From Proteus terrae (lineage in GTDB: Bacteria > Pseudomonadota > Gammaproteobacteria > Enterobacterales > Enterobacteriaceae): a stretch of 64,000 nucleotides of DNA. A model generated the notes under the pieces. That model saw nothing but the letters and a program-made list of their open reading frames with translations. It was not told the origin of the DNA and did no database searches. Location of the stretch: positions 62,001 through 126,000 of the forward strand of contig NZ_PENS01000012.1 in assembly GCF_003144325.1 (NCBI RefSeq). Reading direction: 5' to 3'. A program made the position numbers and the translations under genes. Every line of letters starts with the position of its first letter. The first letter of the stretch is position 1. This document shows, one piece after another, positions 1 to 64,000 of the stretch.

Positions 1-187
1 GGATTTCTTATAATATCCATTATTCATCATCATTAATCGATTTGTGGATTAGCCAATCAGTTTATTTATCTATTATGATGAAACACCAATAGACGAAATA
101 CTCATAAATAAACTCAAATGCTTTATTAGATATTAGGAATTAACACTACTTAAACTTCTGCGTTAAATATATTTGGAAAATTTACCT
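1..187. promoter_or_regulatory. upstream regulatory region of the cai operon
   Basis: This AT-rich stretch has no gene and lies upstream of caiT. In related bacteria the cai operon is divergent from fixABCX, with CRP and CaiF sites between them, so the left edge probably cuts this intergenic region. I could not pick out a convincing CRP or CaiF site. A GGA at 175-177 serves as ribosome-binding site for the ATG at 188. Confidence 0.5.
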
Positions 188-1702
188 ATGAGCAAAGATA
201 ATAAAAAGGCAGGAATAGAACCGAAGGTTTTTTTTCCGCCATTAATCATTGTTGGTATTTTATGCTGGCTAACGGTACGTGATCTTGACGCTTCAAATGA
301 AGTGATTAATGCCGTATTCAGCTATGTTACCAATGTCTGGGGTTGGGCCTTCGAATGGTACATGGTCATTATGTTCGGGGGTTGGTTTTGGTTAGTCTTC
401 GGTCGTTATGCCAATAAACGCCTTGGGGAAGATAAACCTGAATTTAGTACCGCAAGCTGGATCTTTATGATGTTTGCGTCTTGTACATCCGCTGCCGTCC
501 TCTTCTGGGGTTCGATTGAAATATACTACTATATTTCAAGTCCTCCTTTTGGAATGGAAGCTTACTCAACTCAAGCTAAAGAAATTGGTCTTGCTTACAG
601 TTTGTTCCACTGGGGTCCTTTACCTTGGGCAACTTATAGTTTCCTTTCTGTGGCATTCGCTTACTTCTTCTTTGTTCGCAAAATGGAAGTTATCCGTCCA
701 AGTAGCACCTTAACCCCGTTAATTGGTGAAAAACACGTTAATGGGATCGTCGGAACCATTATTGATAACTTCTATCTTGTTGCTTTAATTCTGGCAATGG
801 GAACTAGCCTTGGTTTAGCAACACCATTAGTTACTGAATGTATTCAATACTTATTTGGTATTCCTCATACCCTGCAATTAGACGCCATTATTATCTCTTG
901 CTGGATCTTATTAAACGCGATTTGCGTGGCATTCGGTCTGCAAAAAGGGGTGAAAATCGCCAGTGATATTCGTACTTACCTGAGCTTCTTAATGCTGGGT
1001 TGGGTCTTTATCGTTGGTGGTGCGAGCTTTATCGTCAATTACTTCACTGACTCTGTTGGTACATTGATGATGTATATGCCTCGTATGCTGTTCTATACAG
1101 ACCCAATCGGTAAAGGTGGATTCCCTCAAGGTTGGACTGTCTTCTATTGGGCATGGTGGGTTATTTACGCCATCCAAATGAGTATCTTCTTAGCACGTAT
1201 CTCTAAAGGCCGTACTGTTCGTGAATTATGTTTAGGGATGGTTTCAGGTTTAACCGCAGGAACTTGGTTAATTTGGACAATTCTTGGTGGTAACACCATA
1301 CAACTGATTGACCAAAATATCCTCAACATTCCACAACTGATTGAACAATACGGTGTACCTCGCGCAATCATCGAGACATGGGCGGCATTACCGTTGAGCA
1401 CAGCGACAATGTGGGGCTTCTTTATCCTCTGCTTTATTGCCACTGTCACCTTAATTAACGCCTGTTCTTACACACTAGCAATGTCCACTTGTCGCTCTAT
1501 GAAAGAAGGCTCTGAGCCACCTTTATTAGTGCGTATCGGCTGGTCTGTGCTGGTCGGTGTTATCGGCATCATTCTGCTCGCACTTGGGGGTTTAAAACCA
1601 ATTCAAACCGCCATTATCGCTGGAGGATGCCCACTATTTTTCGTCAATATCATGGTCACCTTGTCCTTTATTAAAGATGCCAAAGTACATTGGAAAGACT
1701 GA
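188..1702 (+). CDS. caiT: CaiT, L-carnitine/gamma-butyrobetaine antiporter
   Basis: Inner-membrane BCCT-family exchanger that imports L-carnitine against gamma-butyrobetaine without an ion gradient. From the ATG at 188 it is 504 residues, the same length as E. coli CaiT. A reading from the upstream TTG at 173 adds five residues and is not preferred because a GGA lies at proper spacing for 188. About twelve hydrophobic segments are visible. The BCCT hallmarks are present: the FHWG segment and the tryptophan-rich FYWAWW stretch followed by Tyr and Met, which form the substrate cage in known CaiT structures. It is the first gene of a same-strand operon with caiABCDE. Confidence 0.96.
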
Positions 1703-1743
1703 TCCGCTATACGCAAAGAATGACATATTAAGAGGTTATTAAC

Positions 1744-2886
1744 ATGGATTTTAGATTGAATGATGAGCAGGAACTGTTTGTTGACGGTGTCCGCGAATTA
1801 ATGGCCAGTGAAAACTGGGAAGCTTATTTCGCACAGTGTGATCGCGAAAGTAAATACCCAGAACGTTTTGTCAAAGCCTTAGCGGATATGGAAATTGACA
1901 ATCTGCTTATCCCTGAAGAGCACGGTGGCTTAAATGCAGGTTTTGTTACTGTTGCGGCAATCTGGATGGAATTAGGTCGCTTAGGTGCGCCAACTTACGT
2001 GCTTTATCAATTGCCGGGTGGATTTAACACCGTCTTGCGTGAAGGGACTCAAGAGCAAATTGATAAAATTATGGCGTTCCGCGGTACGGGTAAACAGATG
2101 TGGAACTCTGCAATTACAGAACCCGGCGCAGGCTCTGACGTAGGTAGCTTACAAACTACTTATACCCGTAAAGATGGCAAAGTTTACCTCAATGGTAGCA
2201 AGTGCTTTATCACTAGTAGTGCCTATACCCCTTACGTTGTTGTGATGAGCCGTGATTCAGCGTCTCCAGATAAACCTATCTTCACTGAATGGTTTGTGGA
2301 TATGAGCAAACCGGGTATCAAAGTAAACAAGTTAGAAAAACTAGGTTTACGTATGGATAGCTGCTGTGAAATCACTTTCGACAACGTTGAACTTGAAGAA
2401 AAAGACATGTTTGGTCGTGAAGGTAACGGCTTTAACCGTGTGAAAGAAGAGTTCGACCACGAGCGTTTTTTAGTGGCACTCACTAACTACGGTACAGCGA
2501 TGTGTGCATTTGAAGATGCAGCGCGTTATGCCAACCAACGTGTGCAATTTGGTGAAGCTATCGGCCGTTTCCAACTTATTCAAGAAAAATTCGCTCATAT
2601 GGCGATCAAACTCAATTCAATGCGCAACATGTTATATGAAACTGCATGGAAGAGTGACAACAACTTAATCACTTCTGGTGATGCAGCTATGTGTAAATAC
2701 TTCTGTGCAAATGCGGCGTTTGAAGTAGTTGATAGTGCAATGCAAGTGCTTGGTGGTGTCGGTATTGCTGGCGAGCACCGTATTTCTCGTTTCTGGCGTG
2801 ACCTTCGTGTTGACCGTGTATCTGGTGGTTCTGATGAAATGCAGATCCTGACATTAGGACGTTCAGTACTTAAACAGTATCGCTAA
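1744..2886 (+). CDS. caiA: CaiA, crotonobetainyl-CoA reductase
   Basis: Acyl-CoA-dehydrogenase-family flavoprotein that reduces crotonobetainyl-CoA to gamma-butyrobetainyl-CoA, the anaerobic electron-accepting step of carnitine metabolism. It is 380 residues, the family's usual length. The protein opens with the N-terminal helical domain (MDFRLNDEQ), carries the FAD/substrate beta-domain motif [12 protein letters not shown] around residue 125, and ends with the C-terminal helical domain holding [19 protein letters not shown]. It starts 41 bases after caiT behind an AGAGG ribosome-binding site. Electrons are expected from FixABCX, whose genes are not in the window. Confidence 0.96.
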
Positions 2887-2902
2887 TTAATCACGAATAA
2901 CT

Positions 2903-2928
2903 CTCTCATCAAATGATGAGAGGGTTTT
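2903..2928 (+). terminator. hairpin between caiA and caiB, possible attenuator
   Basis: CTCTCATCA pairs with TGATGAGAG (nine bases, two-base loop) and is followed by GGTTTTC. It sits between two genes of the same operon, so it may partly terminate transcription or protect the 3' end of the caiTA message, giving more transporter and reductase than downstream enzymes. The T-tract is short, so complete termination is unlikely. Confidence 0.5.
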
Positions 2929-2955
2929 CACTCAGACCACTTACGAGGTGATGCT

Positions 2956-4176
2956 ATGACAGAACATTTACCAATGCCACAATTCGGCCCACTTTCAGGG
3001 GTTCGTGTTGTGTTTTCAGGAATTGAAATTGCAGGGCCATTCGCAGGACAAATGTTCGCAGAATGGGGAGCTGAAGTGATTTGGATTGAAAACGTTGCAT
3101 GGGCTGACACCATTCGCGTTCAACCTCACTACCCTCAACTTTCTCGCCGTAATCTTCATGCACTATCGTTAAATATCTTTAAAGACGAAGGTCGTGATGC
3201 GTTCCTAAAATTAATGGAAACAACCGACATCTTTATCGAAGCAAGTAAAGGCCCTGCCTTTGCACGTCGCGGTATTACGGATGAAGTATTATGGGAACAT
3301 AACCCTAAATTAGTTATCGCTCATTTATCGGGTTTTGGTCAATATGGCGATCCGCAATATACCAACTTACCCGCTTATAACACCATTGCTCAGGCTTTCA
3401 GTGGTTACCTTATTCAAAACGGTGACAAAGATCAGCCAATGCCAGCCTTCCCTTATACCGCAGACTATTTCTCAGGGATGACCGCAACCACTTCTGCGTT
3501 AGCGGCACTGTATAAAGTTCAACAAACAGGCAAAGGCGAAAGTATTGATATTGCTATGTATGAAGTAATGTTGCGTATGGGGCAATACTTCATGATGGAT
3601 TATTTCAATGGTGGCGAAATCTGCCCTCGTATGACCAAAGGGAAAGATCCGTACTATGCCGGTTGTGGGCTTTACCGTTGCCAAGATGGTTATATCGTGA
3701 TGGAAGTTGTCGGTATCACTCAAATTCAAGAAATCTTCAAAGATATCGGACTTGCTCATCTGCTTGGTACACCGGAAGTGCCTGAAGGCACTCAACTTAT
3801 TCACCGTATTAATTGCCCTCATGGTCAATTATTTGAAGACAAATTAGATGAATGGCTAGCTAAGCAACCCATCACAGAAGTACTCAAACGTCTTTCAGAA
3901 CTCAATATTGCTAGCGCTAAAGTGCTGACTATTCCAGAGCTTGAAGACAATCCGCAATATGTCGCGCGTGAATCGATTACCGAATGGCAAACCATGAATG
4001 GCGAAACCTGCAAAGGGCCGAATGTGATGCCTAAATTCAAAAATAATCCGGGAAAAATATGGCGTGGTATGCCATCTCACGGCATGGATACAAACGCGAT
4101 TTTGAAAAATATCGGTTATAGCGAAGAACAAATCAGGGGGCTGGTCGATAAGGGACTGGCTAAAATCGTAAAGTAA
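2956..4176 (+). CDS. caiB: CaiB, gamma-butyrobetainyl-CoA:carnitine CoA-transferase
   Basis: Class III CoA-transferase that moves CoA from gamma-butyrobetainyl-CoA to L-carnitine or crotonobetaine. It is 406 residues, against 405 in E. coli. The segment PYTADYFSG contains Asp170, which corresponds to the catalytic aspartate (Asp169 in E. coli CaiB) that forms the acyl-aspartate intermediate. The large and small domains typical of the interlocked class III dimer are present. The start follows an ACGAGGTG ribosome-binding site. It lies in the cai operon between caiA and caiC. Confidence 0.95.
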
Positions 4177-4249
4177 CACTGTAAAATTCAGGCCTTGTGT
4201 AGGCATAAAGCATGTCTGAATTTACAGCAAAAGATAGGGTAACAGTTTA

Positions 4250-5806
4250 ATGGATGTGATTGGCAAACAAAACTTACGTCAGATGTGGGATGATTTGGCA
4301 GAGGTTTATGGTACAAAAACAGCGCTAATTTTTGAATCCGCACAAGGACAAGTGAGACAATTTAGCTACAGTGAATTAAATGAAGAGATAAATAGAACCG
4401 CAAATCTTTTTCATGCTGGTGGCATAAAAAAAGGCGATCACGTTGCCTTACATCTTGATAACTGTCCTGAGTTTTTCTTTTGCTGGTTTGGCTTGGCAAA
4501 AATTGGCGCTGTTATGGTGCCAATTAATGCGCGCTTTATGTATGAAGAGAGCGCATGGATAATCAATCACTGCCAAGCTCATTACGTGATCACTCGCGAT
4601 AATTTCTATCCTATTTACCAACCTATGTTGCAGGATGAACAATGCCCTTTAACGCAACTGTTTTTAATAACAGAAAACAGTCTGCCTGCTGAAAAAGGCG
4701 TTATCGACTTTTTAAAAGAGAAAGCCAAGCACCCTGTTACGCTTAATCATCACACACCATTAAGTGTGGATGACACTGCTGAAATTCTTTTTACCTCAGG
4801 AACAACGTCTCAACCTAAAGGCGTAGTTATCACACACTATAACCTACGCTTTGCGGGTTATTACTCATCATGGCAAAACGCATTACGTGAAGACGACATT
4901 TATCTTACGGTTATGCCTGCCTTTCATATTGACTGCCAATGCACTGCATCACTCGCCGCATTTTCTGTGGGGGCCACCTTTGTATTGTTAGAAAAATACA
5001 GTGCCAGAGCCTTTTGGAAACAGATCCTTAAATACCAAGCAACGGTCGCGGAATGTATTCCAATGATGATGAGAACCTTAATGGCTCAACCTGTTTCATC
5101 AGAAGAAAAGCAACACAAATTACGTGAAGTGATGTTTTACCTCAATCTTGCTGACGAAGAAAAAGATGCCTTCCTTGAACGCTTTAACGTGCGATTACTC
5201 ACCTCTTATGGCATGACAGAAACCATTGTTGGTTTAATTGGTGACAGACCCGGCGATAAACGCCGTTGGCCCTCAATTGGTAGACCTGGTTTTTGCTATC
5301 AAGCTCAAATCAGGGACAAACAAAATAATGAAGTCCCTGATGGAGTTGTAGGTGAAATTTGCGTAAAAGGCGAACCCGGAAAAACTATTTTTAAAGAGTA
5401 TTACAACCGACCTGATGCTACAGCAAAAGCCTTAGAGCCTGATGGTTGGTTACATACTGGTGATTATGGTTATCGTGATGATGAAGGCTTTTTCTATTTC
5501 GTTGATCGTAGCTGCAATATGATCAAACGCGGTGGAGAGAATGTCTCTTGTGTTGAGATTGAAAACATCATTTCTTCACATCCTAAAATTCAAGATGTGG
5601 CTGTAATTGGTGTCCCTGACAACATTCGCGATGAAGCGATCAAAGCATTTGTTGTACTGGTTGAAAATGAGACCTTGAGTAAAGAAGAGTTCTTCCATTT
5701 CTGTGAGCAAAATATGGCGAAATTCAAAGTCCCCTCTGAAGTTGAATTTAGAGATGGCTTACCTCGTAACTGCTCAGGAAAAGTGATTAAAAAGCATTTG
5801 AAATAA
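4250..5806 (+). CDS. caiC: CaiC, carnitine/crotonobetaine:CoA ligase
   Basis: AMP-forming acyl-CoA synthetase that primes the pathway by activating carnitine, crotonobetaine or gamma-butyrobetaine with CoA. It is 518 residues, against 517 in E. coli. The adenylation motifs appear in order: [11 protein letters not shown] near residue 183, TSYGMTE near 321, GWLHTGDYG near 401, and the C-terminal catalytic lysine in SGKVIKK. The long caiB-caiC gap (73 bases) holds an imperfect hairpin at 4179-4227. It is an ordinary cai operon member. Confidence 0.95.
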
Positions 5807-5882
5807 GACATAGGTAGGTTTAACCACAAATTAATAACCTCAATCATAAATGCTTATTTTTGATGACGAAAAGGAATACAAC

Positions 5883-6668
5883 ATGAGCCAGTCATTACAC
5901 CTAACAACTCGTGGTTCAGTACTTGAAATTGTATTAGACAGACCAAAAGCGAATGCTATTGATGCGAAAACAAGCCATGAAATGGGCGAAGTTTTTCTGC
6001 GTTTTCGTGATGATCCTAACTTACGTGTCGCGATTATTACAGGTGCAGGTGAACGCTTTTTCTCTGCAGGATGGGATTTAAAAGCAGCGGCTGAAGGTGA
6101 AGCACCTGATGCTGACTTTGGTGCTGGTGGTTTTGCGGGTTTAACTGAGCTTTTCAATCTGGATAAACCTGTCATTGCTGCGGTTAACGGCTATGCTTTT
6201 GGTGGTGGTTTTGAATTAGCACTTGCTGCCGACATGATGGTTTGTTCAGACAATGCTTCTTTTGCTTTACCTGAAGCACAGTTAGGTATTGTACCTGACA
6301 GCGGCGGTGTTCTGCGTTTACCTAAACGTTTACCACCCGCTATCGTCAATGAGATGTTGATGACAGGTCGTCGCATGAATGCCGATGAAGCGCTGCGTTG
6401 GGGTATTGCAAACCGTGTTGTCAGCTCCGCTGAACTTATGGACAGCGCACGCGAGCTTGCAGACCAAATTGCCAACAGTGCCCCACTGGCTGTTGCTGCA
6501 TTAAAAGAGATTTACCGCGCTACCAGCGAACTTTCTATTGAGGAAGGTTACAAGCTCATGCGCAGTGGTGTGCTAAAACATTACCCAAGTGTTTTACATT
6601 CAGAAGACGCCACAGAAGGCCCATTAGCCTTTGCTGAAAAACGCGCACCTGAGTGGAAAGGTCGATAG
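5883..6668 (+). CDS. caiD: CaiD, crotonobetainyl-CoA hydratase
   Basis: Crotonase-fold enzyme that interconverts L-carnitinyl-CoA and crotonobetainyl-CoA. From the ATG at 5883, preceded by AAAAGGAA, the protein is 261 residues, identical in length to E. coli CaiD. The longer open frame from 5850 adds eleven unrelated residues and is rejected. Visible motifs are the oxyanion-hole segment SAGWDLKA near residue 63 and the crotonase signature [17 protein letters not shown] near 103, followed by [15 protein letters not shown]. It is operonic with caiC and caiE. Confidence 0.95.
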
Positions 6669-6707
6669 TTATCGTTAATCTCGATAATACAACAAAGAGG
6701 AAAACTG

Positions 6708-7301
6708 ATGAGTATCTACGCGTTTGAAGGTCTTATTCCTGTGGTTCATCCAACAGCTTATGTTCATCCATCTGCTGTATTAATTGGTGATGTGATTATC
6801 GGTGCGGGTGTTTATATCGGCCCCTTGGCATCACTAAGAGGGGATTATGGGCGCTTGATTGTTGAAGCAGGTGCCAACCTTCAAGACGGCTGTATCATGC
6901 ACGGTTATACCGATATGGATACCATTGTTAGAGAAAATGGGCATATTGGACACGGTGCAATTCTCCACAGTTGCATTATCGGGCGTGACAGCTTAGTGGG
7001 TATGAACAGCGTGATTATGGATGGTGCAGTGATTGGCGAAGAAAGTATTGTTGCCGCCATGAGCTTTGTAAAAGCAGGCTTTCAAGGACAATCTCGGCAA
7101 ATGCTGATTGGTAGCCCTGCAAAACATGTGCGGGATATTACTGATAATGACATGGAATGGAAGCGTATGAACACACGCGAATATCAAGACTTGGCTGTTC
7201 GTTGTCGTCAAAATTTAGTTGAAACTACGCCATTAACTGCACCAGAACCTAATCGCCCGCGTTTACACGGTACAACAGATGTAAAGCCGAAAGGTCAGTA
7301 A
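6708..7301 (+). CDS. caiE: CaiE, left-handed beta-helix hexapeptide protein of the cai operon
   Basis: A 197-residue hexapeptide-repeat protein related to gamma-class carbonic anhydrases and PaaY. In E. coli, CaiE raises CaiB and CaiD activity and has been suggested to help make or exchange their CoA-type cofactor; its exact reaction is unsettled. Repeats of the form V/I-G-x-x-V/I run from about residue 20 to 140, and possible metal-ligand histidines occur in MHGYTD and [10 protein letters not shown]. It is the last cai gene and is followed by a strong terminator. Confidence 0.93.
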
Positions 7302-7307
7302 CAAACT

Positions 7308-7334
7308 ACGACAGGCGTTGTGAGCGCCTGTCGT
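7308..7334. terminator. terminator between convergent caiE and caiF
   Basis: ACGACAGGCG and CGCCTGTCGT form a perfect ten-base stem around a seven-base loop, 6 bases after the caiE stop. The plus-strand 3' side (CATTATTC) is only moderately T-rich. The position between convergent genes fits a terminator acting on the cai operon and perhaps on caiF. Confidence 0.75.
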
Positions 7335-7374
7335 CATTATTCAAATTATTTAGCATGAAAGGAAGTCACGTAAA

Positions 7375-7767
7375 TTAGCGACGTTGAGATTTTGACAACA
7401 TCCATTGCCATTTTTGCTCATGGTTCAATCCATGAGGGATCATCGCTGCTAATTTTTCAGGAGAACTTTGACTACTTTTTTCTTGAATATGGCCTTTTAA
7501 ACGTGAATAAACTTGAGGATCAATATGACTGACTTTGATCATCCGTTGGCACTGACAGCCTCTACCTTCTAGTTGGTTAGGTACACTTTTCGTTTCACAC
7601 TCAATTTCTTTTACATCAGAAAGAATGTAAGAAACGATATTAATTGCATTGCATTGAGGAATATCGAATTTTTTTGCAATTTCCTTTGCACTTACCCAAC
7701 GTTCTTGCTCTTGAACCCAGTCAGCAATTGACAGATAGAGTGGCTTACTCATGTATTCTTCACACAT
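7375..7767 (-). CDS. caiF: CaiF, transcriptional activator of the cai and fix operons
   Basis: Small cytoplasmic activator that responds to carnitine under anaerobiosis and switches on cai and fix transcription. It is 130 residues, against 131 in E. coli. Features shared with E. coli CaiF include the start MCEEY, the KPLYLSIADW opening, the segment NQLEGRGCQCQR with its Cys-x-Cys, and the ending NHEQKWQWMLSKSQRR. A helix-turn-helix probably spans residues 20-55. The start is set by GGAG five bases before the ATG. It is convergent with caiE, the same arrangement as in E. coli. Confidence 0.93.
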   Translation of the reverse strand: MCEEYMSKPLYLSIADWVQEQERWVSAKEIAKKFDIPQCNAINIVSYILSDVKEIECETKSVPNQLEGRGCQCQRMIKVSHIDPQVYSRLKGHIQEKSSQSSPEKLAAMIPHGLNHEQKWQWMLSKSQRR

Positions 7768-8584
7768 AATTACTCCAATATCACAAATGAAATTTTATTT
7801 ATCGCTAAATAAAGATAATAACTATATATGTTAATTATCATTGCACCGCGGAGTATCGGTTTTCCCTGTTAATTTGATAAGTTAACAGACTCATCAAAAT
7901 AATACTTAGTTTATTTTTAACAACCAAACTCTTTAATTAACACGTCAGTCACAATTTATTATTTTGTTATTAAATCAAAAGTAATAACAATTAAACCGAG
8001 TAAAAACAAAAAATCAATTAAATATTAAAATATAAAACACACCATTAAAAACATGATTTATCACATTGATTTTAAAAGCATTTTAATCAACAAAATAAAA
8101 AAGAAATAGATTATATTAATAATCCATTTATAGACTAAGATTATAATAATAGATTTTAATTTAGATTGCCAGAAAGGTGGCTTATTATTAGATATAAATC
8201 AATAATTGTTTATCTTCGCTTGCTGATAGGCCTATAAAATATTCATTAGAAAAATTAAAGATTAAATAGAGTGATAGGAAAGAATTTAATTTTAATACCC
8301 ATTTATCTATTATATTATCAATAATCAGACCAGATAATAATAATTATAAATCATACATCTATAATATAATCCTATAAAATTAGCAAAAATAAGCAGATGA
8401 TCGCTCTATTTAAAATCACTAATAAAAGAAGATTATTTCAATAAAGATTATCTATTTATTTTCATTTAAAAATAATGAAATATTATTTCAAATAAGACTC
8501 ATTTACGCTTATCTCAAATAAATATCAATTAAGCGCTATATAAATAGAATAGCGCTTGATCATATAACATCTAAGTAGATCCTA
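7768..8584. other. gene-free AT-rich region between caiF and fsa
   Basis: About 800 bases with no credible reading frame on either strand. The left end must contain the caiF promoter, and the right end holds a terminator-like hairpin of the aldolase gene (8531-8557). The rest is very AT-rich with many short A/T runs and no repeat or RNA gene that I can recognise. Confidence 0.6.
8531..8557 (-). terminator. hairpin downstream of the fructose-6-phosphate aldolase gene
   Basis: AAGCGCTAT pairs perfectly with ATAGCGCTT across a nine-base loop, about 28 bases after the aldolase stop codon on the minus strand. The following minus-strand sequence is AT-rich but lacks a clean T-run, so termination may be inefficient. 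Confidence 0.5.
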
Positions 8585-9247
8585 CTAAAGAAGGCGACGA
8601 TCAAATGCAGTTTGCCAATCATCGGCGAATCTATTTACCGCATCATCCACAACCGGAGAACGAATAATAGAGTAAGCAAGCTCAATCGGTAATGTCACTG
8701 AAGAAGCGCCTGCTAATAAACAATCGACCACTTGTCGTGGTGTTTTAAAACTCGCTGCTAGGATTTTTGTGGGTAAATTATGCATAGTAATTAGAGTTTG
8801 TAACTCTTTTACCACTCTTACGCCATCAGAGCCTTGTCTATCCATTCGATGCACATAAGGAGCAATATAATCAGCGCCTGCTAATGCCGCCATTAACCCT
8901 TGAGACACACTGTAAATTGCAGTGCCCAATACCAGCATATTTTTTTGCTTTAATTGTTTAATAGCGACAAGCCCTGCTTCTGTAACAGGAATTTTAATCA
9001 CGGTATTATCCGCAATATTTCCGATACGCAATGCTTCTTCAATCATGGTATCGACATCACTGGCAATGACCTGTGCAAATACCCGACCTTTACCACCCAT
9101 AGCCGCTTTTAACTCAGGTAACAACGTTTCAATATCTTGTGCTGATTTAGCAATAATAGACGGATTGGTAGTGACACCTGCAATAGGAAGAACTTGAGAG
9201 AGTTTTCTGACTTCTTCGATATCCGCTGTATCTAAATAAATTTCCAT
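8585..9247 (-). CDS. fsa: fructose-6-phosphate aldolase (transaldolase-like, FSA/MipB)
   Basis: Class I aldolase of the transaldolase family that cleaves fructose 6-phosphate to dihydroxyacetone and glyceraldehyde 3-phosphate. It is 220 residues, as in E. coli FsaA. The Schiff-base lysine is Lys85 in VIKIPVTEAG. Other family segments are TTNPSIIAKS near residue 26, the GADYIAPYVHRMDRQG stretch near 127, and AASFKTPRQ near 165. The ATG follows a GAGG ribosome-binding site. It is monocistronic. The physiological role of FSA enzymes is not settled, though roles in dihydroxyacetone or glycerol metabolism are proposed. Confidence 0.92.
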   Translation of the reverse strand: MEIYLDTADIEEVRKLSQVLPIAGVTTNPSIIAKSAQDIETLLPELKAAMGGKGRVFAQVIASDVDTMIEEALRIGNIADNTVIKIPVTEAGLVAIKQLKQKNMLVLGTAIYSVSQGLMAALAGADYIAPYVHRMDRQGSDGVRVVKELQTLITMHNLPTKILAASFKTPRQVVDCLLAGASSVTLPIELAYSIIRSPVVDDAVNRFADDWQTAFDRRLL

Positions 9248-9345
9248 AATCGCGCCTCAATAATGTTGGTTTTTAAGCTAAATAATTATAGGTATAACGT
9301 AAAAAGTAGCATTGTGCGCGATGGATTTCTAGTGGTTCCAATAAA

Positions 9346-9371
9346 AATAGCGCCCGAGTAGAGGCGCTATT
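9346..9371 (-). terminator. terminator upstream of fsa, serving the chitin-binding protein gene
   Basis: AATAGCGCC and GGCGCTATT form a nine-base stem with an eight-base loop. Read on the minus strand it is followed by TTTTTATT, so it terminates transcription arriving from the chitin-binding protein gene, whose stop lies about 170 bases upstream. Confidence 0.7.
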
Positions 9372-9538
9372 AATTAAATAACAATAATAAATGATTATAG
9401 TTTCTAGTTAATAAAAAACACTAACTCTGATCCAAATTTAGAATTCGGATTTATGATCTATTTATAATTTAAAATAAATAAGATTGAGTACAATACCATT
9501 ATTGATATTAAATAATTTCTTCTATTACGTTAAATTGA

Positions 9539-10150
9539 TTATTTTTTAAAGTCAGCATCAATGACTTGATAAAATGCATTGCCTGTATCTGCAATATTCC
9601 AAACGCCTAAAATAACCTGATAACCTGAACGTTCTGGTATATTACAGTTTAATTCTACGGTTGCTGTTGGTATTTTCCCATTATCATCTTGTTGGCAAAA
9701 TGGTGTTAAATCAAAATCAGCACGAGTCAGTGGTTTATTTACATCCCACTCTGGTTTGGTAATAAAGAATTGCCATGAAGCTGTACTGTGTTTAGCGGTT
9801 AATGTCCATTTAAAGGTATTTTCTCCACTTTTCATTGCTACTTTATGCCAGCGATCAGCACTTTGTTCATTTAAAGCAGAAAAAGCCTCTTTTCCACCAC
9901 TAGCAATTTGACCATCAGCAGGCCCATCGTTAGGAAAGCCTTTTAGCCCTTCAATTGATTGAGGTTCATACTGTATTGGACCACAATCTTTATTTAAATT
10001 TTTCCCTTTTGCTGAACAAAGAAAAGCTCTGCTCGGAGGGACATCAATATAGCCATGTTTTAACGTCACATCAGCTGACGCTGTTGAAATAAAACCCGCT
10101 GATGATAGTAATAATGTTGCAGTGAATACCATAAGTTTATTTTTCTTCAT
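9539..10150 (-). CDS. secreted chitin-binding / lytic polysaccharide monooxygenase-like protein (AA10, CBP21-like)
   Basis: A 203-residue secreted protein closely resembling Serratia CBP21 (197 residues), an AA10 copper enzyme that oxidatively cleaves chitin. Shared segments are HGYIDVPPSRAFLC, YEPQSIEGLKGFP, LTAKHSTASWQFFITKP and NAFYQVIDAD, so the second copper-ligand histidine and the axial Phe region are kept. Odd point: the best signal-peptidase site follows Ala-Ser-Ala, leaving Asp-Val-Thr-Leu-Lys before the histidine that must be the N-terminus in an active enzyme. Either cleavage is atypical, the N-terminus is trimmed, or the protein only binds chitin. GAGG precedes the ATG. Confidence 0.88.
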   Translation of the reverse strand: MKKNKLMVFTATLLLSSAGFISTASADVTLKHGYIDVPPSRAFLCSAKGKNLNKDCGPIQYEPQSIEGLKGFPNDGPADGQIASGGKEAFSALNEQSADRWHKVAMKSGENTFKWTLTAKHSTASWQFFITKPEWDVNKPLTRADFDLTPFCQQDDNGKIPTATVELNCNIPERSGYQVILGVWNIADTGNAFYQVIDADFKK

Positions 10151-10652
10151 AATAAAGCCTCATAATTATTAATAAGTGTTTTTAAATATAATGATTGCAT
10201 CAATCACAATATATACTAGTCAAAAAAAGATAATTAAACATGCATTTATTTATATTTGTGAGCAATATCGCGGTTTATTTTAATATTAAAATGAGACTAA
10301 CACGGTAATTTAATATTTATTAGATATACAATTTATTGTAGAAATAAAAATAAAGAAATTAAAAATAGAAAAAAATGACTAAACATAAAATAGATTTCCC
10401 TATTAAAAATTATTACTTTCCATTGCCTAAATAATTTAAAATAAGTATTTATTAATAACAATATCACCTTAAGTTAAATATCATATATATAAGAAAATAA
10501 CCCCGTAAGAAAAGAGTTTGATCTTATTATTTTATTTTTTACGCTTGACTCCCCCTATAAAAACATCAAGTCGATTGATTTATATACACAAGAATATCTA
10601 TTTTACATAATGATAAAAATAGCTGATATTGCAATGACACTACGTTAATCAA
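10151..10652. other. gene-free AT-rich region
   Basis: About 500 bases between the chitin-binding gene start and the recX stop. It should contain the promoter of the chitin-binding gene and the 3' end of the recX transcript. No reading frame, hairpin with a T-run, or repeat stood out. Confidence 0.55.
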
Positions 10653-11108
10653 TTAAAACAGCGAATTGATATAATCAGAGGTAAATCCACGATATTGTAG
10701 ATAGCGAATTTGCTTGGCTCTCTCTTTAAAATCTTTGGGTTTAGCTGTACCGAATTTTTTCTCTTTAAGATTTTGGCAAAGTGCGTACCAATCAGTATCT
10801 GTTTCTTCTAATACACGTTCAATAATTTCGCTAGGAAATCCTTTTAGGCGTAACTCTTGGCGAATACGTAACGGCCCATAGGATTTATTTAAATAACTGC
10901 GAAAGAAACTATAAATAGTTCGATTGTCATCGAGATACTGACTTTCAAGTAAACGTTCGATCACTTGAGGCAAACATTCGGGAGCCGTCGGTGAATCTTT
11001 CTCAGTTTCACGAATTCGGCGTTCAATTCGACGTTGCAATTCGTTTGTACTGTAATCACGACGAGACAGCATAAAAATAGCGTACTGATAAAGCTCTTGA
11101 TAAGTCAT
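10653..11108 (-). CDS. recX: RecX-family regulatory protein
   Basis: A 151-residue RecX-like protein; the family binds RecA filaments and limits recombinase activity. The three-helix repeats are recognisable: LSRRDYSTNELQRRI near residue 14, a middle repeat with YLDDNRTIYSFFRSYLNKSYGPLRIRQELRLKGF around 76-108, and a C-terminal repeat with IRYLQYRGFTSDYI. It starts behind AAGGAACG. RecX genes often sit directly after recA, but here there is no recA beside it, so it has its own promoter. Confidence 0.85.
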   Translation of the reverse strand: MTYQELYQYAIFMLSRRDYSTNELQRRIERRIRETEKDSPTAPECLPQVIERLLESQYLDDNRTIYSFFRSYLNKSYGPLRIRQELRLKGFPSEIIERVLEETDTDWYALCQNLKEKKFGTAKPKDFKERAKQIRYLQYRGFTSDYINSLF

Positions 11109-11465
11109 AACGTTCCTTTATTAAAAGAGTCCATATAAGGCAACTATTATCATAACGGTTTATCACCGAAATAGCTTATTTCGATGTTAATTTCATCAGT
11201 AATATCGAGAGAAATAAAACAGTAATAATTAAAAGAAGAGTTATCATTCCTTTTTTATAATTTTAATCGACTAGTTTTATTAAGGTTTTCTTAGGGAAAA
11301 TAGGGGTATTTACTTAATAATCCCTTAATAATACTACAATAATGCGAAATGCAAGTATCAATTACTGTATATCGCACTTATAGCTGGTGATCATTAATAA
11401 GAAAAAGATTAAAATTTCTGACTATTCTTTTACTACTTACTTTTTTAATTTTCTGTGGGTTATGT
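11109..11465. promoter_or_regulatory. divergent promoter region between recX and the envelope gene unit
   Basis: A gene-free stretch of about 360 AT-rich bases between two divergent start codons. It must hold the recX promoter and that of the three-gene envelope operon. I could not identify specific operator sequences. Confidence 0.5.
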
Positions 11466-12449
11466 ATGAACTTTTCCAATTTAAATAAGGTGGTATTAAC
11501 CACCTCTCTTCTTGCGACTGGCTTTTCTTACGCGGATAGCGATCGCCCAATGCTTTCTTTAAGTGTTAGCCAATCCGGTGGTACTGCTTTAAATAATGAA
11601 GGTTCATTAGATACTCGTACCCCAGCAAGCCAATCTCGTGTTTTACCCATTTGGGGCGATGAAGCTCGTGCCCGCGGTTATGATATTCCAGAGCCTTTTG
11701 GTATTGGTTATAACTATATGAATCTACGTCAGGACGTGGTTGTTGATAAAATCGGGTTTAGTTCTAATAACGCAGTTATACAGGGGATCCTTTCACAATT
11801 ACTTATTGATGTTGGACATACGCGTAGTAGCAATGAATCTCATATGCTAAAACTCGATACTTGGGTTTTCCCATTTATGAATGTTTATGGGATTTATGGT
11901 AAAACCAAAGGAACATCTACAGCTCAATTAAAATCTATTGGTTTTGGCGCTCCTCTTGCAACAGATGTTCCTTTTAATTTGGATTATGAAGGTAAATCTT
12001 ATGGTGGTGGTTTTACTTTAGCGGGAGGTTATAACCAATTTTTTGGTACTTTTGACTTAAACTATACCAAAACCAATCTTGATATCCTTGATGGGGATAT
12101 TAAAGCGCTCGTGATCACGCCTCGTGTAGGTTATGAGTTTATTTTTGAACCGCTAATTACAGGGCAAGGTAATACCAAATTACAAGTGTGGACGGGTGCA
12201 ATGTATCAAGATATTACCCAGCGTTTTAAAGGTGATGTAAGCAAACTTAGCCTTCCTGGCGAAATTGAAAAACCATGGATGAAACCTTTTATGAATGGAA
12301 TGAAATTCGACGTTGAACAGCATCTTGCCCATAAATGGAATCAAATTTTAGGGGCGCGTTTAGAAGTGACACGTAACTTTAATGTGATCACCGAAGTAGG
12401 TTTTAATAATCGTAATAGCTTCCTTATTTCAGGTGAGTTCCGTTTTTAA
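11466..12449 (+). CDS. putative outer-membrane beta-barrel protein, function unknown
   Basis: A 327-residue exported protein that I cannot name. An N-terminal signal peptide of about 23 residues ends at FSYA-DSD. The rest alternates polar and aromatic/hydrophobic residues and ends in a C-terminal FLISGEFRF, with the terminal Phe expected of BAM-inserted barrels. The segment GYNYMNLRQDVVVDKIGF and many Gly/Tyr-rich strands support a barrel. Its stop overlaps the next start by one base (TAATG), so it is translationally coupled to the Omp85-like gene. No function can be inferred beyond an envelope role shared with its neighbours. Confidence 0.7.
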   Translation: MNFSNLNKVVLTTSLLATGFSYADSDRPMLSLSVSQSGGTALNNEGSLDTRTPASQSRVLPIWGDEARARGYDIPEPFGIGYNYMNLRQDVVVDKIGFSSNNAVIQGILSQLLIDVGHTRSSNESHMLKLDTWVFPFMNVYGIYGKTKGTSTAQLKSIGFGAPLATDVPFNLDYEGKSYGGGFTLAGGYNQFFGTFDLNYTKTNLDILDGDIKALVITPRVGYEFIFEPLITGQGNTKLQVWTGAMYQDITQRFKGDVSKLSLPGEIEKPWMKPFMNGMKFDVEQHLAHKWNQILGARLEVTRNFNVITEVGFNNRNSFLISGEFRF

Positions 12450-13591
12450 TGGTTAAATACCCTTTTATTTTTGGGCTGGTATTTGCCAGCCTATTCACTT
12501 CACACACAGCACAAGCACAACTCTTTCCCGATAGACAACAAATAGACCAATGGCTAGTTGGATTAGGGGGAGAAAATAACTTTGACCGCAGTAAAACTAT
12601 CGACTGGGGCGTATTACCGGGCCCATTTTATACGCCAGAGCTAGAATTGGGTGTAGGTATCGCCCTTGTTGGTCTTTATCAAGCGGATAGTCGCCCTGAT
12701 AGCAAAATCTCGTCTCTTTCGTTAAGTGGCTTTGGTTCATCAACTGGTGCTTTCGGTATGACCTTTAGCAACTACACTTATCTGGCTGATGATACATGGC
12801 GCTTTTATCTCACTGGAACACTAAATAATGTCCCCACTAATTATTGGGGAAAGGGTTATCACGAAGGGCGTGTAAAAGATCATTTCGGCGAATTTCGCTC
12901 TCAAGAATTGCGTCTAACCCCCACGTTATTGCGTCAAATTACCAAAAACACCTATATAGGATTAGGGTGGGATTACTCCAATCTACAAGCTGCCGCTCCC
13001 GACTATCCCTTTAAAAACTATATGAATGCACATGATTTACCTTTACGTTCAACCAGCTCGGGAATAACGGCTCGCTTTACTTATGATAGTCGTGACTTTT
13101 TGCCTAATGCTTATCAAGGTCAGGCTTTTGATATCAGCTATACCCATTATTCACCGGATACGGGCAGTAATAATCGTTTTAATGCGACGCAGATACAATA
13201 TAACTACTATTATCCTTTAAGTGATAATGCGGTATTAGCATTTGATAGTTATGCTCGTTTTACATCAGGTGATGTGCCTTGGAGCCAATTATCTAAACTC
13301 AGTAATGGTCACCAAATGCGAGGCTATTATGAAGGGCGATATCAAGATAATCATGTGTTTTCAACCCAATTAGAATACCGCCAAAAACTCGATTGGCGTC
13401 ATGGCATTGCACTTTGGGTTGGTGGTGGTACGTTAAGCGACCAAGCGCGTGATTTAGGTAAAAGCCATTGGCTACCGAGTGTCGGTGTGGGTTATCGATT
13501 TGAATTTAAACCACGTATGAATGTGCGCCTCGATTTTGGTATAGGTAAAGAAAGTACAGGATTCTATTTTCAAGTAGGTGAAGCATTTTGA
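12449..13591 (+). CDS. BamA/TamA-type surface-antigen barrel protein without POTRA domains
   Basis: A 380-residue exported protein with a signal peptide (cleavage likely after AQA, near residue 23) and a C-terminal Omp85-type barrel. The GVGIALVGLYQAD opening strand, YDSRDFLPNAYQGQAFDISYTH near residue 210, MRGYYEGRYQDNH and the terminal FYFQVGEAF are characteristic of the bacterial surface antigen domain. There is no room for POTRA repeats, so it is a stand-alone barrel like several orphan Omp85-related porins. It overlaps both neighbours by one to three bases, implying a three-component envelope system. Confidence 0.75.
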   Translation: MVKYPFIFGLVFASLFTSHTAQAQLFPDRQQIDQWLVGLGGENNFDRSKTIDWGVLPGPFYTPELELGVGIALVGLYQADSRPDSKISSLSLSGFGSSTGAFGMTFSNYTYLADDTWRFYLTGTLNNVPTNYWGKGYHEGRVKDHFGEFRSQELRLTPTLLRQITKNTYIGLGWDYSNLQAAAPDYPFKNYMNAHDLPLRSTSSGITARFTYDSRDFLPNAYQGQAFDISYTHYSPDTGSNNRFNATQIQYNYYYPLSDNAVLAFDSYARFTSGDVPWSQLSKLSNGHQMRGYYEGRYQDNHVFSTQLEYRQKLDWRHGIALWVGGGTLSDQARDLGKSHWLPSVGVGYRFEFKPRMNVRLDFGIGKESTGFYFQVGEAF

Positions 13592-14745
13592 TGTTTAAGC
13601 GGTTTCTTTTTATCAACACCTTTGTCTTCTTCTTATTTATTGCAGGTTGCACTCAAGTCACTCCTGTAAAATCTCTGCATGCCAATCTTGATAGTGTTAC
13701 CGATGAAGAAGCAACACAGCTTTGGCAAACCCCCACACCATTAACCGCACCCAACGGCTTAAGACCTTGTTGCGCCTTTGGTTACGACTTAAAAGTTAAA
13801 GCGTTCGAAATCCCTATTCCTTTTTATCGTATTGATAACGTTGTTGAGGCCTCAGCATTGGGTAATCATCGTTATAACGACAGTTTTTGGTTAGGTGCAG
13901 GTGCAGTATTGGGCTTAGGAAGTGAAAAATCTGGCTTAATTTATTCTCATAAAGGGGGATTTCTTGATATCGCCCATATTCGTGATACGGCGGATTATAC
14001 TTATTATCTTTTTAGCCATATCTACCCAAAATTAGGGCAAGAGTGGACGCTAACGCTAAGTGATGAGTTGGCACAACGTAAAATCCACTTTAACGCATTC
14101 ACGCCACCTAAAAACGAATTAGAGCGTTACACCTTAAGTGCCTATCTTGCCGCACACCTCGGTTATCGCCTTGCGGTATGGCATGAAATTGCACAATGGT
14201 ATGGTTTTCGCTCTGTACCAGGCTTTTCAGAAGGTATTTCTGCCTTTTCACCCGAAGATCTCTATTCCAACTTAATTGGGGCAAGGCTTTCTCTTACGCT
14301 TATCTTAAAGGGTCATGCCACCAGCCTTGAACAATATAATCAATCAATGCAAGGTATTATTCCCTCTGCGCTCTACCAATTAGAGGCTCAACCTCGCCAA
14401 TTAACGCAACAATGGTTTGATGTGATTGATGGGCAATGGTGGGATAGTCAGCAACGTGTACCTGATAAATTCTTAGTTTTATTGCGTGATTATCATATCT
14501 CAGACCAACGGTATCCAGTGTTACCTTTCGAGGAAATAACGCCCCCTCACTACCTCACTTTACCTAGTGCTTATTCTGGTTACGTTTTAGAACAATTAGC
14601 AGAATTTCAGCTTTGGCCAACAAAGGAAATGGGAAATTTACCACATCCTAAAACCTACTGGAGTGAAGTGGATTTTACTGATTTAACAGAAAAAGCGCGT
14701 GAAATTGATAATAAAACTAGACCAAAAACAACAAAAAATGACTAA
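13591..14745 (+). CDS. DUF4056-like outer-membrane lipoprotein
   Basis: A 384-residue lipoprotein with lipobox FIAGC near residue 20, so probably anchored in the outer membrane. It matches the pattern I remember for DUF4056 proteins: the double-cysteine GLRPCCAFG motif and the segment AAHLGYRLAVWHEIAQWYG. The ATG at 13591 overlaps the previous TGA and is preferred over the TTG three bases upstream. The His-Glu pair in WHEIAQ recalls metallopeptidases, but the second HExxH histidine is missing, so no enzymatic role is claimed. It closes the three-gene envelope operon. Confidence 0.72.
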   Translation: MFKRFLFINTFVFFLFIAGCTQVTPVKSLHANLDSVTDEEATQLWQTPTPLTAPNGLRPCCAFGYDLKVKAFEIPIPFYRIDNVVEASALGNHRYNDSFWLGAGAVLGLGSEKSGLIYSHKGGFLDIAHIRDTADYTYYLFSHIYPKLGQEWTLTLSDELAQRKIHFNAFTPPKNELERYTLSAYLAAHLGYRLAVWHEIAQWYGFRSVPGFSEGISAFSPEDLYSNLIGARLSLTLILKGHATSLEQYNQSMQGIIPSALYQLEAQPRQLTQQWFDVIDGQWWDSQQRVPDKFLVLLRDYHISDQRYPVLPFEEITPPHYLTLPSAYSGYVLEQLAEFQLWPTKEMGNLPHPKTYWSEVDFTDLTEKAREIDNKTRPKTTKND

Positions 14746-15020
14746 ATAACAAACAAAATTGACACATTAAAAACGCTTAATTTTACTAAATTTAGGTTAA
14801 GTCATACCTTTTTACATAAGATAAATTTAAGTTTACGTCAAAAAAGCATTTTTTGTTAAAGGAGAAAAGCGATTATAAAACGTGGCTTTCCAGTAAACCT
14901 TATACATTTATTTAACAAATCACTCGTAGTTATCCTAATGTGAGGCGATATTTTGTAGCTATGAAAAAAGTAATTTGCTAGTATTCGTTCGATTTTTATC
15001 CAGTTAAACGAGGAGAAGCA

Positions 15021-15815
15021 ATGCCCTCTCAATTGATGAGGACAAGTGCCGTCTTCGCTTTCTTGATTTCACTACTATTTACTGGTGTAAGTTTTGCTTC
15101 AACCAGTACCAGCAGTTCCCAGATACTGCAGGCGTATTCTTTCAAAAGCACGTCAACACCGTTGCCAGATTTGAAAAGATACCCTTCGGGAACACAGCGT
15201 AAGAAAGCGTTTTTAAATGTCATAGTTCCTATTATTGACAATGTTAATAATAAGATTTTGAGAGATCGTGAGTGGTTAACCGCTCAACGTAAAGCCCAGC
15301 ACTGGGGCAGCGCAGATTTAAAAAAACTGCGTGAAATCTGTCAATACTATGGCGTCACATGTACCAGCCCTAAAAAAGTAAATTGGGATTCGTTACTGAC
15401 TCGCGTTGATATTATTCCGACACACTTTGTCGCAACGCAAGCTGCAACGGAATCAGGCTGGGGAACATCGAAGTTGGCACAACAAAATAATAATCTATTC
15501 GGTATGCGATGTGGGAGTCAGTCTTGCAATAACGTTCCAGGGAAAACCAAAGGCTATGCAGCCTACCCTGATATTGAAGGCTCAGTGATTGCTTATATGC
15601 GTAATCTTAATACGCACCGCGCCTATAATTCATTGCGCTCCTCAAGAGCACAGCAAAGAATGACGCAGCAACAACTCGACTCTCGCCAGTTAATCACTGA
15701 CTTGAAAGGTTACTCAGAATTGGGTTCAAGTTATAACGATTATCTGACCGAAATGTTCGACTCAAATAAAAAGCTGATCACCCAAGTTCAGTTACAGTCG
15801 AAACAAGATAGTTAA
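15021..15815 (+). CDS. bax: Bax-like N-acetylglucosaminidase-family protein
   Basis: A 264-residue exported protein resembling E. coli Bax (about 274 residues), a GH73-type glucosaminidase-domain protein presumed to cut peptidoglycan glycan strands. A signal peptide ends near SFAS (residue 27). The catalytic-domain core ATQAATESGWGTSKLAQQNNNLFG near residue 140 carries the expected glutamate in TESGWG. GAGGAG precedes the ATG at good spacing. It lies just upstream of the putative peptidoglycan O-acetylation cluster, but a strong terminator separates them. Confidence 0.85.
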   Translation: MPSQLMRTSAVFAFLISLLFTGVSFASTSTSSSQILQAYSFKSTSTPLPDLKRYPSGTQRKKAFLNVIVPIIDNVNNKILRDREWLTAQRKAQHWGSADLKKLREICQYYGVTCTSPKKVNWDSLLTRVDIIPTHFVATQAATESGWGTSKLAQQNNNLFGMRCGSQSCNNVPGKTKGYAAYPDIEGSVIAYMRNLNTHRAYNSLRSSRAQQRMTQQQLDSRQLITDLKGYSELGSSYNDYLTEMFDSNKKLITQVQLQSKQDS

Positions 15816-15839
15816 GCCTTTGCAGGCTTTCATCTGACA

Positions 15840-15875
15840 AAAAGCCACTTTTCTTTCTAGAGAAAAGTGGCTTTT
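15840..15875 (+). terminator. strong terminator after bax
   Basis: AAAAGCCACTTTTCT and AGAAAAGTGGCTTTT form a perfect fifteen-base stem around TTCTAG, starting 25 bases after the bax stop. It is a canonical intrinsic terminator and symmetrical enough to act in both directions. Confidence 0.9.
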
Positions 15876-15978
15876 ATTTATCACAAGATAATCTTTTGAT
15901 TGAAAGCCTGCTTAGAATTCATAATATATGGGGTAACACGTTTGGTATGACTTTTAAATCACACCCTTAGAGCCCTTT

Positions 15979-17397
15979 ATGAATTTTTTTTCATTCGAGT
16001 TTCTCGGAGCCTTTGTTAGTTTTTTTGTTCTATACTGGCTCTTCAAAAAGCACGTTAAGATCCAAAATATCCTACTGATAACAGTAAGTTATGCTTTTCT
16101 CTTTTATGCGGATTATCGTCCTGCGATTATCTTATTAAGTTATACTCTCTTTATTTATTTACTGGCGAATATATTAACTAAGTACACATCCTCTAAAATT
16201 ATATACTGGCTATTAGGATTATTAGTTGCGATCTATTTTACTGCCTTTAAATATTACTCATTCTTCCAAGAAACGCTGACACAAGCATTCCAACAATGGG
16301 GACTCAGTATTGAGCTGCCTCTTATTGAGTTGCTTGCGCCATTAGGACTCTCTTTCTATATTTTCCATTCGGTAAGTTATGTGGTTTCTGTTTGCCGAAA
16401 AGAGATCCCTAAAGCACCGTTTTTGGATGTCGTTCTTTATTTATGCTTTTTCCCAAGCATAGTCGCGGGGCCAATTAATCGCGCTAAAGAGTTTCTTCCA
16501 CAAATTCAGGCTCCAACACGAAAAATCATTGATTATAAAGGGGCGATAATGCTGATTGTTTTAGCTATCGCAAAACTCTTTTGGTTAAGTGGTTGGTTCT
16601 CAACAAACTATGTTGATCCGGTATTTAATGCGCCCGATTTAGCGCAAAGCGGACAAGTGCTGACGGCGATTTATGCCTATGCATGGCATATCTATTTCAA
16701 TTTCTCTGGTTACACTAATCTGGTTACAGGTATTGCCTTATTGCTGGGCTTTGTTGTCCCTCGCAACTTTAATGCGCCTTATTTAGCGATAAACTTAGCT
16801 GATTTCTGGCGTCGCTGGCACATCAGTTTATCTACCTTTATTCGTGATTACGTCTATATTCCTTTAGGGGGGAATCGTAAAGGGGTGATGAGACAAAACT
16901 TTAATGCCTTTGCCGCGATGGTTATTTCTGGATTATGGCATGGTGCTGCTATGACCTTTATTATTTGGGGGGCTATTCACGGGATTGGAGTCGTGTTATT
17001 AAATATTAAACACCGTCTTCTCCCAGCGAAGAAAAATGCCCCACCAAGTGCTTTATCGTCATTAAATATGTTGTTGTCATGGATAATCACATTCCACTTT
17101 GTTTGCTTTGCTTGGATATTTTTCCGCAGCCAAACCGTGGGAGATGCTTTAGTTTTAATACAGCAACTCTTTAGTGTAGGTGCTTGGGCGTCATTACAAG
17201 CTGAAGGCTTAACCCTCTTTATGTTCTGGGGACTTTTCTTACTTTACCCTTGTTTTGTTACATTAAGGGATATTGTGGCTCGTCTTGAAAAAAGAGTGCC
17301 GTGGTATGTTTATCCACTACCACTTGCGTTGATCCTCACGATTATTTTCATGTTGTCTCCAGATGGGGTGCCAGGATTTATTTATGCCAGCTTTTGA
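15979..17397 (+). CDS. patA: MBOAT-family membrane O-acyltransferase, probable PatA of peptidoglycan O-acetylation
   Basis: A 472-residue polytopic inner-membrane protein of the MBOAT/AlgI-DltB type. Conserved elements are WRRWHISLSTFIRDYVYIPLGG near residue 275 and the catalytic-histidine segment SGLWHGAAMTFIIWG near 314. About eleven hydrophobic segments are visible. In Neisseria and other Gram-negatives an MBOAT next to two SGNH proteins moves acetyl groups across the membrane for peptidoglycan O-acetylation (PatA/PatB/Ape1). The same three-gene set here, overlapping downstream, supports that role. An alginate-type acetyltransferase is less likely, since no polysaccharide genes are nearby. 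Confidence 0.78.
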   Translation: MNFFSFEFLGAFVSFFVLYWLFKKHVKIQNILLITVSYAFLFYADYRPAIILLSYTLFIYLLANILTKYTSSKIIYWLLGLLVAIYFTAFKYYSFFQETLTQAFQQWGLSIELPLIELLAPLGLSFYIFHSVSYVVSVCRKEIPKAPFLDVVLYLCFFPSIVAGPINRAKEFLPQIQAPTRKIIDYKGAIMLIVLAIAKLFWLSGWFSTNYVDPVFNAPDLAQSGQVLTAIYAYAWHIYFNFSGYTNLVTGIALLLGFVVPRNFNAPYLAINLADFWRRWHISLSTFIRDYVYIPLGGNRKGVMRQNFNAFAAMVISGLWHGAAMTFIIWGAIHGIGVVLLNIKHRLLPAKKNAPPSALSSLNMLLSWIITFHFVCFAWIFFRSQTVGDALVLIQQLFSVGAWASLQAEGLTLFMFWGLFLLYPCFVTLRDIVARLEKRVPWYVYPLPLALILTIIFMLSPDGVPGFIYASF

Positions 17398-18586
17398 TTT
17401 CTGCTCAAACTTAAAAAAGACAGCAAAAGTTGCCTTAATGGTGCTATTCAGCACCCTCTTTCTGATTTGGCTAAACCAAACATCACTAGAGCGTTTTTGG
17501 CAACAACAATATCATCGCCCTGCACCTTGGTCTGGGCTTTCTCACTATTATGCTTGGCAAGTGGGTGGACAACTGCGTGATGGCGTATTCGTTGCGGTAG
17601 AAAGCTATGGAGATTACCTACAAGTTAATCATCCTGATAATCAGGCTAAACCAATAGTGCAAACCTCAGCCCCTGAGCAGCTTCCTGAAGGCTTTGCTGT
17701 TGGCTTACACTTCTTTAATGGATACACACGCCCAGCGACTCAATTAACGCAACGCTTTCCTCAATTATTAGAGCGCAAACAAGCAATGGGTGGATTACCT
17801 TACCATTCTGTTACTGACGTCTCTGATGCGGCATTAGAAGCCTTAAAACCTATCGTCCCAAAAACAGAAATTATCTTATCACCAGAAGATAAAGTGTTAT
17901 TTGCAGGCGATTCAATGATGCAAGGTGTTGCCCCTTTACTTAAACGTCAACTGCAAACGGATTACAACATCAGCAGTATCGATTTAAGTAAACAAAGTAC
18001 AGGACTTGCTTATCCACGCTTTTTCAATTGGCCACAAACTATTGCGACACGTTTAGCCAGTGACGACTCCATCAAATTATTAGTGGTCTTTTTAGGCCCT
18101 AATGATCCTTGGGATATGCCGCCTGATGGCGGAGGACGCTACTTAAAATTTGCCAGTGAAGCATGGGAATCTACCTACCGATCACGTATTGCAGGCATTA
18201 TAGAAAATGCGAGACAGAATAATGTCACGGTGATTTGGGTTGGGCCTCCTAATATGCGTAAACAGAAGTTATCTGAAGGTATGGCATATCTTGATAAACT
18301 TTACCGTGAAGAAGCTGAGAAGATGGGCGAAATTTACCTTTCCGTCAATGATATGTTTAAATATGAAAAAGATATTTATTCTGATTATATGGGTGATGGC
18401 AGCAGTCGTGTTAAGTTAAGAGCCGGTGATGGCATTCATTTTAGCTTAAAAGGTCAGCAAATTATTGCTCAACACGTATTCTCACGTATTCATCTTCAAG
18501 AAGAAATTAAAGAAGATAATGCAGTCGATGATGTAAAAGATAAAAACACGGTTATTGTAAATGAAACAAATAACGCACATCCTTGA
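17384..18586 (+). CDS. patB: DUF459/SGNH protein, probable PatB peptidoglycan O-acetyltransferase
   Basis: A periplasmic SGNH-fold protein of about 400 residues with one N-terminal membrane anchor (residues 15-33). The SGNH blocks are FAGDSMMQG (nucleophile Ser), VFLGPNDPWD (Asn block) and AGDGIHFS (Asp and His). The GDS-MMQGVAP form is typical of PatB, the transferase that acetylates MurNAc C-6 hydroxyls using acetyl groups passed by PatA. The ATG at 17384 has CAGGA upstream and overlaps patA by 14 bases; an ATG at 17363 is possible but lacks a ribosome-binding site. The end overlaps the next gene. Confidence 0.75.
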   Translation: MPAFDFCSNLKKTAKVALMVLFSTLFLIWLNQTSLERFWQQQYHRPAPWSGLSHYYAWQVGGQLRDGVFVAVESYGDYLQVNHPDNQAKPIVQTSAPEQLPEGFAVGLHFFNGYTRPATQLTQRFPQLLERKQAMGGLPYHSVTDVSDAALEALKPIVPKTEIILSPEDKVLFAGDSMMQGVAPLLKRQLQTDYNISSIDLSKQSTGLAYPRFFNWPQTIATRLASDDSIKLLVVFLGPNDPWDMPPDGGGRYLKFASEAWESTYRSRIAGIIENARQNNVTVIWVGPPNMRKQKLSEGMAYLDKLYREEAEKMGEIYLSVNDMFKYEKDIYSDYMGDGSSRVKLRAGDGIHFSLKGQQIIAQHVFSRIHLQEEIKEDNAVDDVKDKNTVIVNETNNAHP

Positions 18587-19793
18587 GCGTAAAACTTTAG
18601 TCAGTAGCTCAATCATACTGACTTTAGTTTCGCTCTTAGTTGCTTGTAACCAAGACACTGAAAAAACAGTAAAGCTCCCAACACCCACAGTATTACCTGC
18701 TGATGGTTCAAGACAGCTTTATAACTACCATGATCCCCATTTTGCGGGCTTTGTTAAGAAATTACAGCAAGGTCGCCAAACTGTGCATATCGTTCAGTTA
18801 GGGGATTCTCATACTGCGGCTGATTTTTTCAGTGGTAAGTTGCGTGAACGTTTTCAGGCTGACTATGGTAATGGCGGTATTGGTTTTATCCCTCCGACGA
18901 ATATCGCAGGCCAGCGTATTGCGAACGTACAATACCAAAGTGACAAAAAAGCTTGGGCACTGCTTTCAAGCAGGAAAGATAGCGATCCTGATTTCCCATT
19001 AGGAGGTTTTATTAGTGAACCTCAAGCTAAATGGGCAAAATTACAGTTATCTGAAAACCCAGTAACTCAGCAGCGCTATCAATTACAGGCACTTTATAAA
19101 ACACCAACGACAGCGCAAGTGAATGTACAGTCATCGACAAGTAAAGTTCTTTCACTATCGCAAACACAAGGTAAATGGCAATTTTCGGATCCAACAGCCA
19201 TGACATTCCCCGTCAGCATTACAGTTAGCAAAAATCAGCCGGTTAAATTAGGCGGTTGGTTGATCACCAATCAACAACCTGGCGTCATGCTTTCCTCATT
19301 AGGCATTAACGGTGCCACTATTAACATGATGGATAAATGGGGCGTACAGTGGACTGAAACGTTAGGACAATTACATCCTGATATGGTTATTTTGGCTTAT
19401 GGTACAAACGAAGCCTTTAATGATACTTTCGATTTAAATGCTTATCGCCAGCAACTTACAGATAAAATTCGCCAAATTCGCCAGCAAGCCCCTAATAGCG
19501 CTATTTTATTAATTGGGCCGTCTGACTCAATCAAAAATAAAGAAGCCCCTGACTGCCGTTCACAACAGCCTCAATGGCTAAGTGATATAGTCAGAATTCA
19601 AAAGGAAGTTGCCCAACAAGAGAAAACGCTGTTCTGGGATTGGCGTGACTATATGGGTGGAGAGTGCTCTATAAAAGCGTGGGCATTGTATGATTTAGCA
19701 AGACCTGATGGTGTTCATCTTTCTCGTGAAGGTTATGAAAGCAGTGCCAACACACTTTATAGCCAATTGAACACATTAATGAACAAAGGCTAG
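18561..19793 (+). CDS. SGNH-family lipoprotein, probable Ape1-type O-acetylpeptidoglycan esterase
   Basis: A 410-residue exported protein with a probable lipobox LLVAC near residue 29. SGNH blocks are VQLGDSHTAADFF (nucleophile Ser), AYGTNEAF (Asn) and RPDGVHLS (Asp and His near the C-terminus). GDSHTA is the form I associate with Ape1, the esterase that removes peptidoglycan O-acetyl groups. This would give transferase and esterase in one operon, as in Neisseria. It overlaps patB by 26 bases. The alternative is a second transferase. A strong terminator follows. Confidence 0.72.
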   Translation: MKQITHILERKTLVSSSIILTLVSLLVACNQDTEKTVKLPTPTVLPADGSRQLYNYHDPHFAGFVKKLQQGRQTVHIVQLGDSHTAADFFSGKLRERFQADYGNGGIGFIPPTNIAGQRIANVQYQSDKKAWALLSSRKDSDPDFPLGGFISEPQAKWAKLQLSENPVTQQRYQLQALYKTPTTAQVNVQSSTSKVLSLSQTQGKWQFSDPTAMTFPVSITVSKNQPVKLGGWLITNQQPGVMLSSLGINGATINMMDKWGVQWTETLGQLHPDMVILAYGTNEAFNDTFDLNAYRQQLTDKIRQIRQQAPNSAILLIGPSDSIKNKEAPDCRSQQPQWLSDIVRIQKEVAQQEKTLFWDWRDYMGGECSIKAWALYDLARPDGVHLSREGYESSANTLYSQLNTLMNKG

Positions 19794-19812
19794 TTCTCTC
19801 TTTTCAATACAC

Positions 19813-19837
19813 AAAAAGGAGCGATAAGCTCCTTTTT
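19813..19837. terminator. bidirectional terminator between the esterase and chemoreceptor genes
   Basis: AAAAAGGAGC and GCTCCTTTTT form a ten-base perfect stem around GATAA. It lies 20 bases after the plus-strand SGNH gene and 25 bases after the minus-strand chemoreceptor stop, with A/T tails on both sides, so it serves both convergent genes. Confidence 0.9.
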
Positions 19838-19862
19838 GCATTTCTGGTTTTTATTTAGCTAA

Positions 19863-20801
19863 TTAGTAACTCACTGAGTTTAATAAAACATCTACATACT
19901 TGATAACATCGACACTGGCCTGTTCCATTCGCTCTATATATTGAGTTACCGCTTCTTGATCACCGTTTATATTAGCACTTAGCGCTAAACGCCCACATTC
20001 ATGTACTAATTTATGTGGCTCTTCTAAACGACGAAAAGCCTCTGTACCAGCAAATTTCCGACCATCACCTTGATAATACCATTTCCCTAATCGGCATTCA
20101 GTGTGTTGATTAACACAGTGCTCATCATCATTATTTAATAAATGAATATAAATAGATTCTTTCCATAAAACATGATCGAGTTTGACGGTATTAAAAAACT
20201 GTTGCATCGAAATAAAAGTAAAAATATGTTTAAGCTCGCTCACTTGTTCTGACAATGACGTTAAATTTTGATGTCCTTCTTCTACCTGTATTTTGATTTG
20301 TTGAACCTGTTCTTGGTTTTTTTCTGTCGTTTCTTTAACAGGAATAAAACGAGCACCTAAATTATTATTTATGCTGGCAATAGAAGAAGCTTGTTTCTGG
20401 ATTTCTAATGACAACTTTTTCATCTCTTGAGCTAAAACTGAAAATCCCGCGCCTTCTCGCCCTATATGCCCTGCTTCAATCGCTGAATTTATCGATAAAA
20501 GATTCGCCTGACTGGAAAGCCTATCGATATTGCTGGCGCTCTCTTTAATCTTTTTTAACCAACTAGAGAAATTTTCTATCTCTTCTCGGCTATGCGTAAA
20601 ATGGGTATCAACCTCATTTAAAAATTGAGTTAATAAGCGGGAATTATCCAGCATCTTGCTAAATAGATGTTCCATCTCATCGAGCAAATTAAGCTTATCT
20701 TGTAGCTTATTGCTTGATGCTAAAATCGAATCACGTATAAGTGTGATTGTGTGAATATTACAATCTGTGTGTTTAATAAAAAGCGAATTATAGTCAACCA
20801 T
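19863..20801 (-). CDS. soluble methyl-accepting chemotaxis-type protein with C-terminal CZB zinc-binding domain
   Basis: A 312-residue cytoplasmic receptor without membrane segments. Residues 75-190 form a coiled-coil signalling hairpin whose tip, SSQANLLSINSAIEAG followed by REGAGFSVLAQEM, matches the MCP kinase-control region. Residues 200-312 match the chemoreceptor zinc-binding (CZB) domain: LDHVLWK, a Cys in ECRLGKWYY, and HKLVH supply the 3His/1Cys ligands. CZB receptors such as Helicobacter TlpD sense oxidants through the zinc-bound cysteine. GGGG precedes the ATG. It is unlinked to other chemotaxis genes here. Confidence 0.85.
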   Translation of the reverse strand: MVDYNSLFIKHTDCNIHTITLIRDSILASSNKLQDKLNLLDEMEHLFSKMLDNSRLLTQFLNEVDTHFTHSREEIENFSSWLKKIKESASNIDRLSSQANLLSINSAIEAGHIGREGAGFSVLAQEMKKLSLEIQKQASSIASINNNLGARFIPVKETTEKNQEQVQQIKIQVEEGHQNLTSLSEQVSELKHIFTFISMQQFFNTVKLDHVLWKESIYIHLLNNDDEHCVNQHTECRLGKWYYQGDGRKFAGTEAFRRLEEPHKLVHECGRLALSANINGDQEAVTQYIERMEQASVDVIKYVDVLLNSVSY

Positions 20802-20898
20802 AATATGACAACCCCAATATGCCCACCGAATAAAGAAACCTATAGGTTAATGAGACACAAGGTATTTTCTGTCATATTTGATAGTCATTTATAGCAAT

Positions 20899-20924
20899 GA
20901 AAAAAGCGCGTCAAAGGACGCGCT
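20899..20924 (-). terminator. terminator of the gntKU transcript
   Basis: AGCGCGTC and GACGCGCT form an eight-base stem around AAAG. On the minus strand it is followed by TTTTTT, 28 bases beyond the gntU stop. It is a canonical intrinsic terminator. Confidence 0.88.
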
Positions 20925-20951
20925 AATAATATGAAAAATAAAGATTAGATA

Positions 20952-22289
20952 TCAAAGGAATGTGAAGAAAATCATACCGATCACAGCACCTGTTGTGCCA
21001 AGAATAGTTTCCATTAATGACCATGTTTTTAAGGTTTGAGCTTCTGTTGCACCTGTAAATTTACCAAATAGCCAGAAACCAGAGTCATTAACGTGGCTAA
21101 GAATAATAGAGCCACCCGCAATACAGATTGATAATGCAGCCATTTGAGCACCGCTGTAACCCAGCTCATTGATAACAGGCAAAACTAAACCGACAGCAGT
21201 TAAACAAGCAACTGTTGCTGAACCTTGAATAACACGCACTGCACCAGCCAAAATAAAACATGCGACTGCAATTGGCATACCGGCACCAATTAAAGCATTA
21301 CCCAATGCAGGGCCGACACCAGAATCTACCAGCACTTGTTTAAAGACACCGCCAGCACCTGTTACCAGTAAAATGATCCCTGCGGGTTGGATTGCAGCAG
21401 AACAAATCTCCATCACTTTTTCTTTACTCATACCACGGCGGATTGCTAAGCCGTAAATAGCCACTAAACACGCGACAAGAATAGCGATAAATGGATGGCC
21501 AACAAATTCAAGAATGTTATACAGCTCTGAACCTTTCTCAACGAAACGCGCACCAATAGTTTTGCATCCCACTAACACTAAAGGTAATAACACCAATGCA
21601 AGGCTGAAACCAAAGGAAGGCATTTTGTTCTGACCTAAACTTGGTTCAGACAAATCTTTTGGTAAATCTAAGGTAACGTAACGGCTGATAAAGTTACCAA
21701 AGATAGGACCTGCTAATAACATTCCCGGAATAGCCGCACACAGACCAATTAAGATCATCCAACCAAAATCTGCGTTCATCTGGTCAGCTAACAACATCGG
21801 TGTTGGCCCCGGTAATAAGAAGGCTGCAGCACCTGCAACACCCGCAAATAAAGGGATTGCCATTTTCACTACATTGCCACCTGTACGGCGAGCAACAGCA
21901 AATACAACACCAATTAATAAAACAACGGCTACATCAAAGAACAGAGGTAGAGCACAAATTAAACCTGCGATACCTAATGCGTAGTTGGCACGTTTCTCAC
22001 CAAAATATTTTAATAATCGTACTGCGATTTGGTCTAATGCCCCTGTTTCATGTAGCACCTTACCAAACATTGCTCCCAGTGCGACGACAATAGAGAGGAA
22101 ACCTAAAGTACCTCCCATTCCGTTTTGCATGGTTTGTGTGATTTTTTCCAAAGGCATGCCTGAGAAAATACCCGCACCAATGGCAACAATCATTAATGCA
22201 ATAAAAGCATGTAAACGTGCATACATAACAAAAAAGAGCAGTAATAAAACAGAGCCAACTGCCGTTAGCACAAGTGTTAATGTACTCAT
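20952..22289 (-). CDS. gntU: GntP-family gluconate permease (GntU-like)
   Basis: Inner-membrane gluconate:H+ symporter of 445 residues, close to E. coli GntU/GntT. About twelve hydrophobic segments are visible. Family segments include GMGGTLGFLSIVVALGAMFG near residue 58, ALPLFFDVAVVLLIGV near 113 and GPTPMLLADQMNADFGWM near 162. Its ATG overlaps the gntK stop as ATGA, with GGGGAA upstream, so uptake and phosphorylation are coupled. Low-affinity GntU is favoured over GntT because of the gntK-gntU arrangement. Confidence 0.92.
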   Translation of the reverse strand: MSTLTLVLTAVGSVLLLLFFVMYARLHAFIALMIVAIGAGIFSGMPLEKITQTMQNGMGGTLGFLSIVVALGAMFGKVLHETGALDQIAVRLLKYFGEKRANYALGIAGLICALPLFFDVAVVLLIGVVFAVARRTGGNVVKMAIPLFAGVAGAAAFLLPGPTPMLLADQMNADFGWMILIGLCAAIPGMLLAGPIFGNFISRYVTLDLPKDLSEPSLGQNKMPSFGFSLALVLLPLVLVGCKTIGARFVEKGSELYNILEFVGHPFIAILVACLVAIYGLAIRRGMSKEKVMEICSAAIQPAGIILLVTGAGGVFKQVLVDSGVGPALGNALIGAGMPIAVACFILAGAVRVIQGSATVACLTAVGLVLPVINELGYSGAQMAALSICIAGGSIILSHVNDSGFWLFGKFTGATEAQTLKTWSLMETILGTTGAVIGMIFFTFL

Positions 22290-22840
22290 ACCATTTCCCC
22301 TTCAAAAGTCCCTTGAGTGACTGAATTTATCTTATTAATTACACTTTCAATCACATCATCAAGTGGCATTGAAATATCAATTTCATACACATCGTTTTCA
22401 GCTGTTGTTGGCTCTTCTAGGGTTTCAAATTGTGTCACTAACATTTGAGGTTTAAAGAAGTGTCCTTTACGCGCTTTTAAACGACTTTCAATCAGCGCAT
22501 AGTCACCTTTTAAATATAAAAAGTGCAGGCATTGATTGCCGTCTCTTAACATATCGCGATACTGTTTTTTCAATGCAGAACAAACAATTAACGAAACACT
22601 ATTGGTTCTTTGCATTGCAAATGCGGCATCATTTAATGCTTGTAGCCAAGGTTTACGATCTTCATCATTTAAAGCATGGCCTGATGCCATTTTAGTAATA
22701 TTTGAGCGAGGATGGAGGAAATCACCGTCCAAAAATGCAGCACCTGTACGTTGTGCTACACCACTTGCGACCGCAGATTTACCGCTGCCTGATACCCCCA
22801 TTAAGATGAAAACATGGTGTAGGGATTGGGTATCGTTCAT
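22286..22840 (-). CDS. gntK: gluconokinase
   Basis: Cytoplasmic kinase that converts gluconate to 6-phosphogluconate for the Entner-Doudoroff or pentose-phosphate pathway. It is 184 residues (E. coli GntK 175). The Walker A P-loop GVSGSGKS is at residues 15-22, followed by FLDGDFLHPRSNITKMASGHALNDEDRKPWL, the substrate-binding stretch of the family. AAAGGAG precedes the ATG. It is the first gene of the gntKU operon, under a GntR palindrome 40-68 bases upstream of its start. Confidence 0.94.
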   Translation of the reverse strand: MNDTQSLHHVFILMGVSGSGKSAVASGVAQRTGAAFLDGDFLHPRSNITKMASGHALNDEDRKPWLQALNDAAFAMQRTNSVSLIVCSALKKQYRDMLRDGNQCLHFLYLKGDYALIESRLKARKGHFFKPQMLVTQFETLEEPTTAENDVYEIDISMPLDDVIESVINKINSVTQGTFEGEMV

Positions 22841-22860
22841 AGAATGCTCCTTTAAGGCAG

Positions 22861-22867
22861 ATATTAA
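22861..22867 (-). promoter_or_regulatory. gntK: probable -10 element of the gntKU promoter
   Basis: Read on the minus strand this is TTAATAT, about 20 bases upstream of the gntK ATG and just downstream of the GntR palindrome. The -35 region would fall inside the palindrome, which fits repression by promoter occlusion. The assignment is by position only. Confidence 0.45.
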
Positions 22868-22879
22868 GTCTTTTTTGTA

Positions 22880-22908
22880 ATGTTACCCGTAACTGTTACG
22901 GGTAACAT
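22880..22908. promoter_or_regulatory. double GntR operator (29-bp palindrome)
   Basis: The halves ATGTTACCCGTAAC and GTTACGGGTAACAT are exact inverted copies around a single central T. Each half is itself a GntR-type site (TGTTAC followed by GTAAC), so two operators share the centre. GntR of E. coli recognises ATGTTA/TAACAT dyads. The site lies just upstream of gntK and points to repression by the GntR encoded next door, released by gluconate. Confidence 0.88.
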
Positions 22909-22960
22909 ATCCGAAGTGGCAAGGTAAATACAACAACGAAGATCAACTAAGAAGTGAAAA

Positions 22961-22976
22961 TGTGAAGCGACTCTCA
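22961..22976. promoter_or_regulatory. possible CRP binding site upstream of gntK
   Basis: TGTGA-N6-TCTCA differs at one position from the CRP consensus TGTGA-N6-TCACA. It lies about 70 bases upstream of the GntR palindrome, in keeping with the known catabolite control of gluconate genes in E. coli. Distance and match are only suggestive. Confidence 0.4.
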
Positions 22977-23091
22977 AATGAAAGTAAGATGATCTACAAA
23001 ATGACAACAAAATATCTGACCAACATCTTTTTTATTCACAGTCAAATTACGAGTAATAACACTGAAAGAGAGAAGACTTTTCAATAAAAAA

Positions 23092-23119
23092 CCCTACTGT
23101 TACAAACATAACAATAGGG
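23092..23119 (-). terminator. terminator of gntR
   Basis: CCCTACTGTTA and TAACAATAGGG form a stem with one mismatch around a six-base loop. On the minus strand it is followed by TTTTTTATTG, about 45 bases after the gntR stop, so it ends the gntR message before the gntKU promoter. Confidence 0.8.
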
Positions 23120-23163
23120 CTTCAAAAAATATTATTTTCTAAAATTATCAGCAAGTTAATTAA

Positions 23164-24159
23164 TTATATACTTTCACCCGTAATAATGCGGAAACCAACA
23201 TCAATCACTTGGCCTCGAGCAATTTTGCCTTTCATTCGCTTAAGCAATAAATCAGCAGCTTGTTGCCCCATTTCATCACGAGGGGTAAAGATACTCGCCA
23301 AACGAGGCGTCATCACTTGTCCAACATCGTGCCCGTGGAAACCCGATATCGCAATATCCTCCGGCACAGAAATGCCTAAACGTTGACACTCAAAAATGGC
23401 ACCAATTGCGATATCGTCATTGGTACAATAAAGTCCGTCTAAATCAGGATATTGCTTACGTGCAGCATGTAATAATTCAGCCCCTAACGAATAAGATGAG
23501 CTTTTTGGTGTCATCACATTGCCAATAGGTAAACCCGCATTTTGCATTGCGTTTTCATAACCTTGTAAACGCATTAAGGTTCTTTCGTCCTGTCTAGCAC
23601 CAAGATAGATAACCCGTTTGCATCCACGTTTGATCATCTCATTGACCATCTGTTCTGAAGCGTCAACGTTATCTAATCCTACTGCCGAGTCAAAACAAGG
23701 CGAAACGCTATCCATGATTTCTACCACAGGAATGCCCGCAGTTTCTAACATTTTCATTGTCTTTGGTGTGTGCGTTCTTTCAGCGAGAATAAGCCCATCG
23801 ATATTATAAGAGAGTAATGAAAGTAGGCGTTCTTCTTCTTTTTCAGCACGATATCCGTAGTGCGCTAACATGGTTTGATAACCGTATTTATCGGTCACTG
23901 ATTCAATGCCACGAATAACTTCAGCAAAAACTTGGTTAGTTAAAGAAGGCAGCAATACCCCAATCGCATGACTGGTTGAATTCGATAAAATATCAGGGGC
24001 ACGATTAGGAATATAATTGAGGCTATCTAATTCGCGCGCAATTTTTTCTCGTAAAGCTTCAGAGACTTGTTCGGGATTACGCAAAAAACGACTCACTGTC
24101 ATTTTGGTAACACCAACTCGTGAAGCGACATCCTGTAATGAGGGGCGTTTTTTCTTCAT
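23164..24159 (-). CDS. gntR: GntR, LacI-family gluconate repressor
   Basis: Repressor of gluconate genes, 331 residues from the ATG at 24159, the same as E. coli GntR; an upstream TTG at 24171 would add four residues and is not preferred. The N-terminal LacI helix-turn-helix reads LQDVASRVGVTKMTVSRFLRNPEQVS, followed by a hinge and a periplasmic-binding-protein-like effector domain (GVLLPSLTNQVFAEVIRGIESV near residue 60, CTNDDIAIGAIFECQRLG near 245). It lies upstream of gntKU in the same direction but with its own terminator, as in enteric gnt loci. Confidence 0.93.
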   Translation of the reverse strand: MKKKRPSLQDVASRVGVTKMTVSRFLRNPEQVSEALREKIARELDSLNYIPNRAPDILSNSTSHAIGVLLPSLTNQVFAEVIRGIESVTDKYGYQTMLAHYGYRAEKEEERLLSLLSYNIDGLILAERTHTPKTMKMLETAGIPVVEIMDSVSPCFDSAVGLDNVDASEQMVNEMIKRGCKRVIYLGARQDERTLMRLQGYENAMQNAGLPIGNVMTPKSSSYSLGAELLHAARKQYPDLDGLYCTNDDIAIGAIFECQRLGISVPEDIAISGFHGHDVGQVMTPRLASIFTPRDEMGQQAADLLLKRMKGKIARGQVIDVGFRIITGESI

Positions 24160-24331
24160 TTTATATCGCAACTATCCAAAAACACTCGTATTAATACGCG
24201 CTTTAATTTTCCAAGAACGCTGATTATAGCCCTAGGTTATACACTATTTCGAATAAAGTTTTTCAGATGTGTACTTAGATTTGATTTTGACTGATGATCC
24301 CTTGACTTAAGCCAAAGGAAATATAGTATTC

Positions 24332-24359
24332 ATCGCTATATAATAAATGAAACAACGAT
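24332..24359. promoter_or_regulatory. ModE-like operator upstream of the metal ABC operon
   Basis: The left half is ATCGCTATATA, then a six-base spacer (ATAAAT), then GAAACAACGAT. Against the ModE operator form I remember (ATCGnTATATA-N6-TATATAACGAT) the left half is a full match and the right half matches 8 of 11. It lies 31 bases before the first ATG of the operon, where bound ModE-molybdate would block transcription. A second box with identical geometry precedes the TonB receptor gene. This reading is an inference from sequence. Confidence 0.65.
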
Positions 24360-24390
24360 ACCAATATAAAACAATAAACAGTGTGAACTT

Positions 24391-25422
24391 ATGGCGATCC
24401 GTAGACGACAATTTCTAACTTACCTCACAACAATTGCGACATTATCAGCGCTTCCGCATTCTGTAAGAGCAGCAATAACCTCACGTATTGCAGCACAATT
24501 CGGTCATGTTCCAGCATCAACCGCGATCCATCGCGTAATAAGTGCAGGGCCTCCTACTGATCAATTGTTACTTGCATTAGCGCCTGAAAAATTATTGGGT
24601 TTTTCTTCACTTAATTTAGAAAAAAGCCCTTTGTTTTCAGATGAACTACGTAAATTACCGCGTTTAGGGCGCTTATCAGGACGAGGAAGTACACTCTCTT
24701 TAGAAGCTTTACTGACGTTAGAGCCAGATCTCATTATTGATAGTGGCAATGTCGATGAAACCTATCGTTCATTAGCGAAACGTGTTTCTGATCAAACGGG
24801 TGTACCTTATGTGTTAATTGATGGCACATTAAAAGATAGTCCAGCTCAGTTACGCCAAACAGGTGCTTTATTAGGTGTTACAGAAAGAGCAGAAACATTA
24901 GCGCTTATTGCAGAGCAATATCTTAGTGATGCTGCCTTATTTGCTTCTACACAAAAAACAAACCCTCGTTTTTACCTTGCGCGTGGTGCAAAAGGGTTAC
25001 AAACAGGTGCAAGAAACTCTATCCATACCGAAGCGATTGAAACATTAGGCTTTGAAAACGTAGTAGATATTCCGAATTTCACTGGATTAACGGATGTTTC
25101 ACCAGAGCAGCTTCTGATGTGGGATCCTGAAATTATCATCACACAAGATGAAAATGCCTATCAGCAAATTATGCAAGACTCTGTATGGAAAAGTATTCAA
25201 GCCGTTAAAAACAACAAAGTGCTACTGTTTAAAGGCTTACCATTTGGTTGGTTAGATGGTCCTCCGGGGATCAACCGTTTAATGGGAATGCGTCGCTTAC
25301 AAAGCCATTTTGACGCTCGAATAGAAAAACAAGTCGCTCAAGATCTGCAAAATTACTTTGCTCATTTTTATCATACGCAATTAAGTGCTGAACTATGTCA
25401 GCAATTGCTGGGGTATTCATGA
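24391..25422 (+). CDS. Tat-exported periplasmic binding protein of a metal/oxyanion ABC transporter (FecB/MolA-like)
   Basis: A 343-residue substrate-binding protein of the cluster that carries siderophores, haem, B12 and, in Haemophilus MolA, molybdate or tungstate. The N-terminus has a twin-arginine motif (RRRQFL) and a hydrophobic stretch ending near VRAA, so it is probably exported folded by Tat, which is less common for this family. Two lobes linked by a long helix are predicted; the segment GLTDVSPEQLLMWDPEIIIT near residue 235 is typical. First gene of a tightly overlapping operon behind a ModE-like operator. Confidence 0.82.
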   Translation: MAIRRRQFLTYLTTIATLSALPHSVRAAITSRIAAQFGHVPASTAIHRVISAGPPTDQLLLALAPEKLLGFSSLNLEKSPLFSDELRKLPRLGRLSGRGSTLSLEALLTLEPDLIIDSGNVDETYRSLAKRVSDQTGVPYVLIDGTLKDSPAQLRQTGALLGVTERAETLALIAEQYLSDAALFASTQKTNPRFYLARGAKGLQTGARNSIHTEAIETLGFENVVDIPNFTGLTDVSPEQLLMWDPEIIITQDENAYQQIMQDSVWKSIQAVKNNKVLLFKGLPFGWLDGPPGINRLMGMRRLQSHFDARIEKQVAQDLQNYFAHFYHTQLSAELCQQLLGYS

Positions 25423-26414
25423 GTCAATCCGTACGCATCACGCTTTTATTTGCATTATTCTCCATCGTTACGTTAATTGCGATTACTAGTGGTAAGTATT
25501 CACTTACTGGTAACGAGCTGTGGACACTGGTAAGTAATAAATTAACGGGCAATATAGAGTATAACCGCACTGAAACTGTCTTCTGGCAAATAAGATTTCC
25601 CCGCGTTCTGGCGGCAATTTTAATTGGTGGAGGACTTGCGATTGCTGGAGCAGCTTATCAAGGCATGTTCCGTAATCCTTTGGTATCACCCGATATTCTC
25701 GGCGTTTCATCAGGTGCTGGAGTGGGTGCTGTATTCGGTATTTTTCTTGGGCAATCCATGTTGTCGATCCAGCTTTTTGCCTTTGCTGGCGGCTTAACAA
25801 CAGTGGCCCTAGTCTACTTTATTGCGAGGCTTGCGAAACAACACGATCCGGTGCTTTCCCTTGTGTTGGTTGGTATTGCTATTAGTGCATTATGTGGCTC
25901 AGCAATCTCATTAATGAAAATTCTTGCTGATCCTTATACTCAATTGCCTTCCATTACCTTTTGGCTCTTAGGCGGGCTTTCGACCATTACTGCTTCTGAT
26001 TTAGTTTCTGTCGCACCTTTAATGTTAGTTGGTTTTATTCCACTCATTTTATTACGCTGGCGTATGAATATTCTCAGTTTATCTGATGAAGAAGCCAGAG
26101 CATTAGGTTTAAACGTCGAAGTAACCCGACTTGTCTTTATTTTGTCAGCCACACTAATCACCGCAAGTGCGGTTTCTATCGCGGGTATTATTGGGTGGCT
26201 AGGCTTAATTGTTCCTCACATCGCAAGATTGTTAGTGGGCGCTAACTTTAGCCAACAACTTCCTGTTTCCTTACTTGTGGGAGCTATAATGTTGTTAATT
26301 ACAGATACATTGGCTCGCACAATTGCCAATATTGAACTTCCACTAGGCATTTTAACATCTGCCATTGGTGCGCCATTCTTCTTAATGTTGTTACTTAGAA
26401 CGAGGAAAGGCTGA
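25419..26414 (+). CDS. FecCD/BtuC-type ABC permease (MolB-like)
   Basis: A 331-residue inner-membrane permease with about ten hydrophobic segments. Typical BtuC/FecCD elements are RFPRVLAAILIGGGLAIAGAAYQGMFRNPLVSPDILGVSSGAGVGA near residue 60 and the late IAGIIGWLGLIVPHIARLLVG segment that contacts the ATPase. The start at 25419 overlaps the previous stop as ATGA; an earlier ATG at 25395 would overlap the binding-protein gene by 28 bases. It is the pore of the importer formed with its two neighbours. Confidence 0.88.
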   Translation: MSQSVRITLLFALFSIVTLIAITSGKYSLTGNELWTLVSNKLTGNIEYNRTETVFWQIRFPRVLAAILIGGGLAIAGAAYQGMFRNPLVSPDILGVSSGAGVGAVFGIFLGQSMLSIQLFAFAGGLTTVALVYFIARLAKQHDPVLSLVLVGIAISALCGSAISLMKILADPYTQLPSITFWLLGGLSTITASDLVSVAPLMLVGFIPLILLRWRMNILSLSDEEARALGLNVEVTRLVFILSATLITASAVSIAGIIGWLGLIVPHIARLLVGANFSQQLPVSLLVGAIMLLITDTLARTIANIELPLGILTSAIGAPFFLMLLLRTRKG

Positions 26415-27208
26415 TGATCATTGCTAATGCAAAGCAACTCACCATTGGTTATAAAGGCAAAACCTTAATTAGAGATCTTACATTCCACATCGAACAAGGA
26501 CAAATCATCTGCTTATTAGGTGCCAATGGCTGCGGTAAAACGACGCTAATGCGAACACTATTAGGGCTAATACCTTGTATTGATGGTGAGATCAATATTG
26601 CGGGAAAAACATTAAGTGAGTGGTCACCAACCGAACTTGCCAAAGTAGTTGCCTATGTTCCTCAAGCCACACATATCCCCTTTTCTTTTAATGTCATCGA
26701 TATGGTTGTAATGGGGCGAGGTGCACATCTCTCTTTTTTCTCTATGCCTAGCTCGCAAGATAAAGCGATGGCAATGGGAACCTTAGAATTGCTCTCGCTT
26801 TCTCATCTTGCTCACCGAACTTTTGATACTTTAAGTGGTGGTGAAAAACAGATGGTTTTGATTGCTCGTGCTTTAGTGCAACAACCCAAGTTGCTGATCA
26901 TGGATGAACCTGCTGCAAGCCTTGATTTCGGTAATCAAATCAAACTGCTTACCCAAGTTAAGGCACTAAAAGCTTTAGGGATCAGCGTTTTTATGTCTAC
27001 ACATCACCCTCAACATGCTGCCTCTTTGGCGGATGATGTTATTTTACTGACACCGCATACCCCTGTTTTGCAAAACAGCCCTGAAGTTTTGCTGACACCC
27101 GATAATTTAGCGCACCTTTATGGTGTACAACCAACAGATATTCAGGCGCATTTTCACGCCTACTCTGATAATAAAAATGACTATAGGCAAGAATATGAAC
27201 ACTATTGA
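26414..27208 (+). CDS. ABC transporter ATPase (FecE/MolC-like)
   Basis: A 264-residue cytoplasmic ATPase. Walker A GANGCGKTT is at residues 36-44, the signature LSGGEKQ near 137, Walker B LLIMDEP near 155 and the H-loop STHHPQHA near 197. Its start overlaps the permease stop by one base and its end overlaps the methyltransferase gene by 14 bases. It energises import of the metal or metal chelate captured by the upstream binding protein. Confidence 0.9.
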   Translation: MIIANAKQLTIGYKGKTLIRDLTFHIEQGQIICLLGANGCGKTTLMRTLLGLIPCIDGEINIAGKTLSEWSPTELAKVVAYVPQATHIPFSFNVIDMVVMGRGAHLSFFSMPSSQDKAMAMGTLELLSLSHLAHRTFDTLSGGEKQMVLIARALVQQPKLLIMDEPAASLDFGNQIKLLTQVKALKALGISVFMSTHHPQHAASLADDVILLTPHTPVLQNSPEVLLTPDNLAHLYGVQPTDIQAHFHAYSDNKNDYRQEYEHY

Positions 27209-28019
27209 AACCACAGATTTTGCTGAACTTTATAAAAACCACATGGTACAGGCTGAAAGAACCAAAAAAGAGCCTGAACATTGGGATAAACGTGCTGAAA
27301 AAATGGCAGAAACTTGTGCCAACCCTAATGATCCTTATTTAATAAAATTTCGTGAAATGATGGATTTTACGGGTGCTGAAACCCTATTAGATGTGGGTTG
27401 TGGCCCCGGCTCTATCAGCATTCATGTGGCAGATAAATTCAAAAAAACCATTGGGATTGATTACAGTACAGGTATGTTAGCTGTTGCTAAACGCAGAGCT
27501 GAGCAAGCAGGTATCAACCACGCTGAATTTATCACTTGCTCATGGGAAGATAGCTGGGACCAACTTCCTCAATGTGATATCGCCGTTGCTTCACGCTCAA
27601 CATTAGTGATGGATTTACAAGCCGCACTCTTAAAACTGAATCGCCAAGCTAAATTACGTGTTTATACTACTCACACGGTTTCTCCAACCTTCGTTGACCA
27701 ACGTATTATTCGCTTATTGGGTCGTGAGGTTCCTACGCTCCCAACGTACATTTATGCTGTGAATATGCTAAACCAAATGGGTATTCACCCTAAAGTAGAT
27801 TATATCCGTAGCCGTAATTGCCAGAGTAATTTCAATAGCCTCGAGCAATTTATTGAAGGCATTAATTTCTCCGTAGGGCCTTTAAGCAAGGACGAAATTG
27901 TACGTCTAACTAATTACTATCATGAAAGTATTGAAAAAGGAGTTTCACTGATTTCACCAACTCGTGATTGGGCAATGGTTTCTTGGGATGTCGTTCCTGA
28001 AAGCGAGTTAAACCTATGA
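27195..28019 (+). CDS. class I SAM-dependent methyltransferase in the metal-uptake operon
   Basis: A 274-residue methyltransferase starting at 27195 (MNTIETTDF); the open frame from 27120 is ignored because it runs far into the ATPase gene. The SAM-binding motif I is LLDVGCGPGS near residue 63, followed by the acidic motif II IGIDYSTGM and the post-II segment FITCSWEDSWD. The substrate is unknown. Its place between an importer ATPase and ModD, overlapping both, suggests it modifies the transported ligand or a chelator. Not recognised as a named cofactor-pathway enzyme. Confidence 0.8.
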   Translation: MNTIETTDFAELYKNHMVQAERTKKEPEHWDKRAEKMAETCANPNDPYLIKFREMMDFTGAETLLDVGCGPGSISIHVADKFKKTIGIDYSTGMLAVAKRRAEQAGINHAEFITCSWEDSWDQLPQCDIAVASRSTLVMDLQAALLKLNRQAKLRVYTTHTVSPTFVDQRIIRLLGREVPTLPTYIYAVNMLNQMGIHPKVDYIRSRNCQSNFNSLEQFIEGINFSVGPLSKDEIVRLTNYYHESIEKGVSLISPTRDWAMVSWDVVPESELNL

Positions 28020-28864
28020 TTTATTATCCTGATGCCTTTCTTGATAATTTATTGATGGAAGATATCCAATATGGCGATCTCACCAGTCGGGCACTCAATA
28101 TTAGTGATCAGCTAGGTATAATGACATTTACACGTCGTGAACCCGGTTGTGTCAGTGGGATCACACTAGGTTGTCGTTTACTAGAAAAACTAGGATTGGT
28201 AGTAACAGCACATCTACAAGATGGTGATTTTGCCGATAAAGGCGATTGCTTAATCACCGCCGAAGGCCGTGCTGATGCACTACACCAAGGCTGGAAAGTT
28301 GTGCAAAACGTGCTTGAGTGGAGTTGTGGCGTGAGTGACTATATGGCAAGAATGCTAGAAATCTATCACCGTTATCAACCTAAAGGGCAAATTGCGTGTA
28401 CACGTAAAAATATCCCTAATACAAAGTTACTAGCAACTCAAGCGGTACTTGCAGGTGGTGGTGTTATTCATCGCCAAGGCTGTTCTGAAACTATTTTACT
28501 CTTTGCTAATCATCGTCGATTTTTATCAGAGCCTGATAATTGGGCACAACACATTAAGCTGTTACGCCAAGCGGCGCCTGAAAAATGCATTGTTGTAGAA
28601 GCCGACGATATTGAACAAGCAAGAGAAGCGTTAAAAGCACAGCCTGATATTTTACAGCTCGATAAATTCTCAACTGAAGATATCTCACTGTTACAACAAG
28701 AAGCGCCTCAAATTGCACCTCATTGTCACTTATCTGTAGCTGGCGGTATTAACCTCAATACTATCGAGAAATATGCACAAACAGGCATTACCTTAATGGT
28801 AACGTCTGCGCCTTATTATGCATCACCGACAGATATTAAAGTTCGCCTTTATCCAAAAGATTAA
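28016..28864 (+). CDS. modD: ModD, NadC-like protein of molybdenum-transport operons
   Basis: A 282-residue protein of the quinolinate phosphoribosyltransferase fold. ModD proteins accompany molybdate transporters in several bacteria and have no established reaction. Key segments are EDIQYGDLTS near residue 16, CTRKNIPNTK near 124 (TRKTTPG in NadC), AGGGVIHRQGCSETILLF near 141, and the phosphate-binding end SVAGGINLNTIEKYA. The Gly usual in TRKxxPG is replaced by Asn. It is not part of NAD synthesis here, as no nadA or nadB is nearby. The ATGA overlap with the methyltransferase implies coupled translation. Confidence 0.82.
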   Translation: MIYYPDAFLDNLLMEDIQYGDLTSRALNISDQLGIMTFTRREPGCVSGITLGCRLLEKLGLVVTAHLQDGDFADKGDCLITAEGRADALHQGWKVVQNVLEWSCGVSDYMARMLEIYHRYQPKGQIACTRKNIPNTKLLATQAVLAGGGVIHRQGCSETILLFANHRRFLSEPDNWAQHIKLLRQAAPEKCIVVEADDIEQAREALKAQPDILQLDKFSTEDISLLQQEAPQIAPHCHLSVAGGINLNTIEKYAQTGITLMVTSAPYYASPTDIKVRLYPKD

Positions 28865-29041
28865 ATAAAAACAGCAATTTATTTGTAAGTGAGTATTTAC
28901 ATATTTAATCAACAATAAATAGAGACAACATCAACTCAATGTAAAAGAAGTTATAACAAGGGAATAGTTGTAGTGGCATAGAGGAACATCTTTGCTGAAC
29001 ATCTTTTGTTTGAGTCTGTTGCTTTACTTTATAACAAGACC

Positions 29042-29066
29042 GAGTACTAACACTTTGTTAGTACTC
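29042..29066. terminator. hairpin between modD and the TonB receptor gene
   Basis: GAGTACTAACA and TGTTAGTACTC form an eleven-base perfect stem with a three-base loop (CTT), followed by AATTTATT. It lies about 180 bases after modD and just before the receptor's operator, so it probably ends the first transcription unit. Confidence 0.7.
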
Positions 29067-29091
29067 AATTTATTCATTTATTTTTACACAT

Positions 29092-29119
29092 ATCGTTATA
29101 TAAAAGATTATATATAGAT
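29092..29119. promoter_or_regulatory. ModE-like operator upstream of the TonB-dependent receptor gene
   Basis: The halves ATCGTTATATA and TATATATAGAT are separated by six bases (AAAGAT). Against the remembered ModE form the left half is a full match and the right half matches 9 of 11. It lies 17 bases before the receptor ATG, overlapping the expected promoter or leader. The same 11-6-11 layout precedes the ABC operon, linking the two units. Confidence 0.68.
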
Positions 29120-29136
29120 TGTAAACTGAGATTGGA

Positions 29137-31092
29137 ATGATGAAATTAAAACCTCTATGCTACTGTTTATCTCTTGCTCTACTGCCTAGTATTGCACTTG
29201 CTGACACCACTTATGGGCAATCAACGCCTGATTTATTAACCGTTTGGAGTAGTCCTATCGCGGCAAACCCAGACGTGTTAACACAAGAGCAGATGCTTGA
29301 ACAAAATAAAGTGAATGCGGCACAAGCCATTGCAACATTACCCGGTGTTGTTATGCAAAAATCTGGCAATCGTAATGAATACACCATTAAAGTACGTGGC
29401 TTTGATAGCCGCCAAGTACCTGTATTCTTTGATGGTATTCCAACGTATGTTCCTTATGATGGCAACTTAGACTTAGCGCGTTTTACCACTAACGATCTAG
29501 CCAGTATTGAAGTTAACAAAGGTTATACCTCATTACTACAAGGCCCTAACTTAATGGGTGGTGCAATTAATATCACTACGGCGACGCCTAAAAAACCATT
29601 AGAAGGAAGCATTGCTTATTCTCAAGGTTTTGCTCGTGGTGCTGATTATGCCCATAACATGAGTGCCCGTTTAGGAGCACGCAATGATCTAGGCTTTATT
29701 CAAATCAGTGGTAGTCAATTAAAACAACGCTTTACGCCAATTCCTGGTGCTGATGAAAATAATGCAGCTGCGGGTACTCATGGACGTCGTGATAATTCGG
29801 CAACTGATGATAAACGTGGCATGATCAAAGTGGGTTGGACACCACGCGCTTCTGACGAATATACCCTGACTTATGTAAAACAGGACGGTGAAAAAAATAG
29901 CCCACCAAATACTTCTGCTAATGCAAAAGGTAAATATAAATATTGGGCATGGCCAGATTACAACAAAGAGAGTTACTACTATAGCGGTATCACTCAAATC
30001 ACTGATGGTATTAATCTGCAAAGCCGTGCATACCACGATAAGTTCGAAAATACCCTCTATATGTACCCTAAAAAAGGTAATACCGTAGACTATAGTCACT
30101 ATGACGATTACAGCACCGGTGCTGCATTACAGTTAGGTATAGATACACGTGAAAGTGACCTCCTCTCTTTTGCTGCACACTGGAAAGATGACGTTCACCG
30201 TTCTCAAAAAGAAAAAAATGGTGATTGGATGCGTTATAAAGACAGAACATGGTCTTTAGCGACAGAATATCAATGGGCAGCTACTAATGATCTCGATTTA
30301 GTAGGTGCAATTAGCTACGACTGGCGTGACAGTGTTGATACTGATAAAGGGGCTGATGATAATAAGCAAACCGCCTTTAACTGGGAGATAATGGCTAAAT
30401 ATTCATTAGCCAATAATGATAACGTTCGTTTCTCTGTTTCTGATCGCAGCCGCTTCCCGACACAAAAAGAGCGTTACACCACTGAAAAACCAAAAGATGG
30501 ATCAAAAGGAATTATCAATCCAGATTTAGATCCTGAACGTGCATTATCTTTCGACCTAACCTATGAAGGACACATTACAGATAAATGGGGTTACCAAACC
30601 AGCATTTACTATAACCGTATCAGTGATGCGATTATGGCACACACGGTTTATCGTAATGGCAAAGCATTCTTCCAAAACCAAAATAGCGGACGTGTTGACT
30701 ATGTTGGTCTTGATTTAGGTACTAAAGGTAATGTGGTTGATTGGTTAGAGCTTGGCTTAAACTACAGCTATATTCATAGCGATCCAAAACAAGTAGCGCA
30801 TGTTGAAGGTTTACCAAAACATAAAGCCTATATGTGGATGACATTTATTCCTGTTGAACAAGTCCGTTTTACCATTATCGAAGAAGCACAAGGTTGGACT
30901 TATAATCGCATTGATGAAAATGACAAGTTAGCAGGTTATGTAAAAACTGATCTTCGTTTAGATTATGAATTTGGTTATGGCGTTTCTGCTAATGCTTCTA
31001 TTAATAACCTTTTTGATAAATCTTATGAATATACTCAAGGTTATATGGAAGATGGTCGTAATTACTGGTTAGGTGTAGAATATAAATTCTAA
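29137..31092 (+). CDS. TonB-dependent outer-membrane receptor, probably for a molybdenum/tungsten or other metal chelate
   Basis: A 651-residue receptor with a signal peptide ending at ALA-DTT (residue 22). The plug domain follows (QAIATLPGVVMQKSGNRNEYTIKVRGFDSR near residue 65, then VFFDGIPTY and GGAINITTATPK). A 22-strand barrel ends with NYWLGVEYKF and a terminal Phe. DLLTVWSS near residue 31 may be the TonB box. Substrate cannot be read from sequence, but the shared ModE-like operator and adjacent importer-ModD operon point to a molybdate- or tungstate-containing chelate; no Fur-box-like sequence was seen. Confidence 0.85.
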   Translation: MMKLKPLCYCLSLALLPSIALADTTYGQSTPDLLTVWSSPIAANPDVLTQEQMLEQNKVNAAQAIATLPGVVMQKSGNRNEYTIKVRGFDSRQVPVFFDGIPTYVPYDGNLDLARFTTNDLASIEVNKGYTSLLQGPNLMGGAINITTATPKKPLEGSIAYSQGFARGADYAHNMSARLGARNDLGFIQISGSQLKQRFTPIPGADENNAAAGTHGRRDNSATDDKRGMIKVGWTPRASDEYTLTYVKQDGEKNSPPNTSANAKGKYKYWAWPDYNKESYYYSGITQITDGINLQSRAYHDKFENTLYMYPKKGNTVDYSHYDDYSTGAALQLGIDTRESDLLSFAAHWKDDVHRSQKEKNGDWMRYKDRTWSLATEYQWAATNDLDLVGAISYDWRDSVDTDKGADDNKQTAFNWEIMAKYSLANNDNVRFSVSDRSRFPTQKERYTTEKPKDGSKGIINPDLDPERALSFDLTYEGHITDKWGYQTSIYYNRISDAIMAHTVYRNGKAFFQNQNSGRVDYVGLDLGTKGNVVDWLELGLNYSYIHSDPKQVAHVEGLPKHKAYMWMTFIPVEQVRFTIIEEAQGWTYNRIDENDKLAGYVKTDLRLDYEFGYGVSANASINNLFDKSYEYTQGYMEDGRNYWLGVEYKF

Positions 31093-31117
31093 TTTAAACC
31101 ATTCGTTATAAAGTAAA

Positions 31118-31144
31118 GAGCTGATATTCATACTCTATCAGCTC
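31118..31144. terminator. terminator between the TonB receptor gene and the T3SS island
   Basis: GAGCTGATA and TATCAGCTC form a nine-base perfect stem around a nine-base loop. It lies 26 bases after the receptor stop and 52 bases after the last minus-strand T3SS gene, with T-rich sequence on the minus-strand side, so it probably serves both convergent units. Confidence 0.7.
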
Positions 31145-31195
31145 GTTCTTATCCCTAAAATAAATTGACTTTCCATAAAATTACTTTATATAAAA

Positions 31196-32236
31196 TTAAA
31201 ATTTAAGAAATCCTCTTGCCATTTCTAATAATGTATTCATGGTACTACTCACTATTTTCACAAAATTATCATAGTTACTATTGGCTGCACTATATTTTTT
31301 GGAAAGTTCATCAAGATTTGTATTAACACCTTTTTCAAAGGCATCTAACGTTTTCTTCAATAAATCAAACTCAGTTTGTAATATATCATGCTCACCTTGC
31401 GGCATTTGTTTTAAATAATCAATTAATTTATCTAGCCCTGATAAATCTAATCCAACATTAAATAAAAAAGAAATATTAGGTCTAGTCGTTCCTGAATTAT
31501 CATTTTTTTGTGATGTAATGCCTTTGATTTGACTCAGTAATTTATCTACTGCGTCCACAGCGTTATCAGCATCGGTATTACTTTCATAATAGACTTTTTC
31601 ACCATTGATTATTCTAAAAAATCGGCCATCATCATCCTTATTAAAAAACATCCATACGCTAAAAAACCCAGGTTTATTCAACTTGCTTTTTAATACATTC
31701 AATTTATAAAGCAATTCATCAATATTTATATTGATATATCCATCTTTACTTCCAGCCTTAGTAGCATTACCTAATTCAGATAATATTTCTCTTAACTCTC
31801 TTACAAAATCCATATATTTAGAGAATATTTCTTTAAATACATCTAAGTAGTCATTTTTACCCACGGCAATGGATTGTTTTACATCATTAAAGAGATCATG
31901 CAATGAATCTGTTGGATAATTTTTCTTTAATTGAGCATTTTTTATATCTCGAGAGATATCATTAATTTCATCTAAACACTTTTTTTTATTAATATAATTT
32001 TTCACATAGTCTTCATCAAGAGAAAGATATTTTCCTTTTTGAGATTTATTTTCTAATTTTTTATTTTCTTTAGAATCATTAAGAAAAAAATATTGATACT
32101 CTCTTTTTATATACTCGAATAATAAACGAGAATTAATTAAAAATTCATCTTGATTACATTCTATTAAATTAGACAATTGAGAATTTAAGTATACTTTATT
32201 ATTTTTAGAAAAATTACAATCAATAGTAGCATCCAT
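31196..32236 (-). CDS. sipD: T3SS needle-tip/translocator protein, IpaD/SipD/BipD family (intact copy)
   Basis: A 346-residue IpaD-type tip protein (IpaD 332, SipD 343). The C-terminal coil LSKKYSAANSNYDNFVKIVSSTMN, ending in a hydrophobic FLKF, is the hallmark of the family and is needed for tip assembly. N-terminal residues 1-110 are Lys/Asn-rich and probably form the self-chaperoning helical hairpin; the NYPTDSLHDLF segment near 107 starts the central coiled-coil. It is the last gene of the minus-strand operon and is paralogous to the frameshifted gene just upstream. Confidence 0.82.
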   Translation of the reverse strand: MDATIDCNFSKNNKVYLNSQLSNLIECNQDEFLINSRLLFEYIKREYQYFFLNDSKENKKLENKSQKGKYLSLDEDYVKNYINKKKCLDEINDISRDIKNAQLKKNYPTDSLHDLFNDVKQSIAVGKNDYLDVFKEIFSKYMDFVRELREILSELGNATKAGSKDGYININIDELLYKLNVLKSKLNKPGFFSVWMFFNKDDDGRFFRIINGEKVYYESNTDADNAVDAVDKLLSQIKGITSQKNDNSGTTRPNISFLFNVGLDLSGLDKLIDYLKQMPQGEHDILQTEFDLLKKTLDAFEKGVNTNLDELSKKYSAANSNYDNFVKIVSSTMNTLLEMARGFLKF

Positions 32237-32366
32237 AGCATTAACCTTCTTAATATTAATTAAATAAAGTAAGTCATTTTAAACAGGAATTTAAAATCAC
32301 ATACTGTGTTAGCATTATTGGACAATTTTCTCTAATAAATAATTTTTAATTTTAAATATATAAAAT

Positions 32367-33612
32367 TTAGAATCGCAAAAAACCTTTTGCCATCTCTAGT
32401 AATGTATTAATTGTACTGCTGACAATTTTCACAAAGTTATCATAATTACTATTTGCTGAACTATATTTTTTAGAAAGTTCATCCAAATTAGTATTTATCT
32501 TTTTTTCTAAAGCATCAAGTGATTTTTTAAATAGATCAAATTCCGTTTGTAAGATATTTTTAAATCTCTTCTCATCTCTTTCTTTTTTTAATTTTTCTAT
32601 ATTTTCATTAGCATAGAATTCAGCTTGTTTTAGAATTGTTTTTTTATCCACATTAATAAAATTTAAAACCATTTTTGGATATTTATTAACATACTCATTT
32701 ATAAAACCTTCTCTTTTACTTTCTATTTCATCATTCGTCATTTCTTTTTCTTTACTTATTTTATCATTAACTATATCTAAGATCTTATTTAATTCATTTA
32801 ATGAAATATAATAAAAAAAATCCACATCAATATTATTCCACTCTGATAATAAATTTTCTTTTTTCGCTGGTATAATTCCTTTTACATCCATTAACAATTT
32901 ACTTATTGCATTTAAAGCATGATCAACTTGCTTTTTATTTGAATAATTTATTTTATGATTATTTAAGTGTCTTATATAACTACCATCATACTGATATTCA
33001 AAAAACAATTTAGTGTTAAAAAATAATTTCTCTTTATTTTTTCTATTATATTCATTTTTAAAACTTTCTAATACTCTTGTGAATTCAATGAAATTAACAG
33101 CAATATACCCATCTTTTTTCCCTGCCTTGGTATATTTACTTAGTGATGTTATCGCCGTTCTTAATTCTCTTACATAATCCATATAATTAGAAAAAATAGA
33201 TTTAAATACATCTAAATAATCATTTTTACCAACAATAATGGATTGTTTGACTTCATGAAAGAAATCACTCAATGAATCAGTAGGATAGTTATCATTAGAA
33301 AGTTTTTCTTTTATCAGTGGTGATAATTTATCTATGGAATTCAAACATTTTTTATTCCCAATAATATTTTTATTATATTGTTCAGAGAGAGATAAATATT
33401 TCTCTCTCTGTTTTTCCTTTTAAATCATTACATATCAGCCAGCTATTAAGATCAAAATTTTTATAATCTCGTCTTATATTTATAAGTAAACTTTCCATTT
33501 CATCGAAATTTTTTATTTTACGTTTAGGAATGGAAATACCATCACTCGTTGATAAAGATACTTCCAAATACTCAGCTATATTAGACATCCCTGAATCAAT
33601 AGCTTTAGACAT
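32367..33612 (-). pseudogene. second IpaD/SipD-like tip protein gene, interrupted by a frameshift
   Basis: Two reading frames together match the intact paralogue downstream. The first (33612-33382, 76 residues) aligns with its N-terminus up to LKGKTER and then hits TGA. The second resumes KYLSLSEQY and runs to 32367, ending KYSSANSNYDNFVKIVSSTIN. The second frame alone has no ATG start, only a TTG, and a stop lies just upstream in that frame. The switch must fall in 33384-33417, which contains four AG repeats. One extra AG pair would restore a protein of about 415 residues. A sequencing error cannot be excluded. Confidence 0.8.
33384..33409. repeat. inverted repeat with dinucleotide run at the frameshift
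   Basis: AGAGAGAGA and TCTCTCTCT flank an eight-base AT loop. Slippage in the AG run, or hairpin-driven replication error, can explain the loss of two bases in the tip-protein gene. Confidence 0.75.
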
Positions 33613-33624
33613 AAAATTATCCTC

Positions 33625-34452
33625 TTATACTTTTGAAGCAATAGCAGAAGCAACATCTTGCTGAGCATGAATAACAGCTTCAATAGCTTGTACTAAGGCT
33701 TTGATAATTTCAGTAACTTCTCTTTGCATTTCATTATTATTATTAATAACATGATTGTTAATACTTCCTCTCGCTTCTAATACTTTTTGTTTACCATCAA
33801 GTATGATCCCTTGAGACTGCATCGTTTGATCTGCAACTCTTGCCAAAGGATCTGCTGTTGTAGTCACTAGATTACCAGTAATCATAGTAGGGTTAGAGTG
33901 TCCTATTAGATTTTTTCCCATCCCTTTAATTGAAACAAATGCTCCCATACCATGTATTGCCATTGAAATACCTGCGCTAGTAATGGCTGCACCTACCATA
34001 ATATTTGCTTTTTTATTTAAATTATCTTTTATTTGTTCTGCTATATTTAATTCTACATTCATTAACATAACACCCATTTCTCTAGATGCTTCAAACTTCT
34101 TAATCATTGCTTCTAAATATCTAACCATTAAATTAATTAATTTCATCATATCATCAGATAAAAAATCAAACGTTCCTAGGCTTTCAGTTTTAATATGATC
34201 ATAAATATCATTATCATTATCTACTTCAAGTGATTTTAATATGTCTTTTATAGTGGGTGTTTTTACTTCTGGCTCTGACAAAATTGGTATTATATTTTCT
34301 TTTGTTTTTTCTATAAATTCTTTTACTTTAGGTTCAATTAATCTTTGTAACTGTTCTTCATTAAGAGAGTTTTTAGTCTCATTAATATCACTCGATTCTA
34401 ATTTAGAGTTATTAAATAATTTAAAATCATCATTATTGACTTTCATATTCAT
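33625..34452 (-). CDS. sipC: T3SS translocator, SipC/IpaC-like (SctB)
   Basis: A 275-residue protein in the position of sipC/ipaC, shorter than SipC (409) or IpaC (363). The central region holds a hydrophobic, glycine-rich stretch (IMVGAAITSAGISMAIHGMG near residue 148) expected to insert in the host membrane. The C-terminus EIIKALVQAIEAVIHAQQDVASAIASKV is a helix resembling the family end. Upstream GAGG fits the ATG. With the SipB-like protein it should form the translocon pore. The short length suggests the actin-modulating C-terminal portion of SipC is reduced. Confidence 0.72.
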   Translation of the reverse strand: MNMKVNNDDFKLFNNSKLESSDINETKNSLNEEQLQRLIEPKVKEFIEKTKENIIPILSEPEVKTPTIKDILKSLEVDNDNDIYDHIKTESLGTFDFLSDDMMKLINLMVRYLEAMIKKFEASREMGVMLMNVELNIAEQIKDNLNKKANIMVGAAITSAGISMAIHGMGAFVSIKGMGKNLIGHSNPTMITGNLVTTTADPLARVADQTMQSQGIILDGKQKVLEARGSINNHVINNNNEMQREVTEIIKALVQAIEAVIHAQQDVASAIASKV

Positions 34453-34479
34453 ATATAAACCTCGAAAAAATAGACTTTA

Positions 34480-36678
34480 TTAAATAGATATATTTTTTAT
34501 AATATCTGACTTTAATTTATTACTCACTGAAGATTTATCACTCATGCTTTTTAAAATCTCAGTTAAAGTATCAATATTTTCATGATAACTTTCCATTATC
34601 TTATCCATCAATTTTTGAATTAGATTTAATATGGCTTCCAACTTTTTACTATCTGCCATAGATTGCAAAATTTTTGCAGAAATAATGCTACTATAAATAT
34701 TAACTGCATTTGTTGCCGTTGAGTTTACCAATTTAGAAATAACCACCGTACGATTTAACATGGTGATAGCTTTCTGTGAAATATCCTTAGTCAGTTGTTT
34801 ATTAATTTTCTCCATTACTTCTTCAAGTGCTTGCACAATGATTTCTTTAATCATTTTTCCCATCATAGATTCTAATGCATCATGCAATATTCTTTTTAAT
34901 GTATCTCTGAGTTGTTGATTAAATATTTTATTTGCAACATTGGTCATACCTTTCATTGCAGGACCAATTACAAAGCTTAATGCCATTGCAGCAACAAATA
35001 AAATAACAGTAATAGCTATTTTTAGTGCCATTTTCAGTTTTTCTTGAATTGAATTTTTCATCTCCTCAATCATTTTCTTATCTAAGCCCAATCCCTTTAA
35101 TCCATCTATAGTGCTATTAATTACATCAGCTAAAAAATCAACAATGGAATCTATCGCTTTCATAATAGCTTCTGAAACAGGTGCCATTATTTCGTCCATA
35201 AACGATTTATCATGTATAGCTTGATATACTTCATCAGCGACAGTTAACGCCACATCAGCGACAAATAATGTTACCGCAACAGCCATTAATGCCATTGAAG
35301 CACCTGCTGTAAAAATAGAAGCAATACCTGCGACAAGTGCGAGTAATCCACCTAAAATTTTTAAACCAATGCCAGCCCAAAATTGAATCTCCTCTTGCTT
35401 TTTAATTTGAGCTTTTTGATCTTCTATTTTATCTTTTAATGTTTTTTCAGTGACTTCCTGCATTTCTTCAAAGAGTTTTTGCTCACTTTCAGTTCGCTGT
35501 AACATTACTTTTAATGTTAATTCTCTTGTTTTCGCCAACAAAAAAGTTAACAATGCCATTCCTGATAATGAGTCAGACATTATTTCAAGCTCTAATGCAC
35601 TTTGTGAAAGCGTTAATGTTCTATAGGTATCTTTTATTTGTTCCAGCTTTTCTTTAATTGACTCATTTTCTTTCTTATTTATTAATGCTTTTAATTCTTC
35701 TCTATGTGACGTAATTTTATTTATCTTATCGTCGCTTATAGGCACGTTAGGCATATATTTAAAAGCTTCATCAAAAAAATCAGATAGTTTTCCATATAAT
35801 TTATCTAATTCATCTAATGACATTTTTGAAAGATCATCAGGCAACTTCATAAATGGAAAAGCTTTTTCAAGTAACTTTTCCGTATCTTCTTTCGATTTAA
35901 TATTTCCAGAGAGTAATTCTTTAATTAATGAGCTTGGGATATTGTTGTTTTTTAAAAACTTTTCAACTTCTGCTTCTGTTTTGAAATTATTATCTTTTAG
36001 CTGATTATAAATTTCCATCCAATAATCAACATAAGCATTTTTAGTATTTTTTACTTCATCTAAAACTGAATTAATTTGTTCTTTTAAACCATCAATGCCT
36101 TTAGATAGTTTATCTAACTTATCCAGATAGTACTCAAGTTTATCTGGATCTTTAATGTTATTTAAAACATTTTGATGGATCACATTTTGATAAGATAATT
36201 GTAAGAATAAAAAATCATAATCTTTACTTGTTTTATTATTTTCTAATTTAATTGGCTCTGAAGGTATAGGTAGTAATGATTTATTTTTATATGTATTTAA
36301 TTTTCCCTCTACTTTTTTGTTATATAGATATTTCTCCTCACTAAGAATATTAAGTTTTTTGTTTCTTTTATTAACTTTATTTATCTCATTAAAATTTAAT
36401 GTCTCATTATTATTTTCATTTTGTTCTGAAAAAACATTTATTTTATATTTAATATCATCTTTAATATTAATTCTTTGATTATTCTTTTTTTGCTCTAATG
36501 GCACACGAAGTGAAGGTGCTAAAAAATTATTTTCTTTTTCTTTGAATTGTGATGCGACAAGATGCTCACTTGCCGCATTAATTTGTTGTGCTTGCTGTAC
36601 GTTATCTTTAGTAATTTTATCTATCTCTTTAGAAGTTAAAGGTGTAGATAATATTGTGTTATCATAAACCTTAATCAT
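34480..36678 (-). CDS. sipB: T3SS translocator, SipB/IpaB-like (SctE)
   Basis: A 732-residue protein, longer than SipB (593) or IpaB (580). Residues 180-400 are predicted coiled-coil. Two hydrophobic hairpins follow: IGLKILGGLLALVAGIASIF to LFVADVALTVADE near residues 435-480, and ALKIAITVILFVAAMALSFVIG near 545. This is the SipB layout. The extra length is an N-terminal Lys/Asn-rich extension of about 150 residues. It starts next to the chaperone gene stop (TAGCATG), so co-translation with its chaperone SicA is expected. Confidence 0.85.
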   Translation of the reverse strand: MIKVYDNTILSTPLTSKEIDKITKDNVQQAQQINAASEHLVASQFKEKENNFLAPSLRVPLEQKKNNQRINIKDDIKYKINVFSEQNENNNETLNFNEINKVNKRNKKLNILSEEKYLYNKKVEGKLNTYKNKSLLPIPSEPIKLENNKTSKDYDFLFLQLSYQNVIHQNVLNNIKDPDKLEYYLDKLDKLSKGIDGLKEQINSVLDEVKNTKNAYVDYWMEIYNQLKDNNFKTEAEVEKFLKNNNIPSSLIKELLSGNIKSKEDTEKLLEKAFPFMKLPDDLSKMSLDELDKLYGKLSDFFDEAFKYMPNVPISDDKINKITSHREELKALINKKENESIKEKLEQIKDTYRTLTLSQSALELEIMSDSLSGMALLTFLLAKTRELTLKVMLQRTESEQKLFEEMQEVTEKTLKDKIEDQKAQIKKQEEIQFWAGIGLKILGGLLALVAGIASIFTAGASMALMAVAVTLFVADVALTVADEVYQAIHDKSFMDEIMAPVSEAIMKAIDSIVDFLADVINSTIDGLKGLGLDKKMIEEMKNSIQEKLKMALKIAITVILFVAAMALSFVIGPAMKGMTNVANKIFNQQLRDTLKRILHDALESMMGKMIKEIIVQALEEVMEKINKQLTKDISQKAITMLNRTVVISKLVNSTATNAVNIYSSIISAKILQSMADSKKLEAILNLIQKLMDKIMESYHENIDTLTEILKSMSDKSSVSNKLKSDIIKNISI

Positions 36679-36679
36679 G

Positions 36680-37186
36680 CTATTCTTCCTTCTCGGTATT
36701 CAAAACAACAAGAGGCACATCTTTTAAAGATCCTAAGTAAACATCGGCTCTCTCTTTTATAGAGAGATCATTGATATTTTTTGACACCTGATCGAAACAA
36801 TATTTAGCTTTTTCTTTTTCACCTAATGATAAATTACATTGCCCCGCATAAAAGACTGGTCTGTAATCATCCTTTGCATTCAAATAAGCTAATGCATAAA
36901 GATCAATGGCGACTTGATACTGTTTTTTTAATTGTTTAACCGCGGCGAGCCCCATAATATAGTCAACATTATAAAAATCGTAGAGGCATAAAAATTTAAA
37001 AATAGCTTCGGCTTCATCCAGTTTTCCTTTCTGGTAAAAGTCATATGCAAATGAATAAATTCCTTCCATAAATCCTTCTGAGATCGTGCTCTCATCCTTG
37101 AGTGAAGCCCCGTTTTGAGCAATAGAAACAATATAGCTTGCTAATTGATCAAGCTCTTTTTCTGACATTTTTTTATATGCTGACAT
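36680..37186 (-). CDS. sicA: SicA/IpgC-type TPR chaperone of the translocators (SctE/SctB)
   Basis: A 168-residue class II T3SS chaperone. Three TPR repeats run from about residue 45 to 145 (FAYDFYQKGKLDEAEAIFKFL, then MGLAAVKQLKKQYQVAIDLYALA, then VFYAGQCNLSLGEKEKAKYCF). In Salmonella, SicA keeps SipB and SipC soluble and also acts as a coactivator of InvF; the presence of an InvF homologue makes the second role plausible here. A gap of about 146 bases separates it from spaS, so it may have its own InvF-dependent promoter. Confidence 0.9.
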   Translation of the reverse strand: MSAYKKMSEKELDQLASYIVSIAQNGASLKDESTISEGFMEGIYSFAYDFYQKGKLDEAEAIFKFLCLYDFYNVDYIMGLAAVKQLKKQYQVAIDLYALAYLNAKDDYRPVFYAGQCNLSLGEKEKAKYCFDQVSKNINDLSIKERADVYLGSLKDVPLVVLNTEKEE

Positions 37187-37332
37187 GATGTTAATCCTTT
37201 CATCTATGATGAATAATTAATAATTAAATAATAATTTATTCATTATTTAATTTCTTTAATAAAACACACGCCTATATTTACAAATATAAATATATTATTT
37301 TTATAATTAAATTATGAATGCATTCAATGGAT

Positions 37333-38397
37333 TTATTGGTGATTTATATAATCCATTTCCTCTCTTAATAATCCGTCAATCTCAATTCTCTTAAGCCAAA
37401 TAAGAATATCCATGACATCTAATAGATCTTGATCTATCATTACTTCAAATAAATGATATTTATGATAAATTTTTCTCGCTAATTCAGGATAGCGAATAAC
37501 GGGTATACCCACTTTCTTAGCATAAGCTTTCACGGCTAATGCTTTATCATTAATACAACTTAATGATACCAATGGCATGATGCCATTTTCGGGATCAAAA
37601 TAAATACCTACTGCCACATGAGTAGGATTAACAATAACGGCTGATGAATCACGGATCACTTTTTTCATCGGCTCATCCAATAATTCTTGATGTAGCTGTC
37701 GGCGTGTTGATTTTATTTCAGGATCGCCTTCCATATTCTTATTTTCTTGCTTAACTTCATGTTTTTCCATCATCATATCTTTCATAAAAATAAAAAAATC
37801 AGCAATAATATTTAGAATAAGAATAGGTATTGAGAGAATAAAAAAAACAAATATAAAGCTAATGACAAGTGAACACCACTTATCAATAATAATATTTAAA
37901 TTAGTACGATATAATATAAATATTTCAGAACCATGTAAAATAATAAAAACATAACAAGTCACTAAAAATATAACTATAAATAATAATGTTTTTAAAAAGT
38001 CTTTAACTGTTCTTATGCTAAATATTTTTTTAAATCCAGAGATAGGATTTATATGATTAAGATCCAGTTTAATAGCTTCAGTAGCAAGCTTAAAACGCGA
38101 CTCAAATAAGGAAGGAATTGCTCCAGATAAAAAAGTAACAGCAAGTATTGGTAATATAATATCAAAGAATAATTTTGATATTACATTAATATAACTTTTT
38201 AGCGTAATATTTGTTGGATGAAGCAAAAGAGATTGATAAAAATGACTAAATTCATCTAAATTAACTTGATGAAATAAATACATAATACCAATAAGATAAA
38301 CAAGCCCTGATGTTAATTCTTTACTTTTAAAACTTTGCCCTTTCTTTGCAGAATCATCGAGTTTTTTCTGGGTGGGTTTCTCTGTTTTTTCAGCCAT
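37333..38397 (-). CDS. spaS: SpaS/SctU, autocleaving export-apparatus switch protein
   Basis: A 354-residue FlhB/YscU-family protein. Four hydrophobic segments lie in residues 30-205, and the cytoplasmic domain carries the autocleavage site NPTH at residues 257-260 with the surrounding AVIVNPTHVAVGIYF context. Cleavage between Asn and Pro switches secretion from needle parts to translocators. It overlaps spaR by eight bases and is the last spa gene. Confidence 0.95.
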   Translation of the reverse strand: MAEKTEKPTQKKLDDSAKKGQSFKSKELTSGLVYLIGIMYLFHQVNLDEFSHFYQSLLLHPTNITLKSYINVISKLFFDIILPILAVTFLSGAIPSLFESRFKLATEAIKLDLNHINPISGFKKIFSIRTVKDFLKTLLFIVIFLVTCYVFIILHGSEIFILYRTNLNIIIDKWCSLVISFIFVFFILSIPILILNIIADFFIFMKDMMMEKHEVKQENKNMEGDPEIKSTRRQLHQELLDEPMKKVIRDSSAVIVNPTHVAVGIYFDPENGIMPLVSLSCINDKALAVKAYAKKVGIPVIRYPELARKIYHKYHLFEVMIDQDLLDVMDILIWLKRIEIDGLLREEMDYINHQ

Positions 38398-39163
38398 GAT
38401 AAATACTCATGAAAATAGTATAAAAATATCTATTATTAAAAAATTCATACAGCTCTGTTGTCATTGCTGAAGCAAAGAACAAAAGTAGAGATATAAATGC
38501 GATAATTCCTTTTATACATAATGACAGAGAAAAAGCATTTAATTGAGGGCAAAAGAGAGAATAAACACCCAACGCAACTTCACTTAAAAACATAATAATA
38601 AGAACTGGCGATACTAAAATAATTGCAGTGCGGATCATGTCATTCAGCCAATGACCAATAAAAGAATAACCAATCTCTTTATTAAAATAACCAAGTGGAA
38701 ATACATCATAGCTATCTTTTATCGTACTCATTAATGAGGTTAGTCCTCCTACCGATAAAAAATAAGCCGCACAAAATAACCCAGTCAATGAAGCAAATTC
38801 AGAAGATTCAATTCCTGTTGTTGGATTAATTGTATCCCCGATACTCGCTCCTCTCTGGTTATCAACAAATTCACCAAAAGCAGATGCAATCCAAAAAGGT
38901 GTAGCAAACAGAAGTCCAATTAAGATCCCAAGAATTAACTCACTTAAAATTATTATTTCCCATGTATTTCTTATTTCATCAGTAATTAGAATACTTGGCT
39001 TGATTCCCATAGCAATATAAAAAATAATAATATACTTTAAAAGCTGGCTATTGAGTACCCGACTATTTAAAAAAGGAATAAAAAGAAAAGTAGGAAATAA
39101 CCTAGCAACAAGGAGAAAGAGATCAACTAAATAAACCTGTATATACCCTAGCAGTATTAACAT
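38390..39163 (-). CDS. spaR: SpaR/SctT export-apparatus membrane protein
   Basis: A 257-residue FliR/YscT-family inner-membrane protein with about six hydrophobic segments. Conserved elements include RVLNSQLLKYIIIFYIAMGIKP and the GEFVDNQRGASIGDTINPTTG stretch near residue 95, typical of SctT. It caps the SctR5-S4-T1 export gate. It lies five bases downstream of spaQ in the compact spaOPQRS set. Confidence 0.94.
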   Translation of the reverse strand: MLILLGYIQVYLVDLFLLVARLFPTFLFIPFLNSRVLNSQLLKYIIIFYIAMGIKPSILITDEIRNTWEIIILSELILGILIGLLFATPFWIASAFGEFVDNQRGASIGDTINPTTGIESSEFASLTGLFCAAYFLSVGGLTSLMSTIKDSYDVFPLGYFNKEIGYSFIGHWLNDMIRTAIILVSPVLIIMFLSEVALGVYSLFCPQLNAFSLSLCIKGIIAFISLLLFFASAMTTELYEFFNNRYFYTIFMSIYHG

Positions 39164-39168
39164 TTCAT

Positions 39169-39423
39169 TTATCCTGCTAATCCTAACGTCATCATCTCTT
39201 TGGCATACACTAATATTTTATCACCCATCCAACCCATAGTAACTAACAGGCAAACAAAAACACCAACAAGCTTTACACCAAAAGGTAATGTTTGTTCCTG
39301 GACTTGGGTGATGGTTTGTAAAAGGCCTATTGCCAATCCGATAAATGTTGCTATTGCAATAGGTGCAGCTGAAAGTAATATCACTAAATAAACAGCTTTA
39401 TTTGCAGCATAGACCATATCCAT
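39169..39423 (-). CDS. spaQ: SpaQ/SctS export-apparatus membrane protein
   Basis: An 84-residue FliQ/YscS-family protein with two membrane helices and the conserved middle segment GLAIGLLQTITQVQEQTLPFGVKL. Four copies form the lower part of the export gate. Its ATG overlaps the spaP stop (TAATG). Confidence 0.95.
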   Translation of the reverse strand: MDMVYAANKAVYLVILLSAAPIAIATFIGLAIGLLQTITQVQEQTLPFGVKLVGVFVCLLVTMGWMGDKILVYAKEMMTLGLAG

Positions 39424-40082
39424 TATCTTACCGCCATGAGGTCAAGATATTGATTAATTAATCCCTTAGCCAGAAGAGTCCAACCATCCATAGCGATAAA
39501 TAAAATTAATTTCAAAGGTACGGATAATGTAATTGGACTCATCATCATCATACCTAAAGCTAATAGAATGCAGGAAACGACCAAATCAATAACAATAAAA
39601 GGTAAATAGAGATAAAATCCAATGATAAAAGCAGATTTTATTTCACTTAATGCATAAGCGGGAAGCAACGATAATAACGAGTTTTCTATGTTTTCTTTAT
39701 CACCATAACTATCAGGTCGATTACCTTGTGCTTGTTCAAAAAAATCTAATAATTCAGGCTCAGAATATTTGTATAAATATCGCTTGTATTCCACTAACGC
39801 ATCATCTGAAAATTGTTCAAATGAATTCGGAGAAGTTATATCAATTGGATTTTCAATAAGATATTGATAGGTATTTTTTGCTATTGGCGTCATCACAAAT
39901 AGAGCCATCATTAATGCAATCGCATTAAGCACCATATTTGAAGGTACTTGTTGAACCCCTAAAGCGTTACGAGTCATAACAAGCACAATAGAAAATTTTA
40001 AATAGCAAGTCCCAGCAGCAATGATGAAAGGTGCTAATGTGGCTAATGCTAATGTTAAAATGAGTGTTGTTGAACTTTCCAT
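39423..40082 (-). CDS. spaP: SpaP/SctR export-apparatus membrane protein
   Basis: A 219-residue FliP/YscR-family protein. Conserved elements are CYLKFSIVLVMTRNALGVQQVPSNMVLNAIALMM near residue 26 and FIVIDLVVSCILLALGMMMMSP near 160. Five copies form the core of the gate. It starts four bases after the spaO stop and overlaps spaQ. Confidence 0.95.
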   Translation of the reverse strand: MESSTTLILTLALATLAPFIIAAGTCYLKFSIVLVMTRNALGVQQVPSNMVLNAIALMMALFVMTPIAKNTYQYLIENPIDITSPNSFEQFSDDALVEYKRYLYKYSEPELLDFFEQAQGNRPDSYGDKENIENSLLSLLPAYALSEIKSAFIIGFYLYLPFIVIDLVVSCILLALGMMMMSPITLSVPLKLILFIAMDGWTLLAKGLINQYLDLMAVR

Positions 40083-40086
40083 ATCT

Positions 40087-41004
40087 TTAATCTTGCTTTA
40101 AATAAGCACGTTGAATTTCAACAGCAAATCGCTCACCAACTTTAATTAATTCCCCTTGAGCAATAGCAACGCCATTAGCAATTAATGTAATATGACGTAA
40201 TGCATTATCAGGTAAAATAATTTGTTGTCCCGGTGTTAATTCTTCAATTTGTTCAAGTAACATCATTTTACTTGCAAGCAAAAAAGAGAGAGTCACTGGA
40301 ATAGATTTAATCGCTTTTAGCTCTATATTTTTTTGTAATGTAATTTCCGTATCTTCAACTAACTCTTCATGTTCTGCTTCATTAGCAAATAACTTTTCAT
40401 CTAAAGTCACAGTATTTTCTCCTTCTTGCCACCGATAACGCATCCATTTTTTTTCACCAATAATGAGTGAAAAATCCACGCTATCAATCAGCACGATATC
40501 GCCCAAAGAGAGCGTTTTTAATAATGAAAATGACATTGTGCTTTTGCCAAACTGATATTGAGCAATAGCACTAACTTTATTTTTTGATGACAATATCCAT
40601 TCATAATATTGATCAAAGGAACTAATAAATATGTCACCAATTTCAGTATTAATAACGGGATAGCTAGATTTTTCTTGATCTCCTAAACAGATATTATCAA
40701 CGATTAATGACACAGGCTCTTTCGAAAAAGGAAACAATATTTGTGAACATTTTTGTGAGAACAGTGTATAGAGATAAGCTTCCGGAATAAGCTCCCAATC
40801 TATTTTCTTCTCCGGATAAACTTTATCCATTACTTGACTAACTTCGACAATACCTGTAAATGAACCTAATGTATTATTACCCTTTATTTTAAAGTAATGA
40901 GCCGAAGAAATAGGTAACTGAGATGTATATAAAGATGATAAAATATTCATTAAATAGCTATCTTCTTTCTTGTTAATACTATTTTTAAGATCTAACTTTA
41001 TCAT
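40087..41004 (-). CDS. spaO: SpaO/SctQ cytoplasmic sorting-platform (C-ring) protein
   Basis: A 305-residue protein whose C-terminal 75 residues form a SPOA (FliN-like) domain, with IPVTLSFLLASKMMLLEQIEELTPGQQIIL and GVAIAQGELIKVGERFAVEI. It builds the sorting-platform pods with OrgA and OrgB. In Salmonella a shorter SpaO product arises from an internal start; an equivalent site was not evident to me here. It overlaps the needle-length regulator gene by four bases. Confidence 0.9.
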   Translation of the reverse strand: MIKLDLKNSINKKEDSYLMNILSSLYTSQLPISSAHYFKIKGNNTLGSFTGIVEVSQVMDKVYPEKKIDWELIPEAYLYTLFSQKCSQILFPFSKEPVSLIVDNICLGDQEKSSYPVINTEIGDIFISSFDQYYEWILSSKNKVSAIAQYQFGKSTMSFSLLKTLSLGDIVLIDSVDFSLIIGEKKWMRYRWQEGENTVTLDEKLFANEAEHEELVEDTEITLQKNIELKAIKSIPVTLSFLLASKMMLLEQIEELTPGQQIILPDNALRHITLIANGVAIAQGELIKVGERFAVEIQRAYLKQD

Positions 41005-42209
41005 TTATCATCTTCTTTATTTTCAGAAGAAGGATCTATCGCATTAATATGCCAGTGACTATTATCATTCTCTAATAAAAGAGATAATCGACCTTGATAT
41101 TGGTTAAAATTTTCTAAAGAAGATTGATAAACTCGCCCAGTAGAAGCAATTAATTGGATCTTTTTGTCAATATCAAAATTCACTTTCATTTGATGAAATT
41201 CACTTCCCCATTTTTTAAAAACATAAGTAATACTAGGAGGCTGAGATACTACGGATACTTTTTTATAAAGAATACTAAAGGCGGGTATATCAAGTATTCT
41301 TTTAAAAGATGATGATCCTGATGAAGCTTGTTGAAATTCAGGTTTTATGTAACTAGCTGGGAGAATGCCACTTAGATTTTCTACATTTGAATTTCTATTT
41401 TCAACATCTTTTTTAATGGATTTGTTATTTATTTCTTTATTATTCTGATAGTTATCTTTTTCAAAGAGATTGTTATTTTCAACAATTAAATCATTTTTAG
41501 TATTTAATTTATTCTCTTCAATTTTTAATGTGATTTTATTCTTAATTTTTTTCGTTTTTAATTCATTAGGATAACGTTCATTTTCAATATGCTCATTAAT
41601 TTTATTAGTCTCGTTTTGCTTCTCTGCTTTTTGATTAACTTTTTCGTCCTTTGCTCTATGAGTTAAATTATTAGGATTTATTTTTAATTCGTTTTTATCT
41701 GCAGAAATATCAGTTTTTTTTTCTTGCTTAGATTTTAAACTTATCGGTAGATTTAAATCATTTTCAATTATAACATTATTAGCGACATGATTTGGTTTAT
41801 TTCCATAATGAAATAAGCTTTTTTTTTCTATTTTACATCCTTTTTCAAAGGAGCAAATTTGTGAATATATCTTTCTTTGAGTTAATAATAACCCCTCTAT
41901 ATTCAAATATTCACTTTCTTCTCTTTTTTCTTTTTTATCTTCTAATTCATCAACTGATTTATTAGAGTTTATTTTTGAAATTTCTTTTATATCAGTAGTT
42001 CTCTTATAATTAAGATTATGAAAAAAATCTAGTTTTTGTTTTATTTTACTAAACTCTTCAGAGGAAAATTTCTCTTTTTCAATATTCAACAACTCAACAA
42101 CTATAGAGAATGGTGATGATTTTTTAGAAAAAGTAGATTTAACCTCATTACTTTGTTCATTTATTAAACATCTATTTAATATTAAATTATCTGTCTTTAT
42201 GAATATCAT
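41001..42209 (-). CDS. invJ: InvJ/SpaN-type needle-length regulator (SctP)
   Basis: A 402-residue protein identified mainly by position between SctO and SctQ. Most of it (residues 40-280) is Lys/Asn/Glu-rich low-complexity sequence expected to be disordered, fitting a molecular ruler. A C-terminal folded part, with VFKKWGSEFHQMKVNFDIDKKIQLIASTGRVY, resembles the substrate-switch domain. The ATG at 42209 is chosen because AGGAG lies upstream; the frame opens eight codons earlier. It overlaps the SctO gene by 23 bases. Confidence 0.75.
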   Translation of the reverse strand: MIFIKTDNLILNRCLINEQSNEVKSTFSKKSSPFSIVVELLNIEKEKFSSEEFSKIKQKLDFFHNLNYKRTTDIKEISKINSNKSVDELEDKKEKREESEYLNIEGLLLTQRKIYSQICSFEKGCKIEKKSLFHYGNKPNHVANNVIIENDLNLPISLKSKQEKKTDISADKNELKINPNNLTHRAKDEKVNQKAEKQNETNKINEHIENERYPNELKTKKIKNKITLKIEENKLNTKNDLIVENNNLFEKDNYQNNKEINNKSIKKDVENRNSNVENLSGILPASYIKPEFQQASSGSSSFKRILDIPAFSILYKKVSVVSQPPSITYVFKKWGSEFHQMKVNFDIDKKIQLIASTGRVYQSSLENFNQYQGRLSLLLENDNSHWHINAIDPSSENKEDDK

Positions 42210-42651
42210 ACAACACCATCTCCTGAATTTCATTTTTTTCTAATCTTTCAATATATAACTCTTTTTCTAATGCTTTTCTTTCAAGATAACGCTTCATTTT
42301 ATTTTGTTTTTTGATTACCACTTCTCTTTCTTTTTTTAAAAATAAACTCCCTTTTTTTAGCTTTTCTAATTGATGCTCTATTTCTTTAATTTGCGTAATA
42401 GATATATTTAACGAAGCTAGTACAATCGCTTGTTTACGTTTCTGTTGATTTAAAGAGAGCGTCGAATAACTTCCTGCTTTTTCATAAAATGGGATCTCTT
42501 TTTCTAATGCCGATGCCAGTGAGGCTTGTTCTTCTTTTTTAATTTCTGCTTCTTTTATTAATTTTTGATACTTTTGTTGTTCTTTCTCTATTCTTTGCTG
42601 GCGCTTTGCAATGGCATTTATCAAATATTGCTGATTAAGAGGTAAGCGCAT
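42187..42651 (-). CDS. invI: InvI/SpaM-type ATPase stalk protein (SctO)
   Basis: A 154-residue, almost wholly alpha-helical protein rich in Lys, Glu and Gln, predicted as a long two-stranded coiled-coil like FliJ/YscO. It should sit in the centre of the SctN hexamer and link it to SctV. Little sequence motif is available, so the call rests on position directly after invC (overlap of 17 bases), length and coiled-coil character. Confidence 0.82.
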   Translation of the reverse strand: MRLPLNQQYLINAIAKRQQRIEKEQQKYQKLIKEAEIKKEEQASLASALEKEIPFYEKAGSYSTLSLNQQKRKQAIVLASLNISITQIKEIEHQLEKLKKGSLFLKKEREVVIKKQNKMKRYLERKALEKELYIERLEKNEIQEMVLYDIHKDR

Positions 42652-43936
42652 AAAGTTGCTTTAGTGTTTGTTGATATTCTGCCTTTTCTTTAAATGACTG
42701 AATAAGAAAAGCCTCTATTGCTGATTGCTTATTGACGGCCATATCATTTAACTCATTCTCACCTACACGATATTCGCCCAATTCTTGTAATAATTTAATA
42801 TCCTGCAAACGCATCAATATTTGTCTTATTTTTAATGCGGCTTTTTGTTGTTCAGTATCCGTTATTTGCTGAAAAATACGACTTACACTTCCTAAAATAT
42901 CAATAGCTGGATAATGGCCTGAAGCAGCTATTTTTCGTGAAAGATAGATATGTCCATCAAGGATAGAACGGATTTCCTCACCGATGGCATCTGGTTCATC
43001 ATCACTTTCGAGCAAGACAGTATAAAATGCCGTAATGGAGCCTTGATGAGTCACGCCTGGTCTTTCTAAAATTGCGGGTAATTTATCAAAGACAGAAGCA
43101 GGATAACCTTTACGAACAGGAAGTTCGCCCGCTGTAAGAGCTACATCTCTTAATGCTCTACAGTAACGCGTCATAGAATCAATAAATAATACGACGTTTT
43201 TACCTTGTTCTCTGAAATATTCAGCAACCGTAGTGGCAACTAATGCCGCATTACAACGTTCTATTGCAGGTTGATCGGAGGTAGAACAAATTAATACCGT
43301 TTTTTCACATCGTTTGTCTTTTTTTAATTCCTCGACGAATTCGGTAACTTCTCGGCCTCTTTCACCAATAAGTCCAATAACAAAAATATCAGCCTGAGAG
43401 AAACGGATAAACATGTTCATCAACATAGTCTTACCTGTTCCTGCACTGGCAAAGATCCCCATTCTCTGTCCTAATCCACAGCTTAATAAACCATCAACTG
43501 CTCGAACACCAGATTCAAATATTTCTGTGATAGGGCGACGATCACTAAATGAGGGAGGATGACCATCAATAGGCAAATATGAATAGAAGTTTTCCTCTAC
43601 CATTTTTTTATCATTGAAGCGTAATAAATAATTACCTTTTATATCAATCATACTCCCTAAAATATTAGGGCTTAAAGCGACAGAAAATGCATTACCAGTT
43701 GGTACTACGATTATTTGCAAAGAATAACCTTGTGAGCTTCCCATCATACTTAAAATCGTAATACCGTTGCGAAAGCCAATTACAATCGCTTCACCAACGA
43801 TTTCCCCATTAATAATAGAATCTTTTAATAGGCAAATTTCTCCAATAAATACACCATGCAACATCACTTCAAGAATATTGCCTTGTATTCGTATAGGATG
43901 AGCTGCATGATGAAATATTGAAAATACGTTATTCAT
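42635..43936 (-). CDS. invC: InvC/SpaL T3SS ATPase (SctN)
   Basis: A 433-residue hexameric ATPase of the FliI/F1-beta family that unfolds and releases secretion substrates from chaperones. Walker A is FASAGTGKT at residues 162-170, Walker B is VVLFIDSMTRYCRALRD near 248, and GERGREVTEFVEEL near 196 holds the catalytic glutamate region. It lies four bases after the chaperone gene and overlaps invI. Confidence 0.96.
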   Translation of the reverse strand: MNNVFSIFHHAAHPIRIQGNILEVMLHGVFIGEICLLKDSIINGEIVGEAIVIGFRNGITILSMMGSSQGYSLQIIVVPTGNAFSVALSPNILGSMIDIKGNYLLRFNDKKMVEENFYSYLPIDGHPPSFSDRRPITEIFESGVRAVDGLLSCGLGQRMGIFASAGTGKTMLMNMFIRFSQADIFVIGLIGERGREVTEFVEELKKDKRCEKTVLICSTSDQPAIERCNAALVATTVAEYFREQGKNVVLFIDSMTRYCRALRDVALTAGELPVRKGYPASVFDKLPAILERPGVTHQGSITAFYTVLLESDDEPDAIGEEIRSILDGHIYLSRKIAASGHYPAIDILGSVSRIFQQITDTEQQKAALKIRQILMRLQDIKLLQELGEYRVGENELNDMAVNKQSAIEAFLIQSFKEKAEYQQTLKQLYALTS

Positions 43937-43939
43937 TTT

Positions 43940-44353
43940 TTAATTAATGAATTGTTGGTGGATGGTATTCATCATTTGAAAATACTCATCTATTGCTTTT
44001 GCCATTGACTCACCATTTTGCAAAGCAATAGGCATAAATGAAGCTCGCAACTCTAATTCAGATTCAACTTTCACTAAAGCAGGTTGACCAGGATAAAAGC
44101 TTTCCGTTTGATTATTAATGCTAGTTAATAATAATGGCGCACTACATTGTGATAACAAATTTTCATTATATTCACCAAGGACAGACCAGACCATCGGAAC
44201 TTCATCAACAACTAATAAATTTATATCCGGCATATCTCCCAAGCTAATTGTGATTGTTGAATGATTATCAACAGATTTCCCTTCTGAGAATAAATCATTT
44301 CTCCCAATTACATTCATAGCATCCATAATTAAACTTGCTAGATCAAAAGACAT
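43940..44353 (-). CDS. invB: InvB/SpaK (Spa15)-type class I effector chaperone
   Basis: A 137-residue acidic protein in the exact position of invB/spa15 between invA and invC. The family binds several effectors, so its presence implies that effectors exist somewhere even though none is encoded in the island. Alternating beta-strand and helix pattern (ITISLGDMPDINLLVVDEVPMVWSVLG) fits the chaperone fold. Confidence 0.82.
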   Translation of the reverse strand: MSFDLASLIMDAMNVIGRNDLFSEGKSVDNHSTITISLGDMPDINLLVVDEVPMVWSVLGEYNENLLSQCSAPLLLTSINNQTESFYPGQPALVKVESELELRASFMPIALQNGESMAKAIDEYFQMMNTIHQQFIN

Positions 44354-44361
44354 AACTTCTC

Positions 44362-46467
44362 CTAAATAGATTGTAAAACGTTAATTTCAATATCTGATGT
44401 AATTTCATCATAAGATAAAACAGATAATTGTGGATATTGTGTTTCTATTAGTTTTTTAACAAATCGCCTTATATCTATTGCTGTTAAAAATATATAACTT
44501 TGTACATATTTAATTTCATCAACAGCTGTAGATATTTTTTCTATGATCATATCAAGTTCAGCAGGTTCTAAATTTAAAAAGGTTCCTGAAGAACTTTGTC
44601 TTATTCCACCTCGAATTATCTCTTCTACATTATGAGATAAAATAATTGCATTAAGTCTGCCATCGTTTGAAAAAAAATAACTAATATAACGCGAAAGTAG
44701 AGCACGAATATGTTCTGTTAAAAGCATTGGATCCTTCTCTTTACTTCCCCACTGTACTAAACCACCTATAATAGTTTTTATATTCCTAATAGGGATTTTT
44801 TCTTGCACTAAACGTTGTAAAACATCATTAATTCGTTGAATAGAAACTTGTCTATAACACTCTTTTAAAAGCTCTGGAGAATTCTCTTCTATTTTATCAA
44901 GAATATTTTTTGTTTCTTGTATACCTAAAAACTCAACAATATTCAACGTAATCAAATTAGAGAATTTTTTATAAAAGTAATCTTCTGCTAGTTCTAATTG
45001 ATAACCTATTAATTCTAACTTTTCTTTATCATTTTTATTAACCCAATAATGTTCAATATTATTATCCTCTATCCTTATCGATTTAAAACCTAAAGAAAAA
45101 AATTCATCATTAGGATTTGCAATATGAATAAATGGGAAAGGACAATAAAATTCATCTGCCTTAACTTCATTTATTAAAATAATTATTTTATTATCATCAA
45201 TTTTATCTGAATAATGAATAATAATATCAGGAAGCAATACACCATATTGTAAAATAAATTCTTTCTTTAACCATTTTTCAAAAACGAGCTTTGAAAGATA
45301 TGCTTTCTTTTTAGAAGAAATCGTAATAATTAAGGGCAATGTTTCTGCTTGAGATAATGTGATATTCTCTTTTAATAAACTATTTTCATCTTCTGACTCA
45401 TTTTTATTTGAAAACAAATTTGAAATAAGCCCTTTTTTACCATCAGTATCTGAATCATTATCTTCATTCTTATCTTTTTTATTATCTGTTATCGTTTCTT
45501 TTCTCCTACTTTTCCATTGTTTTTTAAAGAAATATCCACCCAATATCACAGATAAGATAAGAAATACGGGGGTTGGGAATCCAGGCAAAAATCCGATGAC
45601 AAAAGCGAGGATTGCAGTTACTAATAGAGCAAAATCTTGTGCAAGTAGCTCGTTCATAATGCTAAAACCAAGATTATTATTTTCACCGCCAACACGAGTG
45701 ACAATAAAGCCAGCACTAATAGAAATCAGCAATGCTGGAATTTGTGCAACAAGCCCATCACCAATGGTTAAAAGTGTATAAGTATGTAGTGCCTGTGAAA
45801 TTGAGAGGTCCATTTGAGCCATACCAACAGAGATCCCTCCAATTAAGTTAACAAAGATAATCACAATGCCAGCAATTGCATCACCTTTAATAAACTTCAT
45901 TGCACCATCAAAAGAACCATATAACTGACTTTCTTGTCCTAATTCTTTTCTTCTTATTTTCACTTCTTCGTTATTAATAATGCCAGACTTTAAATCAGCA
46001 TCGATACTCATCTGTTTTCCGGGCATTCCATCCAAAGAAAAACGAGCAGCAACTTCTGCAACTCGCTCTGAACCTTTAGTAATAACCAAAAATTGCACTA
46101 TGGTGACAATAGAGAAAACAACGAAACCAACAACTAAATTTTCACCGATAACAAACTCACCAAATGAAGTAATTATCTCACCTGCATCTGCATCTAATAA
46201 TATTAATCGACTTGTACTAATAGAAAGAGCAAGTCGAAAAAGTGTTGTGATCAGTAATAATGCAGGAAAGGTCATAAAGTTCAATATTCGAGTAATATAA
46301 AATGAACTCATGAAAATAAGTAAAGAAATAGTAATATTCAGCCCAATAAGAAAGTCTACAATATAAGTCGGCAAAGGTATGATTAACATAATAATAACCA
46401 AAATCATAACCGACAATACGATTAACTCTGGTCTATTTTTTATTGCCAATAGAAATCTATAAATCAT
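44362..46467 (-). CDS. invA: InvA/MxiA major export-apparatus protein (SctV)
   Basis: A 701-residue FlhA/LcrD-family protein. The first 320 residues hold about eight membrane helices and the conserved cytoplasmic loop RFSLDGMPGKQMSIDADLKSG near residue 140. The C-terminal cytoplasmic domain (residues 360-701) forms the nonameric docking ring for chaperone-substrate complexes. Conserved lines PTYIVDFLIGLNITISLLIF and GDAIAGIVIIFVNLIGG leave no doubt about the family. Confidence 0.96.
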   Translation of the reverse strand: MIYRFLLAIKNRPELIVLSVMILVIIMLIIPLPTYIVDFLIGLNITISLLIFMSSFYITRILNFMTFPALLLITTLFRLALSISTSRLILLDADAGEIITSFGEFVIGENLVVGFVVFSIVTIVQFLVITKGSERVAEVAARFSLDGMPGKQMSIDADLKSGIINNEEVKIRRKELGQESQLYGSFDGAMKFIKGDAIAGIVIIFVNLIGGISVGMAQMDLSISQALHTYTLLTIGDGLVAQIPALLISISAGFIVTRVGGENNNLGFSIMNELLAQDFALLVTAILAFVIGFLPGFPTPVFLILSVILGGYFFKKQWKSRRKETITDNKKDKNEDNDSDTDGKKGLISNLFSNKNESEDENSLLKENITLSQAETLPLIITISSKKKAYLSKLVFEKWLKKEFILQYGVLLPDIIIHYSDKIDDNKIIILINEVKADEFYCPFPFIHIANPNDEFFSLGFKSIRIEDNNIEHYWVNKNDKEKLELIGYQLELAEDYFYKKFSNLITLNIVEFLGIQETKNILDKIEENSPELLKECYRQVSIQRINDVLQRLVQEKIPIRNIKTIIGGLVQWGSKEKDPMLLTEHIRALLSRYISYFFSNDGRLNAIILSHNVEEIIRGGIRQSSSGTFLNLEPAELDMIIEKISTAVDEIKYVQSYIFLTAIDIRRFVKKLIETQYPQLSVLSYDEITSDIEINVLQSI

Positions 46468-46483
46468 AGAAATTATCCGTAAA

Positions 46484-47560
46484 TTATTTTCTTTGTTGAT
46501 ACTGTTCTAGTCGAAGATAATTATCTATAAACTTCTGTATAATTATTTGGCATTCATCTCTAAAATCATCAGATAAATACAATGATTCAGGGTATTTATT
46601 AAACATTGTTTTTAGCCCTTGCAATAACTTCATTTTTATATTAACTAAATAATTAAGCCATTCATTTTCTAAAAGAGAAATTAGGTACTTTTCCATTTCA
46701 TCAGGAAATGTCATACCATAAAAAATCAATTGATAAAGATCTTTTTCAGTTATTGTATTTTTTAAATCTTTTGTTTCTAATCTCTTTATATTTATTTCTA
46801 TAAAGCTATATAAAATACGTAATTTATTAACTCTATTAAGAAAATAACCAAACTCCGAACTTTGAGAACAACTTGGCATAAGTGATTGCATATCACAAAT
46901 TAAGCTTTGTGTTAGAAAACTTAAAATAATAGTACATTGTTTAAGGTCATAATCTTCAATCCACATTTTAAAAAAATAGATAGGCTCAAGATCAAGATTA
47001 ATATAGCTACGATAAAGATTTCTTAATGTTGAAGCATCGAGAGAAAGTAATTTAGCAAATGCTTTTGCTTGCAAAGCAATATTAATGCCGGCTCTAATTT
47101 GCTTCCCATTTTCTCCCTCAAGAAGATGATTTATCTCATTCTCAATTCCTGCATCTAATTGCGCCCCTAATTTTTTTTTCCTGAGTAATTCTCGTAAAAC
47201 CATAACGAGATCACTTTCATCAGGGAACATTTTACGTAAATATTGAAGCAATTCTTGCAAACTTCGTCCTGATTTTCTAAATAACATCATAACTTTATCA
47301 AGTTTTTTATCGGCGCCCTCTTCTGCAATATATAATGTACTTTGCCCTCTATTTGCTTTTTTATCTAATAGTTGACCAAAACGTTGAGAAAAAAGAGTAG
47401 CAACCATAGACATATCGTCAGATATCTCTATTAATTGATTTTGATAATTTTGATTTTCATTAACTTTAGGTTGTTTGTACTCAGTTTCTTGTTGGCTTTT
47501 TTTACCAATACTACTAGGTGTTGAATGTGTCAAAGTAGAGGTATTAATTGGTGCAATCAT
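46484..47560 (-). CDS. invE: InvE/MxiC gatekeeper (SctW)
   Basis: A 358-residue mostly helical protein of the YopN/MxiC/InvE gatekeeper family that controls the order of translocator and effector secretion. Segments such as DKVMMLFRKSGRSLQELLQYLRKMFPDESDLVMVLRELLRKK near residue 85 match the first X-bundle of the family. It lies between invG and invA as in SPI-1, 4 bases after the secretin gene. Confidence 0.9.
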   Translation of the reverse strand: MIAPINTSTLTHSTPSSIGKKSQQETEYKQPKVNENQNYQNQLIEISDDMSMVATLFSQRFGQLLDKKANRGQSTLYIAEEGADKKLDKVMMLFRKSGRSLQELLQYLRKMFPDESDLVMVLRELLRKKKLGAQLDAGIENEINHLLEGENGKQIRAGINIALQAKAFAKLLSLDASTLRNLYRSYINLDLEPIYFFKMWIEDYDLKQCTIILSFLTQSLICDMQSLMPSCSQSSEFGYFLNRVNKLRILYSFIEINIKRLETKDLKNTITEKDLYQLIFYGMTFPDEMEKYLISLLENEWLNYLVNIKMKLLQGLKTMFNKYPESLYLSDDFRDECQIIIQKFIDNYLRLEQYQQRK

Positions 47561-47564
47561 GATA

Positions 47565-49277
47565 TTACCTCATAAAAGCCTGAAGTTGTTTTAATGCCTG
47601 AGATGTTTTGTTGTCCATCGGTTCAAATGGATTTTCAGTGATAGAGCCTAACAATTCAGTTTGTGTTTTTTCTAATAAACGGGGTTGTAGCATAAAAATA
47701 CGTATCATCTTTTTATTATTGTCAGATTCATATTTGAATGCTCCGCCTATTAAAGGGATAGCGCTAAGAAAAGGAACTTTACTTTCTGCTTTCACATTAT
47801 CTTCTCGTGTATATCCACCAATTAATAAGCTTCCTCCCTCTGATACACGAGCAACAGTGCTAATATTGGTACGATTAATCACTGGTAGTTTTTCAACATT
47901 TTCATCAGCACCGCTGTCATCTTTTTTTTCTGCACCATCTTCAAGATTAATGATCATCTCAATATCTTTATTTGAGTTACCGATACGCGGTAATACACTG
48001 ATCATCGTGCCAAATGTTGTTGATTCTAATGAAGCAACTCGTTCACCTTTTATTTGAGTATAAAAAGTCGTGTTGTTATCAAAAATAGCGGGAGTATTTT
48101 CTTGTGTTAATAAGATCGGACGAGAGACCATTTGAGCTTCGCCATCTTCACTCAATGCTTTAATTTTGCCTAAAAAGTTAAAACCAGATGCAGCACTTAA
48201 ACTTGCTGTATTAAAAAAGAAACTGCCTTTACCAGATCCATAACTTGCTTGCCAATTAACACCTAGACTATCTGCTTTATTTTTAGAGATATCGATTATC
48301 CATAATGACAATTCAACTTGTCTTTTAGGTTTATCTAATTGAGCAATAAGTGAACCTATTAATGCCAAACCTTCCCGACTTGTTTTCACTAAAAGGCTAT
48401 TTGAACCCGGTAAAGGCACTAATTCGACGTTATATTGCCCTACTTTAGTGATAATAGGAGCATTAGTTTCTTCAATATCATTTATCTCTTCATCGTATTT
48501 CTGGCTATCGTTACTTTCTGGGGTTTCACGAGGCTCTACGGTTGTTCTTTTTATTTCTCTAGAAGACATAAATAACTGCTGTAAAACAGTAGTAATTCCT
48601 GGCAGTACCACTTTATCATCACGTAAGGTATAAGTTCTGTCTTGTACAAAAGTATTTTTTAATGGAAATATCTGTACAAATTCATCACCATAACGAGAAC
48701 TTCCCACTGGTACTTGGTTATTTGTATTTTCATTAATTTGCTCTTGTACATCATTATCTAAAAATTCAGCGGCAGCTTTGACTAATTTAATATAAACAGG
48801 AGGACCAGAAATATAGAAAGTACGTTGGTCTCGCCCAGCACGTAACGGATAACGGGGATCATATAATCCCACATCTTGTAAATACTCTTTTAACTCGACT
48901 AAGCTTATATTTTTTACTTGAAAGAGTTCTTGTAAAATCTCACTACTCTCATAGATATAGATTGATTTTCCATCATTAAAATAGAGTAATGACAAACGTT
49001 TCACCATCAATTCAAATGCTTCTTCTGGTGAAGAAATATCAAAATTTCCAGTTACTCTCTCCTTTTTTACAGCACTACTCAGAATAAAAGGTTTATTTAA
49101 TTTATCTGATAACACAAGAAAGAACTGTTCTACTCGAGTATCAACAGCGATAAACACATCAGGTTTTTTTACCTGATGTGTATAGATAACCTTTCCTTGC
49201 GCAGCTTGGATTTGAAAAGAAAAACCACAACAAAGTACTAGCCCAATGACACAATAAATCTTATTTTTTATTTTCAT
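47565..49277 (-). CDS. invG: InvG/MxiD outer-membrane secretin (SctC)
   Basis: A 570-residue secretin from the ATG at 49277 (InvG 562). The signal peptide MKIKNKIYCVIGLVLCCGFS ends near QAAQ. N0-N1 domains cover residues 35-170, N3 residues 170-340, and the secretin core has GSLLIGGYTRED and VPFLSAIPLIGGAF near 500. The frame extends 105 bases upstream inside invF, but that extension lacks a signal peptide at its start. It overlaps invF by 17 bases with no clear ribosome-binding site, so translational coupling is likely. No pilotin (InvH-like) gene is present. Confidence 0.93.
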   Translation of the reverse strand: MKIKNKIYCVIGLVLCCGFSFQIQAAQGKVIYTHQVKKPDVFIAVDTRVEQFFLVLSDKLNKPFILSSAVKKERVTGNFDISSPEEAFELMVKRLSLLYFNDGKSIYIYESSEILQELFQVKNISLVELKEYLQDVGLYDPRYPLRAGRDQRTFYISGPPVYIKLVKAAAEFLDNDVQEQINENTNNQVPVGSSRYGDEFVQIFPLKNTFVQDRTYTLRDDKVVLPGITTVLQQLFMSSREIKRTTVEPRETPESNDSQKYDEEINDIEETNAPIITKVGQYNVELVPLPGSNSLLVKTSREGLALIGSLIAQLDKPKRQVELSLWIIDISKNKADSLGVNWQASYGSGKGSFFFNTASLSAASGFNFLGKIKALSEDGEAQMVSRPILLTQENTPAIFDNNTTFYTQIKGERVASLESTTFGTMISVLPRIGNSNKDIEMIINLEDGAEKKDDSGADENVEKLPVINRTNISTVARVSEGGSLLIGGYTREDNVKAESKVPFLSAIPLIGGAFKYESDNNKKMIRIFMLQPRLLEKTQTELLGSITENPFEPMDNKTSQALKQLQAFMR

Positions 49278-50016
49278 AAAGATGCTGACCAATTCGACGA
49301 AATTCTGTTGGTGTAATACCAAATAGCGTCTTGATTTCATTTGAGAAATGAGACGCTGAGCTAAATCCATTATCGACGGCAATTTGTGTTAATGATTCAT
49401 CAGTTGATAGCGTGGTTAAAATGGAAGATGCCGCACGCCATGAACGTAATTGACTTTTTCCACAATTACCTAAATAGCGTTTACATAGTCGTCTAAAATG
49501 TGTACCTGATACCCCATAGCGCTCTCCAATTTGTGCAATATTACTTTTCTTCTCATCTAAATAACTAATAAGATGTAAAATAAGCCAATAACTTTCACTA
49601 TGTCTTATTGTGACAAATAGAGGTTCTAATTGGCTTTCTGCTTTTATTGCTTCATTTATTAATACGTATTCTAGGGATTTATTAGTATCTTCTATATAAA
49701 AAATCTGCTGATTAATATCAAATTCTGATCCTATTGCCGTCATTTTGGAAAAATCGCGTGCATAATCAATAAATGCTAATAATCTTGCACAAATAAAAAA
49801 TGATCGTTTCTCAATTTTCCATGACTGATTTTCAGATTGAAAAATAACATCTTCATTTTTTGAATTATAAATAAAAGCCTTTCCTTTTATAATTTTAGTC
49901 TTTTTTTTATCATATATCTTGACTGGATAATCATCCTTCAGAGGAATGCAAAAGAATAATGAATTCCCCAGTAATATATTTTTATCACCGCTTATTTTTA
50001 TATCATTTATTAACAT
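49261..50016 (-). CDS. invF: InvF/MxiE AraC-family T3SS activator
   Basis: A 251-residue regulator. The C-terminal 100 residues hold two helix-turn-helix motifs: ISNIAQIGERYGVSGTHFRRLCKRYLGN-like (GVSGTHFRRLCKRYL) and LTQIAVDNGFSSASHFSNEIKTLFGITPTEFRR, with the second being the AraC signature. The N-terminal half is AT-rich and unlike sugar-binding AraC domains. In Salmonella, InvF with SicA activates the translocator and effector genes. First gene of the long minus-strand operon; GAGG precedes the ATG. Confidence 0.9.
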   Translation of the reverse strand: MLINDIKISGDKNILLGNSLFFCIPLKDDYPVKIYDKKKTKIIKGKAFIYNSKNEDVIFQSENQSWKIEKRSFFICARLLAFIDYARDFSKMTAIGSEFDINQQIFYIEDTNKSLEYVLINEAIKAESQLEPLFVTIRHSESYWLILHLISYLDEKKSNIAQIGERYGVSGTHFRRLCKRYLGNCGKSQLRSWRAASSILTTLSTDESLTQIAVDNGFSSASHFSNEIKTLFGITPTEFRRIGQHLYENKK

Positions 50017-50311
50017 AAAAAATACCTCATCTTATCTTGTTAAATAATAAAAAGTTAAAGATAGTAAACTATCAACAAACTTATTCTTATGTTTTCATCT
50101 TATATAACACTACAATAATATTACTAATTATTAACTATAAAGATAAATAACAAATTTTTTCGGTTTATTATTTAAAAAAAGTACTAGTAATATATTAATA
50201 CCCACTATCAAATAAAAAACATGTGCTTTTTTTTAAAAGAAATTTAATGACTATTTTACTAAACTATATTTACATTATGAATTAATAACATTTTATCATT
50301 AGGCTAAATCT
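50017..50311. promoter_or_regulatory. divergent promoter region between invF and prgH
   Basis: About 295 very AT-rich bases between the divergent starts of the two T3SS operons. It must contain both promoters and is a natural point for shared control or H-NS silencing. No HilA-like or other specific operator could be recognised by eye. Confidence 0.55.
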
Positions 50312-51388
50312 ATGCTGTATTACATTTATATTCTTTCTGGTCCATTAAAAGGAGCCATTGTTCCTTTACCGCCTAATCACTATTCATTTTTTTTACAAAA
50401 TGAAGAAATCAATGATAAGAAAGAAGAAAATGAAAAAATGGTAATTTATATTCCTTGTGATAATAAGGTGTGTAAAAAAAAGCTCGCTATTATACTTGAT
50501 GAAAATAGTAGTGAAAATAATAAATATATAATTGAGCATAGCTTCATACCAGAAGAAGTCGGTAAAGAATATTTATTACCTCTAAACACACCGGTGTATT
50601 CCAATGATATTCCTATCTTTTTAGTCAGTAATAAAAGTGATTTTCCACTTGAACCATCTCATTTTAAAAATAATAAAAAGAGATGGATTACTAGCAAAAA
50701 AATACTTATATCATTGGCATTATTGATTCCATTTTTCATGGTATTTATATTTTATATAAATAAACCAATAGCAAAGTCAACCACTCCCATCATATCAAAA
50801 AGTTTAAATTTTAAAGGTTTTCAAGGAGAAAATGGATATTATTGTATTTTTGATGATTCATACGTTACATCCAAAGTGAATAGTGACTCAGAAAATAAAG
50901 TTTTTTATATAGATAAAAGAAAAATAGAAAATTTAGCAATTGGAAATAATAATAAAAAGATACATTTAATTTTAAAAGATAAAGCTAAACCCATTATCAA
51001 CTTTATTTACTATAATGATAATGAGAAATTAAAAATCATTGATGCAATAAATAGTCATTTTTCTAAAAATTGTTATCCTACAATTAAAGAAATTTCGATT
51101 CCAAACATCATTAATGATATAAACACGCTAGAGTTAACAAAAACAATAGGTTATACCATTGAAGAAAAAAACAATGGTTTAATCTTTATTTTTGATGATG
51201 TATTAGACAGAAATAACAAAGGAAAACTTGATACTTATATCAAAAAACAAACGGCCATTTTTGGAAGAAAGTTTCTCTTTTACCGTGAAAATATAAGTAA
51301 TCCAATATTGAAAAATAAAGCAACCTTACAAGAAGATAATGGATATATCTTTCTTGATAATCAACATCGCTATTTCCCTCAAGGTTAA
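50312..51388 (+). CDS. prgH: PrgH/MxiG outer ring protein of the inner-membrane base (SctD)
   Basis: A 358-residue protein with a single membrane helix at about residues 130-150 (KKILISLALLIPFFMVFIFY), an N-terminal cytoplasmic FHA-like domain and a C-terminal periplasmic ring-building region. The layout and length match PrgH (392) and MxiG (371). First gene of the plus-strand prg-org operon. Sequence conservation in this family is low, so the call leans on topology and on the unmistakable needle gene that follows. Confidence 0.85.
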   Translation: MLYYIYILSGPLKGAIVPLPPNHYSFFLQNEEINDKKEENEKMVIYIPCDNKVCKKKLAIILDENSSENNKYIIEHSFIPEEVGKEYLLPLNTPVYSNDIPIFLVSNKSDFPLEPSHFKNNKKRWITSKKILISLALLIPFFMVFIFYINKPIAKSTTPIISKSLNFKGFQGENGYYCIFDDSYVTSKVNSDSENKVFYIDKRKIENLAIGNNNKKIHLILKDKAKPIINFIYYNDNEKLKIIDAINSHFSKNCYPTIKEISIPNIINDINTLELTKTIGYTIEEKNNGLIFIFDDVLDRNNKGKLDTYIKKQTAIFGRKFLFYRENISNPILKNKATLQEDNGYIFLDNQHRYFPQG

Positions 51389-51439
51389 TAGTGATAATTG
51401 TAAGCAATAACTTAAAATTGAAATTAGAGGAATAATATT

Positions 51440-51694
51440 ATGCCAGCCTATCCTGTTGCCGACGATGTAAGCTCTATTGATAAGATTGATGACTATTTTC
51501 AAGAGCCAGTTAAAAACCAAAGTGATGCACTAAAAGTTGCACTAGATGCATTGAAAGCAGATACATCAAATGCTGCTGCATTGGCTGATTATCAAGCCAA
51601 GCTTGCTGAATATAATATTACACGTAATGCTCAATCCACATCGATCAAAGTTGTGAAAGATTTAGCAATGAGCATTATCGGGAATATGCGTTAA
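51440..51694 (+). CDS. prgI: PrgI/MxiH needle protein (SctF)
   Basis: An 84-residue needle subunit (PrgI 80, MxiH 83). The helix-loop-helix is evident, with DALKVALDALKADTSNAAALADYQAKLAEYNITRNAQST matching the family and the conserved P-S/T-D-N loop represented by DTSN. The C-terminal VVKDLAMSIIGNMR lines the needle channel. GAGG lies upstream of the ATG. Confidence 0.95.
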   Translation: MPAYPVADDVSSIDKIDDYFQEPVKNQSDALKVALDALKADTSNAAALADYQAKLAEYNITRNAQSTSIKVVKDLAMSIIGNMR

Positions 51695-51718
51695 TTTTTT
51701 ATATAATGGAGATAATAT

Positions 51719-52003
51719 ATGGCAATTACCCCTGTTGTTCCTGTGAATTTAACAACATTAGCAAATGATAACAATAATAGTGATGATAATTTATCTTCAA
51801 TGATGATAAATACGATTACAAGTAGCTTTCAGTATGAAAAACAGACCCAAGAAAAGCTAAAGATATTAAGTCAATTAAATGATGTTCAAAGTTATACCCT
51901 GCTACAAACCAAGCTTAATAACTATACAATTACAATGAATTTAGCGAGTACTTTAGCCAGAAAATCACTGAATATTGTTGAAACATTACTCAAGGCTCAA
52001 TAG
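51719..52003 (+). CDS. prgJ: PrgJ/MxiI inner rod protein (SctI)
   Basis: A 94-residue protein following the needle gene. The C-terminal half, LLQTKLNNYTITMNLASTLARKSLNIVETLLKAQ, resembles the needle-like polymerising helix of PrgJ (101 residues). A GGAG ribosome-binding site sits seven to ten bases upstream. Confidence 0.9.
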   Translation: MAITPVVPVNLTTLANDNNNSDDNLSSMMINTITSSFQYEKQTQEKLKILSQLNDVQSYTLLQTKLNNYTITMNLASTLARKSLNIVETLLKAQ

Positions 52004-52005
52004 TA

Positions 52006-52767
52006 ATGAAAATGCGATATTTGTTATTGGCATTATTATGTTGCCTATTTCCATTATTAAGTGGTTGTAAAGATCAATCACTACTCACTAATTTGGATCA
52101 GAGGCAAGCAACAGAAATTCAAGCTGTTTTACAGAAGCACCAAATAACCAGCACGCGTAAAGCATTAGGAAAAGGATTATTTGATGTTTCTGTTAAAAAA
52201 GAAGATATGGGAATTGCAATTCAAATTCTAGAAGAATATCAATTGCCCACACTATCTCGAATTGAAGTCACACAGCTATTTCCATCAGACGCATTAGTAT
52301 CATCGCCACAAGCCGAAAAAGCACGTTTAATTTCAGCCATTGAGCAACGATTAGAACAATCATTACTCACTATTGATCATATTATTGATGCTAGAGTTCA
52401 TGTGAGTTATCCCATCTCTCCTACTGAACGTATTATTCCAACACCTCATGCTTCAGCATTGGTTTTTTATGAAGAGGGTATGCTTGATAATAACCAGCTA
52501 ACTGACGATGTTCGTGCTTTTATTCATAATGCCTTTAACGATATGAATGAGGATAATATTACCGTTTTGTTATACCCAAGAAACATAAATAAATTCAATA
52601 TGATAAACAATCAGAATTATCAAAATAATTCTGATTCATTCTTTAATTCTTGGTTATTTCTAAGCTTAGTATTGGCTGTGATCGTCGCTATCATTACAGT
52701 TTCATTGATAATATTTCGACGCAAAAAAGCACTGAAAGAAGAGAATAATGACAAATCTGACGTCTGA
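52006..52767 (+). CDS. prgK: PrgK/MxiJ inner ring lipoprotein (SctJ)
   Basis: A 253-residue lipoprotein of the YscJ/FliF family. The lipobox LLSGC ends at residue 21; the ring-building domain includes QAVLQKHQITSTRKALGKGLFDVSVKKEDM near residue 40 and RLEQSLLTIDHIIDARVHVSYP near 122. A C-terminal membrane helix (SWLFLSLVLAVIVAIITVSLIIF) is near residue 213. It starts two bases after prgJ and overlaps orgA by 20 bases. Confidence 0.95.
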   Translation: MKMRYLLLALLCCLFPLLSGCKDQSLLTNLDQRQATEIQAVLQKHQITSTRKALGKGLFDVSVKKEDMGIAIQILEEYQLPTLSRIEVTQLFPSDALVSSPQAEKARLISAIEQRLEQSLLTIDHIIDARVHVSYPISPTERIIPTPHASALVFYEEGMLDNNQLTDDVRAFIHNAFNDMNEDNITVLLYPRNINKFNMINNQNYQNNSDSFFNSWLFLSLVLAVIVAIITVSLIIFRRKKALKEENNDKSDV

Positions 52768-53311
52768 ACAATTCGAAATGATATCTAATGTGATGTATGA
52801 CCCCCTTAGTTATCTCCATGCAGATTACAAAGTATTGGCTTCAAAAGAAGAAAGTGTAATCTGGCAGAAATTAGCTAATCGCCAGTTAATTCAGCAATAT
52901 CAACTTATTAATCAGCTTGATTGTGATATCGATATCATTGTAGAAAAAATTTTTACCCATTGGGCATTACTTCCTCGTTGTGCTCTATTTTTAGGTTATT
53001 TGCACTCTAGAGAAACACTTTTGTTATCGGATGATTACTATCAACTAGAGCCACAATTAAAAGCGTTTTTATCACTCTACCCTGTTTTAAATATAGATAA
53101 AAAGATAATTACCCTACAGAAAAATATCGCACCAATAAATATCGGCTATCAATTGCTATTTGATTTTATTAATTCAATTTCAATTGCACTTTCTCAACGC
53201 TTTACACTACTTTTTGCACCACAACCCTTATCAGTTGAACTACCTCAATCGCTTTTTTTATCTCGTTCACTTTTCCTTTTGGTATTAGATTATGCTGCGC
53301 TCTCTGCCTAA
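52748..53311 (+). CDS. orgA: OrgA/MxiK sorting-platform adaptor (SctK)
   Basis: A 187-residue protein in the position of orgA directly after prgK. The opening MISNVMYDPLSYLHADYK resembles the OrgA/MxiK N-terminus. SctK links the SctQ-SctL pods to the cytoplasmic domain of SctD. It overlaps prgK and orgB by about 20 bases each. Confidence 0.85.
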   Translation: MTNLTSEQFEMISNVMYDPLSYLHADYKVLASKEESVIWQKLANRQLIQQYQLINQLDCDIDIIVEKIFTHWALLPRCALFLGYLHSRETLLLSDDYYQLEPQLKAFLSLYPVLNIDKKIITLQKNIAPINIGYQLLFDFINSISIALSQRFTLLFAPQPLSVELPQSLFLSRSLFLLVLDYAALSA

Positions 53312-53987
53312 AGATCTTTTAACATACACTTGTGAAGGTGTATTAATACGAGCTCGTTATGTTCGACAGCTTGATAATATTTATAAAACAGAATTAGCGG
53401 CTAAACACGCGGCAAAAAAAATAATTCGAGATTTTAATAGTAAACTAGAAGAGCGTAATAAGGAGATAGCAAACCAAGCCTATAGCAAAGGATTACGAGT
53501 ATTATTAGGGGATATCTTAAATTTTGTAGTTCAATATCAAGAGAAACTGACACAATATGAGTTTCAGCAAAGAGAACAATTAATAGCAGTTGTTTCTCAA
53601 CTTTTTGATTCACCTGAAATTCAAACTGAACTTACACACCGTTTAATTTCAACAATACCTTCAGAAAAAAAAATTACACTCGACATTCCTGTGACATTAC
53701 GCCGTTATCTTGGGAATAAGCTCAATAAGCTTGATATTGAATTGCTCTCTCATGAAAGTAAAACAATTGCTGTTCATGCTGGTGATCAAATTACATTTTT
53801 TGATCCCAACCTATTAATTGATGATCTTAAAGCACAATTCCATCGTCCTTACACTGAATCTTATCAACCTGTTTTTACTCAAGAAATTAAAGAAAACCTA
53901 ATAAAATTTATTAATACATTCGATACACTAGATAATGTCCCCCCTCAAAGTGGCACCTTCAGTGAGGATAATAATGATGAAGATTGA
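53292..53987 (+). CDS. orgB: OrgB/MxiN ATPase regulator (SctL)
   Basis: A 231-residue FliH/YscL-type stator. The first 100 residues form a helical stalk (AAKHAAKKIIRDFNSKLEERNKEIANQAYSKG), and the C-terminal domain should bind the SctN N-terminus. It follows orgA with a 20-base overlap, and its end overlaps the next start. Confidence 0.87.
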   Translation: MLRSLPKDLLTYTCEGVLIRARYVRQLDNIYKTELAAKHAAKKIIRDFNSKLEERNKEIANQAYSKGLRVLLGDILNFVVQYQEKLTQYEFQQREQLIAVVSQLFDSPEIQTELTHRLISTIPSEKKITLDIPVTLRRYLGNKLNKLDIELLSHESKTIAVHAGDQITFFDPNLLIDDLKAQFHRPYTESYQPVFTQEIKENLIKFINTFDTLDNVPPQSGTFSEDNNDED

Positions 53988-54408
53988 TGCTTTAAAACCA
54001 CAAGTGTTATATGGAGAACAACCCTCTTTACCTGAATCAAAACAGATCGACAATAAAGAGTCTGATCCTTTAATAGCCATATTGAATTCTTCTTTTTATC
54101 AATACTTAAAAGGATCCAGAATTAATAGTGCCAAAGATGTATTGGCGTTATTAAACCAATTTGATGTCAAAAATGAAGGCAATCAAACTCTAAAAGAAAA
54201 GCGCCAAGTTGCATTATTAATCTATGCTCGCCAAACAAGTGAACTAGAAAATAATAATAATAAAGATGCCATTAATCAGGCACTAATTTCACTTCTTTCT
54301 TATCAAGGTTTTTATCATCAATTTACACTCGACTTATTAGGTATGACCGATAACCAAGATGATTATGAAGGCTTTTTCAAACCAGATAGCGCTTCGTTTT
54401 CATTTTGA
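53974..54408 (+). CDS. orgC: OrgC/MxiL-like small T3SS protein
   Basis: A 144-residue protein in the place of orgC at the end of the prg-org operon (Salmonella OrgC about 149 residues, a secreted factor that assists needle polymerisation). Sequence similarity is weak to my eye; the call rests on position and size. The ATG at 53974 has GAGG upstream and overlaps orgB by 14 bases; the frame opens earlier at 53935 without a ribosome-binding site. Its TGA is directly followed by the soxR stop codon on the other strand. Confidence 0.65.
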   Translation: MMKIDALKPQVLYGEQPSLPESKQIDNKESDPLIAILNSSFYQYLKGSRINSAKDVLALLNQFDVKNEGNQTLKEKRQVALLIYARQTSELENNNNKDAINQALISLLSYQGFYHQFTLDLLGMTDNQDDYEGFFKPDSASFSF

Positions 54409-54858
54409 TTACAGGATCTGAGGACCGGCCCCTTTTTCACCTAAAATATCATCAGGATTACGTAATGGGCAATCACTTAACGATAAACAACCACAGCCAA
54501 TACAATGATCTAACCCATTACGTAGTCTCTTAAGGCGGCGAATACGTTCATCTAACCTTACTTTCCAATCCGTTGATATTTCGTGCCATTGTTCTGCGGT
54601 CAATTTACTGTTTGGTGGATATTTTCCTAGTATTTCCTGAATTTCTTTTAACGGAATACCTGTACTTTGCGCAGCTTTTATAATCGCTACGTAACGTAAT
54701 ACAACTGGTGGGTAACGGCGCTGATTACCTGCACTTCGATAACTTTCTATCAACCCTTTTTCTTCATAAAAATGTAACGTTGAAATTGCAACGCCACTTC
54801 TTTTTGCTACCTCACCGACGGTAAGTGCTCTATTGAAATCTATTTTTTCTTTTTTCAT
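54409..54858 (-). CDS. soxR: SoxR, redox-sensing MerR-family activator
   Basis: A 149-residue regulator. The MerR helix-turn-helix and wing (LTVGEVAKRSGVAISTLHFYEEKGLI) open the protein, a dimerisation helix follows, and the [2Fe-2S] ligands are Cys119, 122, 124 and 130 in CIGCGCLSLSDC. It is activated by redox-cycling drugs and phenazine-like compounds. Divergent from a DoxX-adaptor-RND operon, with a SoxR box between them. No soxS is adjacent, so it likely controls the efflux operon directly, as SoxR does in Pseudomonas. Confidence 0.95.
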   Translation of the reverse strand: MKKEKIDFNRALTVGEVAKRSGVAISTLHFYEEKGLIESYRSAGNQRRYPPVVLRYVAIIKAAQSTGIPLKEIQEILGKYPPNSKLTAEQWHEISTDWKVRLDERIRRLKRLRNGLDHCIGCGCLSLSDCPLRNPDDILGEKGAGPQIL

Positions 54859-54874
54859 TTTTTACTTTTCCCTC

Positions 54875-54905
54875 TTGACCTCAACTTAACTTGAGGTTTT
54901 ATAGT
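54875..54905 (+). promoter_or_regulatory. SoxR-dependent promoter of the efflux operon
   Basis: A -35 TTGACC (54875-54880) and -10 TATAGT (54900-54905) are separated by 19 bases, the over-long spacing typical of MerR/SoxR-activated promoters. The dyad CCTCAACTTAACTTGAGG (54879-54896) lies in the spacer and differs by one base from the E. coli soxS SoxR box as I remember it. Confidence 0.88.
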
Positions 54906-54975
54906 CCCCTCCTCAAATTAAGTCAAGTCAGTGGGATGCTGGTTCTTATTTTTTAAGATTATTGAGGTCAGATAA

Positions 54976-55398
54976 ATGCCAAATTCAATTGCACGTATTC
55001 TCGAAAGCCATTCTTTATGGTTTATCGCTAGATTACTTATCCTTGTTTTATTTCTTTCTTCTGGCTTTGCCAAAGTCTTTGATTACGAGAATAGTTTGGC
55101 GGAAATGCGCGCTGCGGGATTGGAACCTGATTGGTTTTTTAATATTGCCACTGCGATCGTCTTATTTTGTGGCTCACTTTTAGTGCTTTTCGATCGCTAT
55201 TTATGGCTAGGTGCTGGCGCTTTAGCTCTCTTTTTATTTTTAACTATCGTGGTTGTTCATACTTTTTGGAATATGACGGGAGACAAGGCCATGTTGTCGA
55301 TGTTTTTTGCAATAGAACATCTCGCTGTTATTGGTGGATTAATCACTACGGCAATGGCTAGTCATTTCAGAGCGTTATGGAAAAAGAATAACGCATAA
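54976..55398 (+). CDS. DoxX-family inner-membrane protein (MexG-like)
   Basis: A 140-residue membrane protein with four hydrophobic helices and the DoxX opening RLLILVLFLSSGFAKVFDYENSLAEM. In Pseudomonas the SoxR-regulated mexGHI-opmD operon begins with the DoxX-like mexG, which binds phenazines. The same gene order, orientation and SoxR box here support a MexG-like role. GAGG lies nine bases before the ATG. Confidence 0.82.
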   Translation: MPNSIARILESHSLWFIARLLILVLFLSSGFAKVFDYENSLAEMRAAGLEPDWFFNIATAIVLFCGSLLVLFDRYLWLGAGALALFLFLTIVVVHTFWNMTGDKAMLSMFFAIEHLAVIGGLITTAMASHFRALWKKNNA

Positions 55399-55443
55399 AA
55401 CGATAAAAAATATAAAAACTTTCACTATGGGATCGGCAATAAA

Positions 55444-56547
55444 ATGAATAAAAAACTTACTATTACGGTATGTGCCTCACTCTTTTTACTCAGTGCAGGT
55501 GCAATGGTTTATGCAACCACATCATCAGATGATGAAACACAACAATTTACCTATCCACCGACAAAGGTGGCATTGGCAACTGTACAATCATCAAAATTAC
55601 CAAACAATATGCAAGGTGTTGGGGAATTAGAAGCCGCACGCCAAGTTTATTTAGCCGCTGAAACCAATGGTCGAATTGCTGTGATTAATTTTGAGTCAGG
55701 GCAAACTGTTAAAGCAGGCCAAGTTTTAGCTAAATTAAATGATGAGCCAGAACAAGCCGAGTTATTACGCTTACAAGCACAATTAACCAATGCAGAAAAA
55801 CTCTATTCTCGAACAAGACAACTTTATAGTAAAAATGTCGCAGCTGCCGCGCAATTAGATAGCACCTTATCAGAGCGCGACATGATTGTGGCCTCTATTC
55901 GAGAAGTGAAAGCGCGAATTGCACAAAAAGCAATTAAAGCCCCTTTTGACGGTATCGTTGGGATAAAACTTGTTCATGAAGGCCAATATCTCAATGCTGG
56001 TGAACGTGTGGCTTCACTTGTCGATGCGAGCCATTTAAAACTCAATTTTTCACTTGATGAACAAGCCGCACCAAAAATTTCAACAAAACAGCCAATCAAT
56101 ATCGAAGTCGATGCTTACCCAGATATCATTTTTACTGGTTCAATAAATGCGATTGATCCTCTTATTGGCTCTTCTCGTACAGTACAAATACAGGCTGTTT
56201 TACCAAATGCTGACAATAAATTAAAAGCGGGCATGTTTGCTCGTGTTCAAGTTACTTCTCCTGATAGTCCTATGGTATTAACCGTACCGGAAACGGCAGT
56301 CACTTATACTGCCTATGGAGATACCGTGTTTGTAGCGCAATCTGACAATCAAAAAAACCTTATCGCTAAGCGTGTCTCTGTGAAAGTTGGATTGCGCTAC
56401 AACGGCATGATCGAAATAAAAGAAGGTTTAACCCTTGGGGATCAAATTGTTTCCTCAGGGCAAGTTAAGTTAAGTGATGGCATCTCAATTGAACCTATTG
56501 AGCAAGATACATTAGCGTTAGCTCAATCAGCGACAATTAAGCCATAA
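55444..56547 (+). CDS. RND efflux periplasmic adaptor (MexH-like)
   Basis: A 367-residue HlyD-type adaptor anchored by an uncleaved signal or N-terminal helix (residues 5-25). Lipoyl halves flank a short coiled-coil hairpin: AETNGRIAVINFESGQTVKAGQVLAKLND near residue 73 and AIKAPFDGIVGIKLVHEGQYL near 163. Beta-barrel and membrane-proximal domains follow (LKAGMFARVQV near 260). It lies 46 bases after the DoxX gene and 12 before the pump gene. Confidence 0.9.
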   Translation: MNKKLTITVCASLFLLSAGAMVYATTSSDDETQQFTYPPTKVALATVQSSKLPNNMQGVGELEAARQVYLAAETNGRIAVINFESGQTVKAGQVLAKLNDEPEQAELLRLQAQLTNAEKLYSRTRQLYSKNVAAAAQLDSTLSERDMIVASIREVKARIAQKAIKAPFDGIVGIKLVHEGQYLNAGERVASLVDASHLKLNFSLDEQAAPKISTKQPINIEVDAYPDIIFTGSINAIDPLIGSSRTVQIQAVLPNADNKLKAGMFARVQVTSPDSPMVLTVPETAVTYTAYGDTVFVAQSDNQKNLIAKRVSVKVGLRYNGMIEIKEGLTLGDQIVSSGQVKLSDGISIEPIEQDTLALAQSATIKP

Positions 56548-56559
56548 CGGGAGTTAATA

Positions 56560-59500
56560 ATGAAATTTACCGATATTTTTGTTCGGCGCCCTGTTTTGGC
56601 ATTAGTTGTTAGCACACTGATTTTTTTACTGGGCGCATTTGCGTTCAGTAAACTGCCTATTCGCCAGTACCCTATGTTGCAAAATTCAACTATTACGATT
56701 ACAACAGACTATCCCGGAGCATCATCTGAACTGATGCAAGGATTTGTGACACAACCGATCACTCAAGCCGTTTCCTCTGTTGAGGGCGTTGATTATATTT
56801 CCTCTTCTTCTGTTCAAGGAAAAAGCTTAGTCACCGTCAGAATGGAATTAAACCGCGATCCAACTCAAGCCTTAACGCAGGTAATGGCGAAAGTGAATCA
56901 GGTACGTTATAAGTTACCTGAGCAAGCTTATGATCCCGTTATCGAGCTTTCATCTGGCGAATCTACTGCGGTGGCTTATGTCGGATTTTCAAGTGAACAG
57001 CTTTCTATCCCTGAACTCACTGACTACCTTTCTCGTGTTGTGGAACCTATGTTCTCATCCATCAATGGTGTTGCTAAAGTACAGGTTTTTGGTGGACAAC
57101 AATTAGCAATGCGTTTGTGGTTAGATGCAGACAAACTGGCTGGTCGTAACTTAACGGCAAGCGATGTTGCAAATGCAGTACGCCGTAATAACTATCAAGC
57201 TGCCCCCGGGAAAGTCGAAGGCGAGTTTGTGATTGCCAATGTTTATGTCAATACTGATCTCACTAATGTCGAAGAATTTAAAGACATGGTTATCATTAAT
57301 GATGGCAATAACCTTGTTCGTTTACGTGATGTCGGTACTGTCGAATTAGGTGCTGCGGCTACTGAAACCAGCGGTATTATGAATGGTAAAAAAGCGGTAT
57401 TTTTGGGTTTATTCCCGACTCCAACAGGTAACCCACTTGTGATTGTTGATGGCATTCGCGAGCATCTTGTTGATATTCAAAAAACCTTACCGCCAAGCGT
57501 CGATGTAGAACTGGCATTTGAAACTTCACGTTTTATCAAAGCCTCTATTAATCAAGTAGTACAAACCTTAATTGAAGCGATTTTAATCGTTATCGCGGTT
57601 ATTTATCTCTGTTTGGGATCGTTCCGTTCTGTTCTTATTCCTGTACTTGCCATTCCGTTATCGATGCTAGGTGCTGCCGGATTAATGCTTGCCTTTGGCT
57701 TTAGTATTAACTTGCTCACCTTGCTAGCAATGGTTTTAGCAATCGGATTAGTTGTGGATGATGCGATAGTGGTTGTTGAAAACGTACATCGCCATATTGA
57801 AGAAGGGTTATCGCCTGTTCAAGCCGCTTTAGTCGGTGCGAGAGAAGTTGCTGGTCCTGTTATTGCAATGACGATCACGTTAGCCGCCGTTTATGCTCCT
57901 ATTGGTTTAATGGCTGGATTAACGGGGGCATTATTTAAAGAATTTGCCATAACATTGGCAGGTAGTGTGATTGTATCCGGTATTGTGGCATTAACCTTGT
58001 CGCCAGTGATGAGCTCGTTAATGCTAAAACCAAAAGAAAATGAAGGCAGAATGGCTAAAATAGCCGAATATATCTTTGATAAACTGGCTCATTATTATGG
58101 TTACGTACTCAATTTTTCTTTAGCTAATCGCTGGCTAACCATTGTTTTTGCCTTAGCAGTGTTTGTCAGCTTACCGTTTTTGTATAGTCAGACAAAACAA
58201 GAGCTGGCTCCTTCAGAAGATCAAGCGAGTGTATTAACCGCCGTAAAAGCACCGCAACATGCAAATCTTGCTTATGCTGAACGCTTTAATCAAAAGCTTG
58301 ATGAAATTTATATGAGTCTGCCTGAAACAGACAGCACATGGATAATTAACGGTACAGATGGGCCTTCAGCCAGCTTTGGTGGTATTAACTTTGATGGTTG
58401 GGATCTCCGCGATCGCAATGCAGATCAAATTCAAGCCGACTTACAAAACCGCGTCAATAATGTTGAAGGTACTAGTATTTTTGCTTTCCAATTAGCTTCT
58501 TTACCCGGTTCGGTAGGTGGGTTACCTGTACAAATGGTTTTACGTAGCCCGTTAGGTTATCCCGTTTTATTTGAAACAATGGAAAACATTAAACAGCAAG
58601 CGAGAGAAAGTGGTTTGTTTGTCGTGGTGGATAGCGATTTAGATTACAACAATCCTGTCGTTCAAGTTGCCATAGACAGAGCTAAGGCCAATAGTTTAGG
58701 TATTCGCATGCAGGATATTGGTGAATCACTTTCATTATTAGTCGGTGAACACTATATCAATCGTTTTGGTATGGATGGTCGCTCTTATGATGTTATTCCA
58801 CAAAGTGTACGTCACCAACGTTTAACGCCTGCAGCTCTTGCTGGGCACTATATTCGAACTCAAGATAACGTGTTGATCCCATTATCAACAGTTGTGAATA
58901 TCACAACTCAAGTTGAACCCAATAAACTGACACAGTTTAATCAACAAAATGCAGCCATATTTCAAGCGATCCCCGCGCCTGGTGTCACGATGGGACAAGC
59001 AGTCGCGTTTCTTGAAACTGTAGCAGATTCATTACCAGCGGGCTTTAGTCATGATTGGCAATCTGATTCTCGCCAATTTACCCAAGAAGGAAATACGTTA
59101 GTCTTTGCTTTTATTGCCGCACTTATCATTATTTATTTAGTGTTAGCTGCACAGTATGAAAGTTTGGTTGATCCTTTGATTATCTTAATTACTGTACCGC
59201 TATCAATTTGTGGTGCATTAGTCCCTCTCGCTTTAGGGATGGTGACGCTAAATATCTACACTCAAATTGGTTTAGTCACACTAATAGGACTTATTAGTAA
59301 GCACGGTATTTTAATGGTGGAATTCGCTAATGAATTGCAAGTTCATAAAAATCTAAACCGTCGGGATGCCATTATTGAAGCTGCAAAAATCCGATTGCGT
59401 CCTGTATTAATGACCACAGCTGCAATGGTTATTGGGCTTATTCCACTTTTATTTGCCAGTGGTGCTGGGGCGAATAGCCGCTATGGATTAGGGCTGATTA

Positions 59501-59637
59501 TTGTGTCAGGTATGTTAGTCGGCACACTATTTACCCTGTTTGTGTTACCAACAATGTACAGCTTCTTAGCTAGAAACCATCAAATCAGCGCTCAAACTGA
59601 GCGTCAAAAACAGTTACAGCAAGTTAGTGAGCAGTAA
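56560..59637 (+). CDS. RND multidrug efflux pump (MexI-like)
   Basis: A 1025-residue inner-membrane RND pump with twelve membrane helices and two large periplasmic loops. The proton-relay pair is in AIGLVVDDAIVVVENV (TM4), and FVRRPVLALVVSTLIFLLGAFAF opens TM1. TM10-12 segments include GLISKHGILMVEF and TTAAMVIGLIPLLFASGAG. Under SoxR control it should export redox-cycling compounds. No outer-membrane factor gene follows, so TolC or another channel must complete the pump. Confidence 0.93.
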   Translation: MKFTDIFVRRPVLALVVSTLIFLLGAFAFSKLPIRQYPMLQNSTITITTDYPGASSELMQGFVTQPITQAVSSVEGVDYISSSSVQGKSLVTVRMELNRDPTQALTQVMAKVNQVRYKLPEQAYDPVIELSSGESTAVAYVGFSSEQLSIPELTDYLSRVVEPMFSSINGVAKVQVFGGQQLAMRLWLDADKLAGRNLTASDVANAVRRNNYQAAPGKVEGEFVIANVYVNTDLTNVEEFKDMVIINDGNNLVRLRDVGTVELGAAATETSGIMNGKKAVFLGLFPTPTGNPLVIVDGIREHLVDIQKTLPPSVDVELAFETSRFIKASINQVVQTLIEAILIVIAVIYLCLGSFRSVLIPVLAIPLSMLGAAGLMLAFGFSINLLTLLAMVLAIGLVVDDAIVVVENVHRHIEEGLSPVQAALVGAREVAGPVIAMTITLAAVYAPIGLMAGLTGALFKEFAITLAGSVIVSGIVALTLSPVMSSLMLKPKENEGRMAKIAEYIFDKLAHYYGYVLNFSLANRWLTIVFALAVFVSLPFLYSQTKQELAPSEDQASVLTAVKAPQHANLAYAERFNQKLDEIYMSLPETDSTWIINGTDGPSASFGGINFDGWDLRDRNADQIQADLQNRVNNVEGTSIFAFQLASLPGSVGGLPVQMVLRSPLGYPVLFETMENIKQQARESGLFVVVDSDLDYNNPVVQVAIDRAKANSLGIRMQDIGESLSLLVGEHYINRFGMDGRSYDVIPQSVRHQRLTPAALAGHYIRTQDNVLIPLSTVVNITTQVEPNKLTQFNQQNAAIFQAIPAPGVTMGQAVAFLETVADSLPAGFSHDWQSDSRQFTQEGNTLVFAFIAALIIIYLVLAAQYESLVDPLIILITVPLSICGALVPLALGMVTLNIYTQIGLVTLIGLISKHGILMVEFANELQVHKNLNRRDAIIEAAKIRLRPVLMTTAAMVIGLIPLLFASGAGANSRYGLGLIIVSGMLVGTLFTLFVLPTMYSFLARNHQISAQTERQKQLQQVSEQ

Positions 59638-59672
59638 AACTAAAAAATAAAAAGCAGTAATGTCGTAAACCA

Positions 59673-59702
59673 ATCCCCATTGTGAATGCAATGGGGATTT
59701 TA
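59673..59702 (+). terminator. terminator of the MexGHI-like operon
   Basis: ATCCCCATTG and CAATGGGGAT form a ten-base perfect stem around TGAATG, followed by TTTTATC, 35 bases after the pump stop. Confidence 0.88.
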
Positions 59703-59807
59703 TCTTTAAAGTTATCAAGATAAACTCAGATCCGTTTTGAAATAAAATCGTTAACTGAAATCATTGTATAAAAATATCACATCGTGATTTTTATATTTCA
59801 AAAAATA

Positions 59808-59844
59808 AAAACACTGAGTCTATTTCACCTAACACTCAGTGTTT
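59808..59844 (-). terminator. terminator of the cut operon
   Basis: AAACACTGAGT and ACTCAGTGTTT form an eleven-base perfect stem with a 14-base loop. On the minus strand it is followed by TTTTTATTTTTTG, 25 bases after the last SMR gene, closing the long choline-utilisation transcript. Confidence 0.88.
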
Positions 59845-59868
59845 CTATTAAAAATAATTAATATGCGA

Positions 59869-60195
59869 CTACATAGTAGAGAATGTATTCATAATTATCC
59901 CACCAGAGATAATCAATGCCATAGAGAATATGGCTGGTAAATCTGGTTTTTGCTTATATAAAATCATTGCAACCAAGGTCACACCGACAATACCAAATCC
60001 ACACCAGAGTGAATAAGCAACACCAACAGGAATATATCCCATTGCGCGTGTTAAAGCGAAATAACAAATACAGTAAGCAGCAATAACTAAAACAGAAGGG
60101 GCTAATTTACTAAAGCCGTTGGTCTTTTTAATCATTGATGTACCAGTGATTTCAGAACCAATAGACAGCGCCAGCCATAAGAATCCGGTAAACAT
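59869..60195 (-). CDS. SMR-family small multidrug-type transporter (second of a pair)
   Basis: A 108-residue four-helix transporter of the EmrE/SMR family. The essential glutamate is in ALSIGSEITGTSMIK (residue 15), and the GW/Y-type packing motif region is YIPVGVAYSLWCGFG. Paired, non-identical SMR genes usually form heterodimers. Its place at the end of the cut operon suggests movement of choline, trimethylamine or a related quaternary amine rather than drug export, but the substrate is unproven. Confidence 0.88.
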   Translation of the reverse strand: MFTGFLWLALSIGSEITGTSMIKKTNGFSKLAPSVLVIAAYCICYFALTRAMGYIPVGVAYSLWCGFGIVGVTLVAMILYKQKPDLPAIFSMALIISGGIIMNTFSTM

Positions 60196-60275
60196 AATTG
60201 TTATCCTTATTTGTTTTAATAAAATAACTATTATTAAAAATAGATTTATTAAAAAATATTTATCAAGAAATAGAC

Positions 60276-60692
60276 TTATTTATTAACTGGCGATGCAGTT
60301 TGTTTAATATTAGAGGTTTCTGTTATTTCTTCTTCCTCTTCTTCAGAACCCATTTTAGAGAAGAGATTCATAATCACAATACCACTGGCAATAACAGCCA
60401 TACCAATCATTGCAGCGGTATCAGGGTGTTGACCATAAAACAGCATACCTAAAGAAGAAACCACTAAAATACCTGTACCTGACCACGTTGCATAAGCCAG
60501 ACCAACAGGAATATTTTTAACTGCTCGTGATAATGAGTAATAACAAATAACGTATAAAACAACAATTAAGCCTAACAATAATGTTTTGGTTGTTCCTTCG
60601 CTATTATCAAACATTTTTAAAGTAGAGGTTGCTGAGGTTTCTGAAATAATAACCGCCAGCATCCAAAGCCATGATTTAGCTTTTGGTGACAT
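60276..60692 (-). CDS. SMR-family small multidrug-type transporter (first of a pair)
   Basis: A 138-residue SMR protein, longer than usual (about 105-110). The essential glutamate is in AVIISETSATSTLKMF, and NIPVGLAYATWSGTG is the conserved mid-segment. The extra length is a hydrophilic C-terminal tail with five consecutive glutamates, facing cytoplasm or periplasm. It likely partners the shorter SMR protein downstream, as seen in other cut loci. Upstream gap to the flavoprotein-like gene is 35 bases. Confidence 0.87.
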   Translation of the reverse strand: MSPKAKSWLWMLAVIISETSATSTLKMFDNSEGTTKTLLLGLIVVLYVICYYSLSRAVKNIPVGLAYATWSGTGILVVSSLGMLFYGQHPDTAAMIGMAVIASGIVIMNLFSKMGSEEEEEEITETSNIKQTASPVNK

Positions 60693-60727
60693 AATAAGAC
60701 TCCTGAGTTATCAGATATAATTTAAGA

Positions 60728-61432
60728 TTAATTTTTCAAACTTTTTAAATATTCAATAGCAGAATCCGTCAATTTATCTTGCGATAAATGATATTCTCCA
60801 GGCTTATTCATTACTTCTTTCAAAGTAATATAGCGATTATTATTCTCTTGTTTAATTTCAGGTTTATATTCAGATTTAGTTTGATGCTTAACATCATGGT
60901 TTATTAAATTATCTTCAACATCATTTATAGAGTGAAACATAATACCCATTGATTTTAATCGACTAATATTTTCCTGAATAAGCAGGTTGTACTCTTTATT
61001 TTTATTTAAACCTAAAATCTCATTTAACTCACTTTCTGGTTGGCAAAAATAAGGTAATGCAATAACAGGAATATTTTGAGCAAGTGCAGAATGAATTAGC
61101 TTTCCTTCTTCACTTATAAATAATCCGTTAATAATTTCACCCACCAGCTTTTTATCAAAATAAGGAACAAACAGTGCGTGGTAAGTCGATAACTGCTGGC
61201 AATCGAACTCGCTCGCATTATATATTTCCCCTAGATGACGCCATTTCGACAAATCATGACTGATTTGTGCCGATGTTGTAACAAAAAGAGAAAATCGAAT
61301 ATGAGAAAAAGTGTTGATACGCTGACAGATTTCATCTTGGTATCCCGGTGCAGGTGTAAGTGCCAACAACACTGACTTTTTCATTCTTTTTTCTATTTCA
61401 GCCACTATCCTTTCAATTAACTGATTGTCCAT
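60728..61432 (-). CDS. flavoprotein-like accessory protein of the choline microcompartment
   Basis: A 234-residue protein that I cannot name with certainty. It begins with an amphipathic helix (DNQLIERIVAEIEKRMKK) like the targeting peptides of microcompartment cargo. Residues 20-150 resemble a flavoprotein (HFCD-type) Rossmann fold: VLLALTPAPGYQDEI, then ALFVPYFDKKLVGEI and NIPVIALPYF. A linker rich in Lys, Asn and Glu leads to a short C-terminal domain ending TDSAIEYLKSLKN. Similar proteins occur in glycyl-radical microcompartment loci. Cofactor and reaction are unknown. Confidence 0.6.
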   Translation of the reverse strand: MDNQLIERIVAEIEKRMKKSVLLALTPAPGYQDEICQRINTFSHIRFSLFVTTSAQISHDLSKWRHLGEIYNASEFDCQQLSTYHALFVPYFDKKLVGEIINGLFISEEGKLIHSALAQNIPVIALPYFCQPESELNEILGLNKNKEYNLLIQENISRLKSMGIMFHSINDVEDNLINHDVKHQTKSEYKPEIKQENNNRYITLKEVMNKPGEYHLSQDKLTDSAIEYLKSLKN

Positions 61433-61449
61433 TACGCCACCTCATTGTC

Positions 61450-62094
61450 TTAGCTGACAATAAATACGCTATCGTTGTTACGAAGCCCTGCAGCATTAGC
61501 TTCATCAGTATCTATATGAAATTCCAAAGCGAATTTTTCACTAACACGAACAACAACTTCATCAAAAATCAGGCTACGCTCACCTTCTGTTTTAACGTGT
61601 ACTTTTTGCCCATTGGTGACATTTAACATTCTGGCGTCAATTTCACTCATATGAATATGGCGTTGAGCACAGATCACTTGCTCTTGTAATTCAACATGAC
61701 CCGCAGGCCCCATTAATACAGCTTGACCTGAACCGACTAAATCACCTGATTCACGTACTGGTGCTTTTACACCTAATACAAAACAGTCTGCTTTTGAGAT
61801 TTCTAACTGACTTTGTGGACGAACCGGCCCTAAAACTCGAACTTTACTGATCGAGCCTTTTGGTCCCACAACCATCACACACTCTTTTGCTGCAAACTGA
61901 CCCGGTTGTTTAAGATCTTTAAATGGGGTGAGTTGATAACCTTTACCAAATAACGCTTCAACATCTTGTTGTGAAAGATGCACATGACGATTAGAAATAC
62001 CAACAGGGATAGCCATTCCTTGCGTTTCTCCCAACATCACTCCATGAACGGGCAAGCGAGAGAGAATTTTTCCCATGAGTTGTTGATTAATCAT
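61450..62094 (-). CDS. pduL: PduL-type phosphate acyltransferase of the microcompartment
   Basis: A 214-residue zinc-dependent phosphotransacylase (unrelated to Pta) that converts acetyl-CoA to acetyl-phosphate and recycles CoA inside the shell. The two PduL repeats carry metal-ligand histidines in GISNRHVHLSQQDVEALFG near residue 31 and AQRHIHMSEIDARML near 141, with FHIDTDEANAAG near the C-terminus. Its ATG overlaps the shell-protein stop by one base. Acetyl-CoA here would come from choline-derived acetaldehyde. Confidence 0.93.
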   Translation of the reverse strand: MINQQLMGKILSRLPVHGVMLGETQGMAIPVGISNRHVHLSQQDVEALFGKGYQLTPFKDLKQPGQFAAKECVMVVGPKGSISKVRVLGPVRPQSQLEISKADCFVLGVKAPVRESGDLVGSGQAVLMGPAGHVELQEQVICAQRHIHMSEIDARMLNVTNGQKVHVKTEGERSLIFDEVVVRVSEKFALEFHIDTDEANAAGLRNNDSVFIVS

Positions 62095-62621
62095 TATTTT
62101 TTACCTTTACGGCTTTCTGGTTTGATCTCTTTTTTACTGCTTTGTGCTTTATCTGTTACAGCTTTAGTTTCAGAAGCAATATTTTGAGCCTTCAAATCTG
62201 CAACTTCTTTTGTGACTTCAATGTGCTCAATTTTGTTTTTAACAGGAGCTTCAGCTCTTGTCTCAACGACTGTTTCAACGGTGGTTTCAACAACTTTTTC
62301 AATAGCCGCCTCTTGCACTTTTTCAGCAACAATAGGGGCTTTTTTCTTACCTTTAACTGTAAGCAGCTTAGTAATAACGCTTGGCTCTGGTCTTGCGATA
62401 ACCAATGAACCAATCACCAGCTCTTTTTGACTCACCACATCAACGCCATGATCAATTGCTGTTCTTACTGCACTGATCTCGCCTTGAAAACAGATTGATA
62501 CCAACCCAGATCCTACTTTTCGGTATCCTATAATTTCCACATTTGCCGCTTTACAAGCCGCATCTGCCGCTTGAATGGCTGCGGTTAATCCTCGTGTTTC
62601 TATCACACCTAAACTGTTCAT
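62094..62621 (-). CDS. BMC-H microcompartment shell protein with long C-terminal tail
   Basis: A 175-residue hexameric shell protein. Residues 1-90 form the BMC domain (LGVIETRGLTAAIQAADAACKAANVEIIGYRKVGSGLVSICFQG, then VIARPEPSVI). The remaining 85 residues are a Val/Glu/Thr- and Lys-rich tail, with repeats of VET and a basic end (RKGKK). Ordinary PduA-type subunits stop near residue 95. The tail may face the lumen or cytoplasm and recruit cargo or other structures. It is flanked by cutD and pduL. Confidence 0.9.
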   Translation of the reverse strand: MNSLGVIETRGLTAAIQAADAACKAANVEIIGYRKVGSGLVSICFQGEISAVRTAIDHGVDVVSQKELVIGSLVIARPEPSVITKLLTVKGKKKAPIVAEKVQEAAIEKVVETTVETVVETRAEAPVKNKIEHIEVTKEVADLKAQNIASETKAVTDKAQSSKKEIKPESRKGKK

Positions 62622-62634
62622 CTTTCTCTCCTAC

Positions 62635-63585
62635 TTAGTGACGGACAAGACGGATATCGAAATCAAATTTCTTAAAGAAGGCTTCTAAACTGTCTAACTC
62701 TTCTGGCGTATAACTTGGATCGGTTTTTATCGGGTAGATCATTTCCAATTTTTCGTATTTGTTACGCCCAAATTGGTGATAAGGAAGAATATCGATACGC
62801 TGAATATTGCCGCGTTTTGAGAGTTCCATTGCGTAGTTAATCGCCCCAGTGATCGCGTCATAAGAGTCGTTATAGCCTCGCACTAAAGGCATACGGATCA
62901 CTACATTTGCACCGAGATCCATCAAACGTTCTAGGTTACGACGAACATTCTCATTACCAATACCAAACAGCGCTTTATGCTGAGTGGTATCAATGTGTTT
63001 GATATCAATCAGAAATTGATCAACCACTTCCGCTAATTTTTCATAATTCGTCACATTAGTGGTCGCTTGTGTTTCCACTGCAGTATTGATCATCATTTTT
63101 TTACATTCTCGTAAAAGCGCGATCGCAAAATCAGTTTGTAAACTCATTTCACCGCCACCGATTGTGACACCACCTCCTGAAGAGATGTAAAAGTCATAAT
63201 CTTGCATGATGATTTTCATTAGCTCTGAGACTGAAACATCTTTTCCCATAATATCAAGGGCATCAGAGATACAGACTTCTTCACATTTACGACAACCAAT
63301 ACAATCAACAGCGCGATCAACACGATGAACTTGTTTGCCACTTTCATTGGTTGTCATGTAATGCACACCAGCAGGACAAACATCAACGCATTTACCGCAA
63401 TCTACGCATTTGTCGTGGGAGTACATCACCTGAAATTCACTGCTGAGACCTTCTGGATTTGAACACCAAGGGCAGCGGATATTACAGCCTTTTAAAAAAA
63501 CGAGAGTACGAATACCATCACCGTCATAAATAGAGTATTTCTGGATATTAAATATCCGCCCTCTTATTTCTGCCGCCGTCTCCAT
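62635..63585 (-). CDS. cutD: CutD, choline trimethylamine-lyase activating enzyme
   Basis: A 316-residue radical SAM enzyme that installs the glycyl radical on CutC. The SAM cluster motif CX3CX2C is in FLKGCNIRCPWCSNPEG near residue 34. Two ferredoxin-like [4Fe-4S] motifs follow: CVDCGKCVDVCPAG and CIGCRKCEEVC. GGG in SSGGGVTIGGGEM binds SAM. Length and the extra cluster domain match glycyl-radical activases. It follows cutC by 100 bases with a hairpin between. Confidence 0.93.
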   Translation of the reverse strand: METAAEIRGRIFNIQKYSIYDGDGIRTLVFLKGCNIRCPWCSNPEGLSSEFQVMYSHDKCVDCGKCVDVCPAGVHYMTTNESGKQVHRVDRAVDCIGCRKCEEVCISDALDIMGKDVSVSELMKIIMQDYDFYISSGGGVTIGGGEMSLQTDFAIALLRECKKMMINTAVETQATTNVTNYEKLAEVVDQFLIDIKHIDTTQHKALFGIGNENVRRNLERLMDLGANVVIRMPLVRGYNDSYDAITGAINYAMELSKRGNIQRIDILPYHQFGRNKYEKLEMIYPIKTDPSYTPEELDSLEAFFKKFDFDIRLVRH

Positions 63586-63653
63586 CTTTACGCCTCCAAA
63601 TCTGCATCAAACATCCCTGTTCGATAAATTTAAATCTTGTCTTGTCGATTAAA

Positions 63654-63675
63654 AGGGATAGCCTACGCCATCCCT
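63654..63675 (-). terminator. hairpin between cutC and cutD, possible attenuator
   Basis: AGGGAT and ATCCCT pair across a ten-base loop; on the minus strand the stem is followed by TTTTAAT. It lies 11 bases after the cutC stop and may reduce read-through, so that the catalytic enzyme exceeds its activase. The stem is short. Confidence 0.5.
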
Positions 63676-63685
63676 ATGGCTGTAA

Positions 63686-64000
63686 TTAGAACTTCTCAAT
63701 CACAGTACGACTGATAATTTCATCCTGAACTTCTTTACATAATTCAACGAAGTAAGCACTGTAGCCAGCAACACGGACAATTAAGTCACGGTATTTTTCA
63801 GGCTCTAATTGCGCTTTTTTCAGTACTTCATTATCGACATAGCTAAATTGCATCTGGCCGTTACCCAGAATTGAAGCCGTTCTTAATAAAGTAATTAAAC
63901 CTTGGCGTCCTTCATTGGTATCTAACAACCCTTTCAGGAATTTGAAGTTATGAACCATACCGATGTTCATAGTTTCAACATTCATCTTACTGATTGATTT
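63686..64000 (-). CDS. cutC: CutC choline trimethylamine-lyase, C-terminal fragment
   Basis: The last 104 codons of a glycyl-radical enzyme; the reading frame is open to the window edge, so the gene continues beyond it. The glycyl-radical motif [20 protein letters not shown] near the C-terminus carries the radical glycine. Adjacent cutD, PduL and BMC genes identify it as choline TMA-lyase, which cleaves choline to trimethylamine and acetaldehyde. An internal ATG at 63985 is not the true start. Confidence 0.9.

Follow-up and report, generated by a model that had tools for sequence, protein, structure and literature searches.

A candidate ModE-repressed, TonB-dependent acquisition system for molybdenum or tungsten in Proteus terrae

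A six-gene cluster of Proteus terrae, lying in the 64,000-nucleotide stretch of contig NZ_PENS01000012.1 analysed here (the window), is of the kind normally read as an iron-siderophore importer, and it carries the switch of molybdenum genes. What, then, does it take up? ModE has an established role as repressor of molybdate genes, and we put the chance that this cluster serves to acquire molybdenum and/or tungsten in a TonB-dependent way under ModE repression at roughly four in five. The features of the locus are:

24302–24329, + strand: sigma-70-like promoter, TTGACT-16-TAGTAT (9/12 consensus), immediately 5′ of box 1
24332–24359, no strand: putative ModE box 1, at the presumed operon start site
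24391–25422, + strand: periplasmic binding protein (SBP; Pfam Peripla_BP_2) with an RRRQFL Tat-like signal
25419–26414, + strand: FecCD-type permease (Pfam, 5e-91)
26414–27208, + strand: ABC ATPase (Pfam)
27195–28019, + strand: class I SAM methyltransferase of the yc73 type, motif DVGCGPG (Pfam)
28016–28864, + strand: ModD, phosphoribosyltransferase-like, QPRTase family (TIGR01334)
29042–29066, + strand: hairpin between ModD and receptor, terminator-like on both strands, weak T tail
29083–29111, + strand: weak promoter-like sequence match, TTTACA-17-GATTAT, overlapping box 2
29092–29119, no strand: putative ModE box 2, starting about 42 bp before the receptor gene
29137–31092, + strand: TonB receptor with signal peptide, TonB-box-like DLLTVWSSP, plug (Pfam, 1e-20) and barrel (Pfam, 2e-28)

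Gene calls and the Pfam and NCBIfam matches confirm the first-pass annotation's description of an overlapping operon that runs from the SBP through permease, ATPase and methyltransferase to ModD and is joined by a TonB receptor; within the series from the SBP to ModD each gene overlaps the following one, and 272 bp separate ModD from the receptor. By Pfam the operon holds a Peripla_BP_2 protein and a FecCD permease, and neither a ModA-family binding protein nor a ModB permease. Hairpins in the ModD-receptor stretch number two where 0.1 are expected. Promoters like that before box 1 occur twice in a 201-bp stretch against 1.1 expected, which is weak when taken alone, and the single promoter-like match near box 2 (1.9 expected in shuffled sequence) is by itself no evidence. 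The four neighbouring genes scanned are gntR, gntK, a gluconate transporter gene and an SseC-like gene.

The E. coli ModE consensus is given as ATCGNTATATA-N6-TATATANCGAT in the available text of PMC545781. Box 1 (ATCGCTATATA-ATAAAT-GAAACAACGAT) matches its left half perfectly and has three mismatches in the right half, and box 2 (ATCGTTATATA-AAAGAT-TATATATAGAT) likewise has a perfect left half and a single mismatch in the right, so the earlier claim that both units carry a box whose left half is fully consensus holds against the published sequence. These are the only two mismatch-free left halves in the window. Counts of the half-site are poor evidence, as ATCGYTATATA occurs 11 times in the 4.1-Mb genome and its reversed control also 11 times; the half-site is thus not significant genome-wide, and it is the full palindrome that counts. 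The 24-bp palindrome is found at 25 genome sites with at most three mismatches, against 18 for the reversed control, and at eight sites, box 2 among them, with at most two. Since the control also reaches the three-mismatch level, box 1 needs its conservation to be convincing. A scoring matrix built on six further ModE-like sites in this genome, themselves chosen by consensus, gives the two boxes scores of 22.0 and 19.8, ranks 1 and 2 in the window with box 2 the top-scoring 28-mer; the next 28-mer scores 12.3, and the maximum in 20 simulated 64-kb windows was 16.2.

The genome does encode ModE (TIGR00637, 123.7 bits against a cut-off of 98.5), and its other ModE boxes precede modA, moaA, dmsA, fhlA and phsA, as well as the gene of another ModA-like protein and an operon with an aldehyde ferredoxin oxidoreductase gene in second place. 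When the 80 top-ranking loci among 211 related ones were compared, with a box counted at up to three mismatches, the 51 kb of SBP or receptor promoter stretches held 96 boxes and the other 1,259 kb held 13, a 182-fold excess; thus by density over these loci, as by matrix rank, the boxes stand above AT-rich background. A box was present in 65 of the 80 loci, covering 23 of 33 genus-level groups, and lay upstream of the SBP in all 10 Proteus loci. The remaining 15 loci had none in the promoter stretches at this threshold, and 11 of them are from Burkholderiales; three of these boxless Burkholderiales loci (L120, L125 and L127) nevertheless have a modE match nearby. Within the 80 loci modE was matched in seven and modA in two. 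One genome (G557) has a modE gene above the TIGR00637 cut-off divergent to the receptor gene; two others have the binding protein, one with a doubtful ModE match and a contig that ends early (G1090) and one in which no ModE was found, the 4.8-kb stretch before its modA included (G825). Both the boxless loci and these two genomes weigh against our main reading. The presence of modE and the enrichment and conservation of the boxes support the assignment of the SBP and receptor units to the predicted ModE regulon. ModB was matched in all 37 genomes tested (above its cut-off in 36), so the SBP-FecCD-receptor system is hardly the sole route there.

The importer core points toward the same metal. 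The permease finds its best solved relative in HI1471/MolB (2nq2_A, 1e-64), and the sole solved match of the ATPase at E ≤ 1e-40 is HI1470/MolC (2nq2_C, 3e-41), so the parallel with Haemophilus influenzae MolBCA (HI1470-HI1472) that had been proposed is borne out by sequence. The two systems have in common a FecCD-type permease and an ATPase, with some relationship between the Proteus SBP and HI_1472; the Proteus system differs in having, in addition, a methyltransferase, ModD and a dedicated TonB receptor behind a ModE box. The SBP, which falls below every NCBIfam cut-off shown, is nearer to two uncharacterised solved proteins (profile matches 4pag, 2e-51, and 4ovk, 1e-23) than to MolA, which comes third (3psa/3psh, 2e-20). 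MolA of Haemophilus reportedly binds both molybdate and tungstate. The ModABC-ModE system shares the repressor box, but its ModA and ModB belong to other families and it has no outer-membrane part. EitABCD of ColV plasmids, considered as a relative, is not the same system, since the score with the EitC model is 134, far under its cut-off of 485.

The receptor fits a TonB-dependent transporter, with plug and barrel above the Pfam cut-offs and a TonB-box-like N-terminus, and it lies below all NCBIfam cut-offs shown. A V/I-W-S/G motif stands at the TonB-box place in the 23 Enterobacterales and Shewanella entries among the 40 listed. As a single sequence the receptor resembles solved receptors weakly, with BtuB best at 3e-11, and its profile has Cir as best solved relative (3e-42). 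Among the 16 plug-domain receptors of the genome, two have a ModE box at up to three mismatches, the window receptor and a receptor of a different family whose box is kept in 22 of 22 loci. BtuB, ZnuD, OprC and CntO, TonB-dependent receptors that serve non-iron metals and cofactors, resemble the window receptor in plug and barrel families and in having metal- or cofactor-responsive control; to our knowledge none of them is under ModE.

An identically ordered set of these six genes (44–61% identity) forms the E. coli prrA-modD-yc73-fepC cluster of the CFT073 island and O157 OI#55/S-loop 83, where modD and the receptor gene differ in lying only 25 bp apart and so are probably in one transcription unit. 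This E. coli operon carries a ModE box with one mismatch, which has no mention in the available portions of PMC1890555 and PMC12928451; these propose iron uptake or name it as possible. The cluster could accordingly be a ferric-siderophore system whose ModE boxes couple iron supply to molybdoenzyme demand. Siderophore loci usually pair a FecBCD-type importer with a TonB receptor, and the relationship to Cir agrees with this reading; yet the permease and ATPase are nearest MolB and MolC, ModD sits in the operon, the four scanned neighbours include no siderophore gene, and what is available of the review PMC11026637 leaves ModD unmentioned, at least by name, in its list of iron-induced P. mirabilis receptors. 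Control by Fur instead of molybdate had been raised beforehand as an outcome that would overturn the molybdenum reading, and no good Fur-like site is seen in either promoter stretch (24091–24421 and 28837–29167), the best match having 8 mismatches of 19. This absence alone is weak evidence: among the 14 receptors of the genome without a ModE box at up to three mismatches, six have a Fur-like site at four mismatches or fewer and six have none even at six. Over the 80 loci, nine Fur-like sites (up to five mismatches) lie in 51 kb of promoter DNA and 96 in 1,259 kb elsewhere, a 2.3-fold excess that we attribute to the AT-richness of intergenic DNA; for ModE boxes the excess is 182-fold. Iron limitation under anoxia induces modA and modD in Rhodobacter sphaeroides according to the accessible part of PMC4176601, so a link between molybdenum genes and iron is possible. 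We nonetheless regard a ferric siderophore as a very improbable ligand.

If the cluster serves molybdenum or tungsten, the metal might cross the outer membrane as bare molybdate or tungstate, with a receptor useful only at extreme scarcity. The MolBC-like permease and ATPase, and the ligands that MolA is said to bind, would fit this, but TonB receptors are usually for larger or rarer ligands and the operon encodes likely enzymes for an organic ligand. Molybdate is thought to enter the periplasm through porins (PMC8264917, in its available part), which likewise counts against a bare oxyanion and makes it more likely that the receptor carries a chelate. Uptake of the bare oxyanion thus seems unlikely, and the ligand is probably a chelate.

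The two operon enzymes may bear on the nature of that ligand. ModD scores 389.4 bits with TIGR01334 (cut-off 178.85) and keeps the residues that match R139, K140, H161, R162, E201 and D222. We take Arg105 and Lys172 (M. tuberculosis numbering) to be the quinolinate-binding residues of quinolinate phosphoribosyltransferase, and in ModD both are replaced, by K94 and F163, respectively, which speaks against that activity. In 57 aligned ModDs the K94 position is K in all 57 and the F163 position is F in 56 (a gap in the other). With the PRPP/Mg residues kept and the quinolinate-binding lysine lost, ModD should transfer phosphoribose to an acceptor other than quinolinate. The methyltransferase alignment (25 members) has 34 invariant columns.

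The operon contains two enzymes whose substrates are likely organic, and this also suits an importer of an organic cofactor (for example molybdopterin or a breakdown product), comparable to BtuB-BtuFCD, in which methyltransferase and ModD would be salvage enzymes. FecBCD-type importers include the cobalamin carrier BtuCDF, and ModE would signal the same shortage; indeed, molybdate control fits import of anything needed only when molybdenum is short, which counts against our main reading. Weighing the other way, similarity to MolBC points to a metal oxyanion or its complex, and ModD was not found in 29 of the 80 loci, nor the methyltransferase in 19 of them, where the SBP-FecCD-ATPase-receptor core is present in 76 (contig ends cut some loci). 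A cofactor importer appears to us quite unlikely.

The evidence thus supports the molybdenum or tungsten system crossing both membranes that the first-pass annotation proposed, with ligand, transport and ModE binding predicted from sequence. At low cellular molybdate ModE would leave both boxes and the two units would be transcribed. The receptor would then use TonB energy to bring a molybdenum or tungsten species, probably an organic complex such as a catecholate, through the outer membrane, the SBP and its MolBC-like FecCD/ATPase pair would carry it into the cytoplasm, and the methyltransferase and ModD would act on the imported ligand, perhaps in metal release or ligand recycling. More tentatively, and at somewhat less than even odds, at least two TonB receptor families under ModE may scavenge chelated molybdenum or tungsten (a "molybdophore" or other ligand), with ModD and the methyltransferase as cytoplasmic ligand-processing enzymes.

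If true, this would give a function to the unexplained ModD and turn a presumed iron operon into a molybdenum system; among 5,426 complete E. coli genomes, 2,094 (about 39%) match at least 80% of the operon at a single place. Its absence from E. coli K-12 may explain why studies of ModE in that strain missed it. Cells would also be spending energy on molybdenum or tungsten at the outer membrane, the probable reason being that the metal is bound in complexes in the host or the environment. In the gut and urinary tract, the metabolism of nitrate, DMSO and formate relies on molybdoenzymes. Molybdenum chelates as nutrients, the action of ModD, and competition for molybdenum in these two habitats would become testable questions. 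A literature search covering few subscription papers found none that connects a TonB receptor with molybdenum or ModE, or this operon with ModE: in their available text PMC8600466, PMC4176601 and PMC13207237 mention ModD as well as TonB receptors but draw no link between the two, and the regulon paper PMC5343134 has molybdenum only in a reference title.

ModD occurs in several contexts and so is not a mark of ModABC only; by eye, it adjoins modABC-looking genes in three loci (L033, L036 and L038). At locus L030 a MolBCA-type system and one of the present type stand side by side, and a second SBP lies there with ModD, an ATPase and a permease. This second SBP aligns at 23% with the Proteus SBP and has 4ovk (1.5e-22) and MolA (4.5e-21) as solved matches.

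It is close to certain from the sequence that the operon is under ModE control, and molybdenum or tungsten is its likely ligand. The positions claimed by the first-pass annotation for the operon genes and both boxes are borne out, and the ModE consensus and geometry given there agree with those published for E. coli, ATCGNTATATA-N6-TATATANCGAT (excerpt of PMC545781). The half-site occurs 11 times in the whole genome and 11 times in the reversed control, and so by itself proves nothing. The palindrome CGYTATATA-N6-TATATARCG is found with three or fewer mismatches at 25 genome sites versus 18 for the control, and some of the 25 (e.g., C33:66618) look like chance matches. These sites include the promoters of modA (two sites, with modE divergent), moaA, dmsA, fhlA, phsA, and a second ModA-like protein; another heads an operon that has a gene for an aldehyde ferredoxin oxidoreductase, a member of a tungsten-enzyme family, in second place; the dmsA and oxidoreductase sites have three mismatches, a level also reached by the control. 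The genes were first named by eye; NCBIfam confirms moaA, the oxidoreductase, the second ModA-like protein and, as fragments truncated at the locus end, dmsA, fhlA, and phsA, and a modB above its cut-off comes after the main modA. A scoring matrix made from six of the 25 genome sites, none taken from the window, ranks box 2 (upstream of the receptor; 22.0) first and box 1 (upstream of the periplasmic binding protein, SBP; 19.8) second among window 28-mers, versus 12.3 for the third best and never above 16.2 in 20 simulated windows, so the boxes do stand above background. A promoter-like match (TTGACT-16-TAGTAT) directly precedes box 1, which would place the box where a repressor would act.

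By Pfam, the locus encodes Peripla_BP_2, FecCD, ABC ATPase, class I SAM methyltransferase, QPRTase-like ModD, and plug-plus-barrel TonB receptor proteins. ModD (389 bits; cut-off 179) is the only one above a curated NCBIfam cut-off; the SBP, permease, and receptor fall under the cut-off of every NCBIfam model listed, and the ATPase and methyltransferase under those of the best 25 models listed. On the left lie gntR, gntK, and a gene for a gluconate transporter; on the right, an SseC-like type III secretion (translocator-like) gene and its neighbors begin directly past the receptor (31196–36678, minus strand).

When 84,980 species genomes were scanned once with an alignment of six SBP sequences, 211 relatives emerged, and the analysis uses the best 80; the window SBP shares 98% identity with its Proteus columbae counterpart. 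Promoter stretches were defined as −300 to +30 relative to the SBP and receptor starts, which were estimated. Over the 80 loci these stretches total 51,055 bp and hold 96 boxes (three or fewer mismatches), versus 13 in 1,258,958 bp elsewhere; of those 13, at least two stand ahead of other molybdenum-type genes (a second SBP in locus L102, modE in L129). A promoter box is present in 65 of the 80 loci and in 23 of 33 genus-level groups (assigned by hand); the loci are akin and therefore do not amount to 80 independent tests, 21 of them coming from two genera, Proteus (10) and Providencia (11). Eleven of the 15 loci without a promoter box are from Burkholderiales (L110, L116–L120, L122, and L124–L127; the orders of Paenalcaligenes and Oryzisolibacter were checked for this count), and the others are one each from Citrobacter braakii, a Lysobacteraceae MAG, Xanthomonas, and Pseudomonas; L117 and L128, both among the 15, carry a box farther upstream.

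Among the same loci, some of which are cut by contig ends, the SBP is present in 80, the FecCD permease and ATPase in 78 each, the receptor in 76, the methyltransferase in 61, ModD in 51, and all six genes in 49; modE matches occur in seven and modA matches in two. In one genome (G557, L047) the receptor and a modE above the TIGR00637 cut-off are divergently oriented. All five scanned ORFs between receptor and SBP (L047, L106, L110, L118, and L126) are DUF2478, a family that forms part of the system in two unplaced relatives as well as in several Burkholderiales, and in Corticimicrobacter a DUF364 "putative heavy-metal chelation" protein (L115:13090–13938) adjoins the receptor, tying two unknown families to putative molybdenum uptake. 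At L030:7473–18222 (genome G304) the operon is interrupted by an inverted block of ModD and a MolA-like SBP, ATPase, and permease, and ModE boxes lie at three places.

Sixteen plug-domain receptors are encoded in the window's own genome; two have a ModE box (three or fewer mismatches) within 400 bp upstream, and one more has a ModE-like site with four mismatches. Neither boxed receptor has a Fur-like site at six or fewer mismatches within 400 bp of its start (starts estimated by script), whereas among the 14 others six have one at four or fewer, two at six only, and six none at six or fewer. The best Fur-like match in either the SBP or the receptor promoter stretch of the window has 8 mismatches of 19. 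The second boxed receptor, a TIGR01783 protein (284 bits), is of a different family from the window's receptor:

L042:12876–16076 (G000:C34:198876–202076), second receptor, then another FecB-like SBP, directly after phsABC

Three ModE-box matches, two of them overlapping, lie upstream of it. Its relatives, present in 21 of 198 family genomes (own counted), occupy 22 loci, all of which have a ModE box (1–3 mismatches) just upstream. The FecB-like SBP follows in eight of nine wider stretches, three with a FecCD/ATPase pair directly next; in the ninth the ORF caller retained an opposite-strand ORF. Because two different receptor families appear to be under ModE, the boxes are unlikely to reflect coincidence or a peculiarity of a single operon. 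In the same genome a three-mismatch ModE box also precedes a FecB-like SBP and a ModA-like protein (L043:7288–9092, G000:C22, minus strand), which are divergent to an ORF (9228, plus strand) that is htpG-like by eye and which have no permease adjoining.

The nearest solved structure to the permease is HI1471, MolB of Haemophilus (1e-64), before FhuB, HmuU, and BtuC, and the sole solved match of the ATPase at E ≤ 1e-40 is HI1470, MolC; the SBP profile finds MolA at 2e-20, ranked behind 4pag and 4ovk (ligands not stated). For the receptor profile the closest solved structure is Cir (3e-42), a catecholate receptor, and since molybdate binds catechols well, this hints at a molybdenum catecholate as a natural candidate ligand. 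That the ligand is a chelate, and that ModD and the methyltransferase are processing enzymes, are reasoned guesses. ModD retains the TRK, HR, and Glu and Asp (matching E201 and D222) of the M. tuberculosis QPRTase but differs in having Lys for Arg105 (57 of 57 aligned ModDs) and Phe for Lys172 (56 of 57, with one gap); in QPRTase, Arg105 and Lys172 bind quinolinate. The SBP begins with a twin-arginine motif (RRRQFL, 24391–24420; RRRF in the E. coli relative) and so may be exported folded by Tat, for which the Tat-exported FhuD is a precedent.

In the literature covered, no previous work was found that connects ModE with a TonB receptor. In the excerpts available, the E. coli cluster is a proposed or possible iron uptake system (PMC1890555; PMC12928451), ModD function is given as unknown (PMC8046923), porin diffusion of molybdate is presumed in a Salmonella metal review (PMC8264917), and ModD and TonB receptors are both up in Zymomonas under N2 fixation, with no link drawn (PMC8600466); a term search of a P. 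mirabilis metal review (PMC11026637) found no word starting with molybd, tungst, or ModD.

Within the GTDB family, 33 of 392 genomes have the SBP (E ≤ 1e-30), as do 5 of 369 in the class (E 1e-20), own genome counted in both, and the spread of the SBP is therefore patchy. TIGR00637 (ModE) matches 36 of 37 SBP-bearing genomes, 32 above cut-off, and 35 are counted as having modE because the match in G1090 is very weak (8e-5); ModB matches all 37, 36 above cut-off. The exception, a Proteus relative (G825, L177), has the SBP and a boxed modA, yet no TIGR00637 match in its whole genome, nor in the 4.8 kb that precede modA, reflecting either loss or an assembly gap. The operon is matched in 2,102 of 5,426 complete E. 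coli genomes (over at least 80% of its length in 2,094), with eight places on plasmids, and in both L013 and L180 the box of the E. coli operon shows a single mismatch. In K-12, ycgY stands in place of the operon between ymgE and treA, and in E. coli strain 110 (L180) the methyltransferase has a pseudogene annotation (internal stop) and the other five genes are annotated but unflagged.
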